Part shown: in pieces, positions 1 through 64,000 of the stretch | Numbering within the stretch: position 1 is the stretch's first letter | Layout: each line of letters starts with the position of its first letter | DNA from: Bacteroidota bacterium | GTDB taxonomy: Bacteria > Bacteroidota > Bacteroidia > 2-12-FULL-35-15 | Assembly: GCA_947449315.1 (NCBI GenBank) | Contig: CANFRC010000001.1 | Location: 62,001 to 126,000 of the forward strand | Direction of reading: 5' to 3' | DNA: 64,000 nucleotides | The notes under the pieces: generated by a model | What the model saw: the letters and a program-made list of their open reading frames with translations, nothing else | The model's database searches: none | Told to the model about the DNA's origin: nothing | Translations under genes and position numbers: made by a program

Positions 1-460
1 GGTCTTTATACACTTCATAGGCTTGTCCGTATGGAATACTTACAAATAGGGGAATGCATTTTTCGACATCTTTAACACTGTATAATGGTTTTAGAGGCTC
101 TTCGCCTCGTTTCATTCTTCTTTTATTTAAAAAACGGATATCGTTTTCCTGAATGTGAGCACTATCGGTTAGCATTATGCGACAAAGATCCAGTGTAGCA
201 GCGGTACAAATGATAGGTCCTCTGAACCCTTGTTTTACCAGATTGGGGATATTGCCTGAATGATCAATGTGTGCATGAGAAAGGATAAGAAAATCAATAC
301 TTGCAGGATCAAAATTAAAATTACGGTTTAAGCCATCCGTTTCTGTGCCATGTCCTTGAAAAAAACCGCAATCCAGTAATATTTTTTTACCATCTGTAGT
401 TGTGATCAAATGTTTACTACCAGTGACAGTTCGGGCTGCTCCTAAAAATTGAATCTTCAT
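1..460 (-). CDS. MBL-fold beta-CASP-type RNA exonuclease/hydrolase, N-terminal part
   Basis: The gene runs off the left edge; the start is the ATG at 460-458, giving 153 visible residues. The N-terminus opens like metallo-beta-lactamase-fold nucleases of the YSH1/CPSF-73-like group, with a GAARTVTGS strand. The zinc-binding HAHIDH signature follows at about residues 62-67. A long insert with Arg/Lys-rich sequence (KRRMKRGEE) follows, as in this family, which is normally about 450 residues. Known members are RNA exo- or endonucleases acting in the cytoplasm; the exact substrate cannot be told from this fragment. It is transcribed away from the peroxidase gene on the right, so the two have separate promoters. 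Confidence 0.85.
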   Translation of the reverse strand, partial: MKIQFLGAARTVTGSKHLITTTDGKKILLDCGFFQGHGTETDGLNRNFNFDPASIDFLILSHAHIDHSGNIPNLVKQGFRGPIICTAATLDLCRIMLTDSAHIQENDIRFLNKRRMKRGEEPLKPLYSVKDVEKCIPLFVSIPYGQAYEVYKD

Positions 461-554
461 ATATCAGTCAAATTTTCAACAAAGATACAATCAAATAAAC
501 ACGGTATTCATATTATTTTCATTTCGAACAAATTCCTGTTCTGTTTGTTTTTTG

Positions 555-562
555 TACATTTG
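555..562 (+). promoter_or_regulatory. -7 box (TACATTTG) for the peroxidase gene
   Basis: TACATTTG matches the Bacteroidota TAnnTTTG element and ends 24 bases before the ATG at 587. No clear TTG lies at the expected -33 spacing, so the promoter is supported by the -7 box only. Confidence 0.5.
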
Positions 563-586
563 ATAACCTAAAATAAATTAAACGCC

Positions 587-1138
587 ATGAAACTAAAATT
601 CTCTTTTCTGATTCTTGTTGTAGTTGGATTAACAGCCTTTACTGTTAAACAAAGCAGCACATCATTCTATGACCTGAAAACCAAAACAATTGACGGCAAA
701 GCTTTTAACATGGCTGACCTGAAAGGTAAAAAAGTTTTGCTAGTAAATACAGCTTCCAAATGCGGTTATACACCTCAATATGAAGATCTGCAAAAATTAT
801 ACAACGATTATAAGGATAAGAATTTTGTAATTATAGGCTTCCCCGCAAACAATTTTATGCACCAGGAACCGGGAACAAACGATGAAATAAAAGAGTTTTG
901 CACTAAAAATTATGGTGTTACTTTTCAAATGATGCAAAAAATATCCGTGAAAGGCGATGATATGGATCCTATCTATAAATGGCTTACACAAAAGGCTTTG
1001 AATGGTAAAATGGATTCTTCAGTAAAATGGAATTTTCAGAAATACATGATTGATGAAAAAGGAAATTTAGTAGATGTAGTTTATTCGAACGATAAACCAA
1101 ATTGTGATAAAATTGTAAATTGGATAAACGGGAAATAA
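587..1138 (+). CDS. Glutathione peroxidase family thiol peroxidase, exported
   Basis: A 183-residue thioredoxin-fold peroxidase with an N-terminal hydrophobic signal (residues 1-20), so it probably acts in the periplasm or at the envelope. The peroxidatic Cys59 lies in NTASKCGYTPQ. The WNF motif (Trp148, Asn149) supplies two of the four catalytic-tetrad residues. The usual FPCNQF is FPANNF at 85-90, so the tetrad glutamine is replaced by asparagine. Cys105 (EFC) fits the resolving cysteine of thioredoxin-dependent members. I infer a thioredoxin-dependent hydroperoxide reductase rather than a glutathione enzyme, because bacteria of this phylum use bacillithiol (see bshB1 next door). Confidence 0.88.
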   Translation: MKLKFSFLILVVVGLTAFTVKQSSTSFYDLKTKTIDGKAFNMADLKGKKVLLVNTASKCGYTPQYEDLQKLYNDYKDKNFVIIGFPANNFMHQEPGTNDEIKEFCTKNYGVTFQMMQKISVKGDDMDPIYKWLTQKALNGKMDSSVKWNFQKYMIDEKGNLVDVVYSNDKPNCDKIVNWINGK

Positions 1139-1212
1139 ATAATACGGAAGTTTAATTTCGGATCTTGATTTCTCCCCCTTATTGAAACTGTCTTCTTATT
1201 AATTGGCTTTAT

Positions 1213-1929
1213 ATGAAACTTGATATCCTTGCTATTGGTGTGCACCCTGACGATGTTGAATTGTCTTGTTCTGGAACCTTATTGAAGCATATTGCTATGG
1301 GCAAAAAATGCGGAATACTGGACCTTACTTGTGGTGAATTAGGTACCAGAGGAAGTGGTGAATTGCGATTGGTTGAAGCAGCAAATGCAGCAAAAATATT
1401 GGGAGTCAGCGTACGTGAAAATTTAAAAATGGCAGATGGCTTCTTTAAAAATGATAAAGAACATCAGTTAGAGATCATAAAAATAATTAGAGAATATCAA
1501 CCTGAAATAATCCTTTGTAATGCTGTTTCCGACCGTCATCCTGATCATGCAAGAGCATCTGAATTGGTTTCGGATGCATGCTTTTACACTGGACTGATAA
1601 AAGTGCCAACCACCTTCAACGGGAAAGAACAAGCGGCATGGCGCCCTAAAGCGGTTTATCATTATATTCAGGACCGTCAGCTAAAACCCGATTTTGTTGT
1701 TGATATAACTTCTTTTATTGATAAAAAAATGGAGGCGATCAACGCCTTTAAATCTCAGTTTTATGATCCGAATTCTAAAGAACCTGAATCACCAATTTCT
1801 GTTGCCAACTTTTTTGATGTTGTAAAAGGGAAAATGAGTGTTTTTGGTCGTGATGCAGGTTATGACTATGCAGAAGGGTTTACTGTTGAACGTACTATGG
1901 GGGTGAACAATTTATTCGATTTGAAATAA
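1213..1929 (+). CDS. bshB1: Bacillithiol biosynthesis deacetylase BshB1
   Basis: A 238-residue LmbE/PIG-L-type zinc deacetylase. It carries the metal site HPDD at residues 11-14 and a second HPDH near 108-111, in the order of the BshB1 family and at full length. The enzyme removes the acetyl group from GlcNAc-malate, the second step of bacillithiol synthesis, in the cytoplasm. It lies 74 bases downstream of the peroxidase on the same strand, and a thiol peroxidase next to a low-molecular-weight thiol gene makes functional sense. No clear promoter is visible in the short gap, so cotranscription with the peroxidase is possible. Confidence 0.92.
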   Translation: MKLDILAIGVHPDDVELSCSGTLLKHIAMGKKCGILDLTCGELGTRGSGELRLVEAANAAKILGVSVRENLKMADGFFKNDKEHQLEIIKIIREYQPEIILCNAVSDRHPDHARASELVSDACFYTGLIKVPTTFNGKEQAAWRPKAVYHYIQDRQLKPDFVVDITSFIDKKMEAINAFKSQFYDPNSKEPESPISVANFFDVVKGKMSVFGRDAGYDYAEGFTVERTMGVNNLFDLK

Positions 1930-1942
1930 TTCCTGTTTCATT

Positions 1943-2278
1943 TTACTGAACTTTTATTGCTCCTTGTTCGGATGAATTGGTTGTATGGTAATTGCAATAA
2001 AAATAGAAGATTCCAAGCGTATTGAACGTGTATGAAAACGTTCCCCCACTTTTTATTTTTCCACTATCGAAATTCCCTGTTGATGTTACCGTGTGATCTG
2101 CATTGTCTTTGTTGGTGAAAGTGACGGTGCTTCCAAGTGTAACAACTAATTGTGTAGGATTAAAAGCCTTGTATTCTAGCCATATTTCATTCGGCCCCGG
2201 TGTGCCATTGTCTTTTTTACTGCAGCTGATAGGAATAATTGCCAATAAGAAAAGTAGTAAAAGGAATTTTATTCTCAT
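1943..2278 (-). CDS. Plastocyanin/cupredoxin-domain lipoprotein
   Basis: A 111-residue protein with a lipoprotein signal: the lipobox ends at Cys19 (IPISC), followed by KKDN. The remainder is one cupredoxin domain. His62 and the C-terminal CNYH (Cys95, His98) correspond to three type-1 copper ligands. The expected axial methionine a few residues after the second His is not present; Gln105 could replace it, as in stellacyanin-like proteins. It would be an envelope electron carrier or copper binder. It converges on bshB1 with only a 13-base gap, and no strong terminator is visible. Confidence 0.82.
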   Translation of the reverse strand: MRIKFLLLLFLLAIIPISCSKKDNGTPGPNEIWLEYKAFNPTQLVVTLGSTVTFTNKDNADHTVTSTGNFDSGKIKSGGTFSYTFNTLGIFYFYCNYHTTNSSEQGAIKVQ

Positions 2279-2302
2279 GTTGAGCGCTTAGAATCTGTTT
2301 AA

Positions 2303-2310
2303 CAAATATA
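2303..2310 (-). promoter_or_regulatory. -7 box for the cupredoxin lipoprotein
   Basis: Read on the minus strand this is TATATTTG, an exact TAnnTTTG match, 24 bases before the ATG at 2278. I see no TTG at the right spacing upstream. Confidence 0.5.
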
Positions 2311-2450
2311 CATAAACAAATCCATCAGGTAAAGCAAGAAATTCAGAAGCTGCTTTTCGGCTTTAATACATCGGCTGTTACCTCTTGAAATTTATTTATT
2401 TTTCTCCTCAAAAATTATTAAATTCGCATTCTTAAAAAAATAATAGAAAT

Positions 2451-3794
2451 ATGTTTGATAGTTTAAGTGATAAGCTGGAGCGCGCCTTTAAAGTATTAAA
2501 AGGGCAAGGGAAAATTTCAGAAATAAATGTTTCAGAAACAGTTAAGGAGATCCGCAAAGCTTTATTGGATGCCGATGTTAACTATAAAGTTGCTAAACAA
2601 TTTACAGATACTGTAAAAGAGAAAGCATTGGGTCAAAACGTTTTGACATCCATTTCTCCTGGTCAGCTATTAACCAAGATCACACATGATGAGCTAGCTA
2701 GCCTTATGGGCGGAGAGAGCACCGATATAAAACTAACTGGTAATCCTACAGTGATCCTGATGGCAGGTTTGCAAGGTTCTGGTAAAACAACCTTTTCAGG
2801 TAAATTAGCAAATCATTTAAAAAATAAAAGAGGCAAAAAACCTTTGTTGGTTGCCTGTGATATCTACCGTCCTGCTGCAATAGATCAATTACATGTGCTG
2901 GGTGAACAAATAGGTGTAGATGTTTTTTCTGACAGAGAAAACAAAGATGCGGTTTCTATTGCTCAGAAAGGGATAGCGCATGCAAAACTCAATGGTAACT
3001 CTGTGGTTATTATAGATACTGCAGGTCGTTTAGCGGTTGATGAGCAAATGATGAATGAAATTGCTGCAGTAAAAGGCGCAGTTAATCCGAATGAGATCTT
3101 GTTTGTGGTCGATGCTATGACAGGTCAGGATGCTGTGAATACAGCTAAAACATTTAATGAACGCTTGAATTTTGATGGTGTTGTACTTACAAAATTAGAT
3201 GGTGATACCCGCGGTGGTGCAGCTTTATCCATACTTTCTGTTGTAAACAAACCAATTAAATTTGTTGGTACGGGAGAAAAGATGGACGCAATTGATGTGT
3301 TTCATCCAAGCCGAATGGCAGACCGTATTTTGGGAATGGGTGACGTTGTTACATTAGTAGAACGTGCTCAGGAACAATATAACGTTGAGGAAGCTCGTAA
3401 GCTTCAAAAGAAAATCGCTAAGAATCAATTTACCTTCAACGATTTTTTATCACAACTTCAGCAGATAAAAAAAATGGGAAATATCAAGGATCTTGTGGGG
3501 ATGATACCGGGTGTCGGGAAAGCATTGAAGAACGCAGATATAAATGACAATGCTTTTACTAGCATCGAAGCGATTATTCATTCCATGACTCCATTTGAGC
3601 GTGAAAATCCAGATTCCTTAACAGGAAAAAGAAGAGAACGTATTGCAAAAGGCAGCGGAACAACTATACAGGATGTGAATCGATTGGTGAAACAGTTTGA
3701 TGATACCCGCAAAATGATGAAGATGATGGGCAACAAAGAAAACATGGCGAAGATGATGCAGCAAATGAAGAACATGCCTGGAATGGGACGATAA
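2451..3794 (+). CDS. ffh: Signal recognition particle protein Ffh
   Basis: A 447-residue SRP54-type GTPase, full length. The N domain is helical (residues 1-90). The G domain carries GLQGSGKTT at 106-114, DTAGR, and TKLDG. The C-terminal M domain ends in a methionine-rich tail (MMKMMGNKEN...MMQQM) that binds signal peptides and 4.5S RNA. It targets nascent inner-membrane proteins to FtsY/SecYEG. A variant -7 box, TAAATTCG, lies at 2419-2426, but no good -33 element is visible. folD follows after 42 bases, so the two may be cotranscribed. Confidence 0.97.
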   Translation: MFDSLSDKLERAFKVLKGQGKISEINVSETVKEIRKALLDADVNYKVAKQFTDTVKEKALGQNVLTSISPGQLLTKITHDELASLMGGESTDIKLTGNPTVILMAGLQGSGKTTFSGKLANHLKNKRGKKPLLVACDIYRPAAIDQLHVLGEQIGVDVFSDRENKDAVSIAQKGIAHAKLNGNSVVIIDTAGRLAVDEQMMNEIAAVKGAVNPNEILFVVDAMTGQDAVNTAKTFNERLNFDGVVLTKLDGDTRGGAALSILSVVNKPIKFVGTGEKMDAIDVFHPSRMADRILGMGDVVTLVERAQEQYNVEEARKLQKKIAKNQFTFNDFLSQLQQIKKMGNIKDLVGMIPGVGKALKNADINDNAFTSIEAIIHSMTPFERENPDSLTGKRRERIAKGSGTTIQDVNRLVKQFDDTRKMMKMMGNKENMAKMMQQMKNMPGMGR

Positions 3795-3836
3795 TTCGTT
3801 AGAATTCAAAGTAGAAAGTTCAATCTTAAATGTGGT

Positions 3837-4721
3837 ATGGCAATAGTAATAGACGGTAAATTAATTTCACAGCAGATTCAGGAAGAGTTAGCTCTTGAAG
3901 TGAAAACGATCAAAACAAATGGCGGTAAAACACCTCATTTGGCGGCTATTTTGGTTGGAAATGACGGAGCTAGTGAAACCTATGTAGGCGCGAAAGTGAA
4001 GGCATGCGAGAAGATCGGCTTTAAATCTACCTTGGTTCGTTTGTCGCAAGATACCACCGAGCAAGAACTTTTATACATCATTAAAGGATTAAATGCAGAT
4101 GCGGATATTGACGGATACATTGTTCAGTTGCCGCTTCCGAAACATATCAACGAACAACATATAATTGAAGCGGTTGATCCTAAAAAAGATGTGGATGGTT
4201 TTCATCCGCAAAGTGTAGGGCGTATGGCACTGAATTTACCAACGTATCTTCCTGCAACTCCTTATGGAATCCTGCAATTGTTGGAACGTTATAAAATAGA
4301 AACAGTAGGAAAGCATTGTGTGGTCATTGGCCGCAGTCATATTGTTGGATCTCCCATGAGTATTTTGATGGCACGAAACACCAATCCTGGAAACTGTACG
4401 GTTACCATGTGTCATAGCAGAACAGCGAATCTGAAAGAGTTTACGTTGAAAGCCGATATTATAATTGTAGCACTTGGTAAACCGGAATTTCTGACTGCAG
4501 ATATGGTAAAGGATGGAGTAGTAGTGATCGATGTTGGAATTACCCGTGTTACATCTGATTCAACTAAAAGTGGTTTTAAATTATTGGGTGATGTGAAATA
4601 TGATGAAGTAGCTGCAAAGTCATCTTTTATTACACCGGTTCCTGGTGGAGTAGGTCCGATGACCATTGCTTCTTTATTAGTCAATACATTGAAAGCAAGT
4701 AAAAAAGAAGTTTATAAATAA
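3837..4721 (+). CDS. folD: Bifunctional methylenetetrahydrofolate dehydrogenase/cyclohydrolase FolD
   Basis: A 294-residue cytoplasmic enzyme of one-carbon metabolism. It interconverts 5,10-methylene-THF, methenyl-THF and 10-formyl-THF with NADP. Family signatures are in order: the [17 protein letters not shown] region with the catalytic Lys, the [11 protein letters not shown] motif, KDVDGFHP, and the NADP-binding [10 protein letters not shown]. The end carries [13 protein letters not shown]. Length and start (ATG directly before AIVIDGK) are typical. Confidence 0.97.
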
Positions 4722-4810
4722 ATTACATTCTTACTGCAAACACAAGTACTTCGTCCGCTTGTTCTTTATTTGTTTCGCAGCTTTTAACTTTTTCCAAGTG
4801 TTATTTCCTG

Positions 4811-5266
4811 TTACTTTTTACTTTTTTTAGCTTTCTTTTTAAGCGCAGCTCTTTCCTTATCTAATTTGATATTGTAACGGATGTCTTTCCAATATTCAGC
4901 GCCATAGCTCACAAAAATCTCTTCACCAGCCTTGATATTTTTTTCTGCCTTTATCCAACCGCTGTTCTTATAAACAACATAACAGGCATTGTTTTTCACA
5001 CCTTTTATTTTATTTAAACCTCTCGCATCATTGGCATAACGTGCCAATTCATTAGGAGTATAAAATGCATCAATACATTTTTTCTTAGAAATATAAAAAG
5101 CGTATCCGAAAATATCTTTTTCAGCGCGGCGGTCTAATTCAGCCTCCGTAACCACTTCACCAAGGTATTCGATAAAACGTTCTCCTTTTTTGATATCACG
5201 TTTTGTAAATAATCCTTTTCCTGCATCAGGAAGGCTTGATTTTTTAACGACTAGGTCTTTGGACAT
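4811..5266 (-). CDS. SET-domain protein (putative lysine methyltransferase)
   Basis: A 151-residue stand-alone SET domain with a very basic C-terminal tail (ALKKKAKKSKK). It shows the GKGLF opening, a YLGE segment, the RYANDAR segment at the place of the usual NH motif, and the closing EIFVSYGAEYW with the conserved Tyr. No pre-SET or post-SET cysteines are present. Small bacterial SET proteins are predicted S-adenosylmethionine-dependent protein lysine methyltransferases with mostly unknown targets. Its neighbour rpsA lies divergently about 640 bases away; there is no evidence that it is the substrate. Confidence 0.8.
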   Translation of the reverse strand: MSKDLVVKKSSLPDAGKGLFTKRDIKKGERFIEYLGEVVTEAELDRRAEKDIFGYAFYISKKKCIDAFYTPNELARYANDARGLNKIKGVKNNACYVVYKNSGWIKAEKNIKAGEEIFVSYGAEYWKDIRYNIKLDKERAALKKKAKKSKK

Positions 5267-5756
5267 ATAGGTTATTTAAGGGCGTAAAAGTAACAAAACC
5301 TTTGGAAGTATTTTATTTATTTGAAAAATTATGCCGTTTAGCCATTTCTTTTTTAATCTTTCACTATTACTCTTGGTTTCACCTTCTGCTATCTTTTGCA
5401 ATTCTTTTTTTTGCTTTGCGTTAGATCTAAATTTATTGATAGCTATTTGCATAATTCGGGTTGCGTATTTTTTCTGCCAGTTTTTTATTTTTTTTAGGAA
5501 ATTGAAGGAGATGACATTTCCATTTTTCGAGTCCTGATAAAAAACAGTCCATGAAAAAAGGGAGGGTAAAAGTCGGGATCAAAAATGGATTTTCTGGACT
5601 GTTAATTTACTGAGTGGAACCCTGTTTATATTTTTTTTGATTTTTTTTAAAAAATATAAATAATTGTATTTCAGTAGTTTAAGGTATTTTTATGAAGTAA
5701 AGGATAAATAAGAATAGGCAGATAATTAAAAACTATTAAAAAAAATTAATTTCCAC

Positions 5757-5786
5757 TTGCCATCACATTTGATTTTATTATCTTTG
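5757..5786 (+). promoter_or_regulatory. rpsA promoter
   Basis: TTG at 5757-5759, 19 bases, then TATCTTTG at 5779-5786. This is a full match to the Bacteroidota -33/-7 promoter. Transcription should begin near 5791, leaving a leader of about 110 bases before the ATG at 5905. Confidence 0.7.
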
Positions 5787-5876
5787 TGTCCCTTAAAAAA
5801 AGGCGTAAATAAAAAAATGAAGTATTAACCTCTTCAATTACACTAAAAACAAGTAATTGGATACAAAACAAAGTAG

Positions 5877-5893
5877 CCGGAGCAGTTTTCCGG
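5877..5893 (+). promoter_or_regulatory. Small hairpin in the rpsA leader
   Basis: CCGGA at 5877-5881 and TCCGG at 5889-5893 can pair with a 7-base loop, ending 11 bases before the start codon of rpsA. It is one of the few GC-rich stems in this AT-rich leader and could be an autoregulatory S1 binding site. This is inference only. Confidence 0.35.
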
Positions 5894-5904
5894 AAAAAAA
5901 TAAC

Positions 5905-7719
5905 ATGGCAGAATCAGTAGAAGCACCAGTAACATTAGAAGCATTCGATTGGAACGCAGTTGGAAACAAAGGAGAGACGTATTCTAAAGCAGAACGCGAT
6001 CAATACGATTCTTTGTATGAGAAAACATTGAAATCAGTTGCACCAAACGAAATTATCGATGGTAAAGTTGTTGCTAAAAACAGTAAGGAAGTAGTAGTAA
6101 ACATTGGATACAAGTCTGATGGTGTGGTTCAATTGACAGAGTTCCGTTACAATCCGGATCTTAAAATTGGAGATATCGTTGAAGTATATGTTGAAAGCCA
6201 AGAGGATAAAAGCGGTCAGTTGATCCTTTCTCACAAAACGGCTCGTGCTATGAAATCATGGGAACGTGTTAATCAAGCGCTGGCTAACGATGAAATCATT
6301 AAAGGATATGTAAAATGTCGTACGAAAGGTGGTTTGATTGCTGATGTATTCGGTATTGAAGCATTTTTACCAGGTTCACAAATTGATGTGAAACCAATCC
6401 GTGATTACGATGTATATGTAGGAAAAACAATGGAATTCAAAGTTGTTAAGATCAACAATGAATTTAAAAATATAGTTGTATCTCATAAAGCGCTTATTGA
6501 AGCTGAATTAGAGCAACAGAAAAAAGAGATCATCTCTAAATTAGAAAAAGGACAAGTATTAGAAGGTACTGTAAAAAATATTACTTCTTATGGTGTGTTC
6601 ATCGATTTAGGTGGAGTTGATGGTTTGGTTCATATCACTGACTTATCATGGGGCCGTATCAATCATCCAGAAGAGATCGTTAAATTGGATCAGAAGATCA
6701 ATGTTGTTATCCTTGATTTCGACAATGAGAAAAAACGTATTGCATTGGGCTTGAAACAACTTTCTGCGCATCCATGGGATAATTTGAAAGCGGATCTTGC
6801 TGTAGGTGATAAAGTAAAAGGAAAAGTAGTTGTGATTGCTGATTACGGTGCTTTTGTTGAAATTCAACCGGGTGTAGAAGGTTTGATCCACGTTTCTGAA
6901 ATGAGCTGGAGTCAGCATTTACGTACAGCCCACGATTTCTTAAAAGTGGGTGATGAAGTACAAGCTGTTGTGTTAACACTTGACCGTGAAGAGCGCAAAA
7001 TGTCATTAGGTATCAAACAATTAATGCCTGATCCATGGAGCAATGTAATTACTAAATACGCGAAAGGAACTAAGCACGCTGCAACAGTTCGCAACTTTAC
7101 CAACTTTGGTATCTTTGTTGAATTAGAAGAAGGTGTGGATGGTTTAATTCATATTTCTGACCTTTCTTGGTCTAAAAAGATCAAACATCCATCAGAATTC
7201 ACTAAGATCGGTGATAAGATTGATGTTGTTGTTTTAGAAATTGATGGTGAAAACCGCAGATTGAGTTTAGGACACAAGCAATTGGAAGAAAATCCATGGG
7301 ATGTGTTTGAAACAATCTTTACTGAGAATTCACTTCACCAAGGAACAATTACCAGTGTAATGGAAAAAGGCGCTATCGTTTCTATGCCATACGGTGTTGA
7401 AGCATTCTGCCCAACACGTCACTCTGTAAAAGCTGATGGAACATCTGCGAAAGTAGAAGAGACATTAGAGTTTAAAGTGTTAGAATTTAATAAAGAAGGC
7501 AAAAAAATCATCGTATCTCATAGCAAGATCAATGAAGAAGTAACTGCTGCTGAAAAAGCTGCTGTTGCAACTGAAAAGAAAGCTGCTGGAGATGATGCTA
7601 AAAAAGCTGCTAAAAAAGTAAAAGACAGTGTTGAAAAAACAACACTAGGCGATATGGATGTTCTTTCAAATCTGAAAGCAGATATGGAAGAGTCAGAAAA
7701 AAAGTCTAAAAAGTCTTAA
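5905..7719 (+). CDS. rpsA: 30S ribosomal protein S1
   Basis: 604 residues with six S1 (OB-fold) repeats. Repeats 1 and 2 are degenerate, with cores VVNIGYKSDGVV and IADVFGIEAFLPGSQ. Repeats 3, 4 and 5 are canonical, each ending in GL(V/I)H(I/V)S(D/E)(L/M)SW or close to it. Repeat 6 (MEKGAIVSMPYGVEAF) is degenerate again. A Lys/Ala-rich tail follows. S1 holds mRNA on the small subunit, which is especially relevant in a phylum that initiates largely without Shine-Dalgarno pairing. I chose the ATG at 5905 (MAESVEAP); an in-frame TTG at 5857 would add 16 residues unlike the family. The gene is monocistronic, with its own promoter and a strong terminator. Confidence 0.95.
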   Translation: MAESVEAPVTLEAFDWNAVGNKGETYSKAERDQYDSLYEKTLKSVAPNEIIDGKVVAKNSKEVVVNIGYKSDGVVQLTEFRYNPDLKIGDIVEVYVESQEDKSGQLILSHKTARAMKSWERVNQALANDEIIKGYVKCRTKGGLIADVFGIEAFLPGSQIDVKPIRDYDVYVGKTMEFKVVKINNEFKNIVVSHKALIEAELEQQKKEIISKLEKGQVLEGTVKNITSYGVFIDLGGVDGLVHITDLSWGRINHPEEIVKLDQKINVVILDFDNEKKRIALGLKQLSAHPWDNLKADLAVGDKVKGKVVVIADYGAFVEIQPGVEGLIHVSEMSWSQHLRTAHDFLKVGDEVQAVVLTLDREERKMSLGIKQLMPDPWSNVITKYAKGTKHAATVRNFTNFGIFVELEEGVDGLIHISDLSWSKKIKHPSEFTKIGDKIDVVVLEIDGENRRLSLGHKQLEENPWDVFETIFTENSLHQGTITSVMEKGAIVSMPYGVEAFCPTRHSVKADGTSAKVEETLEFKVLEFNKEGKKIIVSHSKINEEVTAAEKAAVATEKKAAGDDAKKAAKKVKDSVEKTTLGDMDVLSNLKADMEESEKKSKKS

Positions 7720-7782
7720 TCGAATTTTGCGAGTCTTACGCGGCTCACAAAATCTAAAGAATCACGCCATGGTTTTTTAGAG

Positions 7783-7814
7783 AAAACGCCCCCTTCATAG
7801 TGGGGCGTTTTTTT
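7783..7814 (+). terminator. rpsA rho-independent terminator
   Basis: AAAACGCCCC at 7783-7792 pairs with GGGGCGTTTT at 7802-7811, and a run of T follows on the plus strand. A near-perfect intrinsic terminator 64 bases after the rpsA stop. Confidence 0.9.
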
Positions 7815-7959
7815 ATGCTTAAAATAAACCTTTTTATAATATTATTTTTTGCTGATCCCCTGAGCTAAGTCGTGAATATTAAAATCAATATCAAAAAAGC
7901 GCTCATTTCAGGAGCGATCCACTTCTTAGGTTTCATAACTTTAACATGTAGAAGAAACA

Positions 7960-7989
7960 TTGTTATAACCCATTAATTCACTATTTTCG
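7960..7989 (+). promoter_or_regulatory. Promoter of the large T9SS protein gene
   Basis: TTG at 7960-7962, 19 bases, then TATTTTCG at 7982-7989. This is a TTCG variant of the -7 box, seen also before gyrA. The ATG at 8008 follows 19 bases after the box. Confidence 0.55.
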
Positions 7990-8007
7990 CGTACCAAAAA
8001 ATAACCT

Positions 8008-10206
8008 ATGAAATTCAGAATCTTTACGAGTATCCTCTTTTTTACAATTTTTTCTTTCAATTCCTTTGGTTTAGGTTGCACAACACCTTCCATAACGTCT
8101 CAACCTTCCAGTGCGATTGTTTGTTTAGGAGGTACTGCTTCTTTCAGCATAACAGCCACAGGTCCTAGTTTAGTATACCAATGGCAGGTGGATCAAGGAT
8201 CGGGTTTTGTCAACTTATCCAATGTGGCTCCTTATTCGGGTGTTACAACATCTACCTTAACAATAACAGGAGTTACTATGGTTTTAAGCGATTATGTATA
8301 CCGTTGTGTTGTTAGCAATGGCTGTATCCCTGATGCTGTAAGTTTCTCAGTAATTTTAAAAGTAAATGTGCCACCAACTATCTATACACAGCCTGTTAAT
8401 AGCGCAATTTGTTTAGGTGATAATAGTTTTTTTGCTGTTACAGCAAGTGGTTCCAGTCTATCTTACCAATGGCAAGTGAATACCGGTTCGGGCTTTGTAA
8501 ACGTTCCGGCTGCAGCACCTTATACTGGTGATACCACGGCAACACTCTATATCACTGGTGCAACAGCAGGAATGAATGGCTATGTTTATCAATGTATTAT
8601 CACAGGCGATTGTCCGCCAGCAATAACAACGACTTCAGCCACCTTAACTATCAATGCAATTCCTACTATCACGGTTCAACCGACCAATGCAACTGTTTGT
8701 GAGGGTGGCAGTGCCTCCTTTTCTGTGACTGCAACGGGAACAGGTTTAACGTATCAATGGCAGGTAGATCAGGGCAGTGGTTACTTCAATCTGATCGATT
8801 CTGCAGTCTATTCAGGAGTATCAACTTCTGTAGTATCCATTTCGGGTGCAACGATGGGAATGAACGGTTATTCTTACCAATGTGTTATTTCTGGTGCTTG
8901 TGCAACCACTGCAACTACTTCGTATCATCCACTGATTGTTCATCCGACATATGTGAATTATAAACCTGTTACCATTTGTCAGGGTGACAGCACCATATTT
9001 GGAGGGAGCTATTACAATGAACCCGGTTTGTATCCGCATTTGTTTTCTTCAGCCTTTGGTTGCGATTCTTTGGTGTATCTATCGCTGAATGTTTCTTCCG
9101 CTTATTTATCAACTACTACCAGCAGCATTTGCGATGGAGATAGTATTTTGATAGGTGGTATCTTTCGTAAGGTAGCCGGAACCTATACGTATATTCTTCC
9201 AACAATAAGTGGTTGCGATAGTACCATTGAAAATACTTTGATGGTGAATCCATTCTATCATTTTTCACAGTCGGCAACCATTTGTGAGGGCGACAGTGTG
9301 TTGATTTTCGGAACGTATGAAAAAGTGGCGAATGCCTATTTCGATAACTATACAACGTATTTAGGTTGCGATAGCATTTATGCCTTCAATTTATTCGTGA
9401 ATCCTGTATACAACAACACTGTCAATGCGGGAATCTGCTCTGGCGATAGTCTGCTGATCGCAGGAGCCTATGAATCTGTTGCAGGGACTTACACACATGT
9501 GTATGCTTCCGTATCTGGTTGTGATAGCACTATTACAACGGTGTTGGCTGTTCATCCGGTCAGCAGTAGTTTTCAGGCAGCAAGCATTTGTTCGAACGAT
9601 AGTATTTTCTTAGGTGGTGCCTATCAGCATTCTGCCGGCACTTATACCGATAATTTAACTTCTATATTTGGATGTGATAGTACGGTTGTTACAACGCTCG
9701 CTGTGACTACAGCACCCAATGTCACATTAGATTTCTCATCTCTTCCTCTGATCTGTTCTTTTTCTAGTCCATTTGTTTTAACAGCTGGTTCGCCCGCTGG
9801 AGGAACCTATTCTGGAGTAGGCGTTTCTGGCGGCAATCTATTTACGCCATCAGCTTCTATTATCGGAACTTGGGGGATACTTTATACTTATTCTGATTCT
9901 GTTGGTTGTTCTGTTTCTGCAGTTGATTCAATTGCAGTATCGGTATGCGGAGGAATAGCTGAATTGATGAGTGATAACGACTTTTCAGTGTATCCGAATC
10001 CATTTGCTGACCAGTTTACTATTTCTTCAACTTTTAATACTCCTGTTCACTTAACAATCATAAATGTGTTAGGAGAGACAGTTCATTCACAAATTATAAA
10101 AACCGGAAACACCCAGATCAATATGAGTTCGATGGCAAAAGGGATTTATTTCATAAAGATAAATGATGCTGTTAGTTCTACTTCGAAGAAAATAATTAAA
10201 GAATAA
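8008..10206 (+). CDS. Large T9SS-secreted repeat protein (Ig-like plus GCDS repeats)
   Basis: 732 residues with a signal peptide (about residues 1-22). Three Ig-like repeats of about 95 residues follow (about 28-312). Each has a Cys near the start, a (L/Y)xYQWQVxxGSGxxN core and a late Y(Q/R)C. Next come five repeats of about 48 residues (about 315-570), each opening with xICxGDS or similar and closing with GCDS. The C-terminus is a type A T9SS sorting domain beginning SVYPNPFADQF and ending in basic KKIIKE. It should be exported by Sec, then secreted and anchored by T9SS. It is probably a cell-surface adhesin or structural protein; no enzymatic domain is seen. It stands alone between two terminators. 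Confidence 0.85.
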   Translation: MKFRIFTSILFFTIFSFNSFGLGCTTPSITSQPSSAIVCLGGTASFSITATGPSLVYQWQVDQGSGFVNLSNVAPYSGVTTSTLTITGVTMVLSDYVYRCVVSNGCIPDAVSFSVILKVNVPPTIYTQPVNSAICLGDNSFFAVTASGSSLSYQWQVNTGSGFVNVPAAAPYTGDTTATLYITGATAGMNGYVYQCIITGDCPPAITTTSATLTINAIPTITVQPTNATVCEGGSASFSVTATGTGLTYQWQVDQGSGYFNLIDSAVYSGVSTSVVSISGATMGMNGYSYQCVISGACATTATTSYHPLIVHPTYVNYKPVTICQGDSTIFGGSYYNEPGLYPHLFSSAFGCDSLVYLSLNVSSAYLSTTTSSICDGDSILIGGIFRKVAGTYTYILPTISGCDSTIENTLMVNPFYHFSQSATICEGDSVLIFGTYEKVANAYFDNYTTYLGCDSIYAFNLFVNPVYNNTVNAGICSGDSLLIAGAYESVAGTYTHVYASVSGCDSTITTVLAVHPVSSSFQAASICSNDSIFLGGAYQHSAGTYTDNLTSIFGCDSTVVTTLAVTTAPNVTLDFSSLPLICSFSSPFVLTAGSPAGGTYSGVGVSGGNLFTPSASIIGTWGILYTYSDSVGCSVSAVDSIAVSVCGGIAELMSDNDFSVYPNPFADQFTISSTFNTPVHLTIINVLGETVHSQIIKTGNTQINMSSMAKGIYFIKINDAVSSTSKKIIKE
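8089..9718 (+). repeat. Tandem protein-coding repeats (three Ig-like, five GCDS)
   Basis: Within the T9SS protein gene, three units of about 285 bases (about 8089-8944) share a TACCAATGGCAGGT-like core. These are followed by five units of about 145 bases (about 8975-9718), each with a GGTTGCGATAG-like core encoding GCDS. The copies have diverged at the nucleotide level, so recent recombination is not evident. Confidence 0.75.
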
Positions 10207-10269
10207 CCGAGAAGGTAAGGTTTAATTAAATGTAGCACGTCATGTGCAAATTCTTATTCATAGACATTC

Positions 10270-10306
10270 AAAAAGCCCTTTCAATTGATTTTGAAAGGGC
10301 TTTTTT
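10270..10306 (+). terminator. Terminator after the large T9SS gene
   Basis: AAAAAGCCCTTTCAA at 10270-10284 pairs perfectly with TTGAAAGGGCTTTTT at 10291-10305 around a 6-base loop, followed by T. A strong intrinsic terminator. Confidence 0.9.
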
Positions 10307-10356
10307 CATAATATTAAAAAAATAAATATGAAAAATCGAAACATCAAAAATAAATG

Positions 10357-10364
10357 TATCTTTG
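10357..10364 (+). promoter_or_regulatory. -7 box of pyrRB, almost touching the start codon
   Basis: TATCTTTG matches TAnnTTTG exactly and ends only 9 bases before the first in-frame ATG (10374). The TTG inside the box is in frame and could be mistaken for a start codon. The predicted leader is about 5 bases. Confidence 0.6.
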
Positions 10365-10373
10365 TTCTCTAGT

Positions 10374-10913
10374 ATGATGAAGCCACGAATCATTTTAGAT
10401 AATAAACACTTCGAAATTACCGTTACTCGGCTTTGTTACCAATTAATTGAAGTTCACAACGATTTTTCCAACACAGTAATCATAGGACTTCAACCCCGCG
10501 GCATTTATCTCGCAACACGCATTCAGAAAAAACTTCAGGAAATTCTAAAAAAGAAAGACATCAAATGTGGTAGTTTGGATATCACTTTTTATCGTGATGA
10601 TTTTCGCCAGAAAGAACTGGTTCCCAATAAAACAAACATCGATTTTATTATTGAAGGAAAAAATGTGATCATGGTGGATGATGTATTGTTTACAGGCAGA
10701 ACCATTCGAGCAGGATTAGATGCTATGTTGGCTTTCGGACGGCCCAACGATGTTGAATTACTCGTGCTGATCGACAGAAGACTAAGTAGACATTTACCGA
10801 TACAAGCAAAATACATAGGAAAGGTAATTGATTCTATTTCTTCCGAAAAAGTAAAAGTAGAGTGGAAAGAAACGGATGGGGCCGATAAAGTAACCTTATT
10901 GTCGAATGACTAA
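10374..10913 (+). CDS. pyrR: PyrR bifunctional regulator/uracil phosphoribosyltransferase
   Basis: 179 residues from the ATG at 10374 (MMKPRII); the next codon is also ATG. The fold is a type I phosphoribosyltransferase, with the PRPP-binding loop IMVDDVLFTGRTIRA near residues 97-111 and GLQPRG near 42-47. PyrR proteins bind UMP and pyr mRNA leaders to attenuate pyrimidine genes, and many also make UMP from uracil. pyrB follows after 12 bases, clearly one operon. An in-frame TTG at 10362 is rejected as start because it lies inside the -7 box. With such a short leader there is no room for a classical PyrR attenuator upstream of this operon. Confidence 0.9.
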   Translation: MMKPRIILDNKHFEITVTRLCYQLIEVHNDFSNTVIIGLQPRGIYLATRIQKKLQEILKKKDIKCGSLDITFYRDDFRQKELVPNKTNIDFIIEGKNVIMVDDVLFTGRTIRAGLDAMLAFGRPNDVELLVLIDRRLSRHLPIQAKYIGKVIDSISSEKVKVEWKETDGADKVTLLSND

Positions 10914-10925
10914 AGAAAACAACTA

Positions 10926-11849
10926 ATGACTAAACTGAGTACGAAACATCTTCTCGGAATAAAAGAGCTGAATGCCGATGATATTAATTTGATATTGAGC
11001 ACAGCAGAAAGTTTTAAAGAAGTCATTAATCGTCCTATTAAAAAAGTTCCCTCCCTCAGAGACATTACCATTGCTAATTTATTTTTTGAAAATTCCACTA
11101 GAACAAAATTATCTTTCGAATTAGCCGAAAAACGATTGAGTGCGGATGTGGTGAATTTTTCTGCTGCAGCCTCTTCTGTAAAAAAAGGCGAAACATTGAT
11201 TGATACGGTAAACAATATCTTAGCCATGAAAGTGGATATGGTGGTCATGCGTCATCCGAATCCGGGAGCAGCTGTTTTCTTATCAAAACACATTGATGCA
11301 AAAATTGTAAATGCCGGAGATGGCGCACACGAACATCCGACGCAAGCATTGCTAGATGCCTTTTCCATAAAAGAAAAATTAGGCAGCATCAAAGGAAAGA
11401 AGATCGCAATCATTGGCGATATCTTGCACTCACGAGTTGCCTTATCAAATATCTTCTGCTTACAAAAACTAGGTGCCCAAGTTATGGTTTGCGGACCAAC
11501 CACATTGATGCCGAAATACATTCATAGTTTGGGCGTAAAAGTAGAACACGACTTACGCAAAGCACTTGAATGGTGCGATGTAGCCAATATGCTGCGAATT
11601 CAACTAGAACGACAAGACATAAAATATTTTCCTTCCTTACGTGAATACACTATGCTGTTCGGGCTGAACAAAGACTTGCTGGATTCACTCTCTAAAAAAA
11701 TTGTGGTGATGCATCCTGGTCCAATAAATCGCGGCGTTGAGATTACCAGCGATGTTGCCGACAGCGCTCAAAGTATTATTCTGGATCAGGTAGAGAATGG
11801 CGTAGCCGTGAGAATGGCGGTACTTTTTTTATTGGCAGGCAGAGTTTAA
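10926..11849 (+). CDS. pyrB: Aspartate carbamoyltransferase catalytic chain
   Basis: 307 residues, the usual catalytic-chain length. It carries the carbamoyl-phosphate motif STRTKLSFE near residues 57-65, HPTQALLDA, and the C-terminal MHPGPINRG. It makes N-carbamoylaspartate, the first committed step of pyrimidine synthesis, in the cytoplasm. No pyrI regulatory chain follows. It is the second gene of pyrRB; a dihydroorotase homologue and pyrD lie elsewhere in the window. Confidence 0.96.
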   Translation: MTKLSTKHLLGIKELNADDINLILSTAESFKEVINRPIKKVPSLRDITIANLFFENSTRTKLSFELAEKRLSADVVNFSAAASSVKKGETLIDTVNNILAMKVDMVVMRHPNPGAAVFLSKHIDAKIVNAGDGAHEHPTQALLDAFSIKEKLGSIKGKKIAIIGDILHSRVALSNIFCLQKLGAQVMVCGPTTLMPKYIHSLGVKVEHDLRKALEWCDVANMLRIQLERQDIKYFPSLREYTMLFGLNKDLLDSLSKKIVVMHPGPINRGVEITSDVADSAQSIILDQVENGVAVRMAVLFLLAGRV

Positions 11850-11945
11850 CAGCGACAGCTTAAAATGAAAAAAGCAATCAAAACAGAGTTCATACAATGG
11901 CTTTAATAAGCCAAGTAGCATGTAAAAAAATGTTAGAAATCAATA

Positions 11946-11977
11946 TTGGTTTCTACAGCAAAATATTCTTATATTTG
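11946..11977 (+). promoter_or_regulatory. Promoter of the STAS-domain gene
   Basis: TTG at 11946-11948, 21 bases, then TATATTTG at 11970-11977. The spacing is one base beyond the usual range. The box ends 19 bases before the ATG at 11997. Confidence 0.6.
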
Positions 11978-11996
11978 CTTAAAGAATAAAATAAAC

Positions 11997-12347
11997 ATGA
12001 GTTTCAAAATAGATAGGACGGATAAATACACAATTATTAAGCTGTTGGCAGAGAAGTTGGATGGTAATCTAGCCCCTTCTTTAAAGTCAGAGTTGGTTGT
12101 GATCACTACCGATGGTTCTAAAAATATCATCATTGATATGGCAGATACCCGTTATTGCGATTCATCCGGATTAAGCGCTATTTTGGTTGCTAACCGTCTT
12201 TGTAAAAACAGTCAGGGTATGTTTGTCTTAACAGGTTTGCAAGAGCCGGTAAAAAAACTAATCACAATCACTCAATTAGATACAATTTTAAATATCACCA
12301 ATACATTGCTTGAAGCTCAGGAAATGATTGGTGTGACTACTCAATAA
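11997..12347 (+). CDS. STAS-domain protein (anti-sigma factor antagonist-like)
   Basis: 116 residues from the ATG at 11997; an in-frame TTG at 11946 is part of the promoter. It is a single STAS domain with the DMADTRYCDSSGLSAIL segment, where Ser (about residue 60) sits at the site phosphorylated in SpoIIAA/RsbV-type antagonists. These proteins switch partner kinases or sigma regulators by phosphorylation. No anti-sigma kinase or phosphatase gene is adjacent, so the partner is unknown. A T9SS protein gene follows after 25 bases, perhaps by read-through. Confidence 0.85.
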   Translation: MSFKIDRTDKYTIIKLLAEKLDGNLAPSLKSELVVITTDGSKNIIIDMADTRYCDSSGLSAILVANRLCKNSQGMFVLTGLQEPVKKLITITQLDTILNITNTLLEAQEMIGVTTQ

Positions 12348-12372
12348 TTATAAACCCTAAAAAATCAAACCT

Positions 12373-13128
12373 ATGACTAAAAAATTACTTTCTACATTTT
12401 TATTTGTTGCTTCAGTTGCAATTTCTAGCATGAATGCACAATGTGTTCCTAATGTTTCTTGTATCCCAGCGGGTGCAACTTATGGAATTTGTCCTGACAG
12501 TGCAACTGGTATGGCAATTGGTACTGTTGGTGTTCCTTACACTCAGGTAATGAGTATGATGGTTCCAGTTGATGCTACAGACTTTGGATTTGCGGGTGTA
12601 CCAATCACTTCCATTGATATTGTTAGTGTTGACAGTTTAGCTCCAGGTTTATCTTATGTTTGTTCTCCTGCTGGATGTAGTTTCCCTGGAAATTCAAATG
12701 GTTGTATTTTGATCACCGGAACACCTTCTACTGTATGGAATCATCAGGTGATTGTAAATGCAATGGGGCATGCAACTGTTGTTGTTCCAATTAGTATTCC
12801 TCAAACCAACAAACAATACAGAAGTATCGTTGTTGCAGCAGCTGGAATCGAATCGTTAGATATGACAAAATTTGATGTAGATCAAAACAGTCCGAATCCA
12901 TTCTCAGAAAATACAGAGATTCATTTCTCATCTGTAAGTGCTTCCAATGTTGACTTTAAAGTTTACAATGTGCTAGGTGATGTTGTATTTAATAATCAAT
13001 TCAGATCAGAAAAGGGTGTGAACACAATCAAGGTTGCTGCGAATTCTTTTTCTCCTGGCGTTTACATTTATTCAATCACGAATGGTGATAAAACCATCAC
13101 AAAACGAATGATTGTTGCAAGTAAATAA
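12373..13128 (+). CDS. T9SS-secreted protein of unknown function
   Basis: 251 residues with a signal peptide ending near NAQ23. The middle part (25-150) is rich in Cys, Pro and Gly and contains a putative-Ig-like stretch (SVDSLAPGLSY ... CILITGTPS). The C-terminal type A T9SS sorting domain starts VDQNSPNPFSENTE near 174 and ends KRMIVASK. I do not recognise a catalytic domain. Its stop overlaps the start of the RNase Z gene by one base (TAATG), so the two are translationally coupled, an unexpected pairing of a secreted and a tRNA-processing protein. Confidence 0.78.
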   Translation: MTKKLLSTFLFVASVAISSMNAQCVPNVSCIPAGATYGICPDSATGMAIGTVGVPYTQVMSMMVPVDATDFGFAGVPITSIDIVSVDSLAPGLSYVCSPAGCSFPGNSNGCILITGTPSTVWNHQVIVNAMGHATVVVPISIPQTNKQYRSIVVAAAGIESLDMTKFDVDQNSPNPFSENTEIHFSSVSASNVDFKVYNVLGDVVFNNQFRSEKGVNTIKVAANSFSPGVYIYSITNGDKTITKRMIVASK

Positions 13129-14048
13129 TGCAAAATTTTGAATTAACTATTTTAGGTTGCAGCAGTGCAACTCCTACTTCAAAACGCAATCCAACCGCTC
13201 AGCTATTAAACATAGCTGAGCGGTTTTTTTTGATAGATTGTGGAGAAGCAACCCAAATACAACTTCGTAAGTTTAAACTCAAATTCCAGCGCATCAACCA
13301 TATTTTCATCAGCCATTTGCATGGCGATCATTATTTGGGTTTGTTGGGATTGCTATCCAGTATGCATTTATTAGGCAGAACTGTAGAAATTCATTTGTAC
13401 TGTCCGGCCGAATTGCAAGAGATCATTGAAGTGCAATTCAAGCATTCTCAATCCTACATCAATTATCAAATCATTTATCATCCGCATCAATACTTACACA
13501 ACGACCTAATTTTTGAAGATGAGCGCGTTGAGGTCAGAACCATTGTTCTAAATCATCGAATCCCTTGTTGTGGATTTGTTTTTAAAGAAAAGCCTTTAAT
13601 GGCGAATATCTCCAAAGAGATCATTCATCAGTACGGACTTTCTATTGATCAGATTTTGGCTATTAAGAAAGGAGCGGACCTTGTTTCAGATACAGGAACA
13701 GTGATCCCCAATGCTCAGCTTGTTGTTTCTATGCAAGCACCTCGAAGTTATGTGTATTGTTCTGATACAAGTTACGATGAGCGCATCATTGAATACATCA
13801 AAGGTGCTAATCTCTTATATCATGAAGCAACTTTCTTAGACGAAATGAGTGCAAGAGCTAAAGAAACATACCATACTACTGCTTTGCAAGCCGGAACGAT
13901 GGCTAAAAAAGCGGGAGTTCAGCAATTGATGATCGGACATTATTCAGCACGTTATAAAGATCTTCAACCCTTGTTGGATGAAGCTCGGTCTGTTTTTGAC
14001 AATACGATTCTGGCTATTGAAGGTGAAAGCACTGTTGTTGGGCATTAG
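13128..14048 (+). CDS. rnz: Ribonuclease Z
   Basis: 306 residues, full length for the short RNase Z. The metallo-beta-lactamase motif HLHGDH (His63, His65, Asp67, His68) is intact. The family opening LGCSSATPT and late H ligands (LYHEATF, MIGHYSARY) are present. It removes 3' trailers of tRNA precursors. It starts in the TAATG overlap with the upstream T9SS gene. A long inverted repeat follows and may end the transcript. Confidence 0.94.
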   Translation: MQNFELTILGCSSATPTSKRNPTAQLLNIAERFFLIDCGEATQIQLRKFKLKFQRINHIFISHLHGDHYLGLLGLLSSMHLLGRTVEIHLYCPAELQEIIEVQFKHSQSYINYQIIYHPHQYLHNDLIFEDERVEVRTIVLNHRIPCCGFVFKEKPLMANISKEIIHQYGLSIDQILAIKKGADLVSDTGTVIPNAQLVVSMQAPRSYVYCSDTSYDERIIEYIKGANLLYHEATFLDEMSARAKETYHTTALQAGTMAKKAGVQQLMIGHYSARYKDLQPLLDEARSVFDNTILAIEGESTVVGH

Positions 14049-14071
14049 CTGCTCAGGATGTTTATCCCATT

Positions 14072-14206
14072 TTTACCACAGAGGCTCATAGAAAAAGAAG
14101 AAGCTAAAACTTTATATAGTAACACATAGTAAGAAAACGTTTAAACGATTTCAGCTACGAGTTTTTTATGCTTTCTTTTCTTTTTTCTATGTTTCTATGT
14201 GGTTAA
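14072..14206. repeat. Long imperfect inverted repeat after rnz
   Basis: The left arm at about 14072-14104 begins TTTACCACAGAG and runs into CATAGAAAAAGAAG. It is matched in inverted orientation by about 14170-14206, which ends in CTATGTGGTTAA. Both arms share ACCACA, CATAGAAAAA and GAA runs. The centre holds the perfect 10-base palindrome CGTTTAAACG. It could fold into a stem of more than 25 pairs. It resembles dispersed intergenic palindromes in this phylum and may end rnz transcription, though no T run follows. Confidence 0.6.
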
Positions 14207-14269
14207 TTTATAGAAAAGCCCATTGCGTATGACATTCATCAGCTCCTGAAAAATAATTGAAAAAATAGT

Positions 14270-14299
14270 TTGCAGGAACCAATCCAATCTGTATTTTTG
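14270..14299 (+). promoter_or_regulatory. Promoter of the response regulator gene
   Basis: TTG at 14270-14272, 19 bases, then TATTTTTG at 14292-14299. Transcription should begin near 14304, which is exactly the first base of the palindrome described next. Confidence 0.65.
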
Positions 14300-14303
14300 A
14301 CCA

Positions 14304-14326
14304 TTATTTAAAATCAGTCTAAATAA
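14304..14326 (+). promoter_or_regulatory. Imperfect 23-base palindrome at the transcription start (operator 1)
   Basis: The arms TTATTTA and TAAATAA flank AAATCAGTC; 9 of 11 symmetric pairs match. It lies 4 bases after the -7 box and 7 bases before the GTG start. It is identical at 21 of 23 positions to the element at 15087-15109. It looks like a repressor site of the Fur/DtxR size class; the binding protein is unknown. Confidence 0.6.
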
Positions 14327-14333
14327 CTTTTTT

Positions 14334-15005
14334 GTGGAAAAAATCAGCATTACAATCGCCGACAGTCACTTTTTAAGCCGCAAAGGTTTGGCAGTTCTGT
14401 TAAATGAAAACACTGATTTTACATTGATTGCAGAAGCATTAAGTAGTTCCGACCTTGTCAGTCAATCCAAATTCTACAAACCGGATCTGATTATCATTGA
14501 TTATACATCCTTTAATTATAGTCTAGAAGGTTTATTCCTGATAGTAAAGAAATACCCCCAATCAAAATTATTAGCGATTACCGATGTTCAACCCAATGAG
14601 ATCATTTCTAAAGCATTGGCAATAGGAGTAACTAGTCATCTGTTAAAAGATTGTGATCAGGACGAGATAATTGAAGCAATCTATAAAACGGCACTTGGCG
14701 AAAAATTTATATGTGGAAAAATTGTTTCGAACATCATGGAAGAGAAACCAGAAAATATATCCGAATATTCTTGTGAAGGTTTGAACATTAGTGACCGTGA
14801 AATGGAGATCATTAAGTTGATTGCTGAAGGTTCTTCGAACAAGGAAGTGGCCGATAAATTGTTTTTAAGTACACATACCGTTACTACACACCGTAAAAAT
14901 ATCATGAACAAACTAGGCGTGAATAATACTGCTGGTTTGGTTCTTTTTGCTGTTCGCGAAAACCTCGTAAGCCCGAATCATTTTTTGTTTTCGGCTGTTA
15001 ATTAA
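14334..15005 (+). CDS. NarL/LuxR-family response regulator
   Basis: 223 residues, starting at GTG 14334. An N-terminal receiver domain (1-118) has Asp10 in the acidic pocket, the phospho-acceptor Asp56 (DLIIID), Thr83 and Lys105. A C-terminal LuxR-type helix-turn-helix (about 150-212) carries ISDREMEIIKLIAEG and the recognition helix region STHTVTTHRKNIM. It should bind DNA as a phosphorylation-dependent dimer. No histidine kinase is adjacent. The very short leader is almost entirely the palindrome at 14304-14326, so its own expression is probably controlled by a second regulator shared with the next gene. Confidence 0.92.
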   Translation: MEKISITIADSHFLSRKGLAVLLNENTDFTLIAEALSSSDLVSQSKFYKPDLIIIDYTSFNYSLEGLFLIVKKYPQSKLLAITDVQPNEIISKALAIGVTSHLLKDCDQDEIIEAIYKTALGEKFICGKIVSNIMEEKPENISEYSCEGLNISDREMEIIKLIAEGSSNKEVADKLFLSTHTVTTHRKNIMNKLGVNNTAGLVLFAVRENLVSPNHFLFSAVN

Positions 15006-15050
15006 ATTCCATTTTTAGTTTACTTTTTTCAAAATACCATTAATTAGGTA

Positions 15051-15081
15051 TTGCCTCATCGTATCTCTCCATCTACATTTG
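15051..15081 (+). promoter_or_regulatory. Promoter of the barrel/cytochrome pair
   Basis: TTG at 15051-15053, 20 bases, then TACATTTG at 15074-15081. The predicted start of transcription (about 15086) abuts the palindrome at 15087, the same geometry as the upstream gene. Confidence 0.65.
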
Positions 15082-15086
15082 TGTCG

Positions 15087-15109
15087 TTATTTAAAATCAA
15101 TCTAAATAG
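15087..15109 (+). promoter_or_regulatory. Imperfect 23-base palindrome at the transcription start (operator 2)
   Basis: It differs from the copy at 14304-14326 only at positions 14 and 23. It begins 5 bases after the -7 box and ends 6 bases before the ATG at 15116. The matched sequence and matched position argue for a shared regulator or a shared RNA element. Confidence 0.6.
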
Positions 15110-15115
15110 ATTTCT

Positions 15116-15949
15116 ATGGCGTACAGATCAATTATTACGGTCTTTTCAATCTGTATTGGATCATTTTCAATTCATGCTCAGGACAGAATGTTTGTGCGGA
15201 CGTATCAAAGTTTGACATTGGCGAAAGGAGCAAAAGATTTAGAACTTTGGAGTACTTACCGGACTGGTCGGCAATATTTTTACAATCGGCTGGATCAGCG
15301 ATTGGAATTAGAGGTTGGGTTGACAGATAAATTGCAGACTTCAGTGTATTTAAATGTGGAGCATTCAGCCGAAGGTGCACATCTGGATACATTAGGAGGA
15401 ATAGCGGATACCAGTAGCAGCGGAATAATTAAGTCAACCTTGTTTTCTGTTTCTAGTGAATGGAAGCTGAAGCTTTCCGATCCTGTAGCAAATGCAATCG
15501 GGTCAGCACTTTATGCTGAATTAACAATAGCACCTAGCGAAGTAGAGGTAGAAGGGAAATTGATACTTGATAAAAAGACCAGCAAGAATATTTTTGCTCT
15601 AAATGTAGTGGGAGAATATGAAGTTGGTTTTGATGTAAAAAAAGGTAAAACGGAAAAGGAAAAAGAATTAAAGGCAGAAGTTGATCTTGCCTATATGCGT
15701 TTGTTGAAAGCACATGTAGGACTTGGATTGGAATTAAGGAATCATAATGTGATCGTTAAAAATCATGTCGAACATGCTGCTATGTTTGGCGGGCCAACTT
15801 TGTTTTACAGCAACACCAATTTTTTTATTATTTTAAATGTCTTACCGCAATGGTGCAATCTAAAGGTAAATGAGGCGAATTCGAAAAGTCTCGATCTGAG
15901 TGAATTTGAAAAAGTGGAATCACGATTGTTGATTGGATTTAGTTTTTAA
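15116..15949 (+). CDS. Predicted outer-membrane beta-barrel protein, unrecognised family
   Basis: 277 residues with a signal peptide ending near HAQ22. The mature part has alternating hydrophobic/polar strands (LELEVGLTDKLQTSVYLNVEH, SALYAELTIAP, KAHVGLGLELR) and ends in an aromatic residue (LIGFSF), as outer-membrane barrels do. A lysine-rich segment near 175-190 (KKGKTEKEKELK) could be a surface or periplasmic loop. I do not recognise the family. The gene for a mono-haem lipoprotein follows after 3 bases, so the two form an operon. Together they may serve electron transfer or metal handling in the envelope under control of the palindromic operator. Confidence 0.72.
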   Translation: MAYRSIITVFSICIGSFSIHAQDRMFVRTYQSLTLAKGAKDLELWSTYRTGRQYFYNRLDQRLELEVGLTDKLQTSVYLNVEHSAEGAHLDTLGGIADTSSSGIIKSTLFSVSSEWKLKLSDPVANAIGSALYAELTIAPSEVEVEGKLILDKKTSKNIFALNVVGEYEVGFDVKKGKTEKEKELKAEVDLAYMRLLKAHVGLGLELRNHNVIVKNHVEHAAMFGGPTLFYSNTNFFIILNVLPQWCNLKVNEANSKSLDLSEFEKVESRLLIGFSF

Positions 15950-15952
15950 AGA

Positions 15953-16291
15953 ATGGCATCAACGAATTATAATTTTTTGTTTTTTATCAGTACAAGCATT
16001 TTGCTTGTTTGCTGCTCTCCAATTTCTTTTAAGCCTACTCAGGATGATGTTGGACTTGCCAATAAGAAATGGACCAATGTAACCATCGAACAATTGAATG
16101 CGGGATTTAAATTTTATACAGCTAAATGCTCTGGATGTCATTTTTTGCCTGTTCCGAATGAGTATTCCGAAAAAAGATGGCTGATGATACTCCCTGAAAT
16201 GAGTGAAAAAAGTAAACTATCTCATGAAGAATATGATCTAATCCAAAAATATGTGATTACAAAATCGTATGCCTTTACAAAGAAAAAATAA
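15953..16291 (+). CDS. Small mono-haem c-type cytochrome-like lipoprotein
   Basis: 112 residues. The hydrophobic N-terminus ends in LLVCC (Cys20 or Cys21), a plausible lipobox. A single haem-attachment motif CSGCH sits at 59-63, and Met83 (LPEM) is a candidate distal ligand. The tail is lysine-rich. It is smaller and simpler than cytochrome oxidase cytochromes. It is the second gene of the operon with the barrel protein (3-base gap), which suggests the two work together at the cell envelope. Confidence 0.82.
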   Translation: MASTNYNFLFFISTSILLVCCSPISFKPTQDDVGLANKKWTNVTIEQLNAGFKFYTAKCSGCHFLPVPNEYSEKRWLMILPEMSEKSKLSHEEYDLIQKYVITKSYAFTKKK

Positions 16292-16350
16292 ATTCAATTT
16301 CCTCATGAAAGATTAATAAATTCGTAGAGATTTTAAATTCCTCGGATAGC

Positions 16351-17205
16351 ATGATATTAATTGCAGATAGTGGCTCAACCAAAACAGATTGGCGTTTGAT
16401 CGATGATAATAAAAAGATTCATCAATTCGCTACACAAGGCATTAATCCTTATTTTACATCTTCTGATGAGATTTCATTGATTATTCAAAACGAGTTATTA
16501 TCTGAAATTCAAATCCCCCTTGTCGATACAACCTTGTCGGTTTTCTTTTATGGTGCTGGGTGCGGCTCCCATTCTAAAAAGGAAATGGTGAGAATCGCTT
16601 TACTGAAGAATTTCCACCAGGCAATTGTTGAAGTGTATTCCGATATGTTAGGTGCAGCTCGTTCCTTATGTGGCGCTAACCCCGGAATTGCAGCCATTTT
16701 AGGTACTGGCGCAAACACCTGTTATTACGATGGTAATAACATCATTGAAAGCACACCCTCTTTAGGTTATGTTCTAGGTGATGAAGGAAGTGGTGCACAT
16801 ATTGGTAAAACATTTGTCCAAGCCTTTCTGAATAAAGAAATGCCCGAAGCTTTATCCAATCGTTTTTATGAACGATTTAATTTAGGTAAGCAGGAGATGT
16901 TGGACGCTATTTACAAACAACCAAATCCCAACAGGTTTTTAGCATCTTTTAGTAAATTTATTTATCAGAATTTAAAAGAGCAGTTTGTTGTTGATCTGGT
17001 AGCAAATTGTTTCGGGCAATTTTTTGACAAGCATATTTGCAAATATTCAAAACACAAAGAAGTAAAATTAAGTTGTGTAGGTTCTGTCGCTTTTTATTAC
17101 AGCAATATTTTGCGAGCTGTGGCTGCCAATAAAGGAGTGAACATTGAAACGATCATTGAAACACCCATTGCGGGATTAACGTTGTATCATTTAGGTGAAG
17201 AATAA
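16351..17205 (+). CDS. BadF/BadG/BcrA-type ATPase, N-acetylglucosamine kinase-like
   Basis: 284 residues with the ASKHA (actin/hexokinase) fold. The phosphate-1 motif DSGSTKTDW is at residues 6-14, followed by GTGANTCYYDG near 117-127 and GDEGSGAHIG near 142-151. Characterised relatives phosphorylate N-acetylglucosamine from cell-wall or glycan recycling. The substrate here is not proven. A variant -7 box TAAATTCG is at 16317-16324, without a clear -33 element. It converges with yebC. Confidence 0.85.
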   Translation: MILIADSGSTKTDWRLIDDNKKIHQFATQGINPYFTSSDEISLIIQNELLSEIQIPLVDTTLSVFFYGAGCGSHSKKEMVRIALLKNFHQAIVEVYSDMLGAARSLCGANPGIAAILGTGANTCYYDGNNIIESTPSLGYVLGDEGSGAHIGKTFVQAFLNKEMPEALSNRFYERFNLGKQEMLDAIYKQPNPNRFLASFSKFIYQNLKEQFVVDLVANCFGQFFDKHICKYSKHKEVKLSCVGSVAFYYSNILRAVAANKGVNIETIIETPIAGLTLYHLGEE

Positions 17206-17208
17206 AAA

Positions 17209-17236
17209 AACGCAGAGAATAGTTACCCTCTGCGTT
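17209..17236 (-). terminator. yebC terminator
   Basis: AACGCAGAG at 17209-17217 pairs with CTCTGCGTT at 17228-17236. On the minus strand a T run follows the stem, so it terminates yebC. On the plus strand there is no T run. Confidence 0.8.
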
Positions 17237-17256
17237 CCAGTTTCTTAAAGAAAATA

Positions 17257-17964
17257 TTACTTCATATTGTGATATACGGTCTGTACATCATCATCTTCCT
17301 CTAATTTACTAACTAATTTCATGACTTCCTCCACTTGTTCATCGCTCAATTCTACAGTTGTATTCGGAATTCTTTCCAGCTCGGAACTAATGATATCAAA
17401 CTTCTTCGCTTCTAATGCTTTTTGCATATTACCGAAATCTGTAAAAGCGGTATAAATCACAATTTCTTCCTCATCGGCTTCAATTTCATCTGCGCCAAAA
17501 TCAATCAACTCTAATTCAAGGTCTTCTAATGAAACATCTCCTTTTTTAATGCGGAATACACCTTTGCGATCGAATAAGTAATCCAGAGAGCCTGTTTTCC
17601 CTAGTTCACCACCATATTTATTAAAGTTCATACGCACGTTTGCAACCGTACGGGTAGGATTGTCAGTTGCACATTCAATTAGAATAGCAATACCGTATAA
17701 GCCTTTTCCCTCATAAACGATTTCTTCCAGATTGGTAGAATCTTTTGAGGTTGCACGTTTGATAGCAGCATCAATGTTAACCTTCGGCATGTTTAACCCT
17801 TTGGCATTTTGGATAGCAACACGTAAACGTGAATTTCCAGCAGGATCGCCACCACCTAATTTTATTGCTATGGCAATCTCTTTTCCAATCCGAGTAAACC
17901 CTTTCGCCATTTTATCGTAGCGGGCAAACATTTTATACTTTCTCTTTTCGAATACACGTCCCAT
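17257..17964 (-). CDS. YebC/PmpR (TACO1-type) family protein
   Basis: 235 residues, full length. The Bacteroidota/YeeN-like version opens MGRVFEKRKYKMFARYDKMAK, followed by the conserved KLGGGDPAGNSRLR and IDAAIKRA segments. The domain order is helical N-terminus and two alpha/beta domains (about 80-235), rich in Glu. YebC proteins were first described as DNA-binding regulators; more recent work links the family to translation of difficult peptide motifs. Which role applies here is not visible. It has its own promoter and terminator. Confidence 0.93.
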   Translation of the reverse strand: MGRVFEKRKYKMFARYDKMAKGFTRIGKEIAIAIKLGGGDPAGNSRLRVAIQNAKGLNMPKVNIDAAIKRATSKDSTNLEEIVYEGKGLYGIAILIECATDNPTRTVANVRMNFNKYGGELGKTGSLDYLFDRKGVFRIKKGDVSLEDLELELIDFGADEIEADEEEIVIYTAFTDFGNMQKALEAKKFDIISSELERIPNTTVELSDEQVEEVMKLVSKLEEDDDVQTVYHNMK

Positions 17965-17991
17965 CGTTATATCTGTTTAAATTTTGTGTTA

Positions 17992-18019
17992 CAAATTTAT
18001 AAAAAAACTTAAGAATTCA
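17992..18019 (-). promoter_or_regulatory. yebC promoter
   Basis: On the minus strand TTG (18019-18017), 17 bases, then TAAATTTG (17999-17992), 28 bases before the ATG at 17964. It overlaps the end of the membrane protein gene upstream. Confidence 0.65.
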
Positions 18020-19292
18020 ATAATTTTAAATAACTGCTGAAATCCCATGTATCACCATAGAAACAGCCGTCATAGTAATATTCCATATTCAGATTTAAAT
18101 AGCAGCAAAAAGCAATTGCAAGAACAAGTGTGTACTTTGCCACCTTCTTGTCCTTGGTGTATTCCAATAAATAACAAAAAGGAATGATCAATAAGCTGTA
18201 ATATTCAACAAAACTTCTCGCTCCGAAAGAACAGCCAAACCACCAATTCCACCAGCTGGCAAAGATATAGCTGATCACTAAAAACAGAATTGCAATGAAG
18301 TAACCCGACCATTCTTTTTTCTTCATCATTAAAATGATACCCACAATAGAAATGAAGATGAGAGGAGTGTAAAGGAACAATCCGTTGTTGGTGCAGAACC
18401 AGATTTCCAATAATTTTGGATTGTTCCAGAAAATGAAACTTTCATTTCCGTAGGAATAAGTGATTAGTTTGCCAGTAGTACTGTTCCAGTATAGGATTTG
18501 AGGGAGTGTCAGAAATGATGCAATTAGGAGTGTACCTAGTACCACAAACTTGTTCTTTAAAAAAAGAAGAATGCGTTCAACGAATTCTGATTTGTTTTTT
18601 ATGTTATAAAAGAAAGGGAACAAAACAATCAGGATGTTTGTCGGTCGGGTTAAAGTTGCTAAAGTAACACAACAAAAAAACAACAGGAATATACTGAAGC
18701 GAGGTTTTGTTGTTAGTGTAGGTGTAAGATAAATTATGAGACAGAATAAGAAAAATGAGTAGACATGAGACATTCCGGGAGCATCAATGCTGTAATAAAA
18801 TAAGTTAGTTCCTGCTATGAATAGGAGTGGGGCTATCACCGAAACTGCAGATGAGAAGTGTTGTGATAAAAACCGACTTAAAAGAAACAAGCCTAAACAG
18901 CAATAAACGATTCCTGCAAAGTACAATCCGTAGGAATAGATCTTAGAAAAGCCGTCTGCTTCAAAATGAAATACTTTTGCAAGAAAATGACTCGCTAAAA
19001 AGAAGGGCGTTTGAAGGATGGCTACTCCGCAAGGATATTTTGTAATGACTTTGTTTGTGGCAGTATCTAGATAAAATCCATTTCCCGTATTCAGTTCTAT
19101 ATTTTTAGGAAACGCTTTTGCATCATTACCGTAAATGAACCAAATAGGTTGATGAATGTAATAACCGGCAGCATCTGCCCAAATAACTCCATGGTAAGTG
19201 TTAGCCCTGTCTTTGCTGTGCTTATTGAAAGTTAGGAAGATGCAGAGAGGTAAAATAAATAACAGAATAGTTTTTGGCTTAAGTAAAATCAT
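18009..19292 (-). CDS. Multi-pass membrane protein, GT-C glycosyltransferase-like
   Basis: 427 residues with about ten hydrophobic helices. The first extracytoplasmic loop is long and polar (about residues 25-90), with WADAAGYYIHQPIW near the first helix. The layout resembles GT-C-fold, lipid-linked sugar glycosyltransferases (PMT/ArnT-like), where an acidic residue in this loop is catalytic. The identification is by architecture, not a signature. It follows the T9SS gene after 10 bases and is the last of four tandem minus-strand genes (23681 to 18009), so it may modify an envelope product of that unit. Confidence 0.6.
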   Translation of the reverse strand: MILLKPKTILLFILPLCIFLTFNKHSKDRANTYHGVIWADAAGYYIHQPIWFIYGNDAKAFPKNIELNTGNGFYLDTATNKVITKYPCGVAILQTPFFLASHFLAKVFHFEADGFSKIYSYGLYFAGIVYCCLGLFLLSRFLSQHFSSAVSVIAPLLFIAGTNLFYYSIDAPGMSHVYSFFLFCLIIYLTPTLTTKPRFSIFLLFFCCVTLATLTRPTNILIVLFPFFYNIKNKSEFVERILLFLKNKFVVLGTLLIASFLTLPQILYWNSTTGKLITYSYGNESFIFWNNPKLLEIWFCTNNGLFLYTPLIFISIVGIILMMKKKEWSGYFIAILFLVISYIFASWWNWWFGCSFGARSFVEYYSLLIIPFCYLLEYTKDKKVAKYTLVLAIAFCCYLNLNMEYYYDGCFYGDTWDFSSYLKLLNS

Positions 19293-19302
19293 CTGTTATT
19301 TA

Positions 19303-20799
19303 CTACTGATTTTTTTGAATTACTAATTTTTGATTTGCAATATAATTTTCTGAACTGATTGAAAGAATGTAGGAGCCATTAGATAACTCAGAAGTATTAA
19401 TGTTTATCGGTTCTGAAGTTGAATTTGTATCTATTACGCTTTGAAAACAAACGCTGCCTAGTAGATCAAAAATATTTATTGTTATTGATTTTGATTTCAA
19501 AAGTTCATCTTTATTTAAATTAATTGAAATGAAATCATTAGCGGGATTAGGATAAATTAAAAAAGTACGACCTCTCTCACTAGCGTTGGAATTGATTCCT
19601 GTAACTACATTAACAACAGCGCCAGTTGAGTGCCCAACACTATCTGTTTTAATTACATAAATGTGTTCAAGTAATGAATAGGATAAGGTTGTTCCACAAA
19701 TAATGTAGCCGCCATCACTCGTACTTTTTATACAATACCCTTTATCAATATTGCTTCCCCCGTAAGTATAGGATCCAACATAAGTACCAATTGGTTTTTC
19801 TAAATAAAAAGCAAAATCCGATGCCCCTGCTCCGTAACTGAAGGTATATCCCATAGTAGCAAATCGCCCGTCATTCGTTTGAACAATTGAATTTATTCCA
19901 TCATTTGTTGATGAACCGCCATAAATGTTTGTAAAGCTCGTTTGAACTCCAGATAAATTTAATTGTATTATTGCGCCTTGATAGCCTAAAGCTGCTGATC
20001 TTGTTTCTCCTGCAATGATATAACCAGCCCCTGAATTATCTACCAATACATCATTTGCGTTGTCTTCTAATAAACCATGATATTTGTGGGTCCAAAGTGT
20101 ATCGCCCACACTATTTGTTTTCACAGTAAACATATCGCCACTTAGATCCCCGAAACTTTTTGTGTTCCCTGTAAGTATGTATCCACCATCACTTGTTTGT
20201 TTTACACTTTTTGCTTCATCGTCATTAACATCACCAAAAGTTTTTGTCCAAAGTGTATCACCAAATGCGTTTGTTTTTACTAAGAACATATCTTCATTTC
20301 CTTTTCCATAACTATATGTTCCACCAGCAATAATAAATCCGCCATCCGAAGTTTGTTCTATCGAATACGCGAAATCCCAATCTGTTCCACCATATGTTTT
20401 TGTCCATAAAGTGTCGCCATTTTTTTTTGTTTTTATAACATACATATCGTATCCGCCATGACCAAAACTGTTTGTATATCCTGCAATTACTAGCCCTGAG
20501 TCGCTGGTAAGTTTTACAGAATAGGCCCGATCTATATTTATCCCTCCGAATGTTTTTTGACCAAATGCAACACCCATAGAATCGATTTGTAATAAATATG
20601 CATCTGTGCTGCCTGCTCCAAAACTAGTTGTGGTGCCAACTATTGCATATCCCTTTTCGTATGTTTCTGCAACAGAATAACCCAAGTCAGATCCTGTGCT
20701 TCCTCCAAATACTTTTTCAAATTTCACCTGAGCAAAGGCAAGATGTGTTGCACAAATAATAATAATAAGTAAAGACGACTTGATGAATCTGTTTTTCAT
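19303..20799 (-). CDS. T9SS-secreted protein with tandem TSDGG repeats
   Basis: 498 residues with a signal peptide ending near FAQ24. About seven repeats of roughly 50 residues (30-390) follow, each with QTSDGG(F/Y)I(I/L)xG, a YG or FG turn, D(M/A)xxxKT and GDTLWTK, a propeller-like arrangement common in Bacteroidota surface proteins. The C-terminal T9SS sorting domain starts FLIYPNPANDF near 416. It is probably surface-exposed. It is transcribed with the barrel protein upstream (4-base gap) and the membrane protein downstream (10-base gap). Confidence 0.82.
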   Translation of the reverse strand: MKNRFIKSSLLIIIICATHLAFAQVKFEKVFGGSTGSDLGYSVAETYEKGYAIVGTTTSFGAGSTDAYLLQIDSMGVAFGQKTFGGINIDRAYSVKLTSDSGLVIAGYTNSFGHGGYDMYVIKTKKNGDTLWTKTYGGTDWDFAYSIEQTSDGGFIIAGGTYSYGKGNEDMFLVKTNAFGDTLWTKTFGDVNDDEAKSVKQTSDGGYILTGNTKSFGDLSGDMFTVKTNSVGDTLWTHKYHGLLEDNANDVLVDNSGAGYIIAGETRSAALGYQGAIIQLNLSGVQTSFTNIYGGSSTNDGINSIVQTNDGRFATMGYTFSYGAGASDFAFYLEKPIGTYVGSYTYGGSNIDKGYCIKSTSDGGYIICGTTLSYSLLEHIYVIKTDSVGHSTGAVVNVVTGINSNASERGRTFLIYPNPANDFISINLNKDELLKSKSITINIFDLLGSVCFQSVIDTNSTSEPININTSELSNGSYILSISSENYIANQKLVIQKNQ

Positions 20800-20802
20800 T
20801 TA

Positions 20803-22071
20803 TTATTTAAAATTTTTAATGAGTGAAAAATAGCCTCCCATGCCGGCTGCTTTTGTTGGAGTGACAAACCCTTGTAAATTATTGCTACCCGCATACATCA
20901 TGAATCCTTTACCGAAATCAGCGAAAACGCCTAATCCGTATGTGAAATTACCATACCCGCCATGTCCGAATGTACCCGAGATCATCACTTTTTTCGTAAT
21001 CGAATAATTCGCTTTTATATAATACAACAATTTATAATTTGCATTAAATACATATCGTATACCTTCAATCAATTCAAATTTTTTGCTCAGCTGTATTTCA
21101 TAGGTTAAATTTAAAATACTAGGAAGTGTAACCGTAAACGATTTCTTTTTGAAAGGTGCAATCGAACTGATAATGCTATCCTGAGAAGTATTTGCAAAAG
21201 TAGAGTCCTGCAAATCATAGATGCTGTTAATAGCAAAACCTGTATAATGAAACAAGGAATCCTGATTCATATAAAGTGATTGCTGGTTAAATTTGATAGA
21301 CCCTATATCTGCAACAGATACGCGAAATTTGGAATTTCCAATTCGTGTTTGGAAGGGTGCCTCGAAATAAATATCGATACTTGCTCCAATGCCATTAAAA
21401 GCAGCTAATCCTTTTTGAGCTGTATCCGATTGTGCTACTTGCATATTGGTGTTGAAATCAATCGATTGCCCGTCGGCACTGGTAAACAATTCTGCTTTAT
21501 TAGCTAAAATAGAGGAGTAGCGTTCTCCTTTTAAGATAGAAACAGCAATTCCCCATCTGGCAGCACTGTCGTATTTAGCGGAGAACAATCCTACTTGAAG
21601 CTGCTGATAGCGAAGGAAATTTAAACTGAATTTATTAAAATCGGCAAGCTTACCTGCATAGGGTGCATTACCATAAAATCCAACTTTAAAAAGATCTTTA
21701 GAAAATTGCGCATCGAAATGTTCACGGTCGCGCAGACTGAAAAATAGACTGATATTTTTCTTGTGAAAAATAGAATCTAATTTGATTCCAACATATGCTC
21801 CGTAATTTACATCTGCACCAATTCTATTTTGATTCTTTAAACGGTCAAGTACTTGTTTTTTGAGGTCTGAATCAATATACCCTCCTTTATAAAACTTACT
21901 GAAGAACTTTGATGTAATTGAATTTGAGTTAATGTCGAAATCACCCACAAGGCCTATCCTTGTTTTTGCAGCATCCGGAAATACATCCGAAAACACAGCA
22001 GTAATCTGAGCTGTTGATCGTAATTGCAAACCTATAAATAGAAGTAATAAAATTTTCTTCACGTCTCTCAT
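20803..22071 (-). CDS. Outer-membrane beta-barrel protein, DUF5723-like
   Basis: 422 residues with a signal peptide ending near TAQ22. The rest is strand-rich, with a long substrate-like plug region (RIGADVNYGAYVGIKLD, FNKFSLNFLRYQQLQVGLFSAKY) and several C-terminal amphipathic strands ending YFSLIKNFK. The pattern resembles DUF5723 proteins of the phylum; I cannot confirm this without a profile search. Its start overlaps the upstream lipoprotein stop by one base (TAATG), which indicates coupled translation and a shared envelope role. Confidence 0.68.
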   Translation of the reverse strand: MRDVKKILLLLFIGLQLRSTAQITAVFSDVFPDAAKTRIGLVGDFDINSNSITSKFFSKFYKGGYIDSDLKKQVLDRLKNQNRIGADVNYGAYVGIKLDSIFHKKNISLFFSLRDREHFDAQFSKDLFKVGFYGNAPYAGKLADFNKFSLNFLRYQQLQVGLFSAKYDSAARWGIAVSILKGERYSSILANKAELFTSADGQSIDFNTNMQVAQSDTAQKGLAAFNGIGASIDIYFEAPFQTRIGNSKFRVSVADIGSIKFNQQSLYMNQDSLFHYTGFAINSIYDLQDSTFANTSQDSIISSIAPFKKKSFTVTLPSILNLTYEIQLSKKFELIEGIRYVFNANYKLLYYIKANYSITKKVMISGTFGHGGYGNFTYGLGVFADFGKGFMMYAGSNNLQGFVTPTKAAGMGGYFSLIKNFK

Positions 22072-23681
22072 TATTTAAGTTGAACTGTATAGTTAAAATC
22101 GCCAACTAATTTTACGTCAATCGTGTAATCACTATAAATTTTTATGTATTGAGGTTGAGCGCTGGTGTTGAATTTCACCTTCAGTAAAACTCTTTTCGTA
22201 TCATACAGTAAATTCATTTTATTTTCACTGATCGGAACGGCAATTTTTGTCAGTTTTTTACCAGTAGCGCGTAAACTAGCATTGATGGGCGCTTCCACAA
22301 TTGTATGGGTGTAAGAAAAAATAGAATCAACGGCAACATTGCTGCTGTTTAAAAGATAGAGCTGGAGCTGAGCGTCAAATGGAAAACCATTGTCGGCAAA
22401 TAACGTGATGGTGCCATCGTGTACATTCTGACTGCCATCTGTTTTAGAAATATTCAGATTTAGAGTATCTTCTAATGTTAAATTGTTTGCAACTAAAGAA
22501 AGTGGAATCTCCATATTCATGGTAGCTTTCAATAGACGGTCGGCATAAATAAAATCGTTGGAGCCTGAAATGTTTCCTAATGGATTCGTTGTGATCTGAA
22601 GTGCATATCCAAATTTGTTTGGTAAATTTTCTATGACCGGTTTTATATTAGAACTGGTTGTTGTCATTGGGAAATTAGCATAAGTAGGGTAAACGATTCC
22701 GCCACTTTCTGCTGCACGGTTAATATTGATTGGTGAACCGATAATGGTATTGGTATAATCATTTAAGTTAACGGTTGTTCCCGTATGCGTATTGATAGAA
22801 CTGATGTTGCTGATATTTAATCGGGTATCTAATCCGATCGGATTTTCAATTTTTAAATTGAAGTTTACATTTTCAAGTTGAATCGATCCGGATACGATTC
22901 TGTCAAATAATTTAAAATCTGATTGTCCAGGCCCAATTGTATAGGTGTTCTGTCCAAAATAACCTTTTGCATAATACGGTGTTATATCATTAAAGGTATT
23001 GTCGATGATCAAACTATCCATGTTTGTAACGGTAACCGGACTTCCTGTTGCACTGATATGAGCTAAAAGACCAGTAGAGATGGTGTTAACCTTGTTGTGT
23101 GCAACACCTGTTAGATCAAAAATATAGCCTGACAAATCATAGGTAATATTTAAAACTCCTGGCGTACTTCCAACAGCAGCAGGAACAGAGATAGGTTTAG
23201 AGAAGGGAACGCCGCCCAATTTGGCACACGGAATACTATAAACAAAATCGGTCTCCTCATGGATCCTACTTTTTACATGGAATGTTACATATCCCGATTT
23301 AATCGTGATGGTTTTTAGTTGAATGCCACCAGCAATGGGATATGTTGTTTCGGAGCTGCTCGGGAATGGAATCGGATCACCTGGATTTAATACAAAACTT
23401 CCGGAAGAAGGAATTGCATAGGCATTGTGAAGAATGGTGTCGGGGATAACAAAAAGAGAATCGATATTCAGTTTGTAGATATCGTTGTTGTATACAATTT
23501 TTAATGAGCTGTCAGCATTTGCTTGCAAAAGAGAGTCGGGAAGAATGTTATTAATATCCAGACTTGCATTTACTAAAGGAGCTAGTATCTCAGTATCCCA
23601 AGAAGGTTTTTCAAATTCTTTTCTACACGAAAAGAACAGAATGGTGATCAAGGTAAATAGTAGGAGGAACGTTTTTCTCAT
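22071..23681 (-). CDS. Large lipoprotein of unknown function
   Basis: 536 residues. The signal ends in ILFFSC with lipobox Cys19, followed by RKEFEKPSWDTEILAPL. The body has no recognised enzyme motif and is predicted beta-rich, with repeated short NxxxxxD turns and extended strands. This suggests a surface or periplasmic lipoprotein of the FimA/adhesin-like or carbohydrate-binding shape, without proof. It is the first gene of the minus-strand group barrel-T9SS-membrane protein and is coupled to the barrel gene by a one-base overlap. Confidence 0.72.
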   Translation of the reverse strand: MRKTFLLLFTLITILFFSCRKEFEKPSWDTEILAPLVNASLDINNILPDSLLQANADSSLKIVYNNDIYKLNIDSLFVIPDTILHNAYAIPSSGSFVLNPGDPIPFPSSSETTYPIAGGIQLKTITIKSGYVTFHVKSRIHEETDFVYSIPCAKLGGVPFSKPISVPAAVGSTPGVLNITYDLSGYIFDLTGVAHNKVNTISTGLLAHISATGSPVTVTNMDSLIIDNTFNDITPYYAKGYFGQNTYTIGPGQSDFKLFDRIVSGSIQLENVNFNLKIENPIGLDTRLNISNISSINTHTGTTVNLNDYTNTIIGSPININRAAESGGIVYPTYANFPMTTTSSNIKPVIENLPNKFGYALQITTNPLGNISGSNDFIYADRLLKATMNMEIPLSLVANNLTLEDTLNLNISKTDGSQNVHDGTITLFADNGFPFDAQLQLYLLNSSNVAVDSIFSYTHTIVEAPINASLRATGKKLTKIAVPISENKMNLLYDTKRVLLKVKFNTSAQPQYIKIYSDYTIDVKLVGDFNYTVQLK

Positions 23682-23986
23682 TTCTATAGGCTATTTAGGC
23701 GCTTTTGATTGCTAAAAATAGTAAAAAATACGATAAACTTGAAATTTTAAAACCTCTTAAAGAATTTTGCGTGATACAAAGCAAATAATTTATGTTTGAT
23801 TGTTGGTGCCGTATTGGGATTTATATTTTTTCTGATTTCTACCGTTATTTGGATTTCATTCAGCACAGGTTCAAAATTGGAAAACTTATAGTTGGATGTA
23901 TGTTGGCAATGGATGGAGCAAGGGATAGGAAGAGTGGTCGAGGGGGCATTTGCTGATAGACGATTCTTCAGCTATTTTTTAGATGA
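23682..23986. other. Intergenic region between two minus-strand units
   Basis: 305 bases between rarA and the lipoprotein gene. I see no TAnnTTTG box in good position for the lipoprotein gene, no terminator and no RNA structure. A plus-strand frame ending near 23988 reads [17 protein letters not shown] but lacks a credible start. Confidence 0.4.
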
Positions 23987-25267
23987 TTAATAATTGTATT
24001 TATCTCCCCATAATTTTTTCAGGTATTCTTTCATCTCATTTTCACGTGCATTATTTCCCGGATCATAAAATTTAGATCCAGCTAATTCATCAGGCAAATA
24101 TTCTTGTTTGGAAAAATTATTCGTATAGCTATGGGAATATTTATAATCAGCACCGTAGCCAATCTCCTTCATTAATTTAGTAGGTGCATTTCGGAGATGA
24201 AGAGGAACAGGAAGATCGCCAATTGTTTTTACCGCTTCAATAGCCGCATTTATTGCCATATATGCAGCATTGCTTTTTGCTGATGCCGCAAAATACGTAA
24301 CAGCTTGAGACAAAATGATACGTGATTCAGGAAAACCGATCACATTCACCGCCTGAAAACAATTGTTAGCAATAACAAGTGCTGTTGGATTTGCATTTCC
24401 AATATCTTCAGAAGCTAAAATGACCAATCTTCTTGCAATAAATAATGGATCCTCGCCACCTTCAATCATCCTTGCTAGCCAATATACAGCAGCGTTGGGG
24501 TCGCTTCCTCGAATCGATTTTATAAAAGCCGAAATAATATCATAATGATTTTCACCTGATTTATCATAGGAAGAAATATTTTGCTGAACGATCTTGGTTA
24601 CCTGTTCATTGGTGATCACAATAGTATCTCCTCCAATAACATTCACTACCAATTCGAATACATTTAAGAGTTTTCTACCGTCACCTCCAGAAAGTCTTAG
24701 CAGGGATTCGTTTTCGAGGATAGTGATGTTTTTTGTTTTGAGAAAGCTGTCTGTTTTCATAGCCAGCTCTAGCATTTCTAATAGATCAGATTTTTCAAGA
24801 TGCTTCAGAATATATATCTGACAGCGCGATAAAAGTGCTGATATCACCTCAAAAGAAGGGTTTTCAGTTGTTGCCCCTATAAGTGTAATCGTGCCTTTTT
24901 CAACGGCACCTAATAATGAATCTTGTTGTGATTTGCTGAAACGATGAATTTCATCGATAAAAAGTATGGGATTACTTTGTCCGAATAATCCGTTGGATTT
25001 TGCTTTATCAATGACATCCCGTATATCTTTCACACCAGAATTGATAGCACTGAGGGCATAAAAAGGTCGTTTCAGCTGATGAGCAATGATATTGGCCAAT
25101 GTTGTTTTCCCAACTCCAGGAGGTCCCCAAAGAATAATCGATGGCAAAAGATTTGATTCTATTGCATTACGCATAATAGCTCCCTGACCCACAATGTGCT
25201 TTTGCCCAATATAGTTATCCAAACTTGTTGGACGCATTCGTTCTGCTAATGGTGCGCCATTACTCAT
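23987..25267 (-). CDS. rarA: Replication-associated recombination protein RarA (MgsA)
   Basis: 426-residue AAA+ ATPase of the clamp-loader clade. It has Walker [10 protein letters not shown] near residue 48, Walker B DEIHRF, sensor 1 ([12 protein letters not shown]) and the C-terminal tetramerisation region with [13 protein letters not shown]. The protein acts at stalled replication forks. The next gene upstream is a cytochrome lipoprotein with a 10-base gap, so the genes are probably transcribed together. Confidence 0.95.
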
Positions 25268-25277
25268 TCATTCTAAA

Positions 25278-25640
25278 CTAGTTCATTCCATTATTTATCC
25301 AGCATTCGATTTTGCGAATTGTAGCATCATCTAGTTTGTCAGCATTGGCTGGCATAGCATCAATACCTTTTTCATGTTTGATACTGCGCAATAGTTCGCC
25401 ATTACTGGCTGCTTTTTTAACTGATTCTTCTGTCAAAAAATTATAACCTACTTCATAATTTCCGTTGTGACATTGAGAACAGTTTGTTTCAATGATCGCT
25501 TTGATGTCAGATGTGTAAGTCAAGGTAGAGGAAGTACAATCGATTTTAGCAGTTACAGTTGTTGTTTTAGCAGCTTCTTTGGTGCTTTTACATGCAGCGA
25601 AAGCAAATGCTATGGCGAGTGTAAGGAGGATTTTTTTCAT
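25278..25640 (-). CDS. Mono-haem cytochrome c-like lipoprotein
   Basis: 120 residues. The lipobox ends at Cys17 (AFAAC), followed by a Lys/Thr linker. A CSQCH haem motif is at 54-58, and Met96 (DAMPAN) is the likely distal ligand. The pattern matches the small planctomycete/Bacteroidota cytochrome-type domain with a C-terminal I(E/K)xWIxxG helix. It should be an envelope electron carrier. It lies between rarA and the acyltransferase on the same strand. It is not closely similar to the haem lipoprotein at 15953. Confidence 0.82.
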   Translation of the reverse strand: MKKILLTLAIAFAFAACKSTKEAAKTTTVTAKIDCTSSTLTYTSDIKAIIETNCSQCHNGNYEVGYNFLTEESVKKAASNGELLRSIKHEKGIDAMPANADKLDDATIRKIECWINNGMN

Positions 25641-25666
25641 GTTTTTTTATTAATTCCGTTTTAATT

Positions 25667-26551
25667 TCAATTTGTTTTTTCAACAGGTCGTTTGTGTTTC
25701 CAACGTTTATGTGTCCACAGCCAATATTGTGGATTTTCTTTGATGTCTTTTTCCAGCATCTGCGTTACCTTTTCAGTAATTTCTCCATATGCAGTTTCTA
25801 GTGGTTTGTCAGTTACATCAAAAAATTCAAAACTGTAATAGCCTCTTTTTTCTTTGTTAATTCTGCAATATACAATAGGATAATTATAGTCTTTGGCAAA
25901 TTTTTCTGTCCCGAATAACACGCCTGTTTCCTGATTTAAAAAGGTGGTCCAGTAGCAACTCTTAGGGTTAGATGGGGATTGATCGATAGCAAAAATAGTG
26001 GCCGTAATATCCTTTATGTGTTCATCAAAATAATATTTCACTTTTCTGGATGAGATCATAAGTAACCCGTATTTACTTCGTGTTTTGCGCATTTTTTCAT
26101 CGAAATACTTATTGCTTAAGGGGGTGTAGATTCCTATAGTATCATGTTTTATAATTGCATCAATAGCGACTGCAAATATCTCCCAGTTGTTATAATGACC
26201 TCCTGCAATGATCACGCTTCGTTTCTGTTCGAAATATTTATTTATTGCTTCCGGATTTTTGCACGTAACATGCTTTAAAACTTGTTTATTTGAAATAGTG
26301 AATGTTTTTAGACTTTCTACAACCAGATCGCAGAAATGTCGGTAAAATTTTTTGCAGATATCTTTTTGCTCTTTTTCAGTCTTTTCAGGAAATGATCGTC
26401 TGATATTATCGACAACCACCTTTTTTCTATATCCAAAAATAACAAATATCATAAAATATAAAAAATTGGAAACCCCATATAGTAAAGGGAATGGGAGCAG
26501 AGAGATGGGTATGATAATCAGGTAATAAAGCAAAAAGTTAATTATATTCAT
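25667..26551 (-). CDS. LpxL/HtrB-type lysophospholipid (lipid A) acyltransferase
   Basis: 294 residues. There is an N-terminal membrane anchor (about 1-35), then the HX4E acyltransferase motif HYNNWE near residue 119. Conserved RR/KxKY and the late NPQYWLWTHKRWKH segment are typical of LpxL/LpxM. The family adds secondary acyl chains to Kdo2-lipid IVA at the inner membrane. Acyl-chain preference is not readable from sequence. Transcribed with the cytochrome and rarA genes downstream. Confidence 0.93.
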   Translation of the reverse strand: MNIINFLLYYLIIIPISLLPFPLLYGVSNFLYFMIFVIFGYRKKVVVDNIRRSFPEKTEKEQKDICKKFYRHFCDLVVESLKTFTISNKQVLKHVTCKNPEAINKYFEQKRSVIIAGGHYNNWEIFAVAIDAIIKHDTIGIYTPLSNKYFDEKMRKTRSKYGLLMISSRKVKYYFDEHIKDITATIFAIDQSPSNPKSCYWTTFLNQETGVLFGTEKFAKDYNYPIVYCRINKEKRGYYSFEFFDVTDKPLETAYGEITEKVTQMLEKDIKENPQYWLWTHKRWKHKRPVEKTN

Positions 26552-26733
26552 AAATGGGTCAAAGTTTTACTCCGTGTAAAAAATGCTATAAACAACTCGT
26601 TATTTTCTCAGAAATATTTTTTAAAAACAAAGATAAAGCATAGTTTTACAAAAATCTATTTAAATTTTGGCAAAAAAAGGATTGTTTCAAACAACAGGTA
26701 GATAAATAATTTACAACTAAAAATATCAACAAT

Positions 26734-27198
26734 ATGAAAAAGTCAACTATTTCGAAATTACCATTGTTAACCTTGTTTATAGGTTTGTTTTTTATAGCTC
26801 CTTCCTTCGCTCAAAAATCGAAAGGTGAAAAGAACAAGTTTATTGAAGGTAAAAATTATGATGTTCAATTTTATGAGCTCAAAGCAACCGGTAGAGGTAA
26901 AGCAATAAAAAGTTTGGTGTTCATCAAAGGTGGAAAAATTGAAGGCGATCTGATGTATGAAAAATTAGGAATGGATCCGATTGCTTACCGCGTAACATTG
27001 GATTCAACCTTTACCGAAGATGATGCTGAAAGCCGAATAGTTTCTATAGAGGCGAAATCATCAAAAGATAAAAGTGATTTTGAATGGGAAGCAACCATTA
27101 CAAATTTTGATATTGAAGGAACAGTTACTCAATCAAAAAATGGAGTACAAAAGAAGAAATATGAATTTTCCGGTTCAGTAAAAAGAAAAAAGAAATAG
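26734..27198 (+). CDS. Small secreted protein, paralogue of the 43.5 kb protein
   Basis: 154 residues with a signal peptide ending near FAQ27. The mature protein is strand-rich, with an F-x-WE-x-TI core near 118, then IEGT and a YxFxGS(V)K(R)KKK tail. The 153-residue protein at 43539 shares the same landmarks (FSWEGTIEG, ISGT, YTFTGSQKNKKK) and a similar N-terminal (D/E)G+xYxIxLxE pattern. The two are therefore likely paralogues with a lipocalin-like barrel. The function is unknown. The next gene encodes a scramblase-like protein. Confidence 0.7.
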   Translation: MKKSTISKLPLLTLFIGLFFIAPSFAQKSKGEKNKFIEGKNYDVQFYELKATGRGKAIKSLVFIKGGKIEGDLMYEKLGMDPIAYRVTLDSTFTEDDAESRIVSIEAKSSKDKSDFEWEATITNFDIEGTVTQSKNGVQKKKYEFSGSVKRKKK

Positions 27199-27225
27199 TT
27201 TCATTTGTATTATTACCCATAGCTC

Positions 27226-27813
27226 ATGAATAGTATACTAAAAAGAAATTTATATTTTATCAAAGAGCATATTGGTATTTTTAAGGCGGCAAACAATTTC
27301 GATATTTTTGACCCCGAAACCAATGAAATTATCCTTAATTGCAGAGAAAACAATTTAGGTTTTTTTACGAAAATACTTCGTTTCTCAGATTATAAAAGAA
27401 TGACTCCTTTTTGTCTGGAAATTACTACACTAGATGGAGCTAAGGTTTTAACAGTAAAGAGGGGTGTGTCAATTTTTCTTTCAACTGTTGAAGTTCTTGA
27501 TGAAAACGATGTTGTTGTTGGTTATTTCAAACAGAAATTTTTCTCTATTGGTGGGAAATTCAATGTGTTGAATTCAAACAATGAAGTAATTAGCGTGTTA
27601 AAAGGAAAATGGACCAGCTGGGATTTCAAGTTTGTAAACAATGAGAATGAGTATGCTCACGTTTCTAAAAAATGGGCAGGAATTGGTAAAGAACTGTTTA
27701 CTTCTGCTGATAATTATATGTTAGAGATATTTAACAATGTAGGTCCGAATGATCCTATGAGAATACTAATATTGGCGGCGGTTCTTTCAATTGATATGGT
27801 ATTGAAAGAGTAA
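27226..27813 (+). CDS. Phospholipid scramblase/LURP-one-like protein
   Basis: 195 residues. The Tubby/LOR-like fold is suggested by paired strands: NNFDIFDPETNEIILNCREN, then VLDENDVVVGYFKQKFFSIGGKFNVLNSNNEV, then WDFKF. A hydrophobic C-terminal helix (RILILAAVLSID) follows. Relatives are the phospholipid scramblase and LURP-one families; the bacterial members have no proven activity. It lies 27 bases after the small secreted protein. It converges with smpB with a 2-base gap. Confidence 0.72.
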   Translation: MNSILKRNLYFIKEHIGIFKAANNFDIFDPETNEIILNCRENNLGFFTKILRFSDYKRMTPFCLEITTLDGAKVLTVKRGVSIFLSTVEVLDENDVVVGYFKQKFFSIGGKFNVLNSNNEVISVLKGKWTSWDFKFVNNENEYAHVSKKWAGIGKELFTSADNYMLEIFNNVGPNDPMRILILAAVLSIDMVLKE

Positions 27814-27815
27814 AA

Positions 27816-28268
27816 CTATTTCAATTTTCGGCTCATTTCTCTTTCCGTATCACGTTTCTTAATGTCATCTCGCTTATCGAAGGTTTTCTTCCCTTTTGCT
27901 AATGCTATTTCCAGCTTTGCAAATCCTTTATCATTAATGAATAAACGAAGTGGAATAATAGTCAATCCCTGATCTTTCAATTTCCCCTGCAGTTTATTGA
28001 GCTCTTGCCTGTTCAGCAATAATTTGCGGTCCCTTTTTTCTGGGACATTGTTATAAGTGCCATTAAAATAGGGTGAAACATTCATGTTTCGAATAAATAA
28101 TTCGTCACGAAGAAATACACAAAAAGCATCACTAATATTCGCTTTCCCTTCACGTATCGATTTTATTTCGGTTCCAGTTAGTTGGATTCCTGCCAGGTAT
28201 TTATCAATAAAAGCATATTCATAAGATGCTTGTCTGTTCTTTATATTGATATTGTTTTCGATGCTCAT
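27816..28268 (-). CDS. smpB: SsrA-binding protein SmpB
   Basis: 150 residues, full length. It contains the OB-fold signature L(A)GIQLTGTEIKSIREGKANI near residues 27-47 and the C-terminal basic tail KRDDIKKRDTEREMSRKLK. It binds tmRNA and enters the empty decoding centre in trans-translation. The ssrA gene itself is not in the window. A TATCTTTG box lies only 7 bases before the ATG, so the mRNA should be practically leaderless. Confidence 0.96.
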   Translation of the reverse strand: MSIENNINIKNRQASYEYAFIDKYLAGIQLTGTEIKSIREGKANISDAFCVFLRDELFIRNMNVSPYFNGTYNNVPEKRDRKLLLNRQELNKLQGKLKDQGLTIIPLRLFINDKGFAKLEIALAKGKKTFDKRDDIKKRDTEREMSRKLK

Positions 28269-28275
28269 GCGTATG

Positions 28276-28283
28276 CAAAGATA
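28276..28283 (-). promoter_or_regulatory. -7 box of smpB, adjacent to the start codon
   Basis: Minus-strand TATCTTTG, an exact TAnnTTTG match, ends 7 bases before the ATG at 28268. A TTGG lies upstream at 28308-28305 but with 22-base spacing. The predicted leader is 0-5 bases. Confidence 0.55.
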
Positions 28284-28329
28284 GTAAACGCCTCTTCATC
28301 TCAGCCAATGGAAGAATAAAAAACAAATA

Positions 28330-30207
28330 TTATTTGACGATCAGAACAGGTACTTTTACATTGTGGCGAACAGCATCTAATGTGGTACCCAATAACATAT
28401 CTTTAAACGCGCGATGTCCGTGTGCACCCATCACTAAAAGGTCGCAATCGCAATTATTGACAATCTCGGGAATACTTTTCTTCGGATTTCCAAAACCTAT
28501 TTTAGTAAAAATCTTAAATCCTTTCAATTCTAGATCCGATTTATATTTTTCCAGATTGATCTTGTCGGATATTGTTTCTAGGTCATCAATTTCTTGTCCC
28601 ATCATTCGAGCACCGGCAGTTTCTACAATGTGGATCAGAATATATTCAGCTGTGTTCCCTCCTTGAGAGAAGGCATTGCTGATGGCTTTACTATCGCTAT
28701 TGCTAAAATCAACTGTAATCGCAATCCGTTTATATTTTTTTGTAGCAGTAATGGTAAGGTCTTCCGGTAAACCATCCGGAACTGCATGTTCTTTCCTTTT
28801 TACTTTTTTCAGGATCGGTGCAAAGGTGATATAAAGCAATAATAGAGCAGCACCAGATACGATAGGTAAGATTGTAACGTAATAAATTAACGGATTTTTA
28901 GAAGCAGAAATCCATTCTTTTAATGTATCGTATACCAACTTAGCATTTAAGGAAACAATAATAAAAGCGACTGTCCAAGCGATGATTTTGATCCAGGTTT
29001 TGTTTGCAAATTCCCCCATATGCTTTTTATCGCTGGTTAAATGAATGAGCGGAATGATTGCGAAGCCTAATTGTAAACTTAAAATAACCTGACTTAAAAT
29101 AAGAAGTTCTCCCGTCGCGCCTTCACCTAATATGTAAATGGTAATAAACGCAGGTATGATTGCAATCATACGTGTTATTAATCTTCTGAGCCACGCCTGC
29201 ATCCTCAAATTTAAATAGCCTTCCATAACAATTTGTCCAGATAAGGTTCCTGTTAGTGTTGAACTTTGTCCGGCAGCTATCAGTGCTATTGCAAATAAAA
29301 TAGGAGCGAAGCTGTTTCCTAATATCCCATTTAAAAGACGGTGTGCTTCCTGGATCTCTGTAACACCGGTATTTCCAGTTGTAAAAAAGGCTGCTGCAGC
29401 AAGTATCATTATGGCGGCGTTTACAAAAAAAGCCATGTTGAGGGCTACAAATGTATCAATGAAATTAAATTTGATTGCTTCTTTAATCCCTTTGGATGAA
29501 CGTTCAATTTTTCTGGTCTGAACCAAAGAGGAATGCAAATACAAATTGTGAGGCATAACGGTAGCACCAATAATTCCAATAGCAATATAAAGTGCTTGCT
29601 TATTAGGTATAGAAGGCAAGAAACCTTTTACGAATGCTGCACCATTTGGTTTTGCAAAAAACAATTCAGTTATAAAAGCTAATCCGATAGTGGCGATAAG
29701 CGCTAAGATGAGTGCTTCCATTTTACGGATACCATGCTTTTGTAAAACCAATATCAGTAAGGTGTCGGCAACAGTTATGGATACCCCGACCAAAAGCGGA
29801 ATGTGAAATAACAGCTGAAGTCCAATTGCCATTCCTATTACTTCTGCAAGGTCACATGCAGCAATTGCAATTTCTGCCAACAACCAATTGAAAAAATTAA
29901 TTAGCGGATGGTAAGCCGTTCTGGAGGCTTGGGCTAGATCTAATCCTCTTACCAAACCCAACCGAGCACTTAAACTTTGTAAAAGTAAAGCCATCAAATT
30001 ACTCATCAACAAAACCCAAATCAGCGTATAGCCAAACTTGCTCCCTCCTGCAATATCCGTAGCCCAATTGCCTGGATCCATATAACCAACACTAACTAAG
30101 TATGCCGGACCAATAAACGCAAAAAGTTTCTTCCAGAATCCTGATTTTGTGGTCGTATCAATACTTGCATTGACATCTGATAATGATTTCTCTGAGTTTA
30201 ACCGCAT
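28330..30207 (-). CDS. mntH: NRAMP manganese transporter fused to a universal stress domain
   Basis: 625 residues. Residues about 25-465 form an NRAMP/MntH transporter with eleven or so helices; DPGNW at 44-48 and MPHN in the sixth helix region are the metal-binding motifs. After a charged linker (KRKEHAVPDGLPEDL), residues about 480-625 form a UspA domain. This has the ATP-binding G-2x-G-9x-G(S/T) pattern at Gly594, Gly597 and Gly607 (GAHGHRAFKDMLLGTT). MntH imports Mn2+ (and Fe2+) with protons; the cytoplasmic USP domain may sense nucleotide or stress. It overlaps the end of mntR by 10 bases, so the pair is an operon controlled by MntR. Confidence 0.93.
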   Translation of the reverse strand: MRLNSEKSLSDVNASIDTTTKSGFWKKLFAFIGPAYLVSVGYMDPGNWATDIAGGSKFGYTLIWVLLMSNLMALLLQSLSARLGLVRGLDLAQASRTAYHPLINFFNWLLAEIAIAACDLAEVIGMAIGLQLLFHIPLLVGVSITVADTLLILVLQKHGIRKMEALILALIATIGLAFITELFFAKPNGAAFVKGFLPSIPNKQALYIAIGIIGATVMPHNLYLHSSLVQTRKIERSSKGIKEAIKFNFIDTFVALNMAFFVNAAIMILAAAAFFTTGNTGVTEIQEAHRLLNGILGNSFAPILFAIALIAAGQSSTLTGTLSGQIVMEGYLNLRMQAWLRRLITRMIAIIPAFITIYILGEGATGELLILSQVILSLQLGFAIIPLIHLTSDKKHMGEFANKTWIKIIAWTVAFIIVSLNAKLVYDTLKEWISASKNPLIYYVTILPIVSGAALLLLYITFAPILKKVKRKEHAVPDGLPEDLTITATKKYKRIAITVDFSNSDSKAISNAFSQGGNTAEYILIHIVETAGARMMGQEIDDLETISDKINLEKYKSDLELKGFKIFTKIGFGNPKKSIPEIVNNCDCDLLVMGAHGHRAFKDMLLGTTLDAVRHNVKVPVLIVK

Positions 30208-30869
30208 TTTATTTTTTTTATGGCTAAAATATTTTTTGCTGCCTCGTTGCTAATGAAAATGGGTGTGTTTTTATTTATTATTATTTGCAGCGACTTATCA
30301 AATTCTACCATGTTTTTTATTTTGATCTCTTTACCCAAAGCAATTCCTACCTTGTCTAAATATTGCAGAAATGCTGCAGAATGGTCAACAACACCTGTCA
30401 TTATCAATACATCGTTTTGTTTGAAAACGGAAACAGGTTTTGATTTTTGAATTTGAAATTTTCCATTTTTATCTGGTATCGGATCACCATGTGGGTCTAC
30501 CTTAGGATAGTTAAGGAATTTATCTATTTGGCTAATCAGCTTCTCGGAATTTATATGTTCGAGTTCTTCCGCTACATCATGAACCTCATCCCATTTGAAA
30601 TCAAGTTTTTCTACCAAAAACATTTCCCATAAACGATGTTTTCTGATGATATTTAAGGCAACTTTTTCACCTTTGGAAGTAAGTGAAACACCTTGATACT
30701 TCCGATAATTTATTAATTTTTTATCGGAAAGTTTTTTGAGCATATCGGTCACAGATGCAGCTTTCGTTTTTACTCGGTCTGCAATGGCGTTAGTGGTAAC
30801 TCCATCTCCATCTTGTTCAATAAGTTTGAAGATTGCTTTTAGGTAGTTTTCTTCTGTAAAAGAATGCAT
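30198..30869 (-). CDS. mntR: DtxR/MntR-family metal-dependent repressor
   Basis: 223 residues, the long DtxR form. The N-terminal winged helix (1-70) carries TNAIADRVKTKAASVTDMLKKL. The metal-binding and dimerisation domain (about 75-140) has HRLWE, EELEH and DPHGDPIP. A C-terminal FeoA/SH3-like domain (about 150-223) follows. Position directly before mntH with a 10-base overlap supports Mn2+ (or Fe2+) sensing. A palindrome in its own promoter indicates autoregulation. Confidence 0.93.
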   Translation of the reverse strand: MHSFTEENYLKAIFKLIEQDGDGVTTNAIADRVKTKAASVTDMLKKLSDKKLINYRKYQGVSLTSKGEKVALNIIRKHRLWEMFLVEKLDFKWDEVHDVAEELEHINSEKLISQIDKFLNYPKVDPHGDPIPDKNGKFQIQKSKPVSVFKQNDVLIMTGVVDHSAAFLQYLDKVGIALGKEIKIKNMVEFDKSLQIIINKNTPIFISNEAAKNILAIKKIKCG

Positions 30870-30887
30870 CTTGTATTTGTTTTAAGA

Positions 30888-30895
30888 CAAATATA
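30888..30895 (-). promoter_or_regulatory. -7 box of mntR-mntH
   Basis: Minus-strand TATATTTG, an exact match, 18 bases before the ATG at 30869. The operator lies just upstream, between this box and the expected -33 position. Confidence 0.6.
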
Positions 30896-30902
30896 AATAA
30901 TA

Positions 30903-30920
30903 TTTTAGACTAATCTAAAA
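30903..30920 (-). promoter_or_regulatory. Likely MntR operator
   Basis: TTTTAGA and TCTAAAA form perfect 7-base arms around a 4-base centre (CTAA). It spans the space between the -33 and -7 regions of mntR, a classical repressor position. The size and arms fit DtxR/MntR-family boxes. Confidence 0.65.
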
Positions 30921-31230
30921 ATATGAGCATATTTTTTATAGAAAAAAATTGGTTTAAGCGAGCAAAATGTAAGGCCTCTTATGATTCTATCCTTGTTGAA
31001 CTACATTGTTTTGTTTATACCTTTTTTTTTCATAATTTAACCTTTTGAATCCCTATCATTAAAAATTAAGAAGTATACGATGGAGATTTTGCTGTAGGCG
31101 AAAAGAATTTTTTTATGAATGGCTCTGTTATTTCGCCTGGGGCTTATTTCATTTCAATACAAACATGAGAGGGACGATTAACGCAGCAATTAATGATTCA
31201 ATAATAACTGAAAAATAAAAAATCGAAAAT

Positions 31231-32298
31231 ATGAAATTAAGAACATTTTTATGCCTGCCAATCATTGCGATGTCTTTATTCAGTTTTTCACAAAGTCTAC
31301 CTGTGATTATTCAAAACGGTACCACAAAATTAGCCGCAGGAGATAATCAGGGAGCTGAGCTAGATTTTGCCAATGCAATTCGCTTGAATGATGCTGTAAC
31401 AAACACTTATCTAGACAAGTTAAAAAAATACGGAAGCTTCAATGAGTATCAGAAATCAGTTTCTGACATGCCGGATGGTTTTGTTTACAATCATGATTAT
31501 GCCATACCATATTACAAACATGGTATGGCATTGGAAGCACTAGGGAAACAAGAAGAAGCGTTGTTGGATTTCGATAAAGCAATAACAATTGATCCCAAAT
31601 ATGCTGATGCCTTGTGTGAAAGAGGCATTGTTTTAATCTCAAAAGAACAAGAAGAAAAAGGGTGTATCGACCTAAGAAAAGCCAAAAAATTAGGTAGCGC
31701 AAAAGCGAACGATCTATATGAAAAAAATGCTTGTTCGAGAATGAGTGTATTGTTTATTACTTCAGGAAATACAAAGTTGGATGATAAAGATTACGCTGGC
31801 GCATTGTCCGATTATACCTATGCTATTCAACTAAATTCTGATTCTATAGAACCTTTCATAAAGCGAGCGCAATGTAATTTGCTTTTAAAAAACTACGACA
31901 AAGCCATAAACGATTATAATAAAGCAATAAAAATCAATCTTGATACTGTTCAAATTCTTTTTTTGAGAGGATTGGTTTATAACGCATCAAGTAATTATAA
32001 ATTAGCCTTTGCTGATTTTTCTCACGTATTAAGATTGAGTCCGAATTATTATGAAGCCTATATGCAAAGAGCTACAGCTTGCGAAGGAATGGAAAACTAT
32101 AAATCGGCAGCGTATGATTATGGACAAGCCATTCGTGTCAAACCAAAAGATGGATTGGCATATTATAAAAGAGGCATGGCCAATCAAGATGCAAAAGATA
32201 ACAGTGCTTGTAAAGACTTTAAGATCGCCGCTTCTCTAGGCAATGAAGATGCGAAGTCGTTGGCAGAGAATTGTGGGACTCCGCCGCCTAAAAAATAA
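31231..32298 (+). CDS. Secreted TPR-repeat protein
   Basis: 355 residues with a signal peptide (1-20, ending FSQS). At least six tetratricopeptide units follow at about 20-55, 90-125, 175-210, 211-245, 246-280 and 281-315, with landmarks such as ALLDFDKAITIDPKYADAL and KAINDYNKAIKINL. CxDLRKAKKLG near 148 resembles Sel1/TPR linkers. It is a scaffold for protein-protein contacts in the envelope, of unknown partner. A perfect terminator follows. Confidence 0.85.
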   Translation: MKLRTFLCLPIIAMSLFSFSQSLPVIIQNGTTKLAAGDNQGAELDFANAIRLNDAVTNTYLDKLKKYGSFNEYQKSVSDMPDGFVYNHDYAIPYYKHGMALEALGKQEEALLDFDKAITIDPKYADALCERGIVLISKEQEEKGCIDLRKAKKLGSAKANDLYEKNACSRMSVLFITSGNTKLDDKDYAGALSDYTYAIQLNSDSIEPFIKRAQCNLLLKNYDKAINDYNKAIKINLDTVQILFLRGLVYNASSNYKLAFADFSHVLRLSPNYYEAYMQRATACEGMENYKSAAYDYGQAIRVKPKDGLAYYKRGMANQDAKDNSACKDFKIAASLGNEDAKSLAENCGTPPPKK

Positions 32299-32324
32299 GG
32301 TGATCACCTAATTAAAAAATATGC

Positions 32325-32355
32325 AAAGGCTTGATAAATATATCAAGCCTTTTTG
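32325..32355 (+). terminator. Terminator after the TPR gene
   Basis: AAAGGCTTGATA at 32325-32336 pairs perfectly with TATCAAGCCTTT at 32341-32352 over a 4-base loop, followed by T. The in-frame ATG at 32321 before it is therefore not the pyrD start. Confidence 0.9.
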
Positions 32356-32367
32356 CTTTTTTTATTC

Positions 32368-32375
32368 TAATTTTG
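32368..32375 (+). promoter_or_regulatory. -7 box of pyrD
   Basis: TAATTTTG matches TAnnTTTG and ends 17 bases before the ATG at 32393. It rules out upstream starts at 32321 and 32378. Confidence 0.5.
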
Positions 32376-32392
32376 TGATGAAATATTCAGTT

Positions 32393-33430
32393 ATGTATAA
32401 ATTAATTATTAAGCCACTTTTCTTTCTGTTTCAACCCGAAACAATTCATCATATCGTTTTTAAAACAATAAAGTTCCTTTGTAAAATCCCCGGGGTTTCT
32501 GCCATCATTAAGAACTTTTATGTGGTAAATGATAAGCGCCTGGAAAGGAAACTATTCGGTTTAACATTTCCAAATCCTGTTGGCTTAGCTGCTGGATTCG
32601 ATAAAGATGCTAAGCTCTTTGATGAGCTAGGATATTACGGTTTTGGATTCATAGAAATAGGAACATTAACGCCAAAAGCACAACCAGGTAATGAAGCTCC
32701 TCGCATGTTCCGGTTGCCCGAAGACGAGGCTTTGATTAACAGAATGGGGTTTAACAATGGTGGAGTAAATGCAGCGGTAGAACGACTAAAAAAACGCAAA
32801 ACAAAAATCATCATAGGTGGAAACATTGGTAAAAATAAAGTAACACCCAATGAAGATGCTGTGACAGATTATGAAAAATGTTTTGAAGCACTTTTTGATT
32901 ATGTGGATTACTTTGTTGTAAATGTAAGTTCGCCCAATACTCCAAATTTACGAGCTTTACAGGATAAAGAACCGCTTACAAAATTGTTGAGCAGAATGAA
33001 AGAGTTGAATTCCTTAAAGAAGAATCCGAAATCGATTTTACTGAAAATTGCTCCAGATCTTACGAACGAACAATTAGATGACATTATAGAGATTGTTCAA
33101 AATACCAAAATCGATGGTGTTATTGCAACAAACACTACCATCGACAGAAGTAATTTAAAAACAAATAAGCATGAAGTTGACAATAAAGGTGCTGGTGGAT
33201 TAAGTGGGAAGCCTTTGACAAAACGCTCGCTAGAAGTAGTGAAATACTTAAGTGAAAAATCAAATAAATCATTCCCTATTATTGGTGTTGGTGGAATTCA
33301 TACGGGTAAGGATGCTTTTGAAATGCTAAATGCTGGCGCCAGTTTAGTTCAGGTCTATACCGGTTTTATTTATGAAGGACCAGCCATTGTGAAAAGAATA
33401 AATAAAGAGCTTTTAAAAATGTCTAACTAG
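32393..33430 (+). CDS. pyrD: Dihydroorotate dehydrogenase (quinone, class 2)
   Basis: 345 residues from the ATG at 32393 ([13 protein letters not shown]). The hydrophobic N-terminal extension (residues 1-40) marks the membrane-associated, quinone-using class 2. FMN and substrate motifs are present: [36 protein letters not shown] with the catalytic Ser, and [16 protein letters not shown]. It oxidises dihydroorotate in the fourth step of pyrimidine synthesis. The next gene follows after 6 bases. Confidence 0.95.
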
Positions 33431-33436
33431 ATTCAG

Positions 33437-34285
33437 ATGAAAATAATTGAATGCCCACGTGACGCCATGCAAGGTATTCACGATTTTATTCCAACAGACA
33501 AAAAAGTAGCATATATCAATTCTATCTTGAAGGTAGGATTTGATACTGTAGATTTTGGAAGTTTCGTTTCTCCTAAAGCGATTCCTCAAATGCGTGATAC
33601 TGCTCAGGTGTTAGAACAACTTGATCTGAGTTCAACAAAATCTAAGTTGTTATCAATAATAGCGAATGTTCGCGGAGCGCAAGATGCTGTCGAATTTGAA
33701 GAGATATCATATTTAGGTTTTCCGTTTTCCATCTCAGAAACATTTCAGCAACGTAATACCAATTCATCCATTGCTGAATCATTAGCCAGAGTGGAAGAAA
33801 TTAATGATTTGTGTGTCAGAAATAAAAAAGAATTGGTTGTATATGTTTCTATGGCTTTTGGTAATCCTTATGGTGATGAATGGAGCAGTGATGTAGCGAT
33901 GTTGTGGACAAAGCGATTGGCACAAATGGGAATTAAAATCATTGCTTTATCAGATACGATTGGTGTTTCCAATCCTCAAAATATTTCTTATTTATTTTCT
34001 AAATTGATCCCTGAATTTCCCGGCGTAGAAATAGGTGCTCATTTGCATACAACACCCGACACATGGGAAGAGAAAATACACGCAGCCTATACTTCAGGAT
34101 GTCGCAGGTTTGATAGTGCTATTAAAGGTTATGGAGGCTGCCCGATGGCAACAGATAAGTTAACAGGTAATATGCCTACCGAAAATTTAATACACTATTT
34201 TAAAAAATATAATATTGTTTCGGGTCTCGATGAAAAATCTTTCGTAGATGCAATGCAATTATCTGCTAACACATTCCCTTTTTAG
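33437..34285 (+). CDS. Hydroxymethylglutaryl-CoA lyase
   Basis: 282-residue TIM-barrel enzyme of the HMGL family. The PRDAMQG strand carries the metal-binding Asp. HLH (GAHLHTTPDTW) supplies two metal His ligands. The signature GYGGCPMA contains the catalytic Cys, and GNMPTENL supplies the Asn ligand and Glu. It cleaves HMG-CoA to acetoacetate and acetyl-CoA in leucine breakdown. The PRDG motif is PRDA here. It sits between pyrD (6-base gap) and the DUF4442 gene (1-base gap), all cotranscribed. Confidence 0.9.
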   Translation: MKIIECPRDAMQGIHDFIPTDKKVAYINSILKVGFDTVDFGSFVSPKAIPQMRDTAQVLEQLDLSSTKSKLLSIIANVRGAQDAVEFEEISYLGFPFSISETFQQRNTNSSIAESLARVEEINDLCVRNKKELVVYVSMAFGNPYGDEWSSDVAMLWTKRLAQMGIKIIALSDTIGVSNPQNISYLFSKLIPEFPGVEIGAHLHTTPDTWEEKIHAAYTSGCRRFDSAIKGYGGCPMATDKLTGNMPTENLIHYFKKYNIVSGLDEKSFVDAMQLSANTFPF

Positions 34286-34286
34286 A

Positions 34287-34766
34287 ATGACACATTCAAA
34301 ATTTCAAAAGTTAGTAAACAATCGTTTTTTATTTAGGATGTACCTTCTTAGATTTTTGCCTATGGCTTTTATAGCTGGCGTTCGCGTCAATGAATTATCC
34401 TACGAAAAAGCAATCACTACAATTAAATTCGGTTGGTTCACACAAAACCCTTTTCGTTCCATTTATTTTGCATGTCAAGCGATGGCGGCAGAAATGAGTA
34501 CAGGACTTCTCGTAATGAATTCAATTTACCAATCAACTCCCGCAATCTCTATGTTGATTGTGAAAAATGAAGCAGTTTATTTTAAAAAAGCAATTGGTAA
34601 AATCACTTTTACTTGTAATGATGGAAGTCGTATGAATGAATTCATTGTTAAAACAAAGAATACAGGAGAAGGCGTAGTTGTGGACTTAACATCAATTGGT
34701 ATAGACGAAACAGGAGAGAAGGTCTCTGAATTCATCTTTACATGGTCATTGAAGGCGAAAAAGTAA
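34287..34766 (+). CDS. DUF4442 hotdog-fold protein (thioesterase-like)
   Basis: 159 residues starting at the ATG one base after the HMG-CoA lyase stop; an in-frame ATG at 34248 inside the lyase gene is less likely. It resembles DUF4442, a hotdog fold related to PaaI-type acyl-CoA thioesterases. MAAEMSTGLLVMNSIY and the strand AIGKITFTCNDG are the visible core. An acyl-CoA substrate would fit its lyase and desaturase neighbours. Confidence 0.75.
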   Translation: MTHSKFQKLVNNRFLFRMYLLRFLPMAFIAGVRVNELSYEKAITTIKFGWFTQNPFRSIYFACQAMAAEMSTGLLVMNSIYQSTPAISMLIVKNEAVYFKKAIGKITFTCNDGSRMNEFIVKTKNTGEGVVVDLTSIGIDETGEKVSEFIFTWSLKAKK

Positions 34767-34825
34767 TTCGTTTTTAATAGCCTCGTTTTTAAAAATATAT
34801 CAATCAAGCAAGCTTTTTAATGATT

Positions 34826-34833
34826 ACCTTTGT
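34826..34833 (+). promoter_or_regulatory. -7 box of the desaturase gene
   Basis: TACCTTTG, an exact TAnnTTTG match, ends 21 bases before the ATG at 34855. No clear -33 TTG is seen. Confidence 0.5.
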
Positions 34834-34854
34834 ATATAATCAATCTACATAAGA

Positions 34855-35922
34855 ATGCAACGAGTTAGCTTTAATAACAAAAACAGTGTCTTCTTCAATG
34901 CTTTAAAAGAAAAAGTAGATGCCTATTTTAAATCAAATAACATCCGCGAAACTGGTAATTACAAATTATATTTAAAAACCATATTTCTTTCCTTATCTGC
35001 CGTAGCACTCTATACCATCTTAGTTTTTTTTACACCTAACGTATGGCTATCCATTTCATTATGTATGCTTTTGGGTATCAACCTTGCAGGAATTGGTTTT
35101 AATGTGATGCACGATGGAGCTCATGGAAGTTTTTCCCGTAAAACATGGGTGAATGAATTGATGGGGTATTCATTGAATGCTATGGGTGGTAGCGTTTATT
35201 TATGGAAATACAAGCACAATGTCAATCACCATTCATTTACTAATATTGAAGGGATGGATGATGATATTGATATCAAACCTTGGATTCGTGTTCATGAAGA
35301 TCAAAAAAAATATTGGTACCACCGTTTTCAGCACATTTATTGGGTTGGATTGTATGGTGTTACTTATTTGTTATGGATTTTTGTTCAGGATTACAAAAAA
35401 TATTTTACAGGTAAAATTGGTGAAACACCTTTCCGTAAAATGGATGTGAAGGAACATTTCATTTTCTGGATAAGCAAAATTCTCTATATCGGAGCGTTTA
35501 TTGTACTTCCAATTTTTAAAGTGGGATTGATGGATACAATTATTGGTTATTCGGTTGCATCATTCGTTTGTGGCCTTGTGATAGCTATCGTTTTTCAATT
35601 AGCGCATGTTGTTGAAGATGCCGAATTTGCGACACCGGATTCACCGAATTTTAAGATTGAGACAGAGTGGGCTGTTCATCAAATTCAGACCACTGCCAAT
35701 TTTGCTACGAAGAGTAAGATCGTTTCCTGGTTTACTGGCGGGTTGAATTTTCAGGTAGAACATCATTTGTTTCCTCGTATTAGTCATATTCATTACCCTA
35801 AAATAAGCCAATTGGTTCGTGAGACATGCGAACAATTTGGTGTTACCTACTTAGAGTTTCCAACAGTTTTAAGTGCAGTAAGATCTCATGTGGTGCATTT
35901 GAAGTATGTTGGAAGGAATTAA
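34855..35922 (+). CDS. Membrane fatty acid desaturase
   Basis: 355 residues with the three histidine boxes of membrane di-iron desaturases: HDGAH near 88-92, HNVNHH near 122-127 and QVEHH near 300-304. Four hydrophobic segments are seen, in pairs before and after the second box. The glutamine-containing third box (QxxHH) places it with the front-end or acyl-lipid desaturases rather than stearoyl-CoA types. It introduces a double bond into lipid acyl chains, relevant to membrane fluidity. The regiospecificity cannot be read. A bidirectional terminator separates it from fabI. Confidence 0.92.
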   Translation: MQRVSFNNKNSVFFNALKEKVDAYFKSNNIRETGNYKLYLKTIFLSLSAVALYTILVFFTPNVWLSISLCMLLGINLAGIGFNVMHDGAHGSFSRKTWVNELMGYSLNAMGGSVYLWKYKHNVNHHSFTNIEGMDDDIDIKPWIRVHEDQKKYWYHRFQHIYWVGLYGVTYLLWIFVQDYKKYFTGKIGETPFRKMDVKEHFIFWISKILYIGAFIVLPIFKVGLMDTIIGYSVASFVCGLVIAIVFQLAHVVEDAEFATPDSPNFKIETEWAVHQIQTTANFATKSKIVSWFTGGLNFQVEHHLFPRISHIHYPKISQLVRETCEQFGVTYLEFPTVLSAVRSHVVHLKYVGRN

Positions 35923-35943
35923 TTCTTCTAAAAAAACGATATA

Positions 35944-35976
35944 AAAAAAAGGAATCCAAATCGGATTCCTTTTTTA
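35944..35976. terminator. Bidirectional terminator between the desaturase and fabI
   Basis: AAAAAAGGAATCC and GGATTCCTTTTTT pair around AAATC, with A and T runs on the two sides. It serves both converging genes. Confidence 0.88.
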
Positions 35977-36029
35977 TTTGTTGTTAGCGCGAATGTAAGT
36001 TCAAATCTATTTTCGGACGAATCGATAGT

Positions 36030-36845
36030 CTACTCAACGCCAAGCTTCGTCATTACATCCATACTTACGCCGGTAGAAGAATAACCTCCATCGTGGAATA
36101 AGTTCTGCATGGTAACCATGCGCGTTAAGTCAGAGAATAGCGTGACACAATAATTTGCACAATCTTCAGCACTTGCATTTCCTAATGGAGCAATTGCATT
36201 TGCATAATCATAGAAATCGCCAAATCCTTTAATTCCTGTTCCTGCTGTTGTTTTAGTAGGAGACTGTGAAATAGTGTTGATACGTACTTTTTTATCTAAT
36301 CCATAATGGTAACCAAAGCTGCGGGCAATGGATTCCAACATTGCTTTGATGTCGGCCATATCTGTATAGAAAGGGTAGGTACGTTGAGCGGCCATGTATG
36401 TAAGCGCAACAACACTTCCCCATTCGCTGATGGCATCCATTTTTTTAGCTACAGCCAACATTTTATGGAAAGACATTGCCGAAACATCAATACCTTTCAT
36501 GAAGTATTCGTAATTCGATTCAGTATAAGGAATGTTTTTACGGATATTCACACTCATGCCAATTGAATGAAGCACGAAATCAATTTTACCACCCAACACT
36601 TCTTGCGATTGCGTAAACAAAGTTGTCAGTTCTTCCACACTTGTAGCATCGGCAGGAATAATCTGTGAATTAGTTTTTTCTGCCAGTTTTTTAATCTCTC
36701 CCATTCGCATTGCAATAGGAGCGTTGGTTAAAACAAATGTAGCTCCTTGTTCATGCGCTTTTTCAGCTACTTTCCATGCAATAGAGTTTTCATCTAATGC
36801 ACCGGTGATGATTCCGCGTTTACCTTTTAATAGATTGTTTGACAT
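36030..36845 (-). CDS. fabI: Enoyl-[acyl-carrier-protein] reductase FabI
   Basis: 271-residue short-chain dehydrogenase-like enzyme. The NAD-binding opening is GKRGIITGALDENSIAW. The catalytic YxxxxxxK is seen as YTDMADIK near 158-165, preceded by AAQRTYPF. The end is VTMQNLFHDGGYSS. It performs the last reduction in each cycle of type II fatty acid synthesis and is the target of triclosan-like inhibitors in general. It has its own promoter inside the 3' end of recN. Confidence 0.95.
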   Translation of the reverse strand: MSNNLLKGKRGIITGALDENSIAWKVAEKAHEQGATFVLTNAPIAMRMGEIKKLAEKTNSQIIPADATSVEELTTLFTQSQEVLGGKIDFVLHSIGMSVNIRKNIPYTESNYEYFMKGIDVSAMSFHKMLAVAKKMDAISEWGSVVALTYMAAQRTYPFYTDMADIKAMLESIARSFGYHYGLDKKVRINTISQSPTKTTAGTGIKGFGDFYDYANAIAPLGNASAEDCANYCVTLFSDLTRMVTMQNLFHDGGYSSTGVSMDVMTKLGVE

Positions 36846-36880
36846 ATGTATGAATGTTGATTTATAATGAATTATGAATA

Positions 36881-36909
36881 CAAATATAATAATAACTTTA
36901 ACTTTTCAA
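36881..36909 (-). promoter_or_regulatory. fabI promoter
   Basis: Minus-strand TTG (36909-36907), 18 bases, TATATTTG (36888-36881), 35 bases before the ATG at 36845. The -33 element overlaps the last codons of recN. Confidence 0.65.
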
Positions 36910-38553
36910 TAACTCTTTTGCATTACTGATAGCCGCCGCGGTTGGTGTTCCTGTGCTCAACATTTTCGCAATCTCCTGTACTCGTTCTTCTGCTGTCAAT
37001 TTTTTGATGTTGCTATACGTCTTGTTGTTTTTATCTTCTTTGTAAACAAATAAATGAGATTGTCCTTTGCTTGCTATTTGAGGTAAATGAGTTATCGTGA
37101 TCACTTGCATCGCTTTTGCCATTTGATTCATGATTGTTCCAACTTTATCTGCTACATCTCCTGATACACCTGTGTCGATCTCATCGAAAATAATGGTTGG
37201 CAATGCTGTTAATTGAGCAATTAATGATTTTATACTTAACATCAAACGTGATAATTCACCGCCCGAAGCAACCTTATTCAATTCTTTGAAGTCACTTCCT
37301 TTATTTGCAGAAAATAAAAAGGAAACTGTATCTAATCCATTTTTAGTTAATATTTCTGATGCTGTGTGGCTCACTTTAAGCTGTGCATTAGGCATCGATA
37401 AAGAAGAAAGGAGGGAAGCGATCTCTTTTTCTAATTTAGGAATAACTTTTTTTCTATTAGCAGTCATCTTTTTTGCTAAAGCTAACAGTGATTTTTGTAA
37501 ACTATTTAATTCTTTTTTTACCTTTTCTATTTCTGCTTCTAGGGAATTGAAGTCAAGCAGTTTGTTGCTCAGGTCATCTTTAATCGTGATTAACTCTTCG
37601 ATCGATTTCACTTGATGTTTTTGTTGCAAGCGATAAATAGCATCTAACATTTGAGTCAGAATATCAATGCGTTTGGGGTCGTAAACAATATCTCCTTCCA
37701 GTGAATCCAATTCATTTGCAATGTCTTTTAATTCAAGGTAGGAGCTAGTAAGACGAATACTTAATTCGTTTATCTCCGGCTTGAATTTCGCCATCGATGC
37801 AAGAATGATCTTTATTTCATTTAAAGTGGATAGAAGGTTTTGTTCTCCACCTGCTAAGCCATTTTCGGCTTTTGATAAGTTTAATTTTATGTCTTCTGCA
37901 TTGTTCAAAGTTTCTAATTCTTGTTCCATCTCAAGTTGCTTATTGCCATTTAAATGAGCATCTTCGAGTTCATTGAATTGAAATTGAAAATAGTCCAGAT
38001 CTTTTTTTGCTTGAGATTCCTTTTCTGTTAATTCAAATAATTGTTTTTCCAAAAGTTTGAATTTTCTGAAATCTGCAGCATATTCTATTGTTAATTCGGA
38101 ATGGTCAGCAAATGCATCAACAACTGAAAGTTGAAATTCACTTCCGTTCAGTGTTAATGTTTGATGTTGGGAATGAATATCAATAAGGTGTTCTGCCAGT
38201 TCTTTTAATTGATTAAGGGTAACGGGAGTGTCGTTTATGAATGCCCTTGATTTTCCTTCCGGATTAATTTCTCTTCGGATTGTAGTTGTAACTTCGTAAT
38301 CCAAGTCATTAGAAGAAAAAAAATTTTTGAGAGAATAATCTTTAATATTGAAAGAAGCCTCAACAAAACATTTTTTTGTTTTATCCTGCAAGGCTTGTGT
38401 GTCGGCTCTGCTTCCTGCAATCAATCCCAGCGCACCTAACAGAATTGATTTCCCTGCACCTGTTTCGCCTGTAATAATGGTCAGTCCATCTGAAAATTCT
38501 ACTTCCAGTTGATCGATCAATGCGTAATTCTGAACAGATAAATGTTTAAGCAT
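36898..38553 (-). CDS. recN: DNA repair protein RecN
   Basis: 551-residue SMC-like ATPase. It has Walker A GETGAGKS near 30-37, a long coiled coil (about 150-370), an ABC signature region VASGGELSRLMLSIK and Walker B IIFDEIDTGVSG. It acts in double-strand break repair by holding DNA ends. It is the last gene of the bamD-rpoZ-coaBC-DUF4835-recN series, the usual order in Bacteroidota. Confidence 0.95.
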   Translation of the reverse strand: MLKHLSVQNYALIDQLEVEFSDGLTIITGETGAGKSILLGALGLIAGSRADTQALQDKTKKCFVEASFNIKDYSLKNFFSSNDLDYEVTTTIRREINPEGKSRAFINDTPVTLNQLKELAEHLIDIHSQHQTLTLNGSEFQLSVVDAFADHSELTIEYAADFRKFKLLEKQLFELTEKESQAKKDLDYFQFQFNELEDAHLNGNKQLEMEQELETLNNAEDIKLNLSKAENGLAGGEQNLLSTLNEIKIILASMAKFKPEINELSIRLTSSYLELKDIANELDSLEGDIVYDPKRIDILTQMLDAIYRLQQKHQVKSIEELITIKDDLSNKLLDFNSLEAEIEKVKKELNSLQKSLLALAKKMTANRKKVIPKLEKEIASLLSSLSMPNAQLKVSHTASEILTKNGLDTVSFLFSANKGSDFKELNKVASGGELSRLMLSIKSLIAQLTALPTIIFDEIDTGVSGDVADKVGTIMNQMAKAMQVITITHLPQIASKGQSHLFVYKEDKNNKTYSNIKKLTAEERVQEIAKMLSTGTPTAAAISNAKELLKS

Positions 38554-38649
38554 ATTCGTGTTTAGTACCTGATTGTTGGTCTTAGTACAGTGCTAAATTA
38601 AAGATTTTTGATGCTTATTTTGTTGGAAAAGAAGAAAAGAAATTAACAA

Positions 38650-39549
38650 CTAATTACTTGCAGTAATTTTTGTGTACTTGTTACTGTTGGTTGGATCTAT
38701 CTCGTTTAACAGATTGACAATTTTAGATTTTTCATCTGAAAAAGCACCAGAAAAAATATTTACAATTTCATCTGCCTTCGCAATAAAAAATACTTGTAAA
38801 CTAAAAGATAGGGGTTTAATCTGGTGCACTTTTTTTAAATTAACAAGACTCTCCAAAATAACCGCACGACCAGCTTCTTTATTATCTGCCATAACATCTA
38901 AACCTTTGCGATGGTAATTATACATACATTCTCTTAAGCTAACAAAAGAAGCATCCAACATATTATTAATGATCCAATATCTGTTCTTATCACTATCAAA
39001 TGCTTTCCAGCCTGCATAACCAGAGTTTTGAGCATTGTTCACAACAGCTAAACATTTCTGTAAATAGGGGGTGCCACCGTTTAAAGAATACGAATCGTAA
39101 TCCAAACCAATCACCAGATAAGCGTAATAACCTAGAATAGAAGCAAGGTTGGATGTGTAAGTATTTTCAACAAATTCAAGTGGTTGGTTGTCTTGAAATT
39201 TAAAAGTTACATCGTTGTCGTTATAATTTAAAAGGACTGAATTATAAGAAGTTTTAAAAATAGGTCTGCGCGATTGTATCTGGAGTGTGCCTTTGAATTC
39301 ATCGCTTCCGATCTTCTCTGTCATATTAATTAATATGCTGCAATCGATGCGTTCTTCCGGTTTGAATGTTTCATTGGTCCATTTACGGTTATTCATAAAT
39401 TCGTAAATAGCTGTTTTCATTGCATCAAAAACGCGTTTGTCTGTTCCAGCTATTTGATCGGATACAATTTGTACCTGACAGTTTAACTCCTGAGATACCG
39501 CAGTGTTGAATAGATTAATTAAAAGGATAAGAATGAAAAGTTTACGCAA
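38650..39549 (-). CDS. DUF4835 family secreted protein
   Basis: 299 residues with a signal peptide ending near VSQ19. Landmarks are LNCQVQIVSDQIAGTDKRVF, CSILINMTEKIGSDEFKGTLQIQSRRP and YYAYLVIGLDYDSY, as expected for DUF4835, a family almost always found between coaBC and recN in Bacteroidota. The function is not established. It lies 1 base from the coaBC stop, so it is cotranscribed. Confidence 0.86.
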   Translation of the reverse strand: MRKLFILILLINLFNTAVSQELNCQVQIVSDQIAGTDKRVFDAMKTAIYEFMNNRKWTNETFKPEERIDCSILINMTEKIGSDEFKGTLQIQSRRPIFKTSYNSVLLNYNDNDVTFKFQDNQPLEFVENTYTSNLASILGYYAYLVIGLDYDSYSLNGGTPYLQKCLAVVNNAQNSGYAGWKAFDSDKNRYWIINNMLDASFVSLRECMYNYHRKGLDVMADNKEAGRAVILESLVNLKKVHQIKPLSFSLQVFFIAKADEIVNIFSGAFSDEKSKIVNLLNEIDPTNSNKYTKITASN

Positions 39550-39550
39550 T

Positions 39551-40753
39551 TTATTTCGAATTTAATTTTAAGATCACTTTAATAATATCCTGAGCTACTT
39601 CAGCTTTGCTCTTTAACTCAAATTTAGTTATTTTATTGTATTTATCTATGATTGAAATTTTGTTTGTATCACTCTTAAAGCCGGCACCTTTATCATTTAA
39701 TGAATTAAGGATGATGAGGTCTAAATTTTTATTTTTTATTTTTGCTTTCGCATTCATAATTTCATTTTCTGTTTCCAAAGCAAAGCCTACTAAAAGTTGT
39801 TTTGATTTCTTTTGTTTGCCTAAATCAGCCAATGTATCTTTTGTTGGAATAAGCTCCAATACTTTTGTGCCATCAGCTTTTTTTATTTTCTGACCTGCAA
39901 CTTTTGCAGGTTTGTAATCTGCAACTGCTGCTGAAAGAACGGATATGTCGGCAGATTTGAATGCATTAATAGCGGCCTTATTTAAATCTTCGGCAGAAAC
40001 AATATCGATTCGTTTTATGTTTTTGTGGATTGCTTTTAAACTGTTTGGTCCACAGATCAACGTAACATCCGCACCTTGAGCGGCGAATTCTTCCGCAAGC
40101 GCAAATCCCATTTTACCAGAAGAATGATTGCCTATAAAACGAACAGGATCAATTGCTTCATATGTTGGTCCTGCGGTTATCAATATTTTTTTACCTGCTA
40201 AAGGAAGATTTTTAGAAAACTCTTTTTCGAGAAAAGAGACGATGTCTTCCGGCTCAGCCATCCTTCCTTCGCCAAAAAGACCACTTGCCAATTCACCGTT
40301 GCCAGGAGCAATTATTTTATTTCCAAAAGATTGGATGCGTTTTAAATTGTCAACAGTAGATTGGTGTTTCAACATGTCCAGATCCATTGCTGGCGCAACA
40401 TATACATTGTTTCTGGCGGATAAATAAGTGGCAGATAATAAGTTGTCGCAAATACCATTCGCCATCTTAGCTATTGTATTTGCTGATGCAGGAGCAATAA
40501 CAAGCGCATCAGCCCAAAGGCCTAATTCTACATGATTATTCCATTCACCCGATGTATTCTTGGTAAAATCGATTAATACAGGGTTTTTAGAAAGAGTAGA
40601 TAAGGTGAGAGGGGTAATAAATTCTATGGCCGAATGTGTCATAATGACTTTTATATTCGCACCTTTTTTTACTAATATACGAACAAGTAACGCTGATTTA
40701 TATGCAGCAATGCTACCAGTAACGCCAACAATGATATTTTTGTTTTGCAACAT
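39551..40753 (-). CDS. coaBC: Bifunctional phosphopantothenoylcysteine decarboxylase/synthetase
   Basis: 400 residues from ATG at 40753 (MLQNKNIIVGVTGSIAAYK). An in-frame ATG at 40792 would add 13 residues from the hairpin region and is rejected. The N-terminal FMN-dependent decarboxylase half (1-180) has VTGSIAAYK and PAMDLDMLKH. The C-terminal synthetase half (about 190-400) has ITAGPTYEAIDPVRFIGN and SSGKMG. It makes 4'-phosphopantetheine for coenzyme A. Confidence 0.94.
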   Translation of the reverse strand: MLQNKNIIVGVTGSIAAYKSALLVRILVKKGANIKVIMTHSAIEFITPLTLSTLSKNPVLIDFTKNTSGEWNNHVELGLWADALVIAPASANTIAKMANGICDNLLSATYLSARNNVYVAPAMDLDMLKHQSTVDNLKRIQSFGNKIIAPGNGELASGLFGEGRMAEPEDIVSFLEKEFSKNLPLAGKKILITAGPTYEAIDPVRFIGNHSSGKMGFALAEEFAAQGADVTLICGPNSLKAIHKNIKRIDIVSAEDLNKAAINAFKSADISVLSAAVADYKPAKVAGQKIKKADGTKVLELIPTKDTLADLGKQKKSKQLLVGFALETENEIMNAKAKIKNKNLDLIILNSLNDKGAGFKSDTNKISIIDKYNKITKFELKSKAEVAQDIIKVILKLNSK

Positions 40754-40761
40754 AATTAAAA

Positions 40762-40826
40762 AAATTGGCAGTTTACAATAAGCAATTTGCATCGTGATGC
40801 AAATTGAAAATGTGAACTGCCAATTT
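40762..40826. repeat. Long hairpin between rpoZ and coaBC
   Basis: Outer arms AATTGGCAGTTTACA and TGTGAACTGCCAATT (one mismatch) enclose a perfect inner palindrome CAATTTGCATC-GT-GATGCAAATTG at 40783-40806. The whole 65 bases form one long stem with an internal bulge. It sits inside an operon, just before the coaBC start, so it may be a dispersed palindromic element or an RNA processing/attenuation site. Confidence 0.65.
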
Positions 40827-40842
40827 CGGTTTAAGTTTTATA

Positions 40843-41178
40843 CTATTTGTTAGTAGTATCCTCAACGATAGGATTACGGTAATAAATCTTGTCATCAAAG
40901 AACTCTTGAATAGCGATCAAAGATGGCTTTGGCAAACGCTCGTAGTATTTTGAAATTTCAATTTGCTCACGGTTTTCAAAGATCTCCTCTAAATTGTCAG
41001 TGTTTGAAGCAAACTCAGCTAATTTGTTCGTTAACTCTTCTTTCATTTCAGCGCTAATTTGGTTAGCACGCTTAGAGATAATAGCAATACTTTCGTAGAT
41101 ATTGCCAGTTTTACCATCTAAGTTTCTTAAATCGCGAGTCGTAGTTGTTAAATCCGCTGTTGTTTTTTTGTAGTCCAT
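40843..41178 (-). CDS. rpoZ: RNA polymerase omega subunit, Bacteroidota-type RpoZ
   Basis: 111 residues matching the longer RpoZ-like form of this phylum: TGNIYESIAIISKRANQIS is the conserved omega core (residues 23-41), and the C-terminal half (EIFENREQIEISKYYERLPKPSLIAIQEFFDDKI) is lineage specific. It helps assemble RNA polymerase. It lies 6 bases from bamD upstream, within one operon. Confidence 0.88.
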   Translation of the reverse strand: MDYKKTTADLTTTTRDLRNLDGKTGNIYESIAIISKRANQISAEMKEELTNKLAEFASNTDNLEEIFENREQIEISKYYERLPKPSLIAIQEFFDDKIYYRNPIVEDTTNK

Positions 41179-41184
41179 TTTATT

Positions 41185-42066
41185 TTACGATGTTGGTTTG
41201 TTATACTTTTCTAAACTTTTTAATGCACTTGTGTAAATCATTTCTGCTTGTTTCAGATAGTCGCTTTTTGGATAAGTATCCAAAAATTTAATGTACAAAT
41301 CCGCAGCAGCCTTAAAACGTTCTTGTTTTTTTGATTCAATACTATTCAAAGCTAATAAATAATTGGATTTAATAATCAAATAATTCAATTCTTCCGCCTT
41401 TTTCGAACCTGGATAATCCTTTAAATGGTTTCCGATAGCAACTACGGAAGCTTTGTAATCATTTGTTAGGTAATATAGCATGGCATTTTCATAGGATTTC
41501 AGCTCCAGTTTCCCCCTTAATTTATCCAAAAGGTCATTGCACTCCTGAATATGGACACTTTGAGGGTATTGATTTGTAAAACGCTGAAACTCTTTAATGG
41601 CAAGTTTTGTATCAATTTGATCTAACGTATAATCAGGCGAATTAAGATAAAAACAATAGGCATTAGTGTAGGCGCATTCCTCTGCATGTTTGCTATTCGG
41701 GAAGTTTTTAACGAAAGTTCTGAATTGATAGCCTGCAACAATATAATCACCTAGATTATAACTGCAATAAGCATAGTAGTAGTGCACTTCTTCAGCTTTA
41801 GAAGTCCCTCTGTAAACGCCCATCAACTCCTCAAACAGGGTTAATGCTCTTGAATATTGTTCTTTATCAAAATATTTAATGGCAGCTGCATATTTTGCAT
41901 CCATATCACTGCTTTTGACAAGCTTGTTGAACTTGCCGATTGCCATTTCGTGATTTTTCTTTTTTGTAGTGCTTGCTGAATCGTAAACTCTTTCCTTGGT
42001 GCTACAAGAAAAAAGCAGCAACGAAAATAGCACTGCAAATGAGATATATTGTTTTATTTTTAGCAT
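41185..42066 (-). CDS. bamD: Outer membrane protein assembly factor BamD
   Basis: 293-residue lipoprotein with lipobox Cys21 (LLFSC). A series of TPR-like pairs runs from about 45 to 285: YFDKEQYSRALTLFEELM, YYAYCSYNLGDYIVAGYQFRTFVKNFPNS and others. These match BamD/ComL. It is a periplasmic component of the BAM machine that inserts outer-membrane barrels such as those encoded at 15.1 and 20.8 kb. First gene of the operon. Confidence 0.92.
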   Translation of the reverse strand: MLKIKQYISFAVLFSLLLFSCSTKERVYDSASTTKKKNHEMAIGKFNKLVKSSDMDAKYAAAIKYFDKEQYSRALTLFEELMGVYRGTSKAEEVHYYYAYCSYNLGDYIVAGYQFRTFVKNFPNSKHAEECAYTNAYCFYLNSPDYTLDQIDTKLAIKEFQRFTNQYPQSVHIQECNDLLDKLRGKLELKSYENAMLYYLTNDYKASVVAIGNHLKDYPGSKKAEELNYLIIKSNYLLALNSIESKKQERFKAAADLYIKFLDTYPKSDYLKQAEMIYTSALKSLEKYNKPTS

Positions 42067-42076
42067 AAAAGGATTG

Positions 42077-42084
42077 CAAATATA
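42077..42084 (-). promoter_or_regulatory. -7 box of the bamD operon
   Basis: Minus-strand TATATTTG lies 10 bases before the bamD ATG at 42066, predicting a leader of about 5 bases. No TTG at the right spacing is evident. Confidence 0.5.
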
Positions 42085-42156
42085 AGGTTTTTGGTTAATA
42101 TAACTGTTTAAAATCTTTTTTATTAAACGAACCGATTTTTGTTAATTAAAAAGCCT

Positions 42157-42186
42157 TTGAAAATAGGGTTCAAAACATTAATTTTG
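42157..42186 (+). promoter_or_regulatory. Promoter of the alpha-oxoamine synthase gene
   Basis: TTG at 42157-42159, 19 bases, then TAATTTTG at 42179-42186. The leader to the ATG at 42273 is about 80 bases. Confidence 0.65.
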
Positions 42187-42272
42187 CCTTTCGTAATTTA
42201 TATATATCAGCGCACTATATTCATTAAAATAGCTGGTTAATAACACTAAAACAAACAATTTATTATAAGCAT

Positions 42273-43517
42273 ATGAAAGATTTATTTGAAAAAATAAAAG
42301 CAAATCGTGGTCCGATAGGGATGCATGCAAAAGAATCACATGGCTATTTTACTTTTCCAAAGTTGGAAGGCGAGATCAAGCCAAGAATGATCTTTCGAGG
42401 TAAAGAGCGATTAAACTGGAGTTTGAATAATTATTTAGGATTAGCAAACCATCCTGAAGTGCGTAAGGCTGATGCTGATGCAGCCGCAGCATTTGGATTT
42501 GCAATGCCAATGGGCGCCCGTATGATGAGTGGTAACTCCAATCAACACGAACAACTTGAAGCAGAATTATCTGCTTTCGTAAATAAAGAAGATACAATCC
42601 TTTGTAATTTTGGTTACCAGGCAATGGTTTCAGCGATTGATTGTTTGGTTGACCGCCACGATGTTATCGTTTACGATGCTGAATCTCATGCCTGCATATT
42701 GGATGGTGTTCGTTTGCACATGGGAAAACGTTATGTTTTCAAGCACAATGATGTAGCGGATTGTGAGAAACAATTAGAACGTGCTACAAAATTAGCAGAA
42801 GCACAAAACGGATCTATTTTAGTGATCACGGAAGGTGTTTTCGGGATGAGTGGAAGACAAGGTAAATTAAAAGAGATTGTTGAATTAAAGAAGAAATTCA
42901 AATTTCGTCTTTTTGTGGATGATGCTCATGGCATCGGCACAATGGGTGCAACAGGAGGTGGAACTGGCCAGGAGCAAGGTTGCCAGGATGGAATTGATAT
43001 CTATTTCGGAACATTCGCAAAATCATTTGCATTGATCGGCGGTTTTATTTCCAGTGAAGAACATATTGTTGAATATTTACGATATAACATGCGTTCACAA
43101 ATATTCGCAAAAGCGCTTCCTTTGCCTTTAGTAGTAGGTGCTTTGAAACGTATTGAGCTCATGCGCAATCATCCTGAATACAAAGAAAATTTGTGGAAAA
43201 TTACGCATGCATTGCAAGACGGCTTGAGAAAAGCTGGTTTTGAGATCGGTCTTACAAATTCTCCTGTAACTCCCGTATTTATGAATGGTTCTATTCCAGA
43301 GGCTACCAATCTTATTCTTGATCTTCGCGAGAATTTCAATATTTTCTGTTCAATGGTTGTATATCCTGTTGTTCCAAAGGGCATAATTATTTTGCGGATC
43401 ATTCCTACGGCTGTTCATACTATGGAAGATGTAAATTACACGATTGATGCTTTCTCTAAAATTGTAGGGAAATTAAAATCAGGGCAATACATGTCTGATA
43501 AAATTGCGGCTCATTAA
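42273..43517 (+). CDS. Alpha-oxoamine synthase (PLP-dependent acyltransferase)
   Basis: 414 residues of the AONS/KBL/ALAS/SPT family. It carries LNWSLNNYLGLANHPEV near 50, the Asp-Ala-His motif FVDDAHGIG, and the PLP-binding lysine at Lys250 in FGTFAKSFA. The family condenses an amino acid with an acyl-CoA or acyl-ACP and releases CO2. In Bacteroidota this clade includes serine palmitoyltransferase for sphingolipids and cysteate acyltransferase for sulfonolipids, besides glycine C-acetyltransferase. The sequence does not decide which. No tdh gene (the usual kbl partner) is adjacent, which weakly favours a lipid role. Confidence 0.85.
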   Translation: MKDLFEKIKANRGPIGMHAKESHGYFTFPKLEGEIKPRMIFRGKERLNWSLNNYLGLANHPEVRKADADAAAAFGFAMPMGARMMSGNSNQHEQLEAELSAFVNKEDTILCNFGYQAMVSAIDCLVDRHDVIVYDAESHACILDGVRLHMGKRYVFKHNDVADCEKQLERATKLAEAQNGSILVITEGVFGMSGRQGKLKEIVELKKKFKFRLFVDDAHGIGTMGATGGGTGQEQGCQDGIDIYFGTFAKSFALIGGFISSEEHIVEYLRYNMRSQIFAKALPLPLVVGALKRIELMRNHPEYKENLWKITHALQDGLRKAGFEIGLTNSPVTPVFMNGSIPEATNLILDLRENFNIFCSMVVYPVVPKGIIILRIIPTAVHTMEDVNYTIDAFSKIVGKLKSGQYMSDKIAAH

Positions 43518-43538
43518 TTATTAGCATAAACCAACCGT

Positions 43539-44000
43539 ATGAAATTTAAAAAACTTTTATTGTTAATGCTCATTGCAATCAGCAGTAATACGCTTTTCGC
43601 TCAGGCAAAAAAGAAAAGTCCTATTGACGGAAGGATTTACTCCATTAAATTGCTAGAGGAAAATAAGAAAAAGGCGGAACCGTTTATGGACGATATAAGT
43701 TTTATGGCAGGAAAATGTAAATCAAATTACATGTTCAATGCTAAGTTTATGCAAGCCGATTATCAGTATGAAACAGATTCAACAGCAGAAGTTTCTACAT
43801 TTAAATTTACTGTAGAATCAAATAATGATGCCCAAGGTCGATTCTCTTGGGAAGGAACAATTGAAGGTGATAATATCAGTGGAACGGCCTCTATTCGTAA
43901 AAAAGGGAAGATTATTCATTCGTATACATTCACCGGAAGTCAAAAAAATAAAAAGAAGGTGAAGCCGGCTCCAAAGCCTTCAACAGCCCAATCGGAATAA
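43539..44000 (+). CDS. Small secreted protein, paralogue of the 26.7 kb protein
   Basis: 153 residues with a signal peptide ending near FAQ22. A strand-rich domain carries FMAGKCKSNYMF near 52 and the shared FSWEGTIEG...ISGT...YTFTGSQKNKKK pattern. The tail is Lys/Pro-rich. It lies 21 bases after the oxoamine synthase and probably shares its transcript. The function is unknown; a lipid- or small-molecule-binding barrel is only a guess. Confidence 0.72.
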   Translation: MKFKKLLLLMLIAISSNTLFAQAKKKSPIDGRIYSIKLLEENKKKAEPFMDDISFMAGKCKSNYMFNAKFMQADYQYETDSTAEVSTFKFTVESNNDAQGRFSWEGTIEGDNISGTASIRKKGKIIHSYTFTGSQKNKKKVKPAPKPSTAQSE

Positions 44001-44051
44001 TTTTATTTTGGCTCAAGCGATTGAAATATGAATCCTAATTTATAAAAATAA

Positions 44052-44084
44052 AAAACCCGCTTCGATGAACGAAGCGGGTTTTTT
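44052..44084. terminator. Bidirectional terminator between the secreted protein and cspA
   Basis: AAAACCCGCTTCG at 44052-44064 pairs perfectly with CGAAGCGGGTTTT at 44070-44082, with A and T runs on the two sides. It serves both converging genes. Confidence 0.92.
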
Positions 44085-44103
44085 ATTTGAAGGAAAAAAT
44101 ATA

Positions 44104-44292
44104 TTACGCTTTTTTTACGTTAACCGCATTTAAACCTTTTTTGCCTTCAGCAACATCGAAAGTTACTGTGTCATTTTCTTTGATTTTGTCTTCCAAACCA
44201 GTTGCGTGAACAAAAATTTCTTGACCTGAGTCATCTTTAATAAATCCGAAACCTTTTGCTTCGTTAAAGAATTTTACTGTACCTGTTTTCAT
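44104..44292 (-). CDS. cspA: Cold shock protein (CspA family)
   Basis: 62 residues, a single cold shock domain. The RNP1 motif is KGFGFIK at 13-19 and RNP2 is EIFVHAT at 25-31. It is slightly shorter than E. coli CspA. It binds single-stranded RNA and DNA as an RNA chaperone. Own promoter, with a predicted leader of only about 27 bases, so the long thermosensing leader of E. coli cspA is absent. Confidence 0.95.
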   Translation of the reverse strand: MKTGTVKFFNEAKGFGFIKDDSGQEIFVHATGLEDKIKENDTVTFDVAEGKKGLNAVNVKKA

Positions 44293-44325
44293 TGTAATGT
44301 GTTTGATTATTTTTAATTAATTAGG

Positions 44326-44356
44326 CAAATATATGTCAATATTCTTAAGAAGTCAA
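44326..44356 (-). promoter_or_regulatory. cspA promoter
   Basis: Minus-strand TTG (44356-44354), 20 bases, TATATTTG (44333-44326), 33 bases before the ATG at 44292. Well formed. Confidence 0.7.
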
Positions 44357-44431
44357 ATTTTTTAATTTTTATATCGGTTTTATAGCTTTAAATGTCGACA
44401 AAATCCTAGTGCTAAGCGAAACCCTGTTCAT

Positions 44432-45100
44432 TTACCCGTAATTACGGTTTCCAAAAATGGAACTGCCTACTCGAACCATAGTGCTGCCATTCTTTATTGC
44501 CAGAAGATAGTCAGAGCTCATTCCCATGCTTAAAACGGATAGTTGAAAGTTGAAACTTGAATCCTTTGAATAGTTGTCATAAAATAGCTTCAAGGACAGG
44601 AATTCCTCTGAAATTTGTGAAATATCTTCCGTATTTGTAGCCATCCCCATCAAACCTACAATCTTAATATTTTTGAGTTCTTTCAGTTCCTTTGAATGAA
44701 TTAAGTCTGCTGCCTCTTGAAAATTCAATCCAAATTTCGTTTCCTCGTTTGCGATATGGATCTGCAGCATACAATTTATGGTTCTTTTATGCTTTAAGGC
44801 TTGTTTGTCAATCTCTTGCAATAGCTTCCAACTATCCACAGAATGTATCAATGCTATAAACGGAGCTATATACTTTACCTTATTTGTTTGTAGATGACCG
44901 ATCAGATGCCATTCAATGTCCTTTGGTAACACTTCATATTTCTCAACGAGTTCCTGAACCTTGTTTTCACCGAAAATCCTGTGGCCTGCTTCATACAGAT
45001 CTAATAGCTTTTCAACCGGATGTGTTTTTGTTACAGCCACTAATGTGACATTTGCCGGAATAGTTGATTTTATTTTTAGAAGGTTTTCCTTTATTGACAT
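44432..45100 (-). CDS. YggS/PLPBP family pyridoxal phosphate homeostasis protein
   Basis: 222 residues. The PLP lysine is in VAVTKTHP near residue 24. FGENKVQEL, WHLIGHLQTNK and LSMGMSSDY are the classic family signatures in order. The protein is a PLP carrier/regulator without known catalysis. It starts 3 bases after the DUF1015 stop, so it is cotranscribed. Confidence 0.94.
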   Translation of the reverse strand: MSIKENLLKIKSTIPANVTLVAVTKTHPVEKLLDLYEAGHRIFGENKVQELVEKYEVLPKDIEWHLIGHLQTNKVKYIAPFIALIHSVDSWKLLQEIDKQALKHKRTINCMLQIHIANEETKFGLNFQEAADLIHSKELKELKNIKIVGLMGMATNTEDISQISEEFLSLKLFYDNYSKDSSFNFQLSVLSMGMSSDYLLAIKNGSTMVRVGSSIFGNRNYG

Positions 45101-45103
45101 TCC

Positions 45104-46351
45104 TTATTCGCTTAAAGAATAGATAACCAGGCCACTTCTCATCTTCGGTTCAACCCAAGTTGTTTTTGGTGGCATAATATTGTTGGTATCGGCAATGTGC
45201 TTCAATTGTTCCATTTCAACAGGGTATAATCCAAAAGCTACTTTGAAATTCCATTTATCCACCTGGTGTTTCAATTCCTTCATTCCTTTAATGCCAGAAA
45301 CAAAACCAATACGTTTATCTGTTTTTAAATCGTGTACATCTAAAATAGGAGAGAGGATGTGCTCAGTAAGTATGGATGCATCCAAACTTCCAACGGGTTC
45401 TTCGTTGTGGATGATTTCTTTTTTTGCATCTAATGAATACCATTTATTATTCAAATACATGCTGAAATTATGCTTTTGAGCAGGCTTGTAAATTTCTTCC
45501 CCTTTTTCAGCGACTATGAATTTCTCAGAAAGTTTTTTGATAAAATCATCTTCTGATAAGCCATTCAAATCTTTCACCACACGGTTAAAATCAAATATTT
45601 TTAATTGTGTTTCCGGAAAGAATACGCCCAGATAAAAATTATAGGGCTCTTTTCCAGAATAATTGGGGTTCTTGATGCGTCTTGATTTGCCTAGCAATCC
45701 GGACGAAGCGGAACGGTGGTGGCCATCTGCAATGTAGATGGCAGGGATTTTGGAAAAACGTTCCTGAATTTGTTTTACAGTATCTTGATTATTTACGAGC
45801 CATAATTTATGTCTTACTCTGTCTGTTGTAGTAAAATCGTAAACAGGCTCTGATCGCAATGTTTTTTCTGTGATCTCATCAATTACCTGGTCGTTGGGAT
45901 AGCTGAACAAAACAGGTTCTGCATTAAAATCACATACTTCTAGATAATGCATCAGTTTTTCTTCACGATCTGTGAGTGTTTGTTCATGGATTTTAATAAC
46001 ACCATTGAAATAATCGTCAATACTGCTACAGCCAATAATGCCGGTATATACATTCCCATCCTTTAATTGCTGATAAATATAATAACTAGGTGCTGTGTCG
46101 GTTACAAAAACTTCTTCAGCAACAAACTTTAAATATTTCGCCTTTGCCTTTTGTAAACGTTCGACCGAGCCTGGTTTGGACTTTTTTCCATCGCTATAAT
46201 CTGGGCTGATCACATGCAAAAATGAGAAAGGGTTACTTGCAAGTTTGTCGTGTAATTCGGCAGTATTATAGCCGTCTACGGAGCGGGATGCTACAAGATG
46301 CACCTTGTCGCGTGAAGGGCGGATACCTTTGAATGGAATAATTGTCGCCAT
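45104..46351 (-). CDS. DUF1015 family protein
   Basis: 415 residues. It begins IIPFKGIRPSRDKVHLVASRSVDGY and contains YIADGHHRSAS near 208, both typical of DUF1015. In many Bacteroidota it is linked to the serA/serC genes, as here (serA upstream). The biochemical role is not established. It is preceded by the four-helix-bundle gene with a 2-base gap. Confidence 0.9.
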   Translation of the reverse strand: MATIIPFKGIRPSRDKVHLVASRSVDGYNTAELHDKLASNPFSFLHVISPDYSDGKKSKPGSVERLQKAKAKYLKFVAEEVFVTDTAPSYYIYQQLKDGNVYTGIIGCSSIDDYFNGVIKIHEQTLTDREEKLMHYLEVCDFNAEPVLFSYPNDQVIDEITEKTLRSEPVYDFTTTDRVRHKLWLVNNQDTVKQIQERFSKIPAIYIADGHHRSASSGLLGKSRRIKNPNYSGKEPYNFYLGVFFPETQLKIFDFNRVVKDLNGLSEDDFIKKLSEKFIVAEKGEEIYKPAQKHNFSMYLNNKWYSLDAKKEIIHNEEPVGSLDASILTEHILSPILDVHDLKTDKRIGFVSGIKGMKELKHQVDKWNFKVAFGLYPVEMEQLKHIADTNNIMPPKTTWVEPKMRSGLVIYSLSE

Positions 46352-46353
46352 AA

Positions 46354-46776
46354 TTAGTTCGGAGTTTTTAGTTCGTAGCTCCTAGACGTTTTGCGATTGT
46401 CACTTGGATTCTTTAAACTATTTAGCAGTCCGCTATTAAGTTTTGCGATTTCAACCAGCAACGTTCTTGATTTCTCATGCACATCCTCACTTATATACTT
46501 TCTTCGATAAGCAACTGACGTACAAACAACACATTCTCTTAACGAACGGTTTGAAATTCTTATAAAGTTCATAAATTCCTTTTTTGTACCACTGCTTCCT
46601 TCTCCAATATTCAATGAAATTGAGACCGCTGCTCTTCTGAATTGATCAGTTAAAGAATAAATCTCTTGTTTAGGAAAACGCTCTGTAGTATCATAAACAA
46701 AATCAACATAATCCAGTGATTTCTGATACGTGATTAATTTTTCAAAATTAAATTGCATAATCTTTTTAATAGTCAT
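46354..46776 (-). CDS. Four-helix-bundle protein (23S rRNA intervening-sequence type)
   Basis: 140 residues; the start may be the ATG at 46776 or the Met seven residues later (MQFNFEKLITYQKSLDYVD). The conserved core TDQFRRAAVSISLNIGEGS and FIRISNRSLREC identify the S23/TIGR02436 four-helix-bundle family, once found in intervening sequences of 23S rRNA but common as scattered singletons in Bacteroidota. It interrupts the serA-DUF1015 neighbourhood and looks like an insertion. The function is unknown. Confidence 0.88.
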   Translation of the reverse strand: MTIKKIMQFNFEKLITYQKSLDYVDFVYDTTERFPKQEIYSLTDQFRRAAVSISLNIGEGSSGTKKEFMNFIRISNRSLRECVVCTSVAYRRKYISEDVHEKSRTLLVEIAKLNSGLLNSLKNPSDNRKTSRSYELKTPN

Positions 46777-46847
46777 TTATATTATTGATCGATCTCAAAA
46801 TATTCTCGTAATCGTCTACTAACCACCAACTAAAAGCTCCCGACTTA

Positions 46848-47768
46848 TCACTTATTAACTTGGAATTTTGTGACACCGTTCTTGAAAAAATCCACAATCT
46901 GATTCGCTGCCGCCAATCCAGCATTGATATTCGCTTCAGAAGTTTCTGCTCCTTGTTTTTTAGGTGTACAATAATAACGGTTCTCGAATTTTAAAAGGTC
47001 TTCGTGATTTCCTGGCATAATATCGGAGATGTATTTAAAATCGGGACGCCTTTCAAATACTTGTTGTAATTCTGCTTCATTGATGACTTCTTTTCTAGCA
47101 GTATTAATAACAGTAGCACCTGCAGGCATTTTTAACAACAACTCTAAATTGATAGAGTTCTTCGTTTTTTCCGTTGCCGGAATGTTCAATGAAATATAAT
47201 GACAAGTGCTGTAAAGCTCTTCAACAGAATTAACACCTTTGATACCGTCCTTTTCAATTACTTCTTTGGGAACAAATGGATCGAAGGCATACACCTCCAT
47301 ATCAAATCCTTTTGCAATGCGTGCTACATTTTTTCCAACATTACCATACGCATGAATGCCTATTTTTTTGCCTTTTAATTCTGTTCCAGAACCACCTTTA
47401 AAGTTGCCTCTAGCCATGAATACAAGCATTCCAAAGGTTAACTCCGCAACAGCGTTTGAGTTTTGTCCAGGTGTATTCATTGCAACAATTCCTTTTTCAG
47501 TAGCTGCCGCTAAATCAATATTATCATAACCAGCACCAGCGCGAACAATTAGCTTTAAGTTTTTTCCAGCTTCAATTAGTTGTTTCGTTGCTTTATCACT
47601 TCTGATAATCATTGCATCTGCATCAGCAACAGCTTTGATAAGATCGTCAGCATTTGTATAGTTTTCTAATAAGGCAATTTCGTAACCTGCCTCCGAAATT
47701 ATTTTTTTGATTCCCTCCACGGCCGTTTTTGCAAACGCTTTTTCGGTAGCGACTAATATTTTGGTCAT
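46848..47768 (-). CDS. serA: D-3-phosphoglycerate dehydrogenase, short lysine type
   Basis: 306 residues without an ACT or ASB regulatory domain. The NAD-binding loop is HAYGNVGKNVARIAKGFD near 142-158. The conserved Arg (AGAGYDNID region) and Glu (NTARKEVINE) are present. The usual catalytic His in TPH is Lys270 (TPKKQG), as in the short lysine-type dehydrogenases described from Entamoeba and Bacteroides-like bacteria. It oxidises 3-phosphoglycerate in serine synthesis. serC is not in the window. Confidence 0.88.
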   Translation of the reverse strand: MTKILVATEKAFAKTAVEGIKKIISEAGYEIALLENYTNADDLIKAVADADAMIIRSDKATKQLIEAGKNLKLIVRAGAGYDNIDLAAATEKGIVAMNTPGQNSNAVAELTFGMLVFMARGNFKGGSGTELKGKKIGIHAYGNVGKNVARIAKGFDMEVYAFDPFVPKEVIEKDGIKGVNSVEELYSTCHYISLNIPATEKTKNSINLELLLKMPAGATVINTARKEVINEAELQQVFERRPDFKYISDIMPGNHEDLLKFENRYYCTPKKQGAETSEANINAGLAAANQIVDFFKNGVTKFQVNK

Positions 47769-47802
47769 AATTTGTATTTTAATTCAGTGTAAAAATAAGT
47801 TT

Positions 47803-49179
47803 TTATCGATTAACTACCACATGAAATTTCAAGTTGTATCCCAAGCGTAATTCCCTATTTGTAAAATGAGTGGTATCGTTTGCAATTTCGGTAGAGTATA
47901 ACATTCCAGATGGAGGCAAAGGTGCCAAAATTATCAACGTATCTTTTTCGATGGTTTTATTTAAATCTGTTACGTAGGCAATTCTAGCATCATTGGCTTT
48001 TGAATAATTACTAGTAATAGAATATTGTTGAATGATAAAAAACAACATTAATCCAATTCCTAGAAGTACGCTAACATTTTGAATGATTCTAAGTTTAACA
48101 ATATTGAAAAGACCTTTGTATCCAGCATAAAAAAAGACAATACAAGCGTAAATAGAAAGAAGAAAGGATACTAAAAAGACTATTCGTGGTGGACCCGTTT
48201 CAACCATAACGTAAGCTACCAATAAATAGAAAATGAAAAGAATAGCAAAAAAGCCTAAGCTTGTTTTATAAAAGAAAGATTTGAATGAGCTGCTAAAAAA
48301 TTTAATACTGTATGATTTGCAGGAATCTCCAAGCAAAAGAAATGGAGTGGCGAAAATAAAAATGTAAGGTAATTTAAATGGAAGATAAAAGATTCCAAAT
48401 TTCACAAAGGACTTAGCAGTAATAAAAAAGGAATATAAAAACTTATGCTCGGGGAATAATCCATCACGCAGGTAATTACCTGGTGCAATCAAAAAGATGA
48501 TAAACGAAATAGCAAACACTACATATACAATTAAAAGCTTGTTATTGGAACGTAAGAAAGTTGAAATGTTTATAGATCTTCGATAATTCCGGAAGAGCAA
48601 AACGGTGAAAAAGATTCCAAATATGACAGAATAAACTTCAGATGAGCCACCAACATAAATAAAACATATAACAGCGCCAATCGTTGATAAAATGGCATAT
48701 TTCTGATTGCTTAAAAACACACATCCCCAAACAAAAGCAATGATACTCCACAAGTATGAACTTTGTCCACAAAACCAAAACCAAGATTCACCAATATCCA
48801 CGCTTAAGAAAAATAATAATGCAGTAAAAGAAGCAGAGCAAAATACTTTTTGTTGTTTTGAGACTGTGATAGCGAAATTACCTAGAAGAAAATAAATTCC
48901 AGCAAAAAGTAAAAATGCAGAAACAAATGGAAAGAAAGAGTAGTAGATATAGTTTACATCAAATAATTTGTAAAAAAGATCCATAAAAAAAGTAGCAGCA
49001 AATCTTCCACACCATTCCATATACTGAGAAGTTACTCCAGTTACAATACCGTGATTTCTGACATCCCAGATAAAGTAATAATCATCGGTTGCTAGCCGAT
49101 TGAAATAGCAGAGCATAAGAACTAAGCAAACAAATAGCGCTAGGGTAAAGGATAGGAGAACAGTATAGTGTTTGCTCAT
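47803..49179 (-). CDS. Multi-pass membrane protein, DUF6056-like
   Basis: 458 residues with about eleven hydrophobic helices. The first periplasmic loop has LATDDYYFIWDVRNHGIVTG and YMEWCGRFAATFFMDL; acidic residues in this loop resemble GT-C glycosyltransferases and the DUF6056 family. I infer a membrane glycosyltransferase of an envelope glycan, with no substrate evidence. It is separated from rplT by two terminator-like hairpins, and no clear promoter is visible. Confidence 0.6.
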   Translation of the reverse strand: MSKHYTVLLSFTLALFVCLVLMLCYFNRLATDDYYFIWDVRNHGIVTGVTSQYMEWCGRFAATFFMDLFYKLFDVNYIYYSFFPFVSAFLLFAGIYFLLGNFAITVSKQQKVFCSASFTALLFFLSVDIGESWFWFCGQSSYLWSIIAFVWGCVFLSNQKYAILSTIGAVICFIYVGGSSEVYSVIFGIFFTVLLFRNYRRSINISTFLRSNNKLLIVYVVFAISFIIFLIAPGNYLRDGLFPEHKFLYSFFITAKSFVKFGIFYLPFKLPYIFIFATPFLLLGDSCKSYSIKFFSSSFKSFFYKTSLGFFAILFIFYLLVAYVMVETGPPRIVFLVSFLLSIYACIVFFYAGYKGLFNIVKLRIIQNVSVLLGIGLMLFFIIQQYSITSNYSKANDARIAYVTDLNKTIEKDTLIILAPLPPSGMLYSTEIANDTTHFTNRELRLGYNLKFHVVVNR

Positions 49180-49195
49180 GAAGTAAAGCTAATAA

Positions 49196-49222
49196 AAAAA
49201 GCGCTGTCTTGATAGCGTTTTT
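49196..49222. terminator. Second hairpin in the rplT downstream region
   Basis: AAAAAGCGCT at 49196-49205 pairs with AGCGTTTTT at 49214-49222 (one G-T pair). It lies just before the start of the membrane protein gene at 49179. Tandem with the terminator at 49259. Confidence 0.6.
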
Positions 49223-49258
49223 GATCATTCTAATTCTTTTAGCAGGTAGTATAATTAA

Positions 49259-49288
49259 AAAAGGTCTCACATTTCTGTGAAACCTTTT
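49259..49288 (-). terminator. rpmI-rplT terminator
   Basis: AAAAGGTCTCACA at 49259-49271 pairs with TGTGAAACCTTTT at 49276-49288 with one mismatch. On the minus strand it is followed by TTTTTTAATT. It lies 23 bases after the rplT stop. Confidence 0.8.
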
Positions 49289-49310
49289 ATAATAGGATTA
49301 AATAGTTGAT

Positions 49311-49655
49311 TTATTTTACTGACTCAACAACTGCTTTGAAAGCGTCAGGGTTGTTCATTGCTAAATCAGCAAGAACTTTTCTGTTTAAATCAATATTTTT
49401 AGCGTGTACTTTACCCATAAATTGAGAGTAAGACATTCCATAAGGACGAACACCAGCGTTAATACGTTGAATCCAAATAGCACGGAAATTACGTTTCTTT
49501 TGTTTTCTATCGCGGTAAGCGTAAGTTAAACCTTTTTCAAGGACATTTTTAGCAATTGTAAGAACGTTTTTTCTTGCTCCCCAATACCCTTTTGTTTGTT
49601 TTAATACTTTTTTTCTTCTGGCTCTTGAAGCCACCGAGTTAACCGATCTAGGCAT
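49311..49655 (-). CDS. rplT: 50S ribosomal protein L20
   Basis: 114 residues, full length and strongly basic. It opens [26 protein letters not shown] and contains [24 protein letters not shown]. It binds 23S rRNA early in assembly. It is downstream of rpmI (106-base gap) on the same transcript. Confidence 0.97.
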
Positions 49656-49761
49656 GTTTTTTTAGTTTTTTGGTTTCAGCGCTCTTACAGTTAAAAGAGA
49701 CTTAATACTGAGTACCTGGTTATTATTGTTAAACTGTATTCATAATCTTGTTTCGGAAAAA

Positions 49762-49962
49762 TTATTTTCCGATTGTCAACATTGCTTTTACGCGTGCTAA
49801 ATCTGTAACATCTACAAGAGTAGTACCTGTTAAGGCACGTTTTGCTTTAGTAGTTTTCTTAGTTAAGATATGGCTCTTAAAAGCGTGTTTTCTTTTTACT
49901 TTTCCTGTTCCGGTCAAAGAGAATCTCTTTTTTGCTCCGGAATGCGTTTTCATTTTAGGCAT
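49762..49962 (-). CDS. rpmI: 50S ribosomal protein L35
   Basis: 66 residues. The signature [31 protein letters not shown] is exactly in place. It is preceded by its own promoter 21 bases upstream, so it is not dependent on infC. It forms rpmI-rplT with L20. Confidence 0.97.
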
Positions 49963-49982
49963 AGAATATCAATTTTGGGGTG

Positions 49983-50012
49983 CAAATGTAATTAATTAAA
50001 ATTAATATTCAA
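49983..50012 (-). promoter_or_regulatory. rpmI-rplT promoter
   Basis: Minus-strand TTG (50012-50010), 19 bases, TACATTTG (49990-49983), an ideal Bacteroidota promoter. It overlaps the last codons of the protease gene, with a predicted leader of about 14 bases. Confidence 0.75.
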
Positions 50013-51644
50013 ATATTCTTGAATTAAATATGCTGGAATAGCAAAACTTACACCTTCTGTGTTTGAACCAATCAATTTAGAAACAATAACTCCATGTAAA
50101 GCTCCTGTTGCGTCAAATAACGGCCCACCGCTGTTTCCACCATTCACAGACATGCCTAATTGCAATAAATTGGTTGTTTCTGTTTTACGCTCGTTAGAGA
50201 TAAGACCAGCTGAAATAGATTGACCTAATTCAATTGATTTAGGTGTTCCGATTGTATAAACATCCTGCATCTTTTTGAATGTCTTGGTGCTACTTACAGT
50301 GAATGTTTTTTCAAATTTACCATCAACTTTTATAAGAGCAAGATCTCTGTATTTATTGGTTCTGATTACTTTGGCTGGCATTTCAACTCCTTCAGAATTA
50401 ATAACAGTTAAATCGTTGAATTTCCCTGGGTATTTTCCTGCTACCACATGGTAATTGGTAAGGATATAACCATCCTGACTGATTGCAAAACCTGATCCGT
50501 GGCCAACATCTTTTCCTTCATCTCTCAGCTTAATGGTAACGCAAGCTAATGAAGCAGTTTCTTTATCAATAACCTTAGAGCTGCCGGATTTAATAGTAAG
50601 AATAGGGTCTTTCGATTTAAAATCGCTCTCCATTTTCAAATACTTCGTGAATTTGGTGTTTTGGTGCATTTTCAAATAAGAAATATCGATTGCATCACCA
50701 ACCATTTTGTTATAGTTGTCATAATTTGCATTATCACCATCCCAAGTGTATAGGTATGCAAAATCTCCAGACAATTCACTTGTCACAACTGAATCCAAAA
50801 TTTCATCGTAGGTGTTTTTGATATACCACGTTAAATATACTTTAGATTTATAATAGTTGGCATAAAATCTTGAGTGGATAGAGAAGGTGTGTAGTTTTGT
50901 GATTTTCCCTTCCAATACCAAAGTATTGTTATTGTCATTGAACACTTTGTTTACTGTATCAACAAATCCTGTTTTTCTTAAAGTTTGATACACATTAGTA
51001 CTGAATTTAGTGTCATCGTATTTTAAGTCAGAATCGTCAAGCGTTTTTGTTTTTTTATTTTTATTTTTCTTTGCTTTTTTGATATCTGCTTTTGCATCCT
51101 TCGTATCTTTCTTTAATTCGGCAGCTTCCAATGATTTTTTCAAATTCAAAGGGTCATATTTCACGTAATAAAAAGCAACGTCTTTGTTTGTATTTTTTAT
51201 TTTTACACCAATATTAGATATATCTAAATACTTGTCCGTCTTTCCTCGAGTAACCAATTTATTGTCTTCTCCTTCTAGGTTTATTTCCCGGTCAAACGCG
51301 GTATTTCTCGAATAGCCCATTGCATCAATGCTCCAAGCATAAAAATTCCAGATAAAAAGGATTTTTACTGGCCAATAAGCAATTGGTCTGCGCGTTTTAA
51401 TAATAGCAGCATATTGATCCTTGTATCCTTTTCTTTTGATCGTAAGCTGGCGAGATTGCCCTTCTTGTTTGTTGATTTTATAGACAAAAGAAGAACCTTC
51501 TCCGATCATCTCTTTATCTAGGTATACTTCTGCATCACTGCTGCCAGAGTTAAATGTTACCTTTTGTTTCTTTCCCATGAAAACTGTTGCGCAACTGCTA
51601 AACATTAAAGTTGCAACAATTGAAAGGAGTATTATTTTTTTCAT
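49992..51644 (-). CDS. Lipoprotein with trypsin-like (S1C) protease domain
   Basis: 550 residues. The lipobox ends at Cys18 (FSSC), followed by a PEGA-like strand region (SSDAEVYLDKEMIGEG) and a central domain (about 120-370) with a Lys-rich stretch near 180-200. The C-terminal trypsin fold has His399 (LTNYHVV), Asp434 (DLALIKV) and Ser505 (GGNSGGP), a full catalytic triad, with no PDZ domain. It should be an envelope serine protease. It sits between infC and rpmI, separated from both by a terminator and a promoter, so it is a single-gene insertion into a normally continuous cluster. Confidence 0.85.
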   Translation of the reverse strand: MKKIILLSIVATLMFSSCATVFMGKKQKVTFNSGSSDAEVYLDKEMIGEGSSFVYKINKQEGQSRQLTIKRKGYKDQYAAIIKTRRPIAYWPVKILFIWNFYAWSIDAMGYSRNTAFDREINLEGEDNKLVTRGKTDKYLDISNIGVKIKNTNKDVAFYYVKYDPLNLKKSLEAAELKKDTKDAKADIKKAKKNKNKKTKTLDDSDLKYDDTKFSTNVYQTLRKTGFVDTVNKVFNDNNNTLVLEGKITKLHTFSIHSRFYANYYKSKVYLTWYIKNTYDEILDSVVTSELSGDFAYLYTWDGDNANYDNYNKMVGDAIDISYLKMHQNTKFTKYLKMESDFKSKDPILTIKSGSSKVIDKETASLACVTIKLRDEGKDVGHGSGFAISQDGYILTNYHVVAGKYPGKFNDLTVINSEGVEMPAKVIRTNKYRDLALIKVDGKFEKTFTVSSTKTFKKMQDVYTIGTPKSIELGQSISAGLISNERKTETTNLLQLGMSVNGGNSGGPLFDATGALHGVIVSKLIGSNTEGVSFAIPAYLIQEYLNINFN

Positions 51645-51750
51645 AATTTATTGATTAGTTAACGTATTTATTTTTTTTCTAAAAAATCGAGTGCTAAATT
51701 AAGGTTAAAATCTGTTAATAACCTAAAATAGATGACTGGTATTTACAAAA

Positions 51751-51784
51751 AAAAATGAAGTTTTTTTGTAAAAACTTCATTTTT
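51751..51784 (-). terminator. thrS-infC terminator
   Basis: AAAAATGAAGTTTTT at 51751-51765 pairs perfectly with AAAAACTTCATTTTT at 51770-51784 around TTGT, with a T run on the minus strand. It lies 24 bases after the infC stop and ends the thrS-infC transcript. Confidence 0.85.
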
Positions 51785-51808
51785 TAAAAGAAAGTTCAAA
51801 TGTTTGTA

Positions 51809-52465
51809 TTATTTTTTCTTTGGTGCAATCACCATGATCATTTTTTTACCTTCTAAAACAGGCATTTGCTCAGGTTTTCCGTATTCTTCCAATTCATTTA
51901 CAAAACGAAGCAATAAAATCTCGCCTTGTTCTTTAAATAAGATTGAACGTCCTTTGAAAAACACAAAAGCCTTCACTTTAGAACCTTCCTGCAAAAATTT
52001 AATAGCATGGTTTTTCTTGAAAACAAAATCATGATCATCTGTTTGCGGACCAAAACGAATTTCTTTGATAACAGTTTTAGCAGCTTTTGCTTTTAGCTCT
52101 TTTTGTTTCTTTTTTTGATCGTAAAGGAATTTTTTGTAATCAACCACCTTGCAAACAGGCGGTTCTGCATTAGGAGAGATTTCTACCAGGTCTAAACCTG
52201 CTTCTCTCGCAATTTCTAGTGCTTTATCTATCGGATAGATACCAGGCTCAACACCCTCAAAAACTACACGTACTTCTCTGGCTCTGATTCGCTCATTGAT
52301 AGCATGCAAGTCTTCTTTTCTTCTTTGACCTCCACGGCCAAAACGTCTGTCAACGCCTGCTGCAGGAGCTGTTCCTGCAGTTGTTCCCGGTTTAACGAAT
52401 TTGTTACCCCCTGGTGTCGGCTTATTAAATTTATTGCCGGAATTGTTGTTAAATGGAGCTGCTAT
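51809..52465 (-). CDS. infC: Translation initiation factor IF-3, AUA start
   Basis: 218 residues if started at the ATA at 52465-52463. The IF3 core is clear: [22 protein letters not shown], then [19 protein letters not shown], then [13 protein letters not shown], and the end [10 protein letters not shown]. The reading frame stays open upstream of the first core residue for 52 codons with no ATG, GTG or TTG. This encodes a glycine/asparagine/arginine-rich N-terminal extension (KFVKPGTT...[13 protein letters not shown]) like those of Bacteroidota IF3. A perfect AGGAGG lies 9 bases before the ATA. An in-frame TTG at 52309 would cut into the N-terminal domain. IF3 rejects non-standard start codons, so such a start fits autoregulation, as with AUU in E. 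coli. Confidence 0.9.
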
Positions 52466-52474
52466 AGCTTTGTT

Positions 52475-52480
52475 CCTCCT
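52475..52480 (-). promoter_or_regulatory. Strong Shine-Dalgarno site of infC
   Basis: Minus-strand AGGAGG, complementary to the 3' end of 16S rRNA, with 9 bases to the ATA start. It is the only start in this window I found with such a site at good spacing. It lies between the thrS stop (52496) and the infC start. Confidence 0.75.
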
Positions 52481-52495
52481 ATTATTTGTGAATAC

Positions 52496-54433
52496 TTATT
52501 TTATAAATCTGTTTTCTATTTCTGTATTAATGATGTTCGCAAAATCTTGAATTGAAAAGCTTCCTAAATCGCCTTCCCCTTGTTTACGAACAGATACCAT
52601 GTTATCAGCTTCTTCTTTTTCACCAACAATTAACATGTATGGTATTTTTTGCAATTCGGTATCGCGAATCTTTTTCCCAATCTTCTCATTCCTATCATCC
52701 ACGAGGCCACGAATATCGTAATTATTTAATAATTCTAAAACTTTTTTTGCGTAATCGTTGTATTTTTCACTAATTGGCAAAACCGAGATCTGATCGGGTG
52801 TGAGCCACAGCGGGAATTTTCCTGCACAGTGTTCGATCAATACTGCGATGAAGCGTTCCAATGAACCAAAAGGTGCTCTATGAATCATGACTGGGCGATG
52901 TTTCATATTATCGCTTCCGGTGTACTCCAATTCAAAACGCTCTGGAAGGTTATAATCTACTTGAATGGTACCCAATTGCCATTTTCTTCCGATGGCATCT
53001 TTTACCATAAAATCGAGTTTAGGACCATAAAAAGCCGCTTCACCTAATTCTACAACAGTTTTCAATCCTTTTTCTGCGGATGATTCAATGATCGCCGCTT
53101 CTGCCAATGCCCAGTTTTCATCGGAACCAATGTATTTTGTTTTATTCTCTGGATCTCGCAAGGAAATTTGTGCAGTAAAATCATTAAAATCTAATGCTTT
53201 AAAAACATAAAGCACCAGATCAATCACTTTACAAAACTCTTCTTTTACTTGGTCGGGGCGACAAAATAAATGTGCATCATCTTGTGTAAATCCGCGAACA
53301 CGCGTTAATCCGTGCAATTCGCCTGCCTGCTCATAACGATATACTGTTCCGAATTCAGCAAAACGGATAGGAAGATCTTTATAGGAGCGAGGGGATGTTT
53401 TATAGATCTCACAGTGATGCGGACAGTTCATCGGTTTTAAGAAAAACTCTTCCCCTTCATGAGGCGTGCGGATCGGTTGAAAAGAATCAGCGCCGTATTT
53501 CTCATAATGACCAGATGTAATGTATAAATTTTTATTTCCAATATGTGGTGTAGCAACGGGAAGATAACCGTTTTTTAATTGTTGTTTTTGTAAAAATTGT
53601 ATCAAACGTTCGCGCAACGCTGCTCCTTTTGGAAGCCACAATGGTAAGCCCATTCCCACTTTCTCGGAAAAAGCAAATAACTCTAATTCCTTTCCTAATT
53701 TTCTGTGGTCGCGTTTTTTTGCTTCTTCCAATAAAACTAAATAATCGGTCAGGTCTTTTTGTTTAGTGAAGGTTATCGCATAAACGCGTGTTAACATTTT
53801 ATTTTTTTCATCTCCTCGCCAATAGGCGCCAGCCACATTCATCAGCTTTACGGCTTTAATGAAGCTTGTGTTCGGAATATGAGGTCCGCGGCACAGATCG
53901 GTAAAGTTTCCTTGCTGATAAAAAGTAATGTTTCCATCTTCTAAACCTTCTAAAAGATCTAGTTTGTATTCGTCTGCTTTTTCTTTGAAATACTGAATAG
54001 CATCTGCTTTAGAAACTTCTGAACGCTTATATTCATTGCCTTGACGGGCTAGTTCCAGCATCTTGTCTTCAATTTTTTTGAAGTCATCCTGAGAAATCGT
54101 TTTTCCACCCAAGTCAATATCATAGTAAAATCCATTTTCAATTGGGGGCCCTATACCGAATTTTGTTCCCGGATAAATAGCTTCTAAGGCTTCTGCCATT
54201 AAATGGGCAGAAGAATGCCATAATGTTGATTTGCCTTCAACATCGTTCATTGTTAATAATACTACCTTAGAATCAGCATGAATAGGGCGTGTAGCGTCCC
54301 ATACATCGCCATTTACTTTGGCTGCTAAAACATTTCGTGCTAAACCTTCAGAGATGGATAGTGCTATTTGAAGCGCTGTAGTTCCTTTTGCGTATTCTCG
54401 CACAGAACCATCGGGGAGTGTAATTTTGATCAT
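52496..54433 (-). CDS. thrS: Threonyl-tRNA synthetase
   Basis: 645 residues, full length. The N-terminal TGS domain starts [19 protein letters not shown]. The editing/SAD domain has [11 protein letters not shown] and a C..H site (CRGPHIP). The class II catalytic core carries the [10 protein letters not shown] zinc-binding region and [15 protein letters not shown]-terminal anticodon-binding domain follows. infC begins 30 bases downstream in the same frame. It has its own promoter. Confidence 0.97.
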
Positions 54434-54490
54434 AGTTGTTTTTTATCCAAACATCCAAACAAACGGACGCAGGTATTTTTTAATTGAATG

Positions 54491-54520
54491 CAAAGATAAT
54501 TTTATTACGGGAGAAAGCAA
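54491..54520 (-). promoter_or_regulatory. thrS-infC promoter
   Basis: Minus-strand TTG (54520-54518), 19 bases, TATCTTTG (54498-54491). The predicted leader is about 50 bases. Confidence 0.7.
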
Positions 54521-54688
54521 AAACAAAAAAATCAAATTTTAGGTATCCGATTTATGAAGGGAAAATAGAGTCAAAGTATATTAATTTCATAGACAGCGTC
54601 TTTGCGAGTCATGGAGTGTAAAATTTACAATTTCAAAACTCCCCAAAATAGGCATTTGCAAAAATTTTAGAAGGAATTAAATTTTCGA

Positions 54689-55957
54689 CTATTTATTGAG
54701 ATGCAATTGGTTCTTGTTTAATATTCCTATCACCTTTCCTTTAAATTTTGTTCCTAAAAAGGGGGTGTTAGAAGACTTTGATCGGATATGTTTCTTTTCA
54801 AATACCCACTCTTGTTCTGGATCGAAAATTGAAATGTTTGCTAGTTCACCTTCGGCTATTTTTGCAGGTCTTAAATTTAGAATGCTTCGGGGTTTGCAGG
54901 TGATGGAATCTATAATTGTTTCCAGTTTAACTTTTCCTTTGTTTGAATTTATTAATCCAAATGCAGTTTCCAATCCTATCATACCATTCGAAGCATGATC
55001 GAATTCGATGTCTTTTGATTCAATGTCTTGAGGTCGATGATCACAAGTGATTGCATCAACTGTTCCGTCAGTCAATCCTTTACGTAGCGCTTCGATATCA
55101 ACTTTTGTGCGTAAAGGAGGATTTAATTTATAATGACTATCGAAGCCAAGTAGCGCAGTGTCATCAAGGGCTAAATTGTATGCATTTACAGATGCGGTTA
55201 TTTTTAAGCCCTTTGCCTTCGCTTGTCGGATAAGGTCTACCGATTTTTGTGTGGATATATTTGAAATATGTAATGGAGAATTGGTGTATTCTGCAAGGAA
55301 GATATTTCTATTTACCATCAACTCTTCTGCTAATGATGGGATTCCTTTGAGGCCAAGTTGTGTAGATGTTACACCTTCGTTCATTTTACCATCTTGTGAA
55401 ACCGACTTCTCATCACAATGCGTGATGATTAGCCCATTAAAATTTTGAGCATATTGAAGTGCTCTCAAAAGAAGCCCTGCATTTTCAATAGACTTCTTAT
55501 CATCTGAAAAGGCTACAGCTCCAGCTTGTTTCATATCATACATTTCAGATATGTCATGGCCCTCTTGTTTATAGGAAAGTGTTCCGATAGGATGAACATC
55601 GATCATAGAAGCGGCTGTTTTGTTTTTAATATATAGAACTTCTGCTTTTGAGTGTATGGTTGGGTTTGTAGATGAAACGACTGCTACTTCAGTAAAGCCA
55701 CCACAAGCGGCAGCTTTTAAACCGGAATCAAGATCCTCTTTGTGTTCAAACCCTGGATCGCAAAAACTAACTTGCATATCCATCCATCCTGATGATATAT
55801 GAATATTTTTACCTTCAATAACTTTGCTATTTTTTTCGGAAGTTATTTTAGATTTGATGGATTTAATCATTCCATTTTCAATTAACACATCCATCACTTT
55901 TCCGTTAAAAGATGATTTAGAGTCGATGATGTGAGCGGATTTAATGAGTATATTCAT
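54689..55957 (-). CDS. pyrC: Dihydroorotase homologue lacking the HxH metal site
   Basis: 422 residues of the amidohydrolase fold, aligned with multifunctional-type dihydroorotases. The first-strand motif that normally reads DxHxHxRDPG is MDMQVSFCDPG here, so both metal His are replaced by Gln62 and Ser64. Other landmarks remain: IITHCDE, PLHISN and AITCDHRPQD with the active-site Asp. It may be a structural or weakly active subunit, as the inactive dihydroorotase-like PyrC' proteins that assemble with PyrB in some bacteria. pyrB and pyrR lie at 10.4-11.8 kb. The symbol is given for homology, not proven activity. Confidence 0.78.
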   Translation of the reverse strand: MNILIKSAHIIDSKSSFNGKVMDVLIENGMIKSIKSKITSEKNSKVIEGKNIHISSGWMDMQVSFCDPGFEHKEDLDSGLKAAACGGFTEVAVVSSTNPTIHSKAEVLYIKNKTAASMIDVHPIGTLSYKQEGHDISEMYDMKQAGAVAFSDDKKSIENAGLLLRALQYAQNFNGLIITHCDEKSVSQDGKMNEGVTSTQLGLKGIPSLAEELMVNRNIFLAEYTNSPLHISNISTQKSVDLIRQAKAKGLKITASVNAYNLALDDTALLGFDSHYKLNPPLRTKVDIEALRKGLTDGTVDAITCDHRPQDIESKDIEFDHASNGMIGLETAFGLINSNKGKVKLETIIDSITCKPRSILNLRPAKIAEGELANISIFDPEQEWVFEKKHIRSKSSNTPFLGTKFKGKVIGILNKNQLHLNK

Positions 55958-55967
55958 ACTGTATTTT

Positions 55968-58028
55968 TTATTTCATAAATCGTAATAATAAAACTTCAAT
56001 TGCTAAAAATATCAGCGCTAAAATAAGACAAAGTTTCCAAAGTTTCTTGCCTTGTTCTGATTCAGTTAAAGAGGCGGATAAGTTTTTCGAATTAATTTCT
56101 AACACATCTATATTTGATGCACTGCTGTTTTTTAATTTCTCTTTCAATTCTTCCCCAGTATAACAGGTTAGGTCGGATTCTTTTCTGTTAAAATTGAATG
56201 AAACACCTATTACGGGTTCTTTGTCTGCAAAGATGGTATAGTTGTCAGCTTCAGTTATCTGATTATGAACAGTAATAAGTGTTGTTTCATCCACTATTTT
56301 GTGCGCTGGTACGATGTCGGACTTGTTTGTTACGTTCTTGATGTGGTAAACATTTTCTCCCGTTAAAATAGAATTGCATTCAATTGTTTCATCTGCGCCA
56401 ATCGTGTAAAAAAGCGGACGGCTGGTTTGGCTATACATCGCTATTTTATATAGAGTAGGTACGAAAATAGCATGTTTTGGAAAGTTGCTGAAATCAGCGC
56501 TTAGAGCAACAGCCGAAAAATATAATTTACCTTTACCAACATCGTTTTTGCTCAAAAAAACATCGCCGTTTTGGAGTTTGAGTAAATACTCTTGATTGCT
56601 CCTTGTAGTTTTTGAAACGACAAAATGATTGCTTACTTTGGGAAGATCCAGGTTACTTGCGCTGAAGTTTTTTTTCTCGAATACATCCTTATAAAGAGGA
56701 TTATCCAAATTTATGTTATCAACTTTAGTATTTGCAGTATCAAGGCGTTCGTAGTAATTCGCTTTACAAGCAATAAAAAATTCTTTGTAGGAGTTTAAGT
56801 CAGCTTGTGGGTTTGGAAAAACCAATACACTTCCTCCATTGTTCATGAAGCGCTTTAACTCTTGAGTCAAGCCCGAAGAGATGGTTTTTAATTCATTTAG
56901 TACGATAAGATTATTGGATGATAACGTGGAGTAATTTAACTTGTTTTCAAAATCATTGTGAAGAATGAACAAGGAATCATCCCCGAAAAGTTTATTCAGA
57001 TAAAGGCTTTCAGCATTTGTTTCTGAACTATTGATGCAAACTACAGCAATGTTTTTTGCAACTTCAAAGCTGAAATAAAACGCATCATCAAAAGTGACAG
57101 GGTAATCGTTCAGTTCGATACGGCAATGTTGCACGCCAGTTCCCTTAGATGCAAATGAAAGTACAACTTCTGTCTCCGCTTTTTTATCTACATTGAAGCT
57201 TGCTGGTGTTTTCTGAATTCCATTTATAAAAAGCTTTATGGAGTTGTTTTCAATTACATTTTCGGAAGCGTTTTTAATCCTAACATGTAGCTTTTCTATT
57301 TGATTATATTGTCTGACAGGTGTTTCGAACCAACATGTATCTATAAAGACATTGCTTTTTTCGGTCGCTTCCAAAGGAACTAAATGGAATAATATGCTTG
57401 TGTCATTTTTTATCTGATCAATATTGACAACGCTTTTCTGGAAATCAGAAAAGATGAAGGATATTTTGTTTTTATTTCCACTCTGTTGCAGCACATCCAT
57501 TTGTCTGGATGTTATTTCTGAAATACTTCGAGTAGCAGGGCTTATTTTAACTTCATCAAGTAATTCAATGAATTCTTCTTTATTTACCAAACGCTGCTGT
57601 TTGCCTTCAAAATCGTTTGTTAATAATTGAAACCGATCTGTTGGTTTATAGGTGCCCACAATTTCCAAAGCCCTTTTTTTCGCTTCATCCAGTAAAGTCC
57701 CATTTTTATTCACTGCATCCATGCTGAAGGAATTGTCAATAAATATGCTGACAGCTTTATCTCCAATAACTATTTTTTTGTGTTCTAAGGGAATAAAAGG
57801 TTGAGCAAAAGCAAAGACAAGAAAAGTGATTGCTAGAATGCGTGAAGCAAGTACTAATAAATGTTTGAGTTTAGATTTGGCTTGAGTCTCTTGCTTAACT
57901 TCTTTAAGAAATCGTACATTGCTAAAGTAAACAGTTTTGAATTTTCTGAAATTGAAAAGATGAATAATGATTGGAATAGCGATTGCAGAAAGCGCAAGTA
58001 AGAATGCAGGATAGGTAAAGCTCATCAA
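55968..58028 (-). CDS. BatA/VWA-type membrane protein
   Basis: 686 residues. The N-terminal BatA-type segment MSFTYPAFLLALSAIAIPIIIHLFNFRKFKTVYFSNVRFL is followed by a second helix (about 60-80). A von Willebrand A-like domain with the metal site DNSFSM near 98-103 follows, then a long extracytoplasmic beta-rich region and a final helix (about 660-682). Such proteins resemble aerotolerance Bat proteins; the function is unknown. The ATG at 58028 or the next codon may be the start. Confidence 0.82.
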   Translation of the reverse strand: MMSFTYPAFLLALSAIAIPIIIHLFNFRKFKTVYFSNVRFLKEVKQETQAKSKLKHLLVLASRILAITFLVFAFAQPFIPLEHKKIVIGDKAVSIFIDNSFSMDAVNKNGTLLDEAKKRALEIVGTYKPTDRFQLLTNDFEGKQQRLVNKEEFIELLDEVKISPATRSISEITSRQMDVLQQSGNKNKISFIFSDFQKSVVNIDQIKNDTSILFHLVPLEATEKSNVFIDTCWFETPVRQYNQIEKLHVRIKNASENVIENNSIKLFINGIQKTPASFNVDKKAETEVVLSFASKGTGVQHCRIELNDYPVTFDDAFYFSFEVAKNIAVVCINSSETNAESLYLNKLFGDDSLFILHNDFENKLNYSTLSSNNLIVLNELKTISSGLTQELKRFMNNGGSVLVFPNPQADLNSYKEFFIACKANYYERLDTANTKVDNINLDNPLYKDVFEKKNFSASNLDLPKVSNHFVVSKTTRSNQEYLLKLQNGDVFLSKNDVGKGKLYFSAVALSADFSNFPKHAIFVPTLYKIAMYSQTSRPLFYTIGADETIECNSILTGENVYHIKNVTNKSDIVPAHKIVDETTLITVHNQITEADNYTIFADKEPVIGVSFNFNRKESDLTCYTGEELKEKLKNSSASNIDVLEINSKNLSASLTESEQGKKLWKLCLILALIFLAIEVLLLRFMK

Positions 58029-58069
58029 AGCCCAAAGATAATACTTTTTTGCTGATTGATTAATTTAAT

Positions 58070-58831
58070 TCAAAACTTCTCAAAAACACCTAAGCCGAAT
58101 AAAGCAAAATCGTATTTGCAGGGGTCTTTTGTATCAAATTTCCTAAGATTCATGGTCAGTTCATCTACCGCTTTCCAATCATTTTGTGTTCTTTTTAATA
58201 AGCCTAATTTTCTGCCCACATTTCCGGAATGAACATCCAGTGGACACATCAAATGGGAGGGGAGTAGTTGAGAGTTCCAAAGTCCAAAGTCAACACCCGA
58301 ATGATCCTTGCGAATCATCCATCGAAGATACATACAGAGTCTTTTAGATGATGAATTCTCTGATGGATTTGAAACGTGTTTCTTTGTTCTAGAAGGGGAA
58401 TCGATTGAAAAGAAGAATTGTCTGAAATTCATGATCGCTTCCATGCAATCGGGTTTTGAAAACACATTTTCAAGGCCACCATGTTTTTTATAAATATTTT
58501 GTAATGATCGTACAAAAAAAACAGTATCAGTAGCATTGAATGTTCTATGAACAAATCCTTCAAATCGCTTCATGTCTTTGTCTTTTGCATTCATTATAAA
58601 ATCATACGGACTGCCTCCCATTAGTTTCATCATTTTGTTGGCATTGTTGATGATTGTAACGCGCTGGCCCCATGCAATAGTTGCTGCCAAAAAACCTGCA
58701 ATCTCAATATCCTCCTTTTTTGAAAATTGATGAGGAATAGATACAGGATCCGATTCAATAAAATCCAACCGGTTGTATTTTATATATTTTTCTTCAAGAA
58801 ACGCTTTTAGCTCCGAGGAGGGGATCTTCAT
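58070..58831 (-). CDS. TIGR02757 family protein (DUF2400)
   Basis: 253 residues. SDPVSIPHQFSKKEDIEIAGFLAATIAWGQR near the start and CPLDVHSGNVGRKLGLL near 195 are the family signatures. Some members are predicted to be DNA glycosylase-like (helix-hairpin-helix) proteins; activity is unproven. It is complete and lies 41 bases upstream of the BatA-like gene on the same strand. Confidence 0.86.
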   Translation of the reverse strand: MKIPSSELKAFLEEKYIKYNRLDFIESDPVSIPHQFSKKEDIEIAGFLAATIAWGQRVTIINNANKMMKLMGGSPYDFIMNAKDKDMKRFEGFVHRTFNATDTVFFVRSLQNIYKKHGGLENVFSKPDCMEAIMNFRQFFFSIDSPSRTKKHVSNPSENSSSKRLCMYLRWMIRKDHSGVDFGLWNSQLLPSHLMCPLDVHSGNVGRKLGLLKRTQNDWKAVDELTMNLRKFDTKDPCKYDFALFGLGVFEKF

Positions 58832-58910
58832 TTCGCAAATATAATTTAAAAAGTTTCTCCTAGCTTTATTTACAGGACAGCGAAAAAAAACGAAGTAGAT
58901 GAAATTCGTA

Positions 58911-60167
58911 TTATTTCATTTTCCTAAGATCAAGTTTTCGAAGTTTAGGAGCAATTTTAGCAGTACCTATAACAATAAGGATGGTCATGATACCTCCAAA
59001 AACAATAGAAGGTTTTAATCCAATTGCTCGCGCAGTAACACCTGATTCAAAACTTCCTATTTCATTAGATGAGCCAATAAAAATGCTGTTGACAGCAGAA
59101 ACCCTTCCTCGCATTTCATCCGGAGTAGATAGTTGTAAAATGGTGTGGCGAATAACAACGCTAACGTTATCAAAAGCGCCGGTCAACAATAAAAAGAAAA
59201 GAGCTAAATAGTAATTCGTAGTGATGCCAAATAATATAGTCGCTAGTCCAAAGGCACCGATTGATAAAAACAAATTACGACCGGCATTTCGAGTAGGAGG
59301 TTTGTACGCAATTATTAAGGCCATAATGACAGCCCCAGCAGCCGGAGCAGCTCTTAAAAAACCTAATTCGATTGAACCAACATGTAACACTTTATCAGCA
59401 AAGGCGGGAAGCATAGCTACAGCACCTCCGAATAGAACAGCAAAAAGATCCAAGGATAAAGCACCAAGGATCAACTGATTGCTAAAAACAAATTTAATTC
59501 CTACGGATAAACTTTCTAACAAAGATTCTTTCTTTTCTTTCTTCGGTAATGGTTTAGACACTATAAAAAAGAAGGAGAATACTGAAATTGTTATTAAAGC
59601 AAGGTTCACTTCATAGGCTACGGAAAAACTGATGGCACAAATAAATCCAGCCATTGCAGGCCCTATAACGGAGGCAATGTGCCATGTAGTGCTATTCCAA
59701 GTAGCTGCGTTTGCATATAATTCACGGGGAATTATTTGTGACATAAAAGAGGGGAAAGCTGCGGCTAAAAAACCTCTAATGATTCCTATCGCTCCGATAA
59801 CAAAAAAGATAGGCTTAGTTCCGTATGTTAAAATCACGGAATTGGTATCCATCGAAAAATAAAGCAAAGAGGAGGTACAGATGATCAACATTGATGTAAA
59901 TACAATAATGATGTATTTACGATTGAAAGTATCTGCGATATGTCCAGAAAATAAAGAGACAACTATAAAAGGAATGGCCTCAGCTAAGCCAATCATTCCA
60001 AGCGCTAGTACATCTTTGGTGATATTGTAGATTTGCAATCCAACAATAACAGCTTGCATTTGAATTGCTAATGTTAGAAAAAATCGGGTATTCAAAAAAA
60101 ATAAAAATTCTTTGATGCGCAAGGCAGCATAAGGGTCATGCTTAATAGGTTCTTTCGCTTTATTCAT
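58911..60167 (-). CDS. MFS transporter (EntS-like)
   Basis: 418 residues with about twelve hydrophobic helices. GLAEAIPFIVVSLFSGHIADTFNRKYI is the conserved loop between helices 2 and 3. The overall pattern is that of the EntS/enterobactin-exporter-like MFS group. Substrate unknown: drug or siderophore efflux are both possible. It follows the clpC terminator on the same strand. Confidence 0.85.
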   Translation of the reverse strand: MNKAKEPIKHDPYAALRIKEFLFFLNTRFFLTLAIQMQAVIVGLQIYNITKDVLALGMIGLAEAIPFIVVSLFSGHIADTFNRKYIIIVFTSMLIICTSSLLYFSMDTNSVILTYGTKPIFFVIGAIGIIRGFLAAAFPSFMSQIIPRELYANAATWNSTTWHIASVIGPAMAGFICAISFSVAYEVNLALITISVFSFFFIVSKPLPKKEKKESLLESLSVGIKFVFSNQLILGALSLDLFAVLFGGAVAMLPAFADKVLHVGSIELGFLRAAPAAGAVIMALIIAYKPPTRNAGRNLFLSIGAFGLATILFGITTNYYLALFFLLLTGAFDNVSVVIRHTILQLSTPDEMRGRVSAVNSIFIGSSNEIGSFESGVTARAIGLKPSIVFGGIMTILIVIGTAKIAPKLRKLDLRKMK

Positions 60168-60224
60168 AAATCGTACGTCAAATTTAATGTATTAATTTTA
60201 ACAATTAATATATGTTTATAGAAT

Positions 60225-60257
60225 AAAAAATCCCCCGCAAATTGCGAGGGATTTTTT
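60225..60257 (-). terminator. clpC terminator
   Basis: AAAAAATCCC at 60225-60234 and GGGATTTTTT at 60248-60257 pair around a CGCAA/TTGCG centre; on the minus strand a T run follows. It lies 8 bases after the clpC stop. Confidence 0.82.
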
Positions 60258-60265
60258 ATCACTAC

Positions 60266-62800
60266 TTATTCTTCTTTCTTAGTTTTTTTAGGCTTAGATT
60301 CTTTTGGTTTAGTGATCTTGATTTTGATCTCTTGTTTGTCTTTATCAAAATCTACATCTATCGTATCACCTTCACTTAAGTTCGATTTTATGATCTCTTC
60401 TGCTAAAGGATCTTCCAGGTATTTTTGAATAGCACGTTTTAAAGGACGGGCACCAAATTGAACATCATATCCTTTGTCAGAAATAAAATCTTTTGCCTCT
60501 TCAGAAACTTTGATTTGGTATCCTAAACCATGTATACGACCATACAAGCTATTTAATTCGATATCAATGATCTTATGAATATCATCACGTGTTAATGAAT
60601 TGAACATGACAACATCATCAATACGGTTCAAAAATTCAGGAGCAAATGCTTTTTTCAAAGCTCCTTCAATAACTCCTTTTGAATGATCATCTTCTACTTC
60701 TTTTTTAGCAGCAGTAGAGAAACCAACGCCTTGGCCGAAATCTTTTAACTGACGAGCTCCTATGTTAGAAGTCATGATGATGATGGTATTTTTGAAATCA
60801 ATTTTACGACCCAAACTATCAGTCATAATTCCATCATCTAGGGCTTGCAATAATAAGTTGAATACATCAGGATGTGCTTTTTCTATCTCATCTAACAAAA
60901 CAACTGCATACGGACGTCTGCGAACTTTCTCTGTTAATTGTCCACCTTCTTCATACCCAACATAACCCGGAGGCGCTCCAACTAAACGAGAAACAGCGAA
61001 TTTTTCCATGTATTCACTCATGTCGATACGGATCAAAGCATCATCATTATCAAATAAATATTTCGATAATATTTTTGCTAATTGAGTCTTACCAACACCT
61101 GTAGGGCCAAGAAAAATAAACGAACCGATTGGTTTGTTAGGGTCTTTTAATCCAGCACGGTTACGTTGAATGGCTTTCACTACTTTTTTTACCGCTTCAT
61201 CTTGTCCGATCACTTTACCTTGTAAAAGTTCAGCCATCTTCGTCAATTTGTCACCTTCATTTTGTGCAATTCGTTGAACAGGAACACCAGTCATCATGGC
61301 AACCACCTCAGCAACATTGTCTTCACTCACCATTTCACGGTGTGTTTTACTTTCTTCTTCCCATGCTTTTTTAGCAGCCTCTAATTGCTCCAATAAAGTA
61401 CGTTCTGTGTCGCGCAAGCGAGCAGCTTCTTCATATTTTTGAGAACGAACAACTTTGTTTTTTTCTTCTTTAATGTCTTCTAGTTTTTTCTCGATTTCAA
61501 CAATGTTGTTAGGGACATTGATATTTGTGATATGAACACGAGAACCAGCTTCATCTAGCGCATCAATCGCTTTGTCAGGTAAGTGACGATCCGTAATGTA
61601 ACGTGCAGTTAAAGAAACACAAGCTTTAATTGCAGCATCCGTATAAGTAACATTGTGATGATCTTCGTATTTCGATTTGATATTATTCAAAATCTGAATT
61701 GTTTCCTCCTGAGTTGCAGGCTCAACAATTACTTTTTGAAAGCGTCTTTCTAATGCACCATCTTTCTCGATGTATTGACGATACTCATCTAGAGTGGTAG
61801 CACCGATGCATTGTATCTCACCTCGCGCCAATGCCGGTTTAAACATATTCGAAGCATCTAAAGATCCAGAAGCGCCACCAGCACCAATGATTGTATGAAT
61901 CTCATCAATGAATAAAATAACATCAGGAGATTTTTCTAATTCATTCATTACCGCTTTCATGCGCTCTTCAAACTGCCCACGGTATTTTGTACCCGCAACC
62001 AACGAAGCTAAATCAAGCGTCACTACCCGTTTTCCAAATAACACACGGGATACCTTACGTTGCACTATTCTTAAAGCTAATCCTTCTGCAATCGCAGATT
62101 TACCAACACCTGGTTCACCAATTAATATAGGATTATTCTTTTTTCTGCGGGATAAAATTTGTGATACACGTTCAATTTCTTTTTCGCGACCAACAATGGG
62201 ATCTAATTTCCCTTCTTCAGCAGCTTTTGTCAAATCTCTTCCGAAATTGTCTAGAACAGGAGTTTTTGATTTACTGTCGACAGTTTTTTTAGAACTGCTT
62301 GCACTAAATGAATCGTCATCTGCTTCGTCATCGGATGGTGTACCAGGGAATTCAGCTTTAGGGTCTGATTTTGATAATTCGAGTTCGCTCTTCATCACTT
62401 CATAATCAATTTTAAATTTATGTAAAGATTTAGTTGCAACATTATCTTCATCTTTTAAAATTGATAAGATCAAGTGTTCGGTACCAATTACAGCACTTTT
62501 AAATAATTTGGCTTCCAGATACGTTATTTTTAATGCTCTTTCAGCTTGTTTCATTAAGGGGATATTAGCGAGATTGCTGACCTTGTGAGTTCCTGTACCT
62601 ATTGATTGTTCAATGGTTTTACGAAGCTCTTGTAAGTCAACATTCAGCGATTTAAGCAATCGAACAGCTGTTCCTTCGCCTTCACGGATAATTCCTAATA
62701 ATAAATGTTCTGTTCCAATGTAATCATGTCCTAATCTCAAAGCCTCTTCGCGGCTATAGGTGATCACATCTTTTACTCTTGGAGAAAATTTGGCTTCCAT
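60266..62800 (-). CDS. clpC: ClpC-type AAA+ unfoldase
   Basis: 844 residues. Two Clp_N repeats (1-150) are followed by the first AAA+ module with GEPGVGKS (near 227) and [15 protein letters not shown]-like coiled coil sits in the middle (about 430-480, [18 protein letters not shown]). The second AAA+ module has [19 protein letters not shown], and a C-terminal domain. It unfolds proteins for ClpP. No mcsA/mcsB genes adjoin, so the Bacillus-type adaptor system is not visible here. Confidence 0.96.
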
Positions 62801-62862
62801 AATGCTTGTTTTTAATTAATAGCTAAAACGTTTTTATTGACTCAAGAGTTACTCTATACTAA

Positions 62863-62890
62863 CAAATTTAACTGTTTTAAGTAAAATCAA
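62863..62890 (-). promoter_or_regulatory. clpC promoter
   Basis: Minus-strand TTG (62890-62888), 17 bases, TAAATTTG (62870-62863), 63 bases before the ATG at 62800. Standard vegetative type; no CtsR- or CIRCE-like box was seen. Confidence 0.65.
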
Positions 62891-62986
62891 AAGTAATCGC
62901 GATTTTAATATTCTTTAATCCTTGGCTATATTTTTATCAACAAAAAATCTGTTAATATGTTGATAATTTAACGCTTAAAATCAGTT

Positions 62987-63013
62987 TTGTTTCCTTCATA
63001 TTAAGTATTTTCG
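62987..63013 (+). promoter_or_regulatory. gyrA promoter
   Basis: TTG at 62987-62989, 16 bases, TATTTTCG (63006-63013). The -7 box is the TTCG variant and spacing is short. The leader to the ATG at 63125 is about 105 bases. Confidence 0.5.
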
Positions 63014-63124
63014 AACCTCCTAAAAACACAAGGGAAATATCAACTATTGTGCTAAAAATAAATTATGACAATTCTTCTGAAAAACAGAAGGGATAAATAC
63101 AAAATAAAATAGAAAAAAGAAATT

Positions 63125-64000
63125 ATGGCAGACGGAGAAAAAATCATTCAGATCAACATTGAAGAAGAAATGAAATCGGCTTACATCGATTATTCGATGT
63201 CAGTTATTGTTTCCCGTGCATTACCTGATGTGCGAGATGGATTAAAGCCTGTTCACCGACGAGTGTTATATGGGATGCTAGATCTTGGCGTTATGTCCAA
63301 TAAGGCGCATAAAAAATCAGCGCGTATTGTTGGGGAAGTTCTTGGTAAATACCATCCGCACGGTGATACGTCTGTTTATGATGCGATGGTTCGTATGGCC
63401 CAGGATTGGAGTTTGCGTTATCCATTAGTGGATGGTCAAGGTAACTACGGTTCAGTTGATGGCGATAGTCCTGCTGCGATGCGTTATACAGAGGCTCGAT
63501 TAAAAAAGATTGCAGAAGAAATGTTAAGTGATATTGAAAAAGATACCGTTGATTTCCGTCCGAACTTTGATGATTCATTAACAGAACCTTCTGTTTTGCC
63601 TTCCCGTATTCCTAATTTATTGATCAATGGTGCTTCAGGAATTGCGGTAGGTATGGCAACAAATATGCCGCCACACAATCTTACAGAGATTATTAATGCT
63701 ACGGTAGCTTATATAAACAATAAAGAAATTGATATTGCAGGTATAATGCAATATGTGAAGGCGCCAGATTTTCCTACTGGAGGAATTATTTATGGTTACG
63801 AAGGTGTAAAAGATGCTTTTGAAACCGGTCGTGGACGAATAGTCATGCGTGCTCAGACAAATATTGAAATTTCAGAAGGTGGAAGAGAGCGTATTATTGT
63901 TAATCAAATCCCATATCAGGTAAACAAAGCGGAGATGATCCGCAAAACAGCTGACCTTATCAATGAAAAAAAGATTGAGGGAATCTCTGATATTCGAGAT
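63125..64000 (+). CDS. gyrA: DNA gyrase subunit A, N-terminal part
   Basis: The gene starts at ATG 63125 and runs off the right edge after 292 residues. It carries [24 protein letters not shown], then the quinolone-determining region [12 protein letters not shown], and the active-site tyrosine Tyr121 in AAMRYTEAR. The residue equivalent to E. coli Ser83 is Thr82 and that for Asp87 is Asp86. The DIRD segment at the end is the usual continuation. It supplies the DNA-breaking subunit that introduces negative supercoils with GyrB. Confidence 0.96.

Follow-up and report, generated by a model that had tools for sequence, protein, structure and literature searches.

In Riemerella anatipestifer, a member of the Bacteroidota, Fur was found to bind the Fur box ATTTAGAATTATTCTAAAT in gel shift assays (EMSA), and some of the boxes given in Table 5 of that work match it poorly (PMC5609570). 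The rhuB promoter of the same species carries ATTTAGAATTATCCTAAAT, where binding of Fur is Mn2+-dependent, and a fur mutant shows derepression (PMC10986502). The R. anatipestifer boxes are located near the start codons of iron-uptake genes (PMC5609570, PMC10986502). According to a 2023 survey of three Bacteroidales species, the molecular mechanisms of iron-response regulation are still scarcely known (PMC10434189). MliR, a MerR-like iron regulator of Bizionia, was considered and set aside: it is described as an activator, and no palindrome is given for it (PMC9478572).

Fur boxes of this kind are thus already known in Bacteroidota, and two palindromes in the window (the whole stretch of 64,000 nucleotides analyzed here) are, judging from their letters, almost certainly new instances, having in common with the R. 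anatipestifer box the 19-bp palindrome core, the phylum and the iron-gene setting. What appears newer is a conserved, putatively Fur-controlled regulator with three cysteines, and the phased upstream boxes of actA.

Twin palindromes and their promoters

Putative Fur box 1 (14304-14326, 23 bp, no strand assigned; TTATTTAAAATCAGTCTAAATAA) lies at the predicted transcription start of a LuxR-type regulator gene, and putative Fur box 2 (15087-15109, likewise 23 bp and unstranded; TTATTTAAAATCAATCTAAATAG) at that of a barrel/cytochrome operon. By direct comparison, the two differ at 2 of 23 positions; symmetric pairs match in 9 of 11 cases in box 1 and in 8 of 11 in box 2, so that both are imperfect palindromes. 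Each is preceded by a match to the Bacteroidota promoter pattern on the plus strand, namely TTG(14270-14272)-N19-TATTTTTG(14292-14299) for the regulator (14270-14299 overall) and TTG(15051-15053)-N20-TACATTTG(15074-15081) for the barrel operon (15051-15081 overall). The gap between promoter and box is 4 bp for box 1 and 5 bp for box 2, and the boxes end 7 bp before the GTG at 14334 and 6 bp before the ATG at 15116, respectively. The picture drawn in the first-pass annotation, of palindromes identical at 21 of 23 positions with full promoters 4-5 bp ahead and start codons 6-7 bp behind, thus held when coordinates, letters and gaps were measured again.

With a palindrome consensus derived from the twin boxes themselves and up to 3 mismatches allowed, the window contains 5 matches compared to 0.75 expected, and none of 100 shuffles reached 5; among these matches, the twin boxes alone had 0 and 1 mismatch. 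Because the consensus came from the twin boxes, counting over the whole genome provides a fairer test. A weak Fur-box-like site with 3 mismatches (34830-34852, no strand assigned) overlaps a -7-like element 5' of a fatty acid desaturase gene.

In the promoters of the regulator, the barrel operon and sufA alike, 4-5 bp separate the -7 element from the box, which therefore should cover the transcription start. A box predicted at +1 is in the position of a repressor, and a roadblock is the best reading of this geometry. The alternative put forward in the first-pass annotation was a start codon-masking RNA hairpin, in favor of which it can be said that the palindrome occupies most of the leader and ends 6-7 nt ahead of the start codon. 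However, the predicted folds of the leaders bypass the palindrome and do not surpass those of shuffled sequences (z of 0.91 and 0.26, for folded stretches that began 2-3 nt inside the box). Pair 8-16 is disrupted, mostly as A-C, at 45 of the 63 homologous sites, and compensatory double changes were found at none of the pairs. In addition, the motif of actA is located 5' of the promoter and therefore outside the leader, which argues against a hairpin as well. We consider this reading the most improbable of those examined and abandon it in favor of a DNA operator at +1, which is favored by the geometry, by the enrichment described below and by the match to the tested Fur box.

The motif across the genome and the class

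Each twin box has 2 mismatches to the 19-bp core ATTTAGAATNATTCTAAAT. Across the 2.6-Mb genome, pattern searches with this core at up to 3 mismatches located 25 places, compared to 2 for the control, the reversed core, which is also a palindrome and has the same composition. About nine of the sites are near gene starts: those of the regulator, the barrel operon, sufA-sufB, a divergent sufS/iscS pair, hemA, ctaB (a UbiA-family prenyltransferase and, by sequence, haem O synthase), an sdhC-like gene with an sdhA-like gene behind it, and actA, whose product is a multihaem, alternative complex III (ACIII)-type cytochrome c; the names given without a Pfam match (sdhC, barrel) are a reading of sequence and neighbors. 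At the sufA-sufB operon, the box follows TATTTTTG in the same geometry as at the twin boxes. Several further places in the genome are inside genes and may be due to chance. Loose-pattern matches in genes (L006, L219, L226, L233 and L234) were treated as chance, as was one at L220 that sits at a terminator-like repeat. A 15-codon open frame (MELTKQINTYGFRIV; L003, bases 1104-1151) directly follows the sdhC-proximal box and may also be accidental.

The full-genome search proposed in the first-pass annotation thus places the gene-start sites at haem, Fe-S and iron genes. The shared regulon that it had envisaged is supported; the attribute "small" is not, given the roughly nine gene-start sites here and the class-wide distribution of the motif. 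Strong enrichment was observed in 79 relatives and then in a set of 139 genomes spread over the class Bacteroidia, where 407 sites compared to 11 for the control were found, in 117 of the 139 genomes. In distant families, the motif occurs in the context of suf, FeoA/FeoB, TonB-dependent receptors, HmuY, actA-like cytochromes and the same LuxR-type regulator.

Box 1 is kept before the regulator in relatives, and box 2 is kept in many members of the genus, the second box being mostly missing outside it. In the leaders of regulator homologues, the box (at most 3 mismatches) is present in 62 of 80 cases compared to 14 of 1600 random windows, and in 37 of the 40 regulator leaders with a recognizable -7 element, this element lies 0-5 bp before the box.

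The window also encodes MntR (DtxR family, 30198-30869), which the same annotation had suggested as a binder of the twin palindromes and whose apparent operator uses the half-site TTTAGA too. However, the mntR promoter has its own conserved operator, TTTTAGA-N4-TCTAAAA, which in the window is a putative MntR-type site on the minus strand before mntR-mntH (30903-30920) and, with up to 3 mismatches allowed, is found in 22 of 24 relatives, whereas the spacer of the twin boxes is N5; moreover, the genes that carry the twin motif have to do with Fe-S, haem and iron rather than with manganese. Binding of the twin boxes by MntR is therefore very improbable. From their sequences, the MntR operator and the Fur box appear to share a half-site and to differ by one spacer base. 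This one base may be what prevents cross-talk between the two metal regulators.

Fur as the candidate repressor

A single Fur-family protein is encoded in the genome (PF01475, E = 2.9e-27; C10:89294-89653). There is no Rrf2 protein in this genome, and binding by a member of the Rrf2/IscR/RirA group was ruled out on these grounds. With one Fur-family protein and boxes that match a tested Fur box, the first-pass suggestion of genome-encoded Fur as the repressor is borne out as far as candidates go. Both palindromes are very probably Fur boxes that repress the regulator and the barrel/cytochrome operon when iron is sufficient. Under such conditions, a dimer or a pair of dimers of Fe2+-loaded Fur would occupy each 23-bp box and, with the box spanning approximately +1 into the leader, would block promoter opening or escape, keeping the regulator gene as well as the barrel/cytochrome operon off. 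When iron drops, Fur would leave the boxes and the two units would turn on at the same time, the derepressed regulator probably acting as a second-tier regulator. That Fur binds the boxes, which metal it uses, where +1 lies, in which direction regulation runs and what the regulator does are inferred from the sequence. PerR structures score almost as well as Fur structures against the sole Fur-family protein, and the signal that is sensed could therefore be peroxide. No obvious box was found at the fur gene itself.

The distribution of Fur bears on these assignments. In a genus without Fur (G079, G115 and G143, which, belonging to one genus, represent one event of loss), there are no motif sites, and the box before the regulator is lost, the three-cysteine regulator being otherwise normal. 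In G063, Fur was not detected, yet a box with 3 mismatches is kept, and some genomes that carry a Fur-family protein have no site at all (for example, G066, G107 and G136).

The same comparisons address the possibility that the LuxR-type regulator itself binds the palindromes, in an autoregulatory mode, and masters the iron regulon. LuxR-type proteins are dimers that bind palindromes, the site in the leader of the regulator is among the best, and most relatives have a site before the regulator as well. However, in 20 genomes with 3-11 sites each, picked for having motifs and weak regulator scores, the three-cysteine signature is missing from the best one or two regulator-like proteins, such that the regulator is probably a target rather than the binder. 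Furthermore, in the Fur-less genus it is the box that is lost and the regulator that is intact, and the motif equals the Fur box tested in R. anatipestifer. Self-binding by the regulator is therefore unlikely, and we retain Fur as the candidate binder.

Putative targets and comparison with known iron regulons

The regulator gene (14334-15005, plus strand), a putative Fur target, encodes a LuxR/NarL-type response regulator in which the Pfam domains Response_reg (PF00072) and GerE (PF00196) both score over the cut-off, and the fold resembles that of LiaR/VraR. In all 81 sequences compared (the window protein and homologues L240-L319), cysteines C107, C127 and C147 are invariant; C147 is in a low-confidence linker of the structure model. 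Among the cultured organisms that carry the regulator is Crocinitomix catalasitica ATCC 23190 (L307). As for the phosphorylation site, D56 is present in 79 of 81 sequences, K105 in 69 and D10 in 71, the second acid usually being Ser; a degenerate receiver was considered and dropped given the retention of D56. It is plausible that the three invariant cysteines provide a metal, Fe-S or redox input. No study of the conserved three-cysteine regulator was found in the open-access literature.

The second unit starts with a predicted outer-membrane barrel protein (15116-15949, plus strand), read as a barrel in the first-pass annotation and from its sequence character, for which there is no Pfam match; homologues occur in L242 and L249. 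The product of the second gene of the operon (15953-16291, plus strand) is small and lipoprotein-like and has one CxxCH haem motif (KCSGCH) and a weak match to TorC. The content of the slot 3' of the regulator varies: it is the barrel and the cytochrome here and in L242, with the barrel found in L249 too; a TonB receptor in L244; a DUF4856-imelysin-HTTM set in L241, with a similar set in L245; and a porin-like protein with a Rieske protein in L247. A separate Fur box often accompanies this slot, and this accounts for the twin boxes.

At actA and hemA, the boxes are positioned differently. The actA box of this genome (C4:36073-36095) is kept in 27 of the 29 genus members with usable upstream sequence (loci L320-L349). 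Its distance to the -7 element is mostly 53 bp, with 52 or 54 bp in two members, 42 bp in two and 64 bp in one; the 11-bp deviations correspond to approximately one helical turn and appear as single indels in the alignment, probably reflecting two events. At hemA, the distance to a -7-like element, counted by eye, is 42 bp in two species. The actA spacing suggests that Fur may activate actA from a helically phased upstream box. No paper on such phased upstream boxes was found in the open-access literature.

Taken jointly, these observations allow a broader reading that we advance tentatively and regard as rather unlikely, namely, that Bacteroidia run a direct two-tier, two-sign Fe-Fur iron circuit with the regulator as its second-tier sensor. 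Fe-Fur would repress the uptake genes, suf and the three-cysteine regulator from boxes at +1 and would activate actA and hemA from phased boxes located some 42-64 bp upstream; once derepressed, the regulator, sensing iron, Fe-S or redox state, would then drive a second wave of adaptation. Were this so, a protein would do here what the RyhB RNA does elsewhere. The assignment of the motif to Fur across the class would provide a ready list of candidate Fur targets, and it exposes a conserved, putatively Fur-controlled regulator as well as a case in which direct activation of respiratory genes by Fur can be tested.

Unlike the R. anatipestifer box, the sites in the window keep four flanking bases, TT...AA at positions 1-2 and 22-23, and the predicted boxes cover +1. 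The putative targets also differ from those of R. anatipestifer, including here the LuxR-type regulator, suf, hemA, sdhC and actA. A LuxR-type regulator tied to iron/haem uptake has a parallel within the Bacteroidota in the LuxR-family haemin regulator CdhR (PG1237) of Porphyromonas gingivalis, which is described as adjoining or being fused with a hemerythrin domain (PMC10434189). Compared by description, the regulator in the window is distinguished from CdhR by its receiver domain and three invariant cysteines.

The iron-economy regulons of Fur-RyhB, IscR and Irr/RirA target suf, sdh, haem synthesis and cytochromes, and the target list obtained here resembles theirs. In contrast to the RyhB, IscR and RirA regulons, however, the sites of this genome match the Fur box, an Rrf2 protein (the family of IscR and RirA) is lacking, and control of the iron-using genes would be direct.
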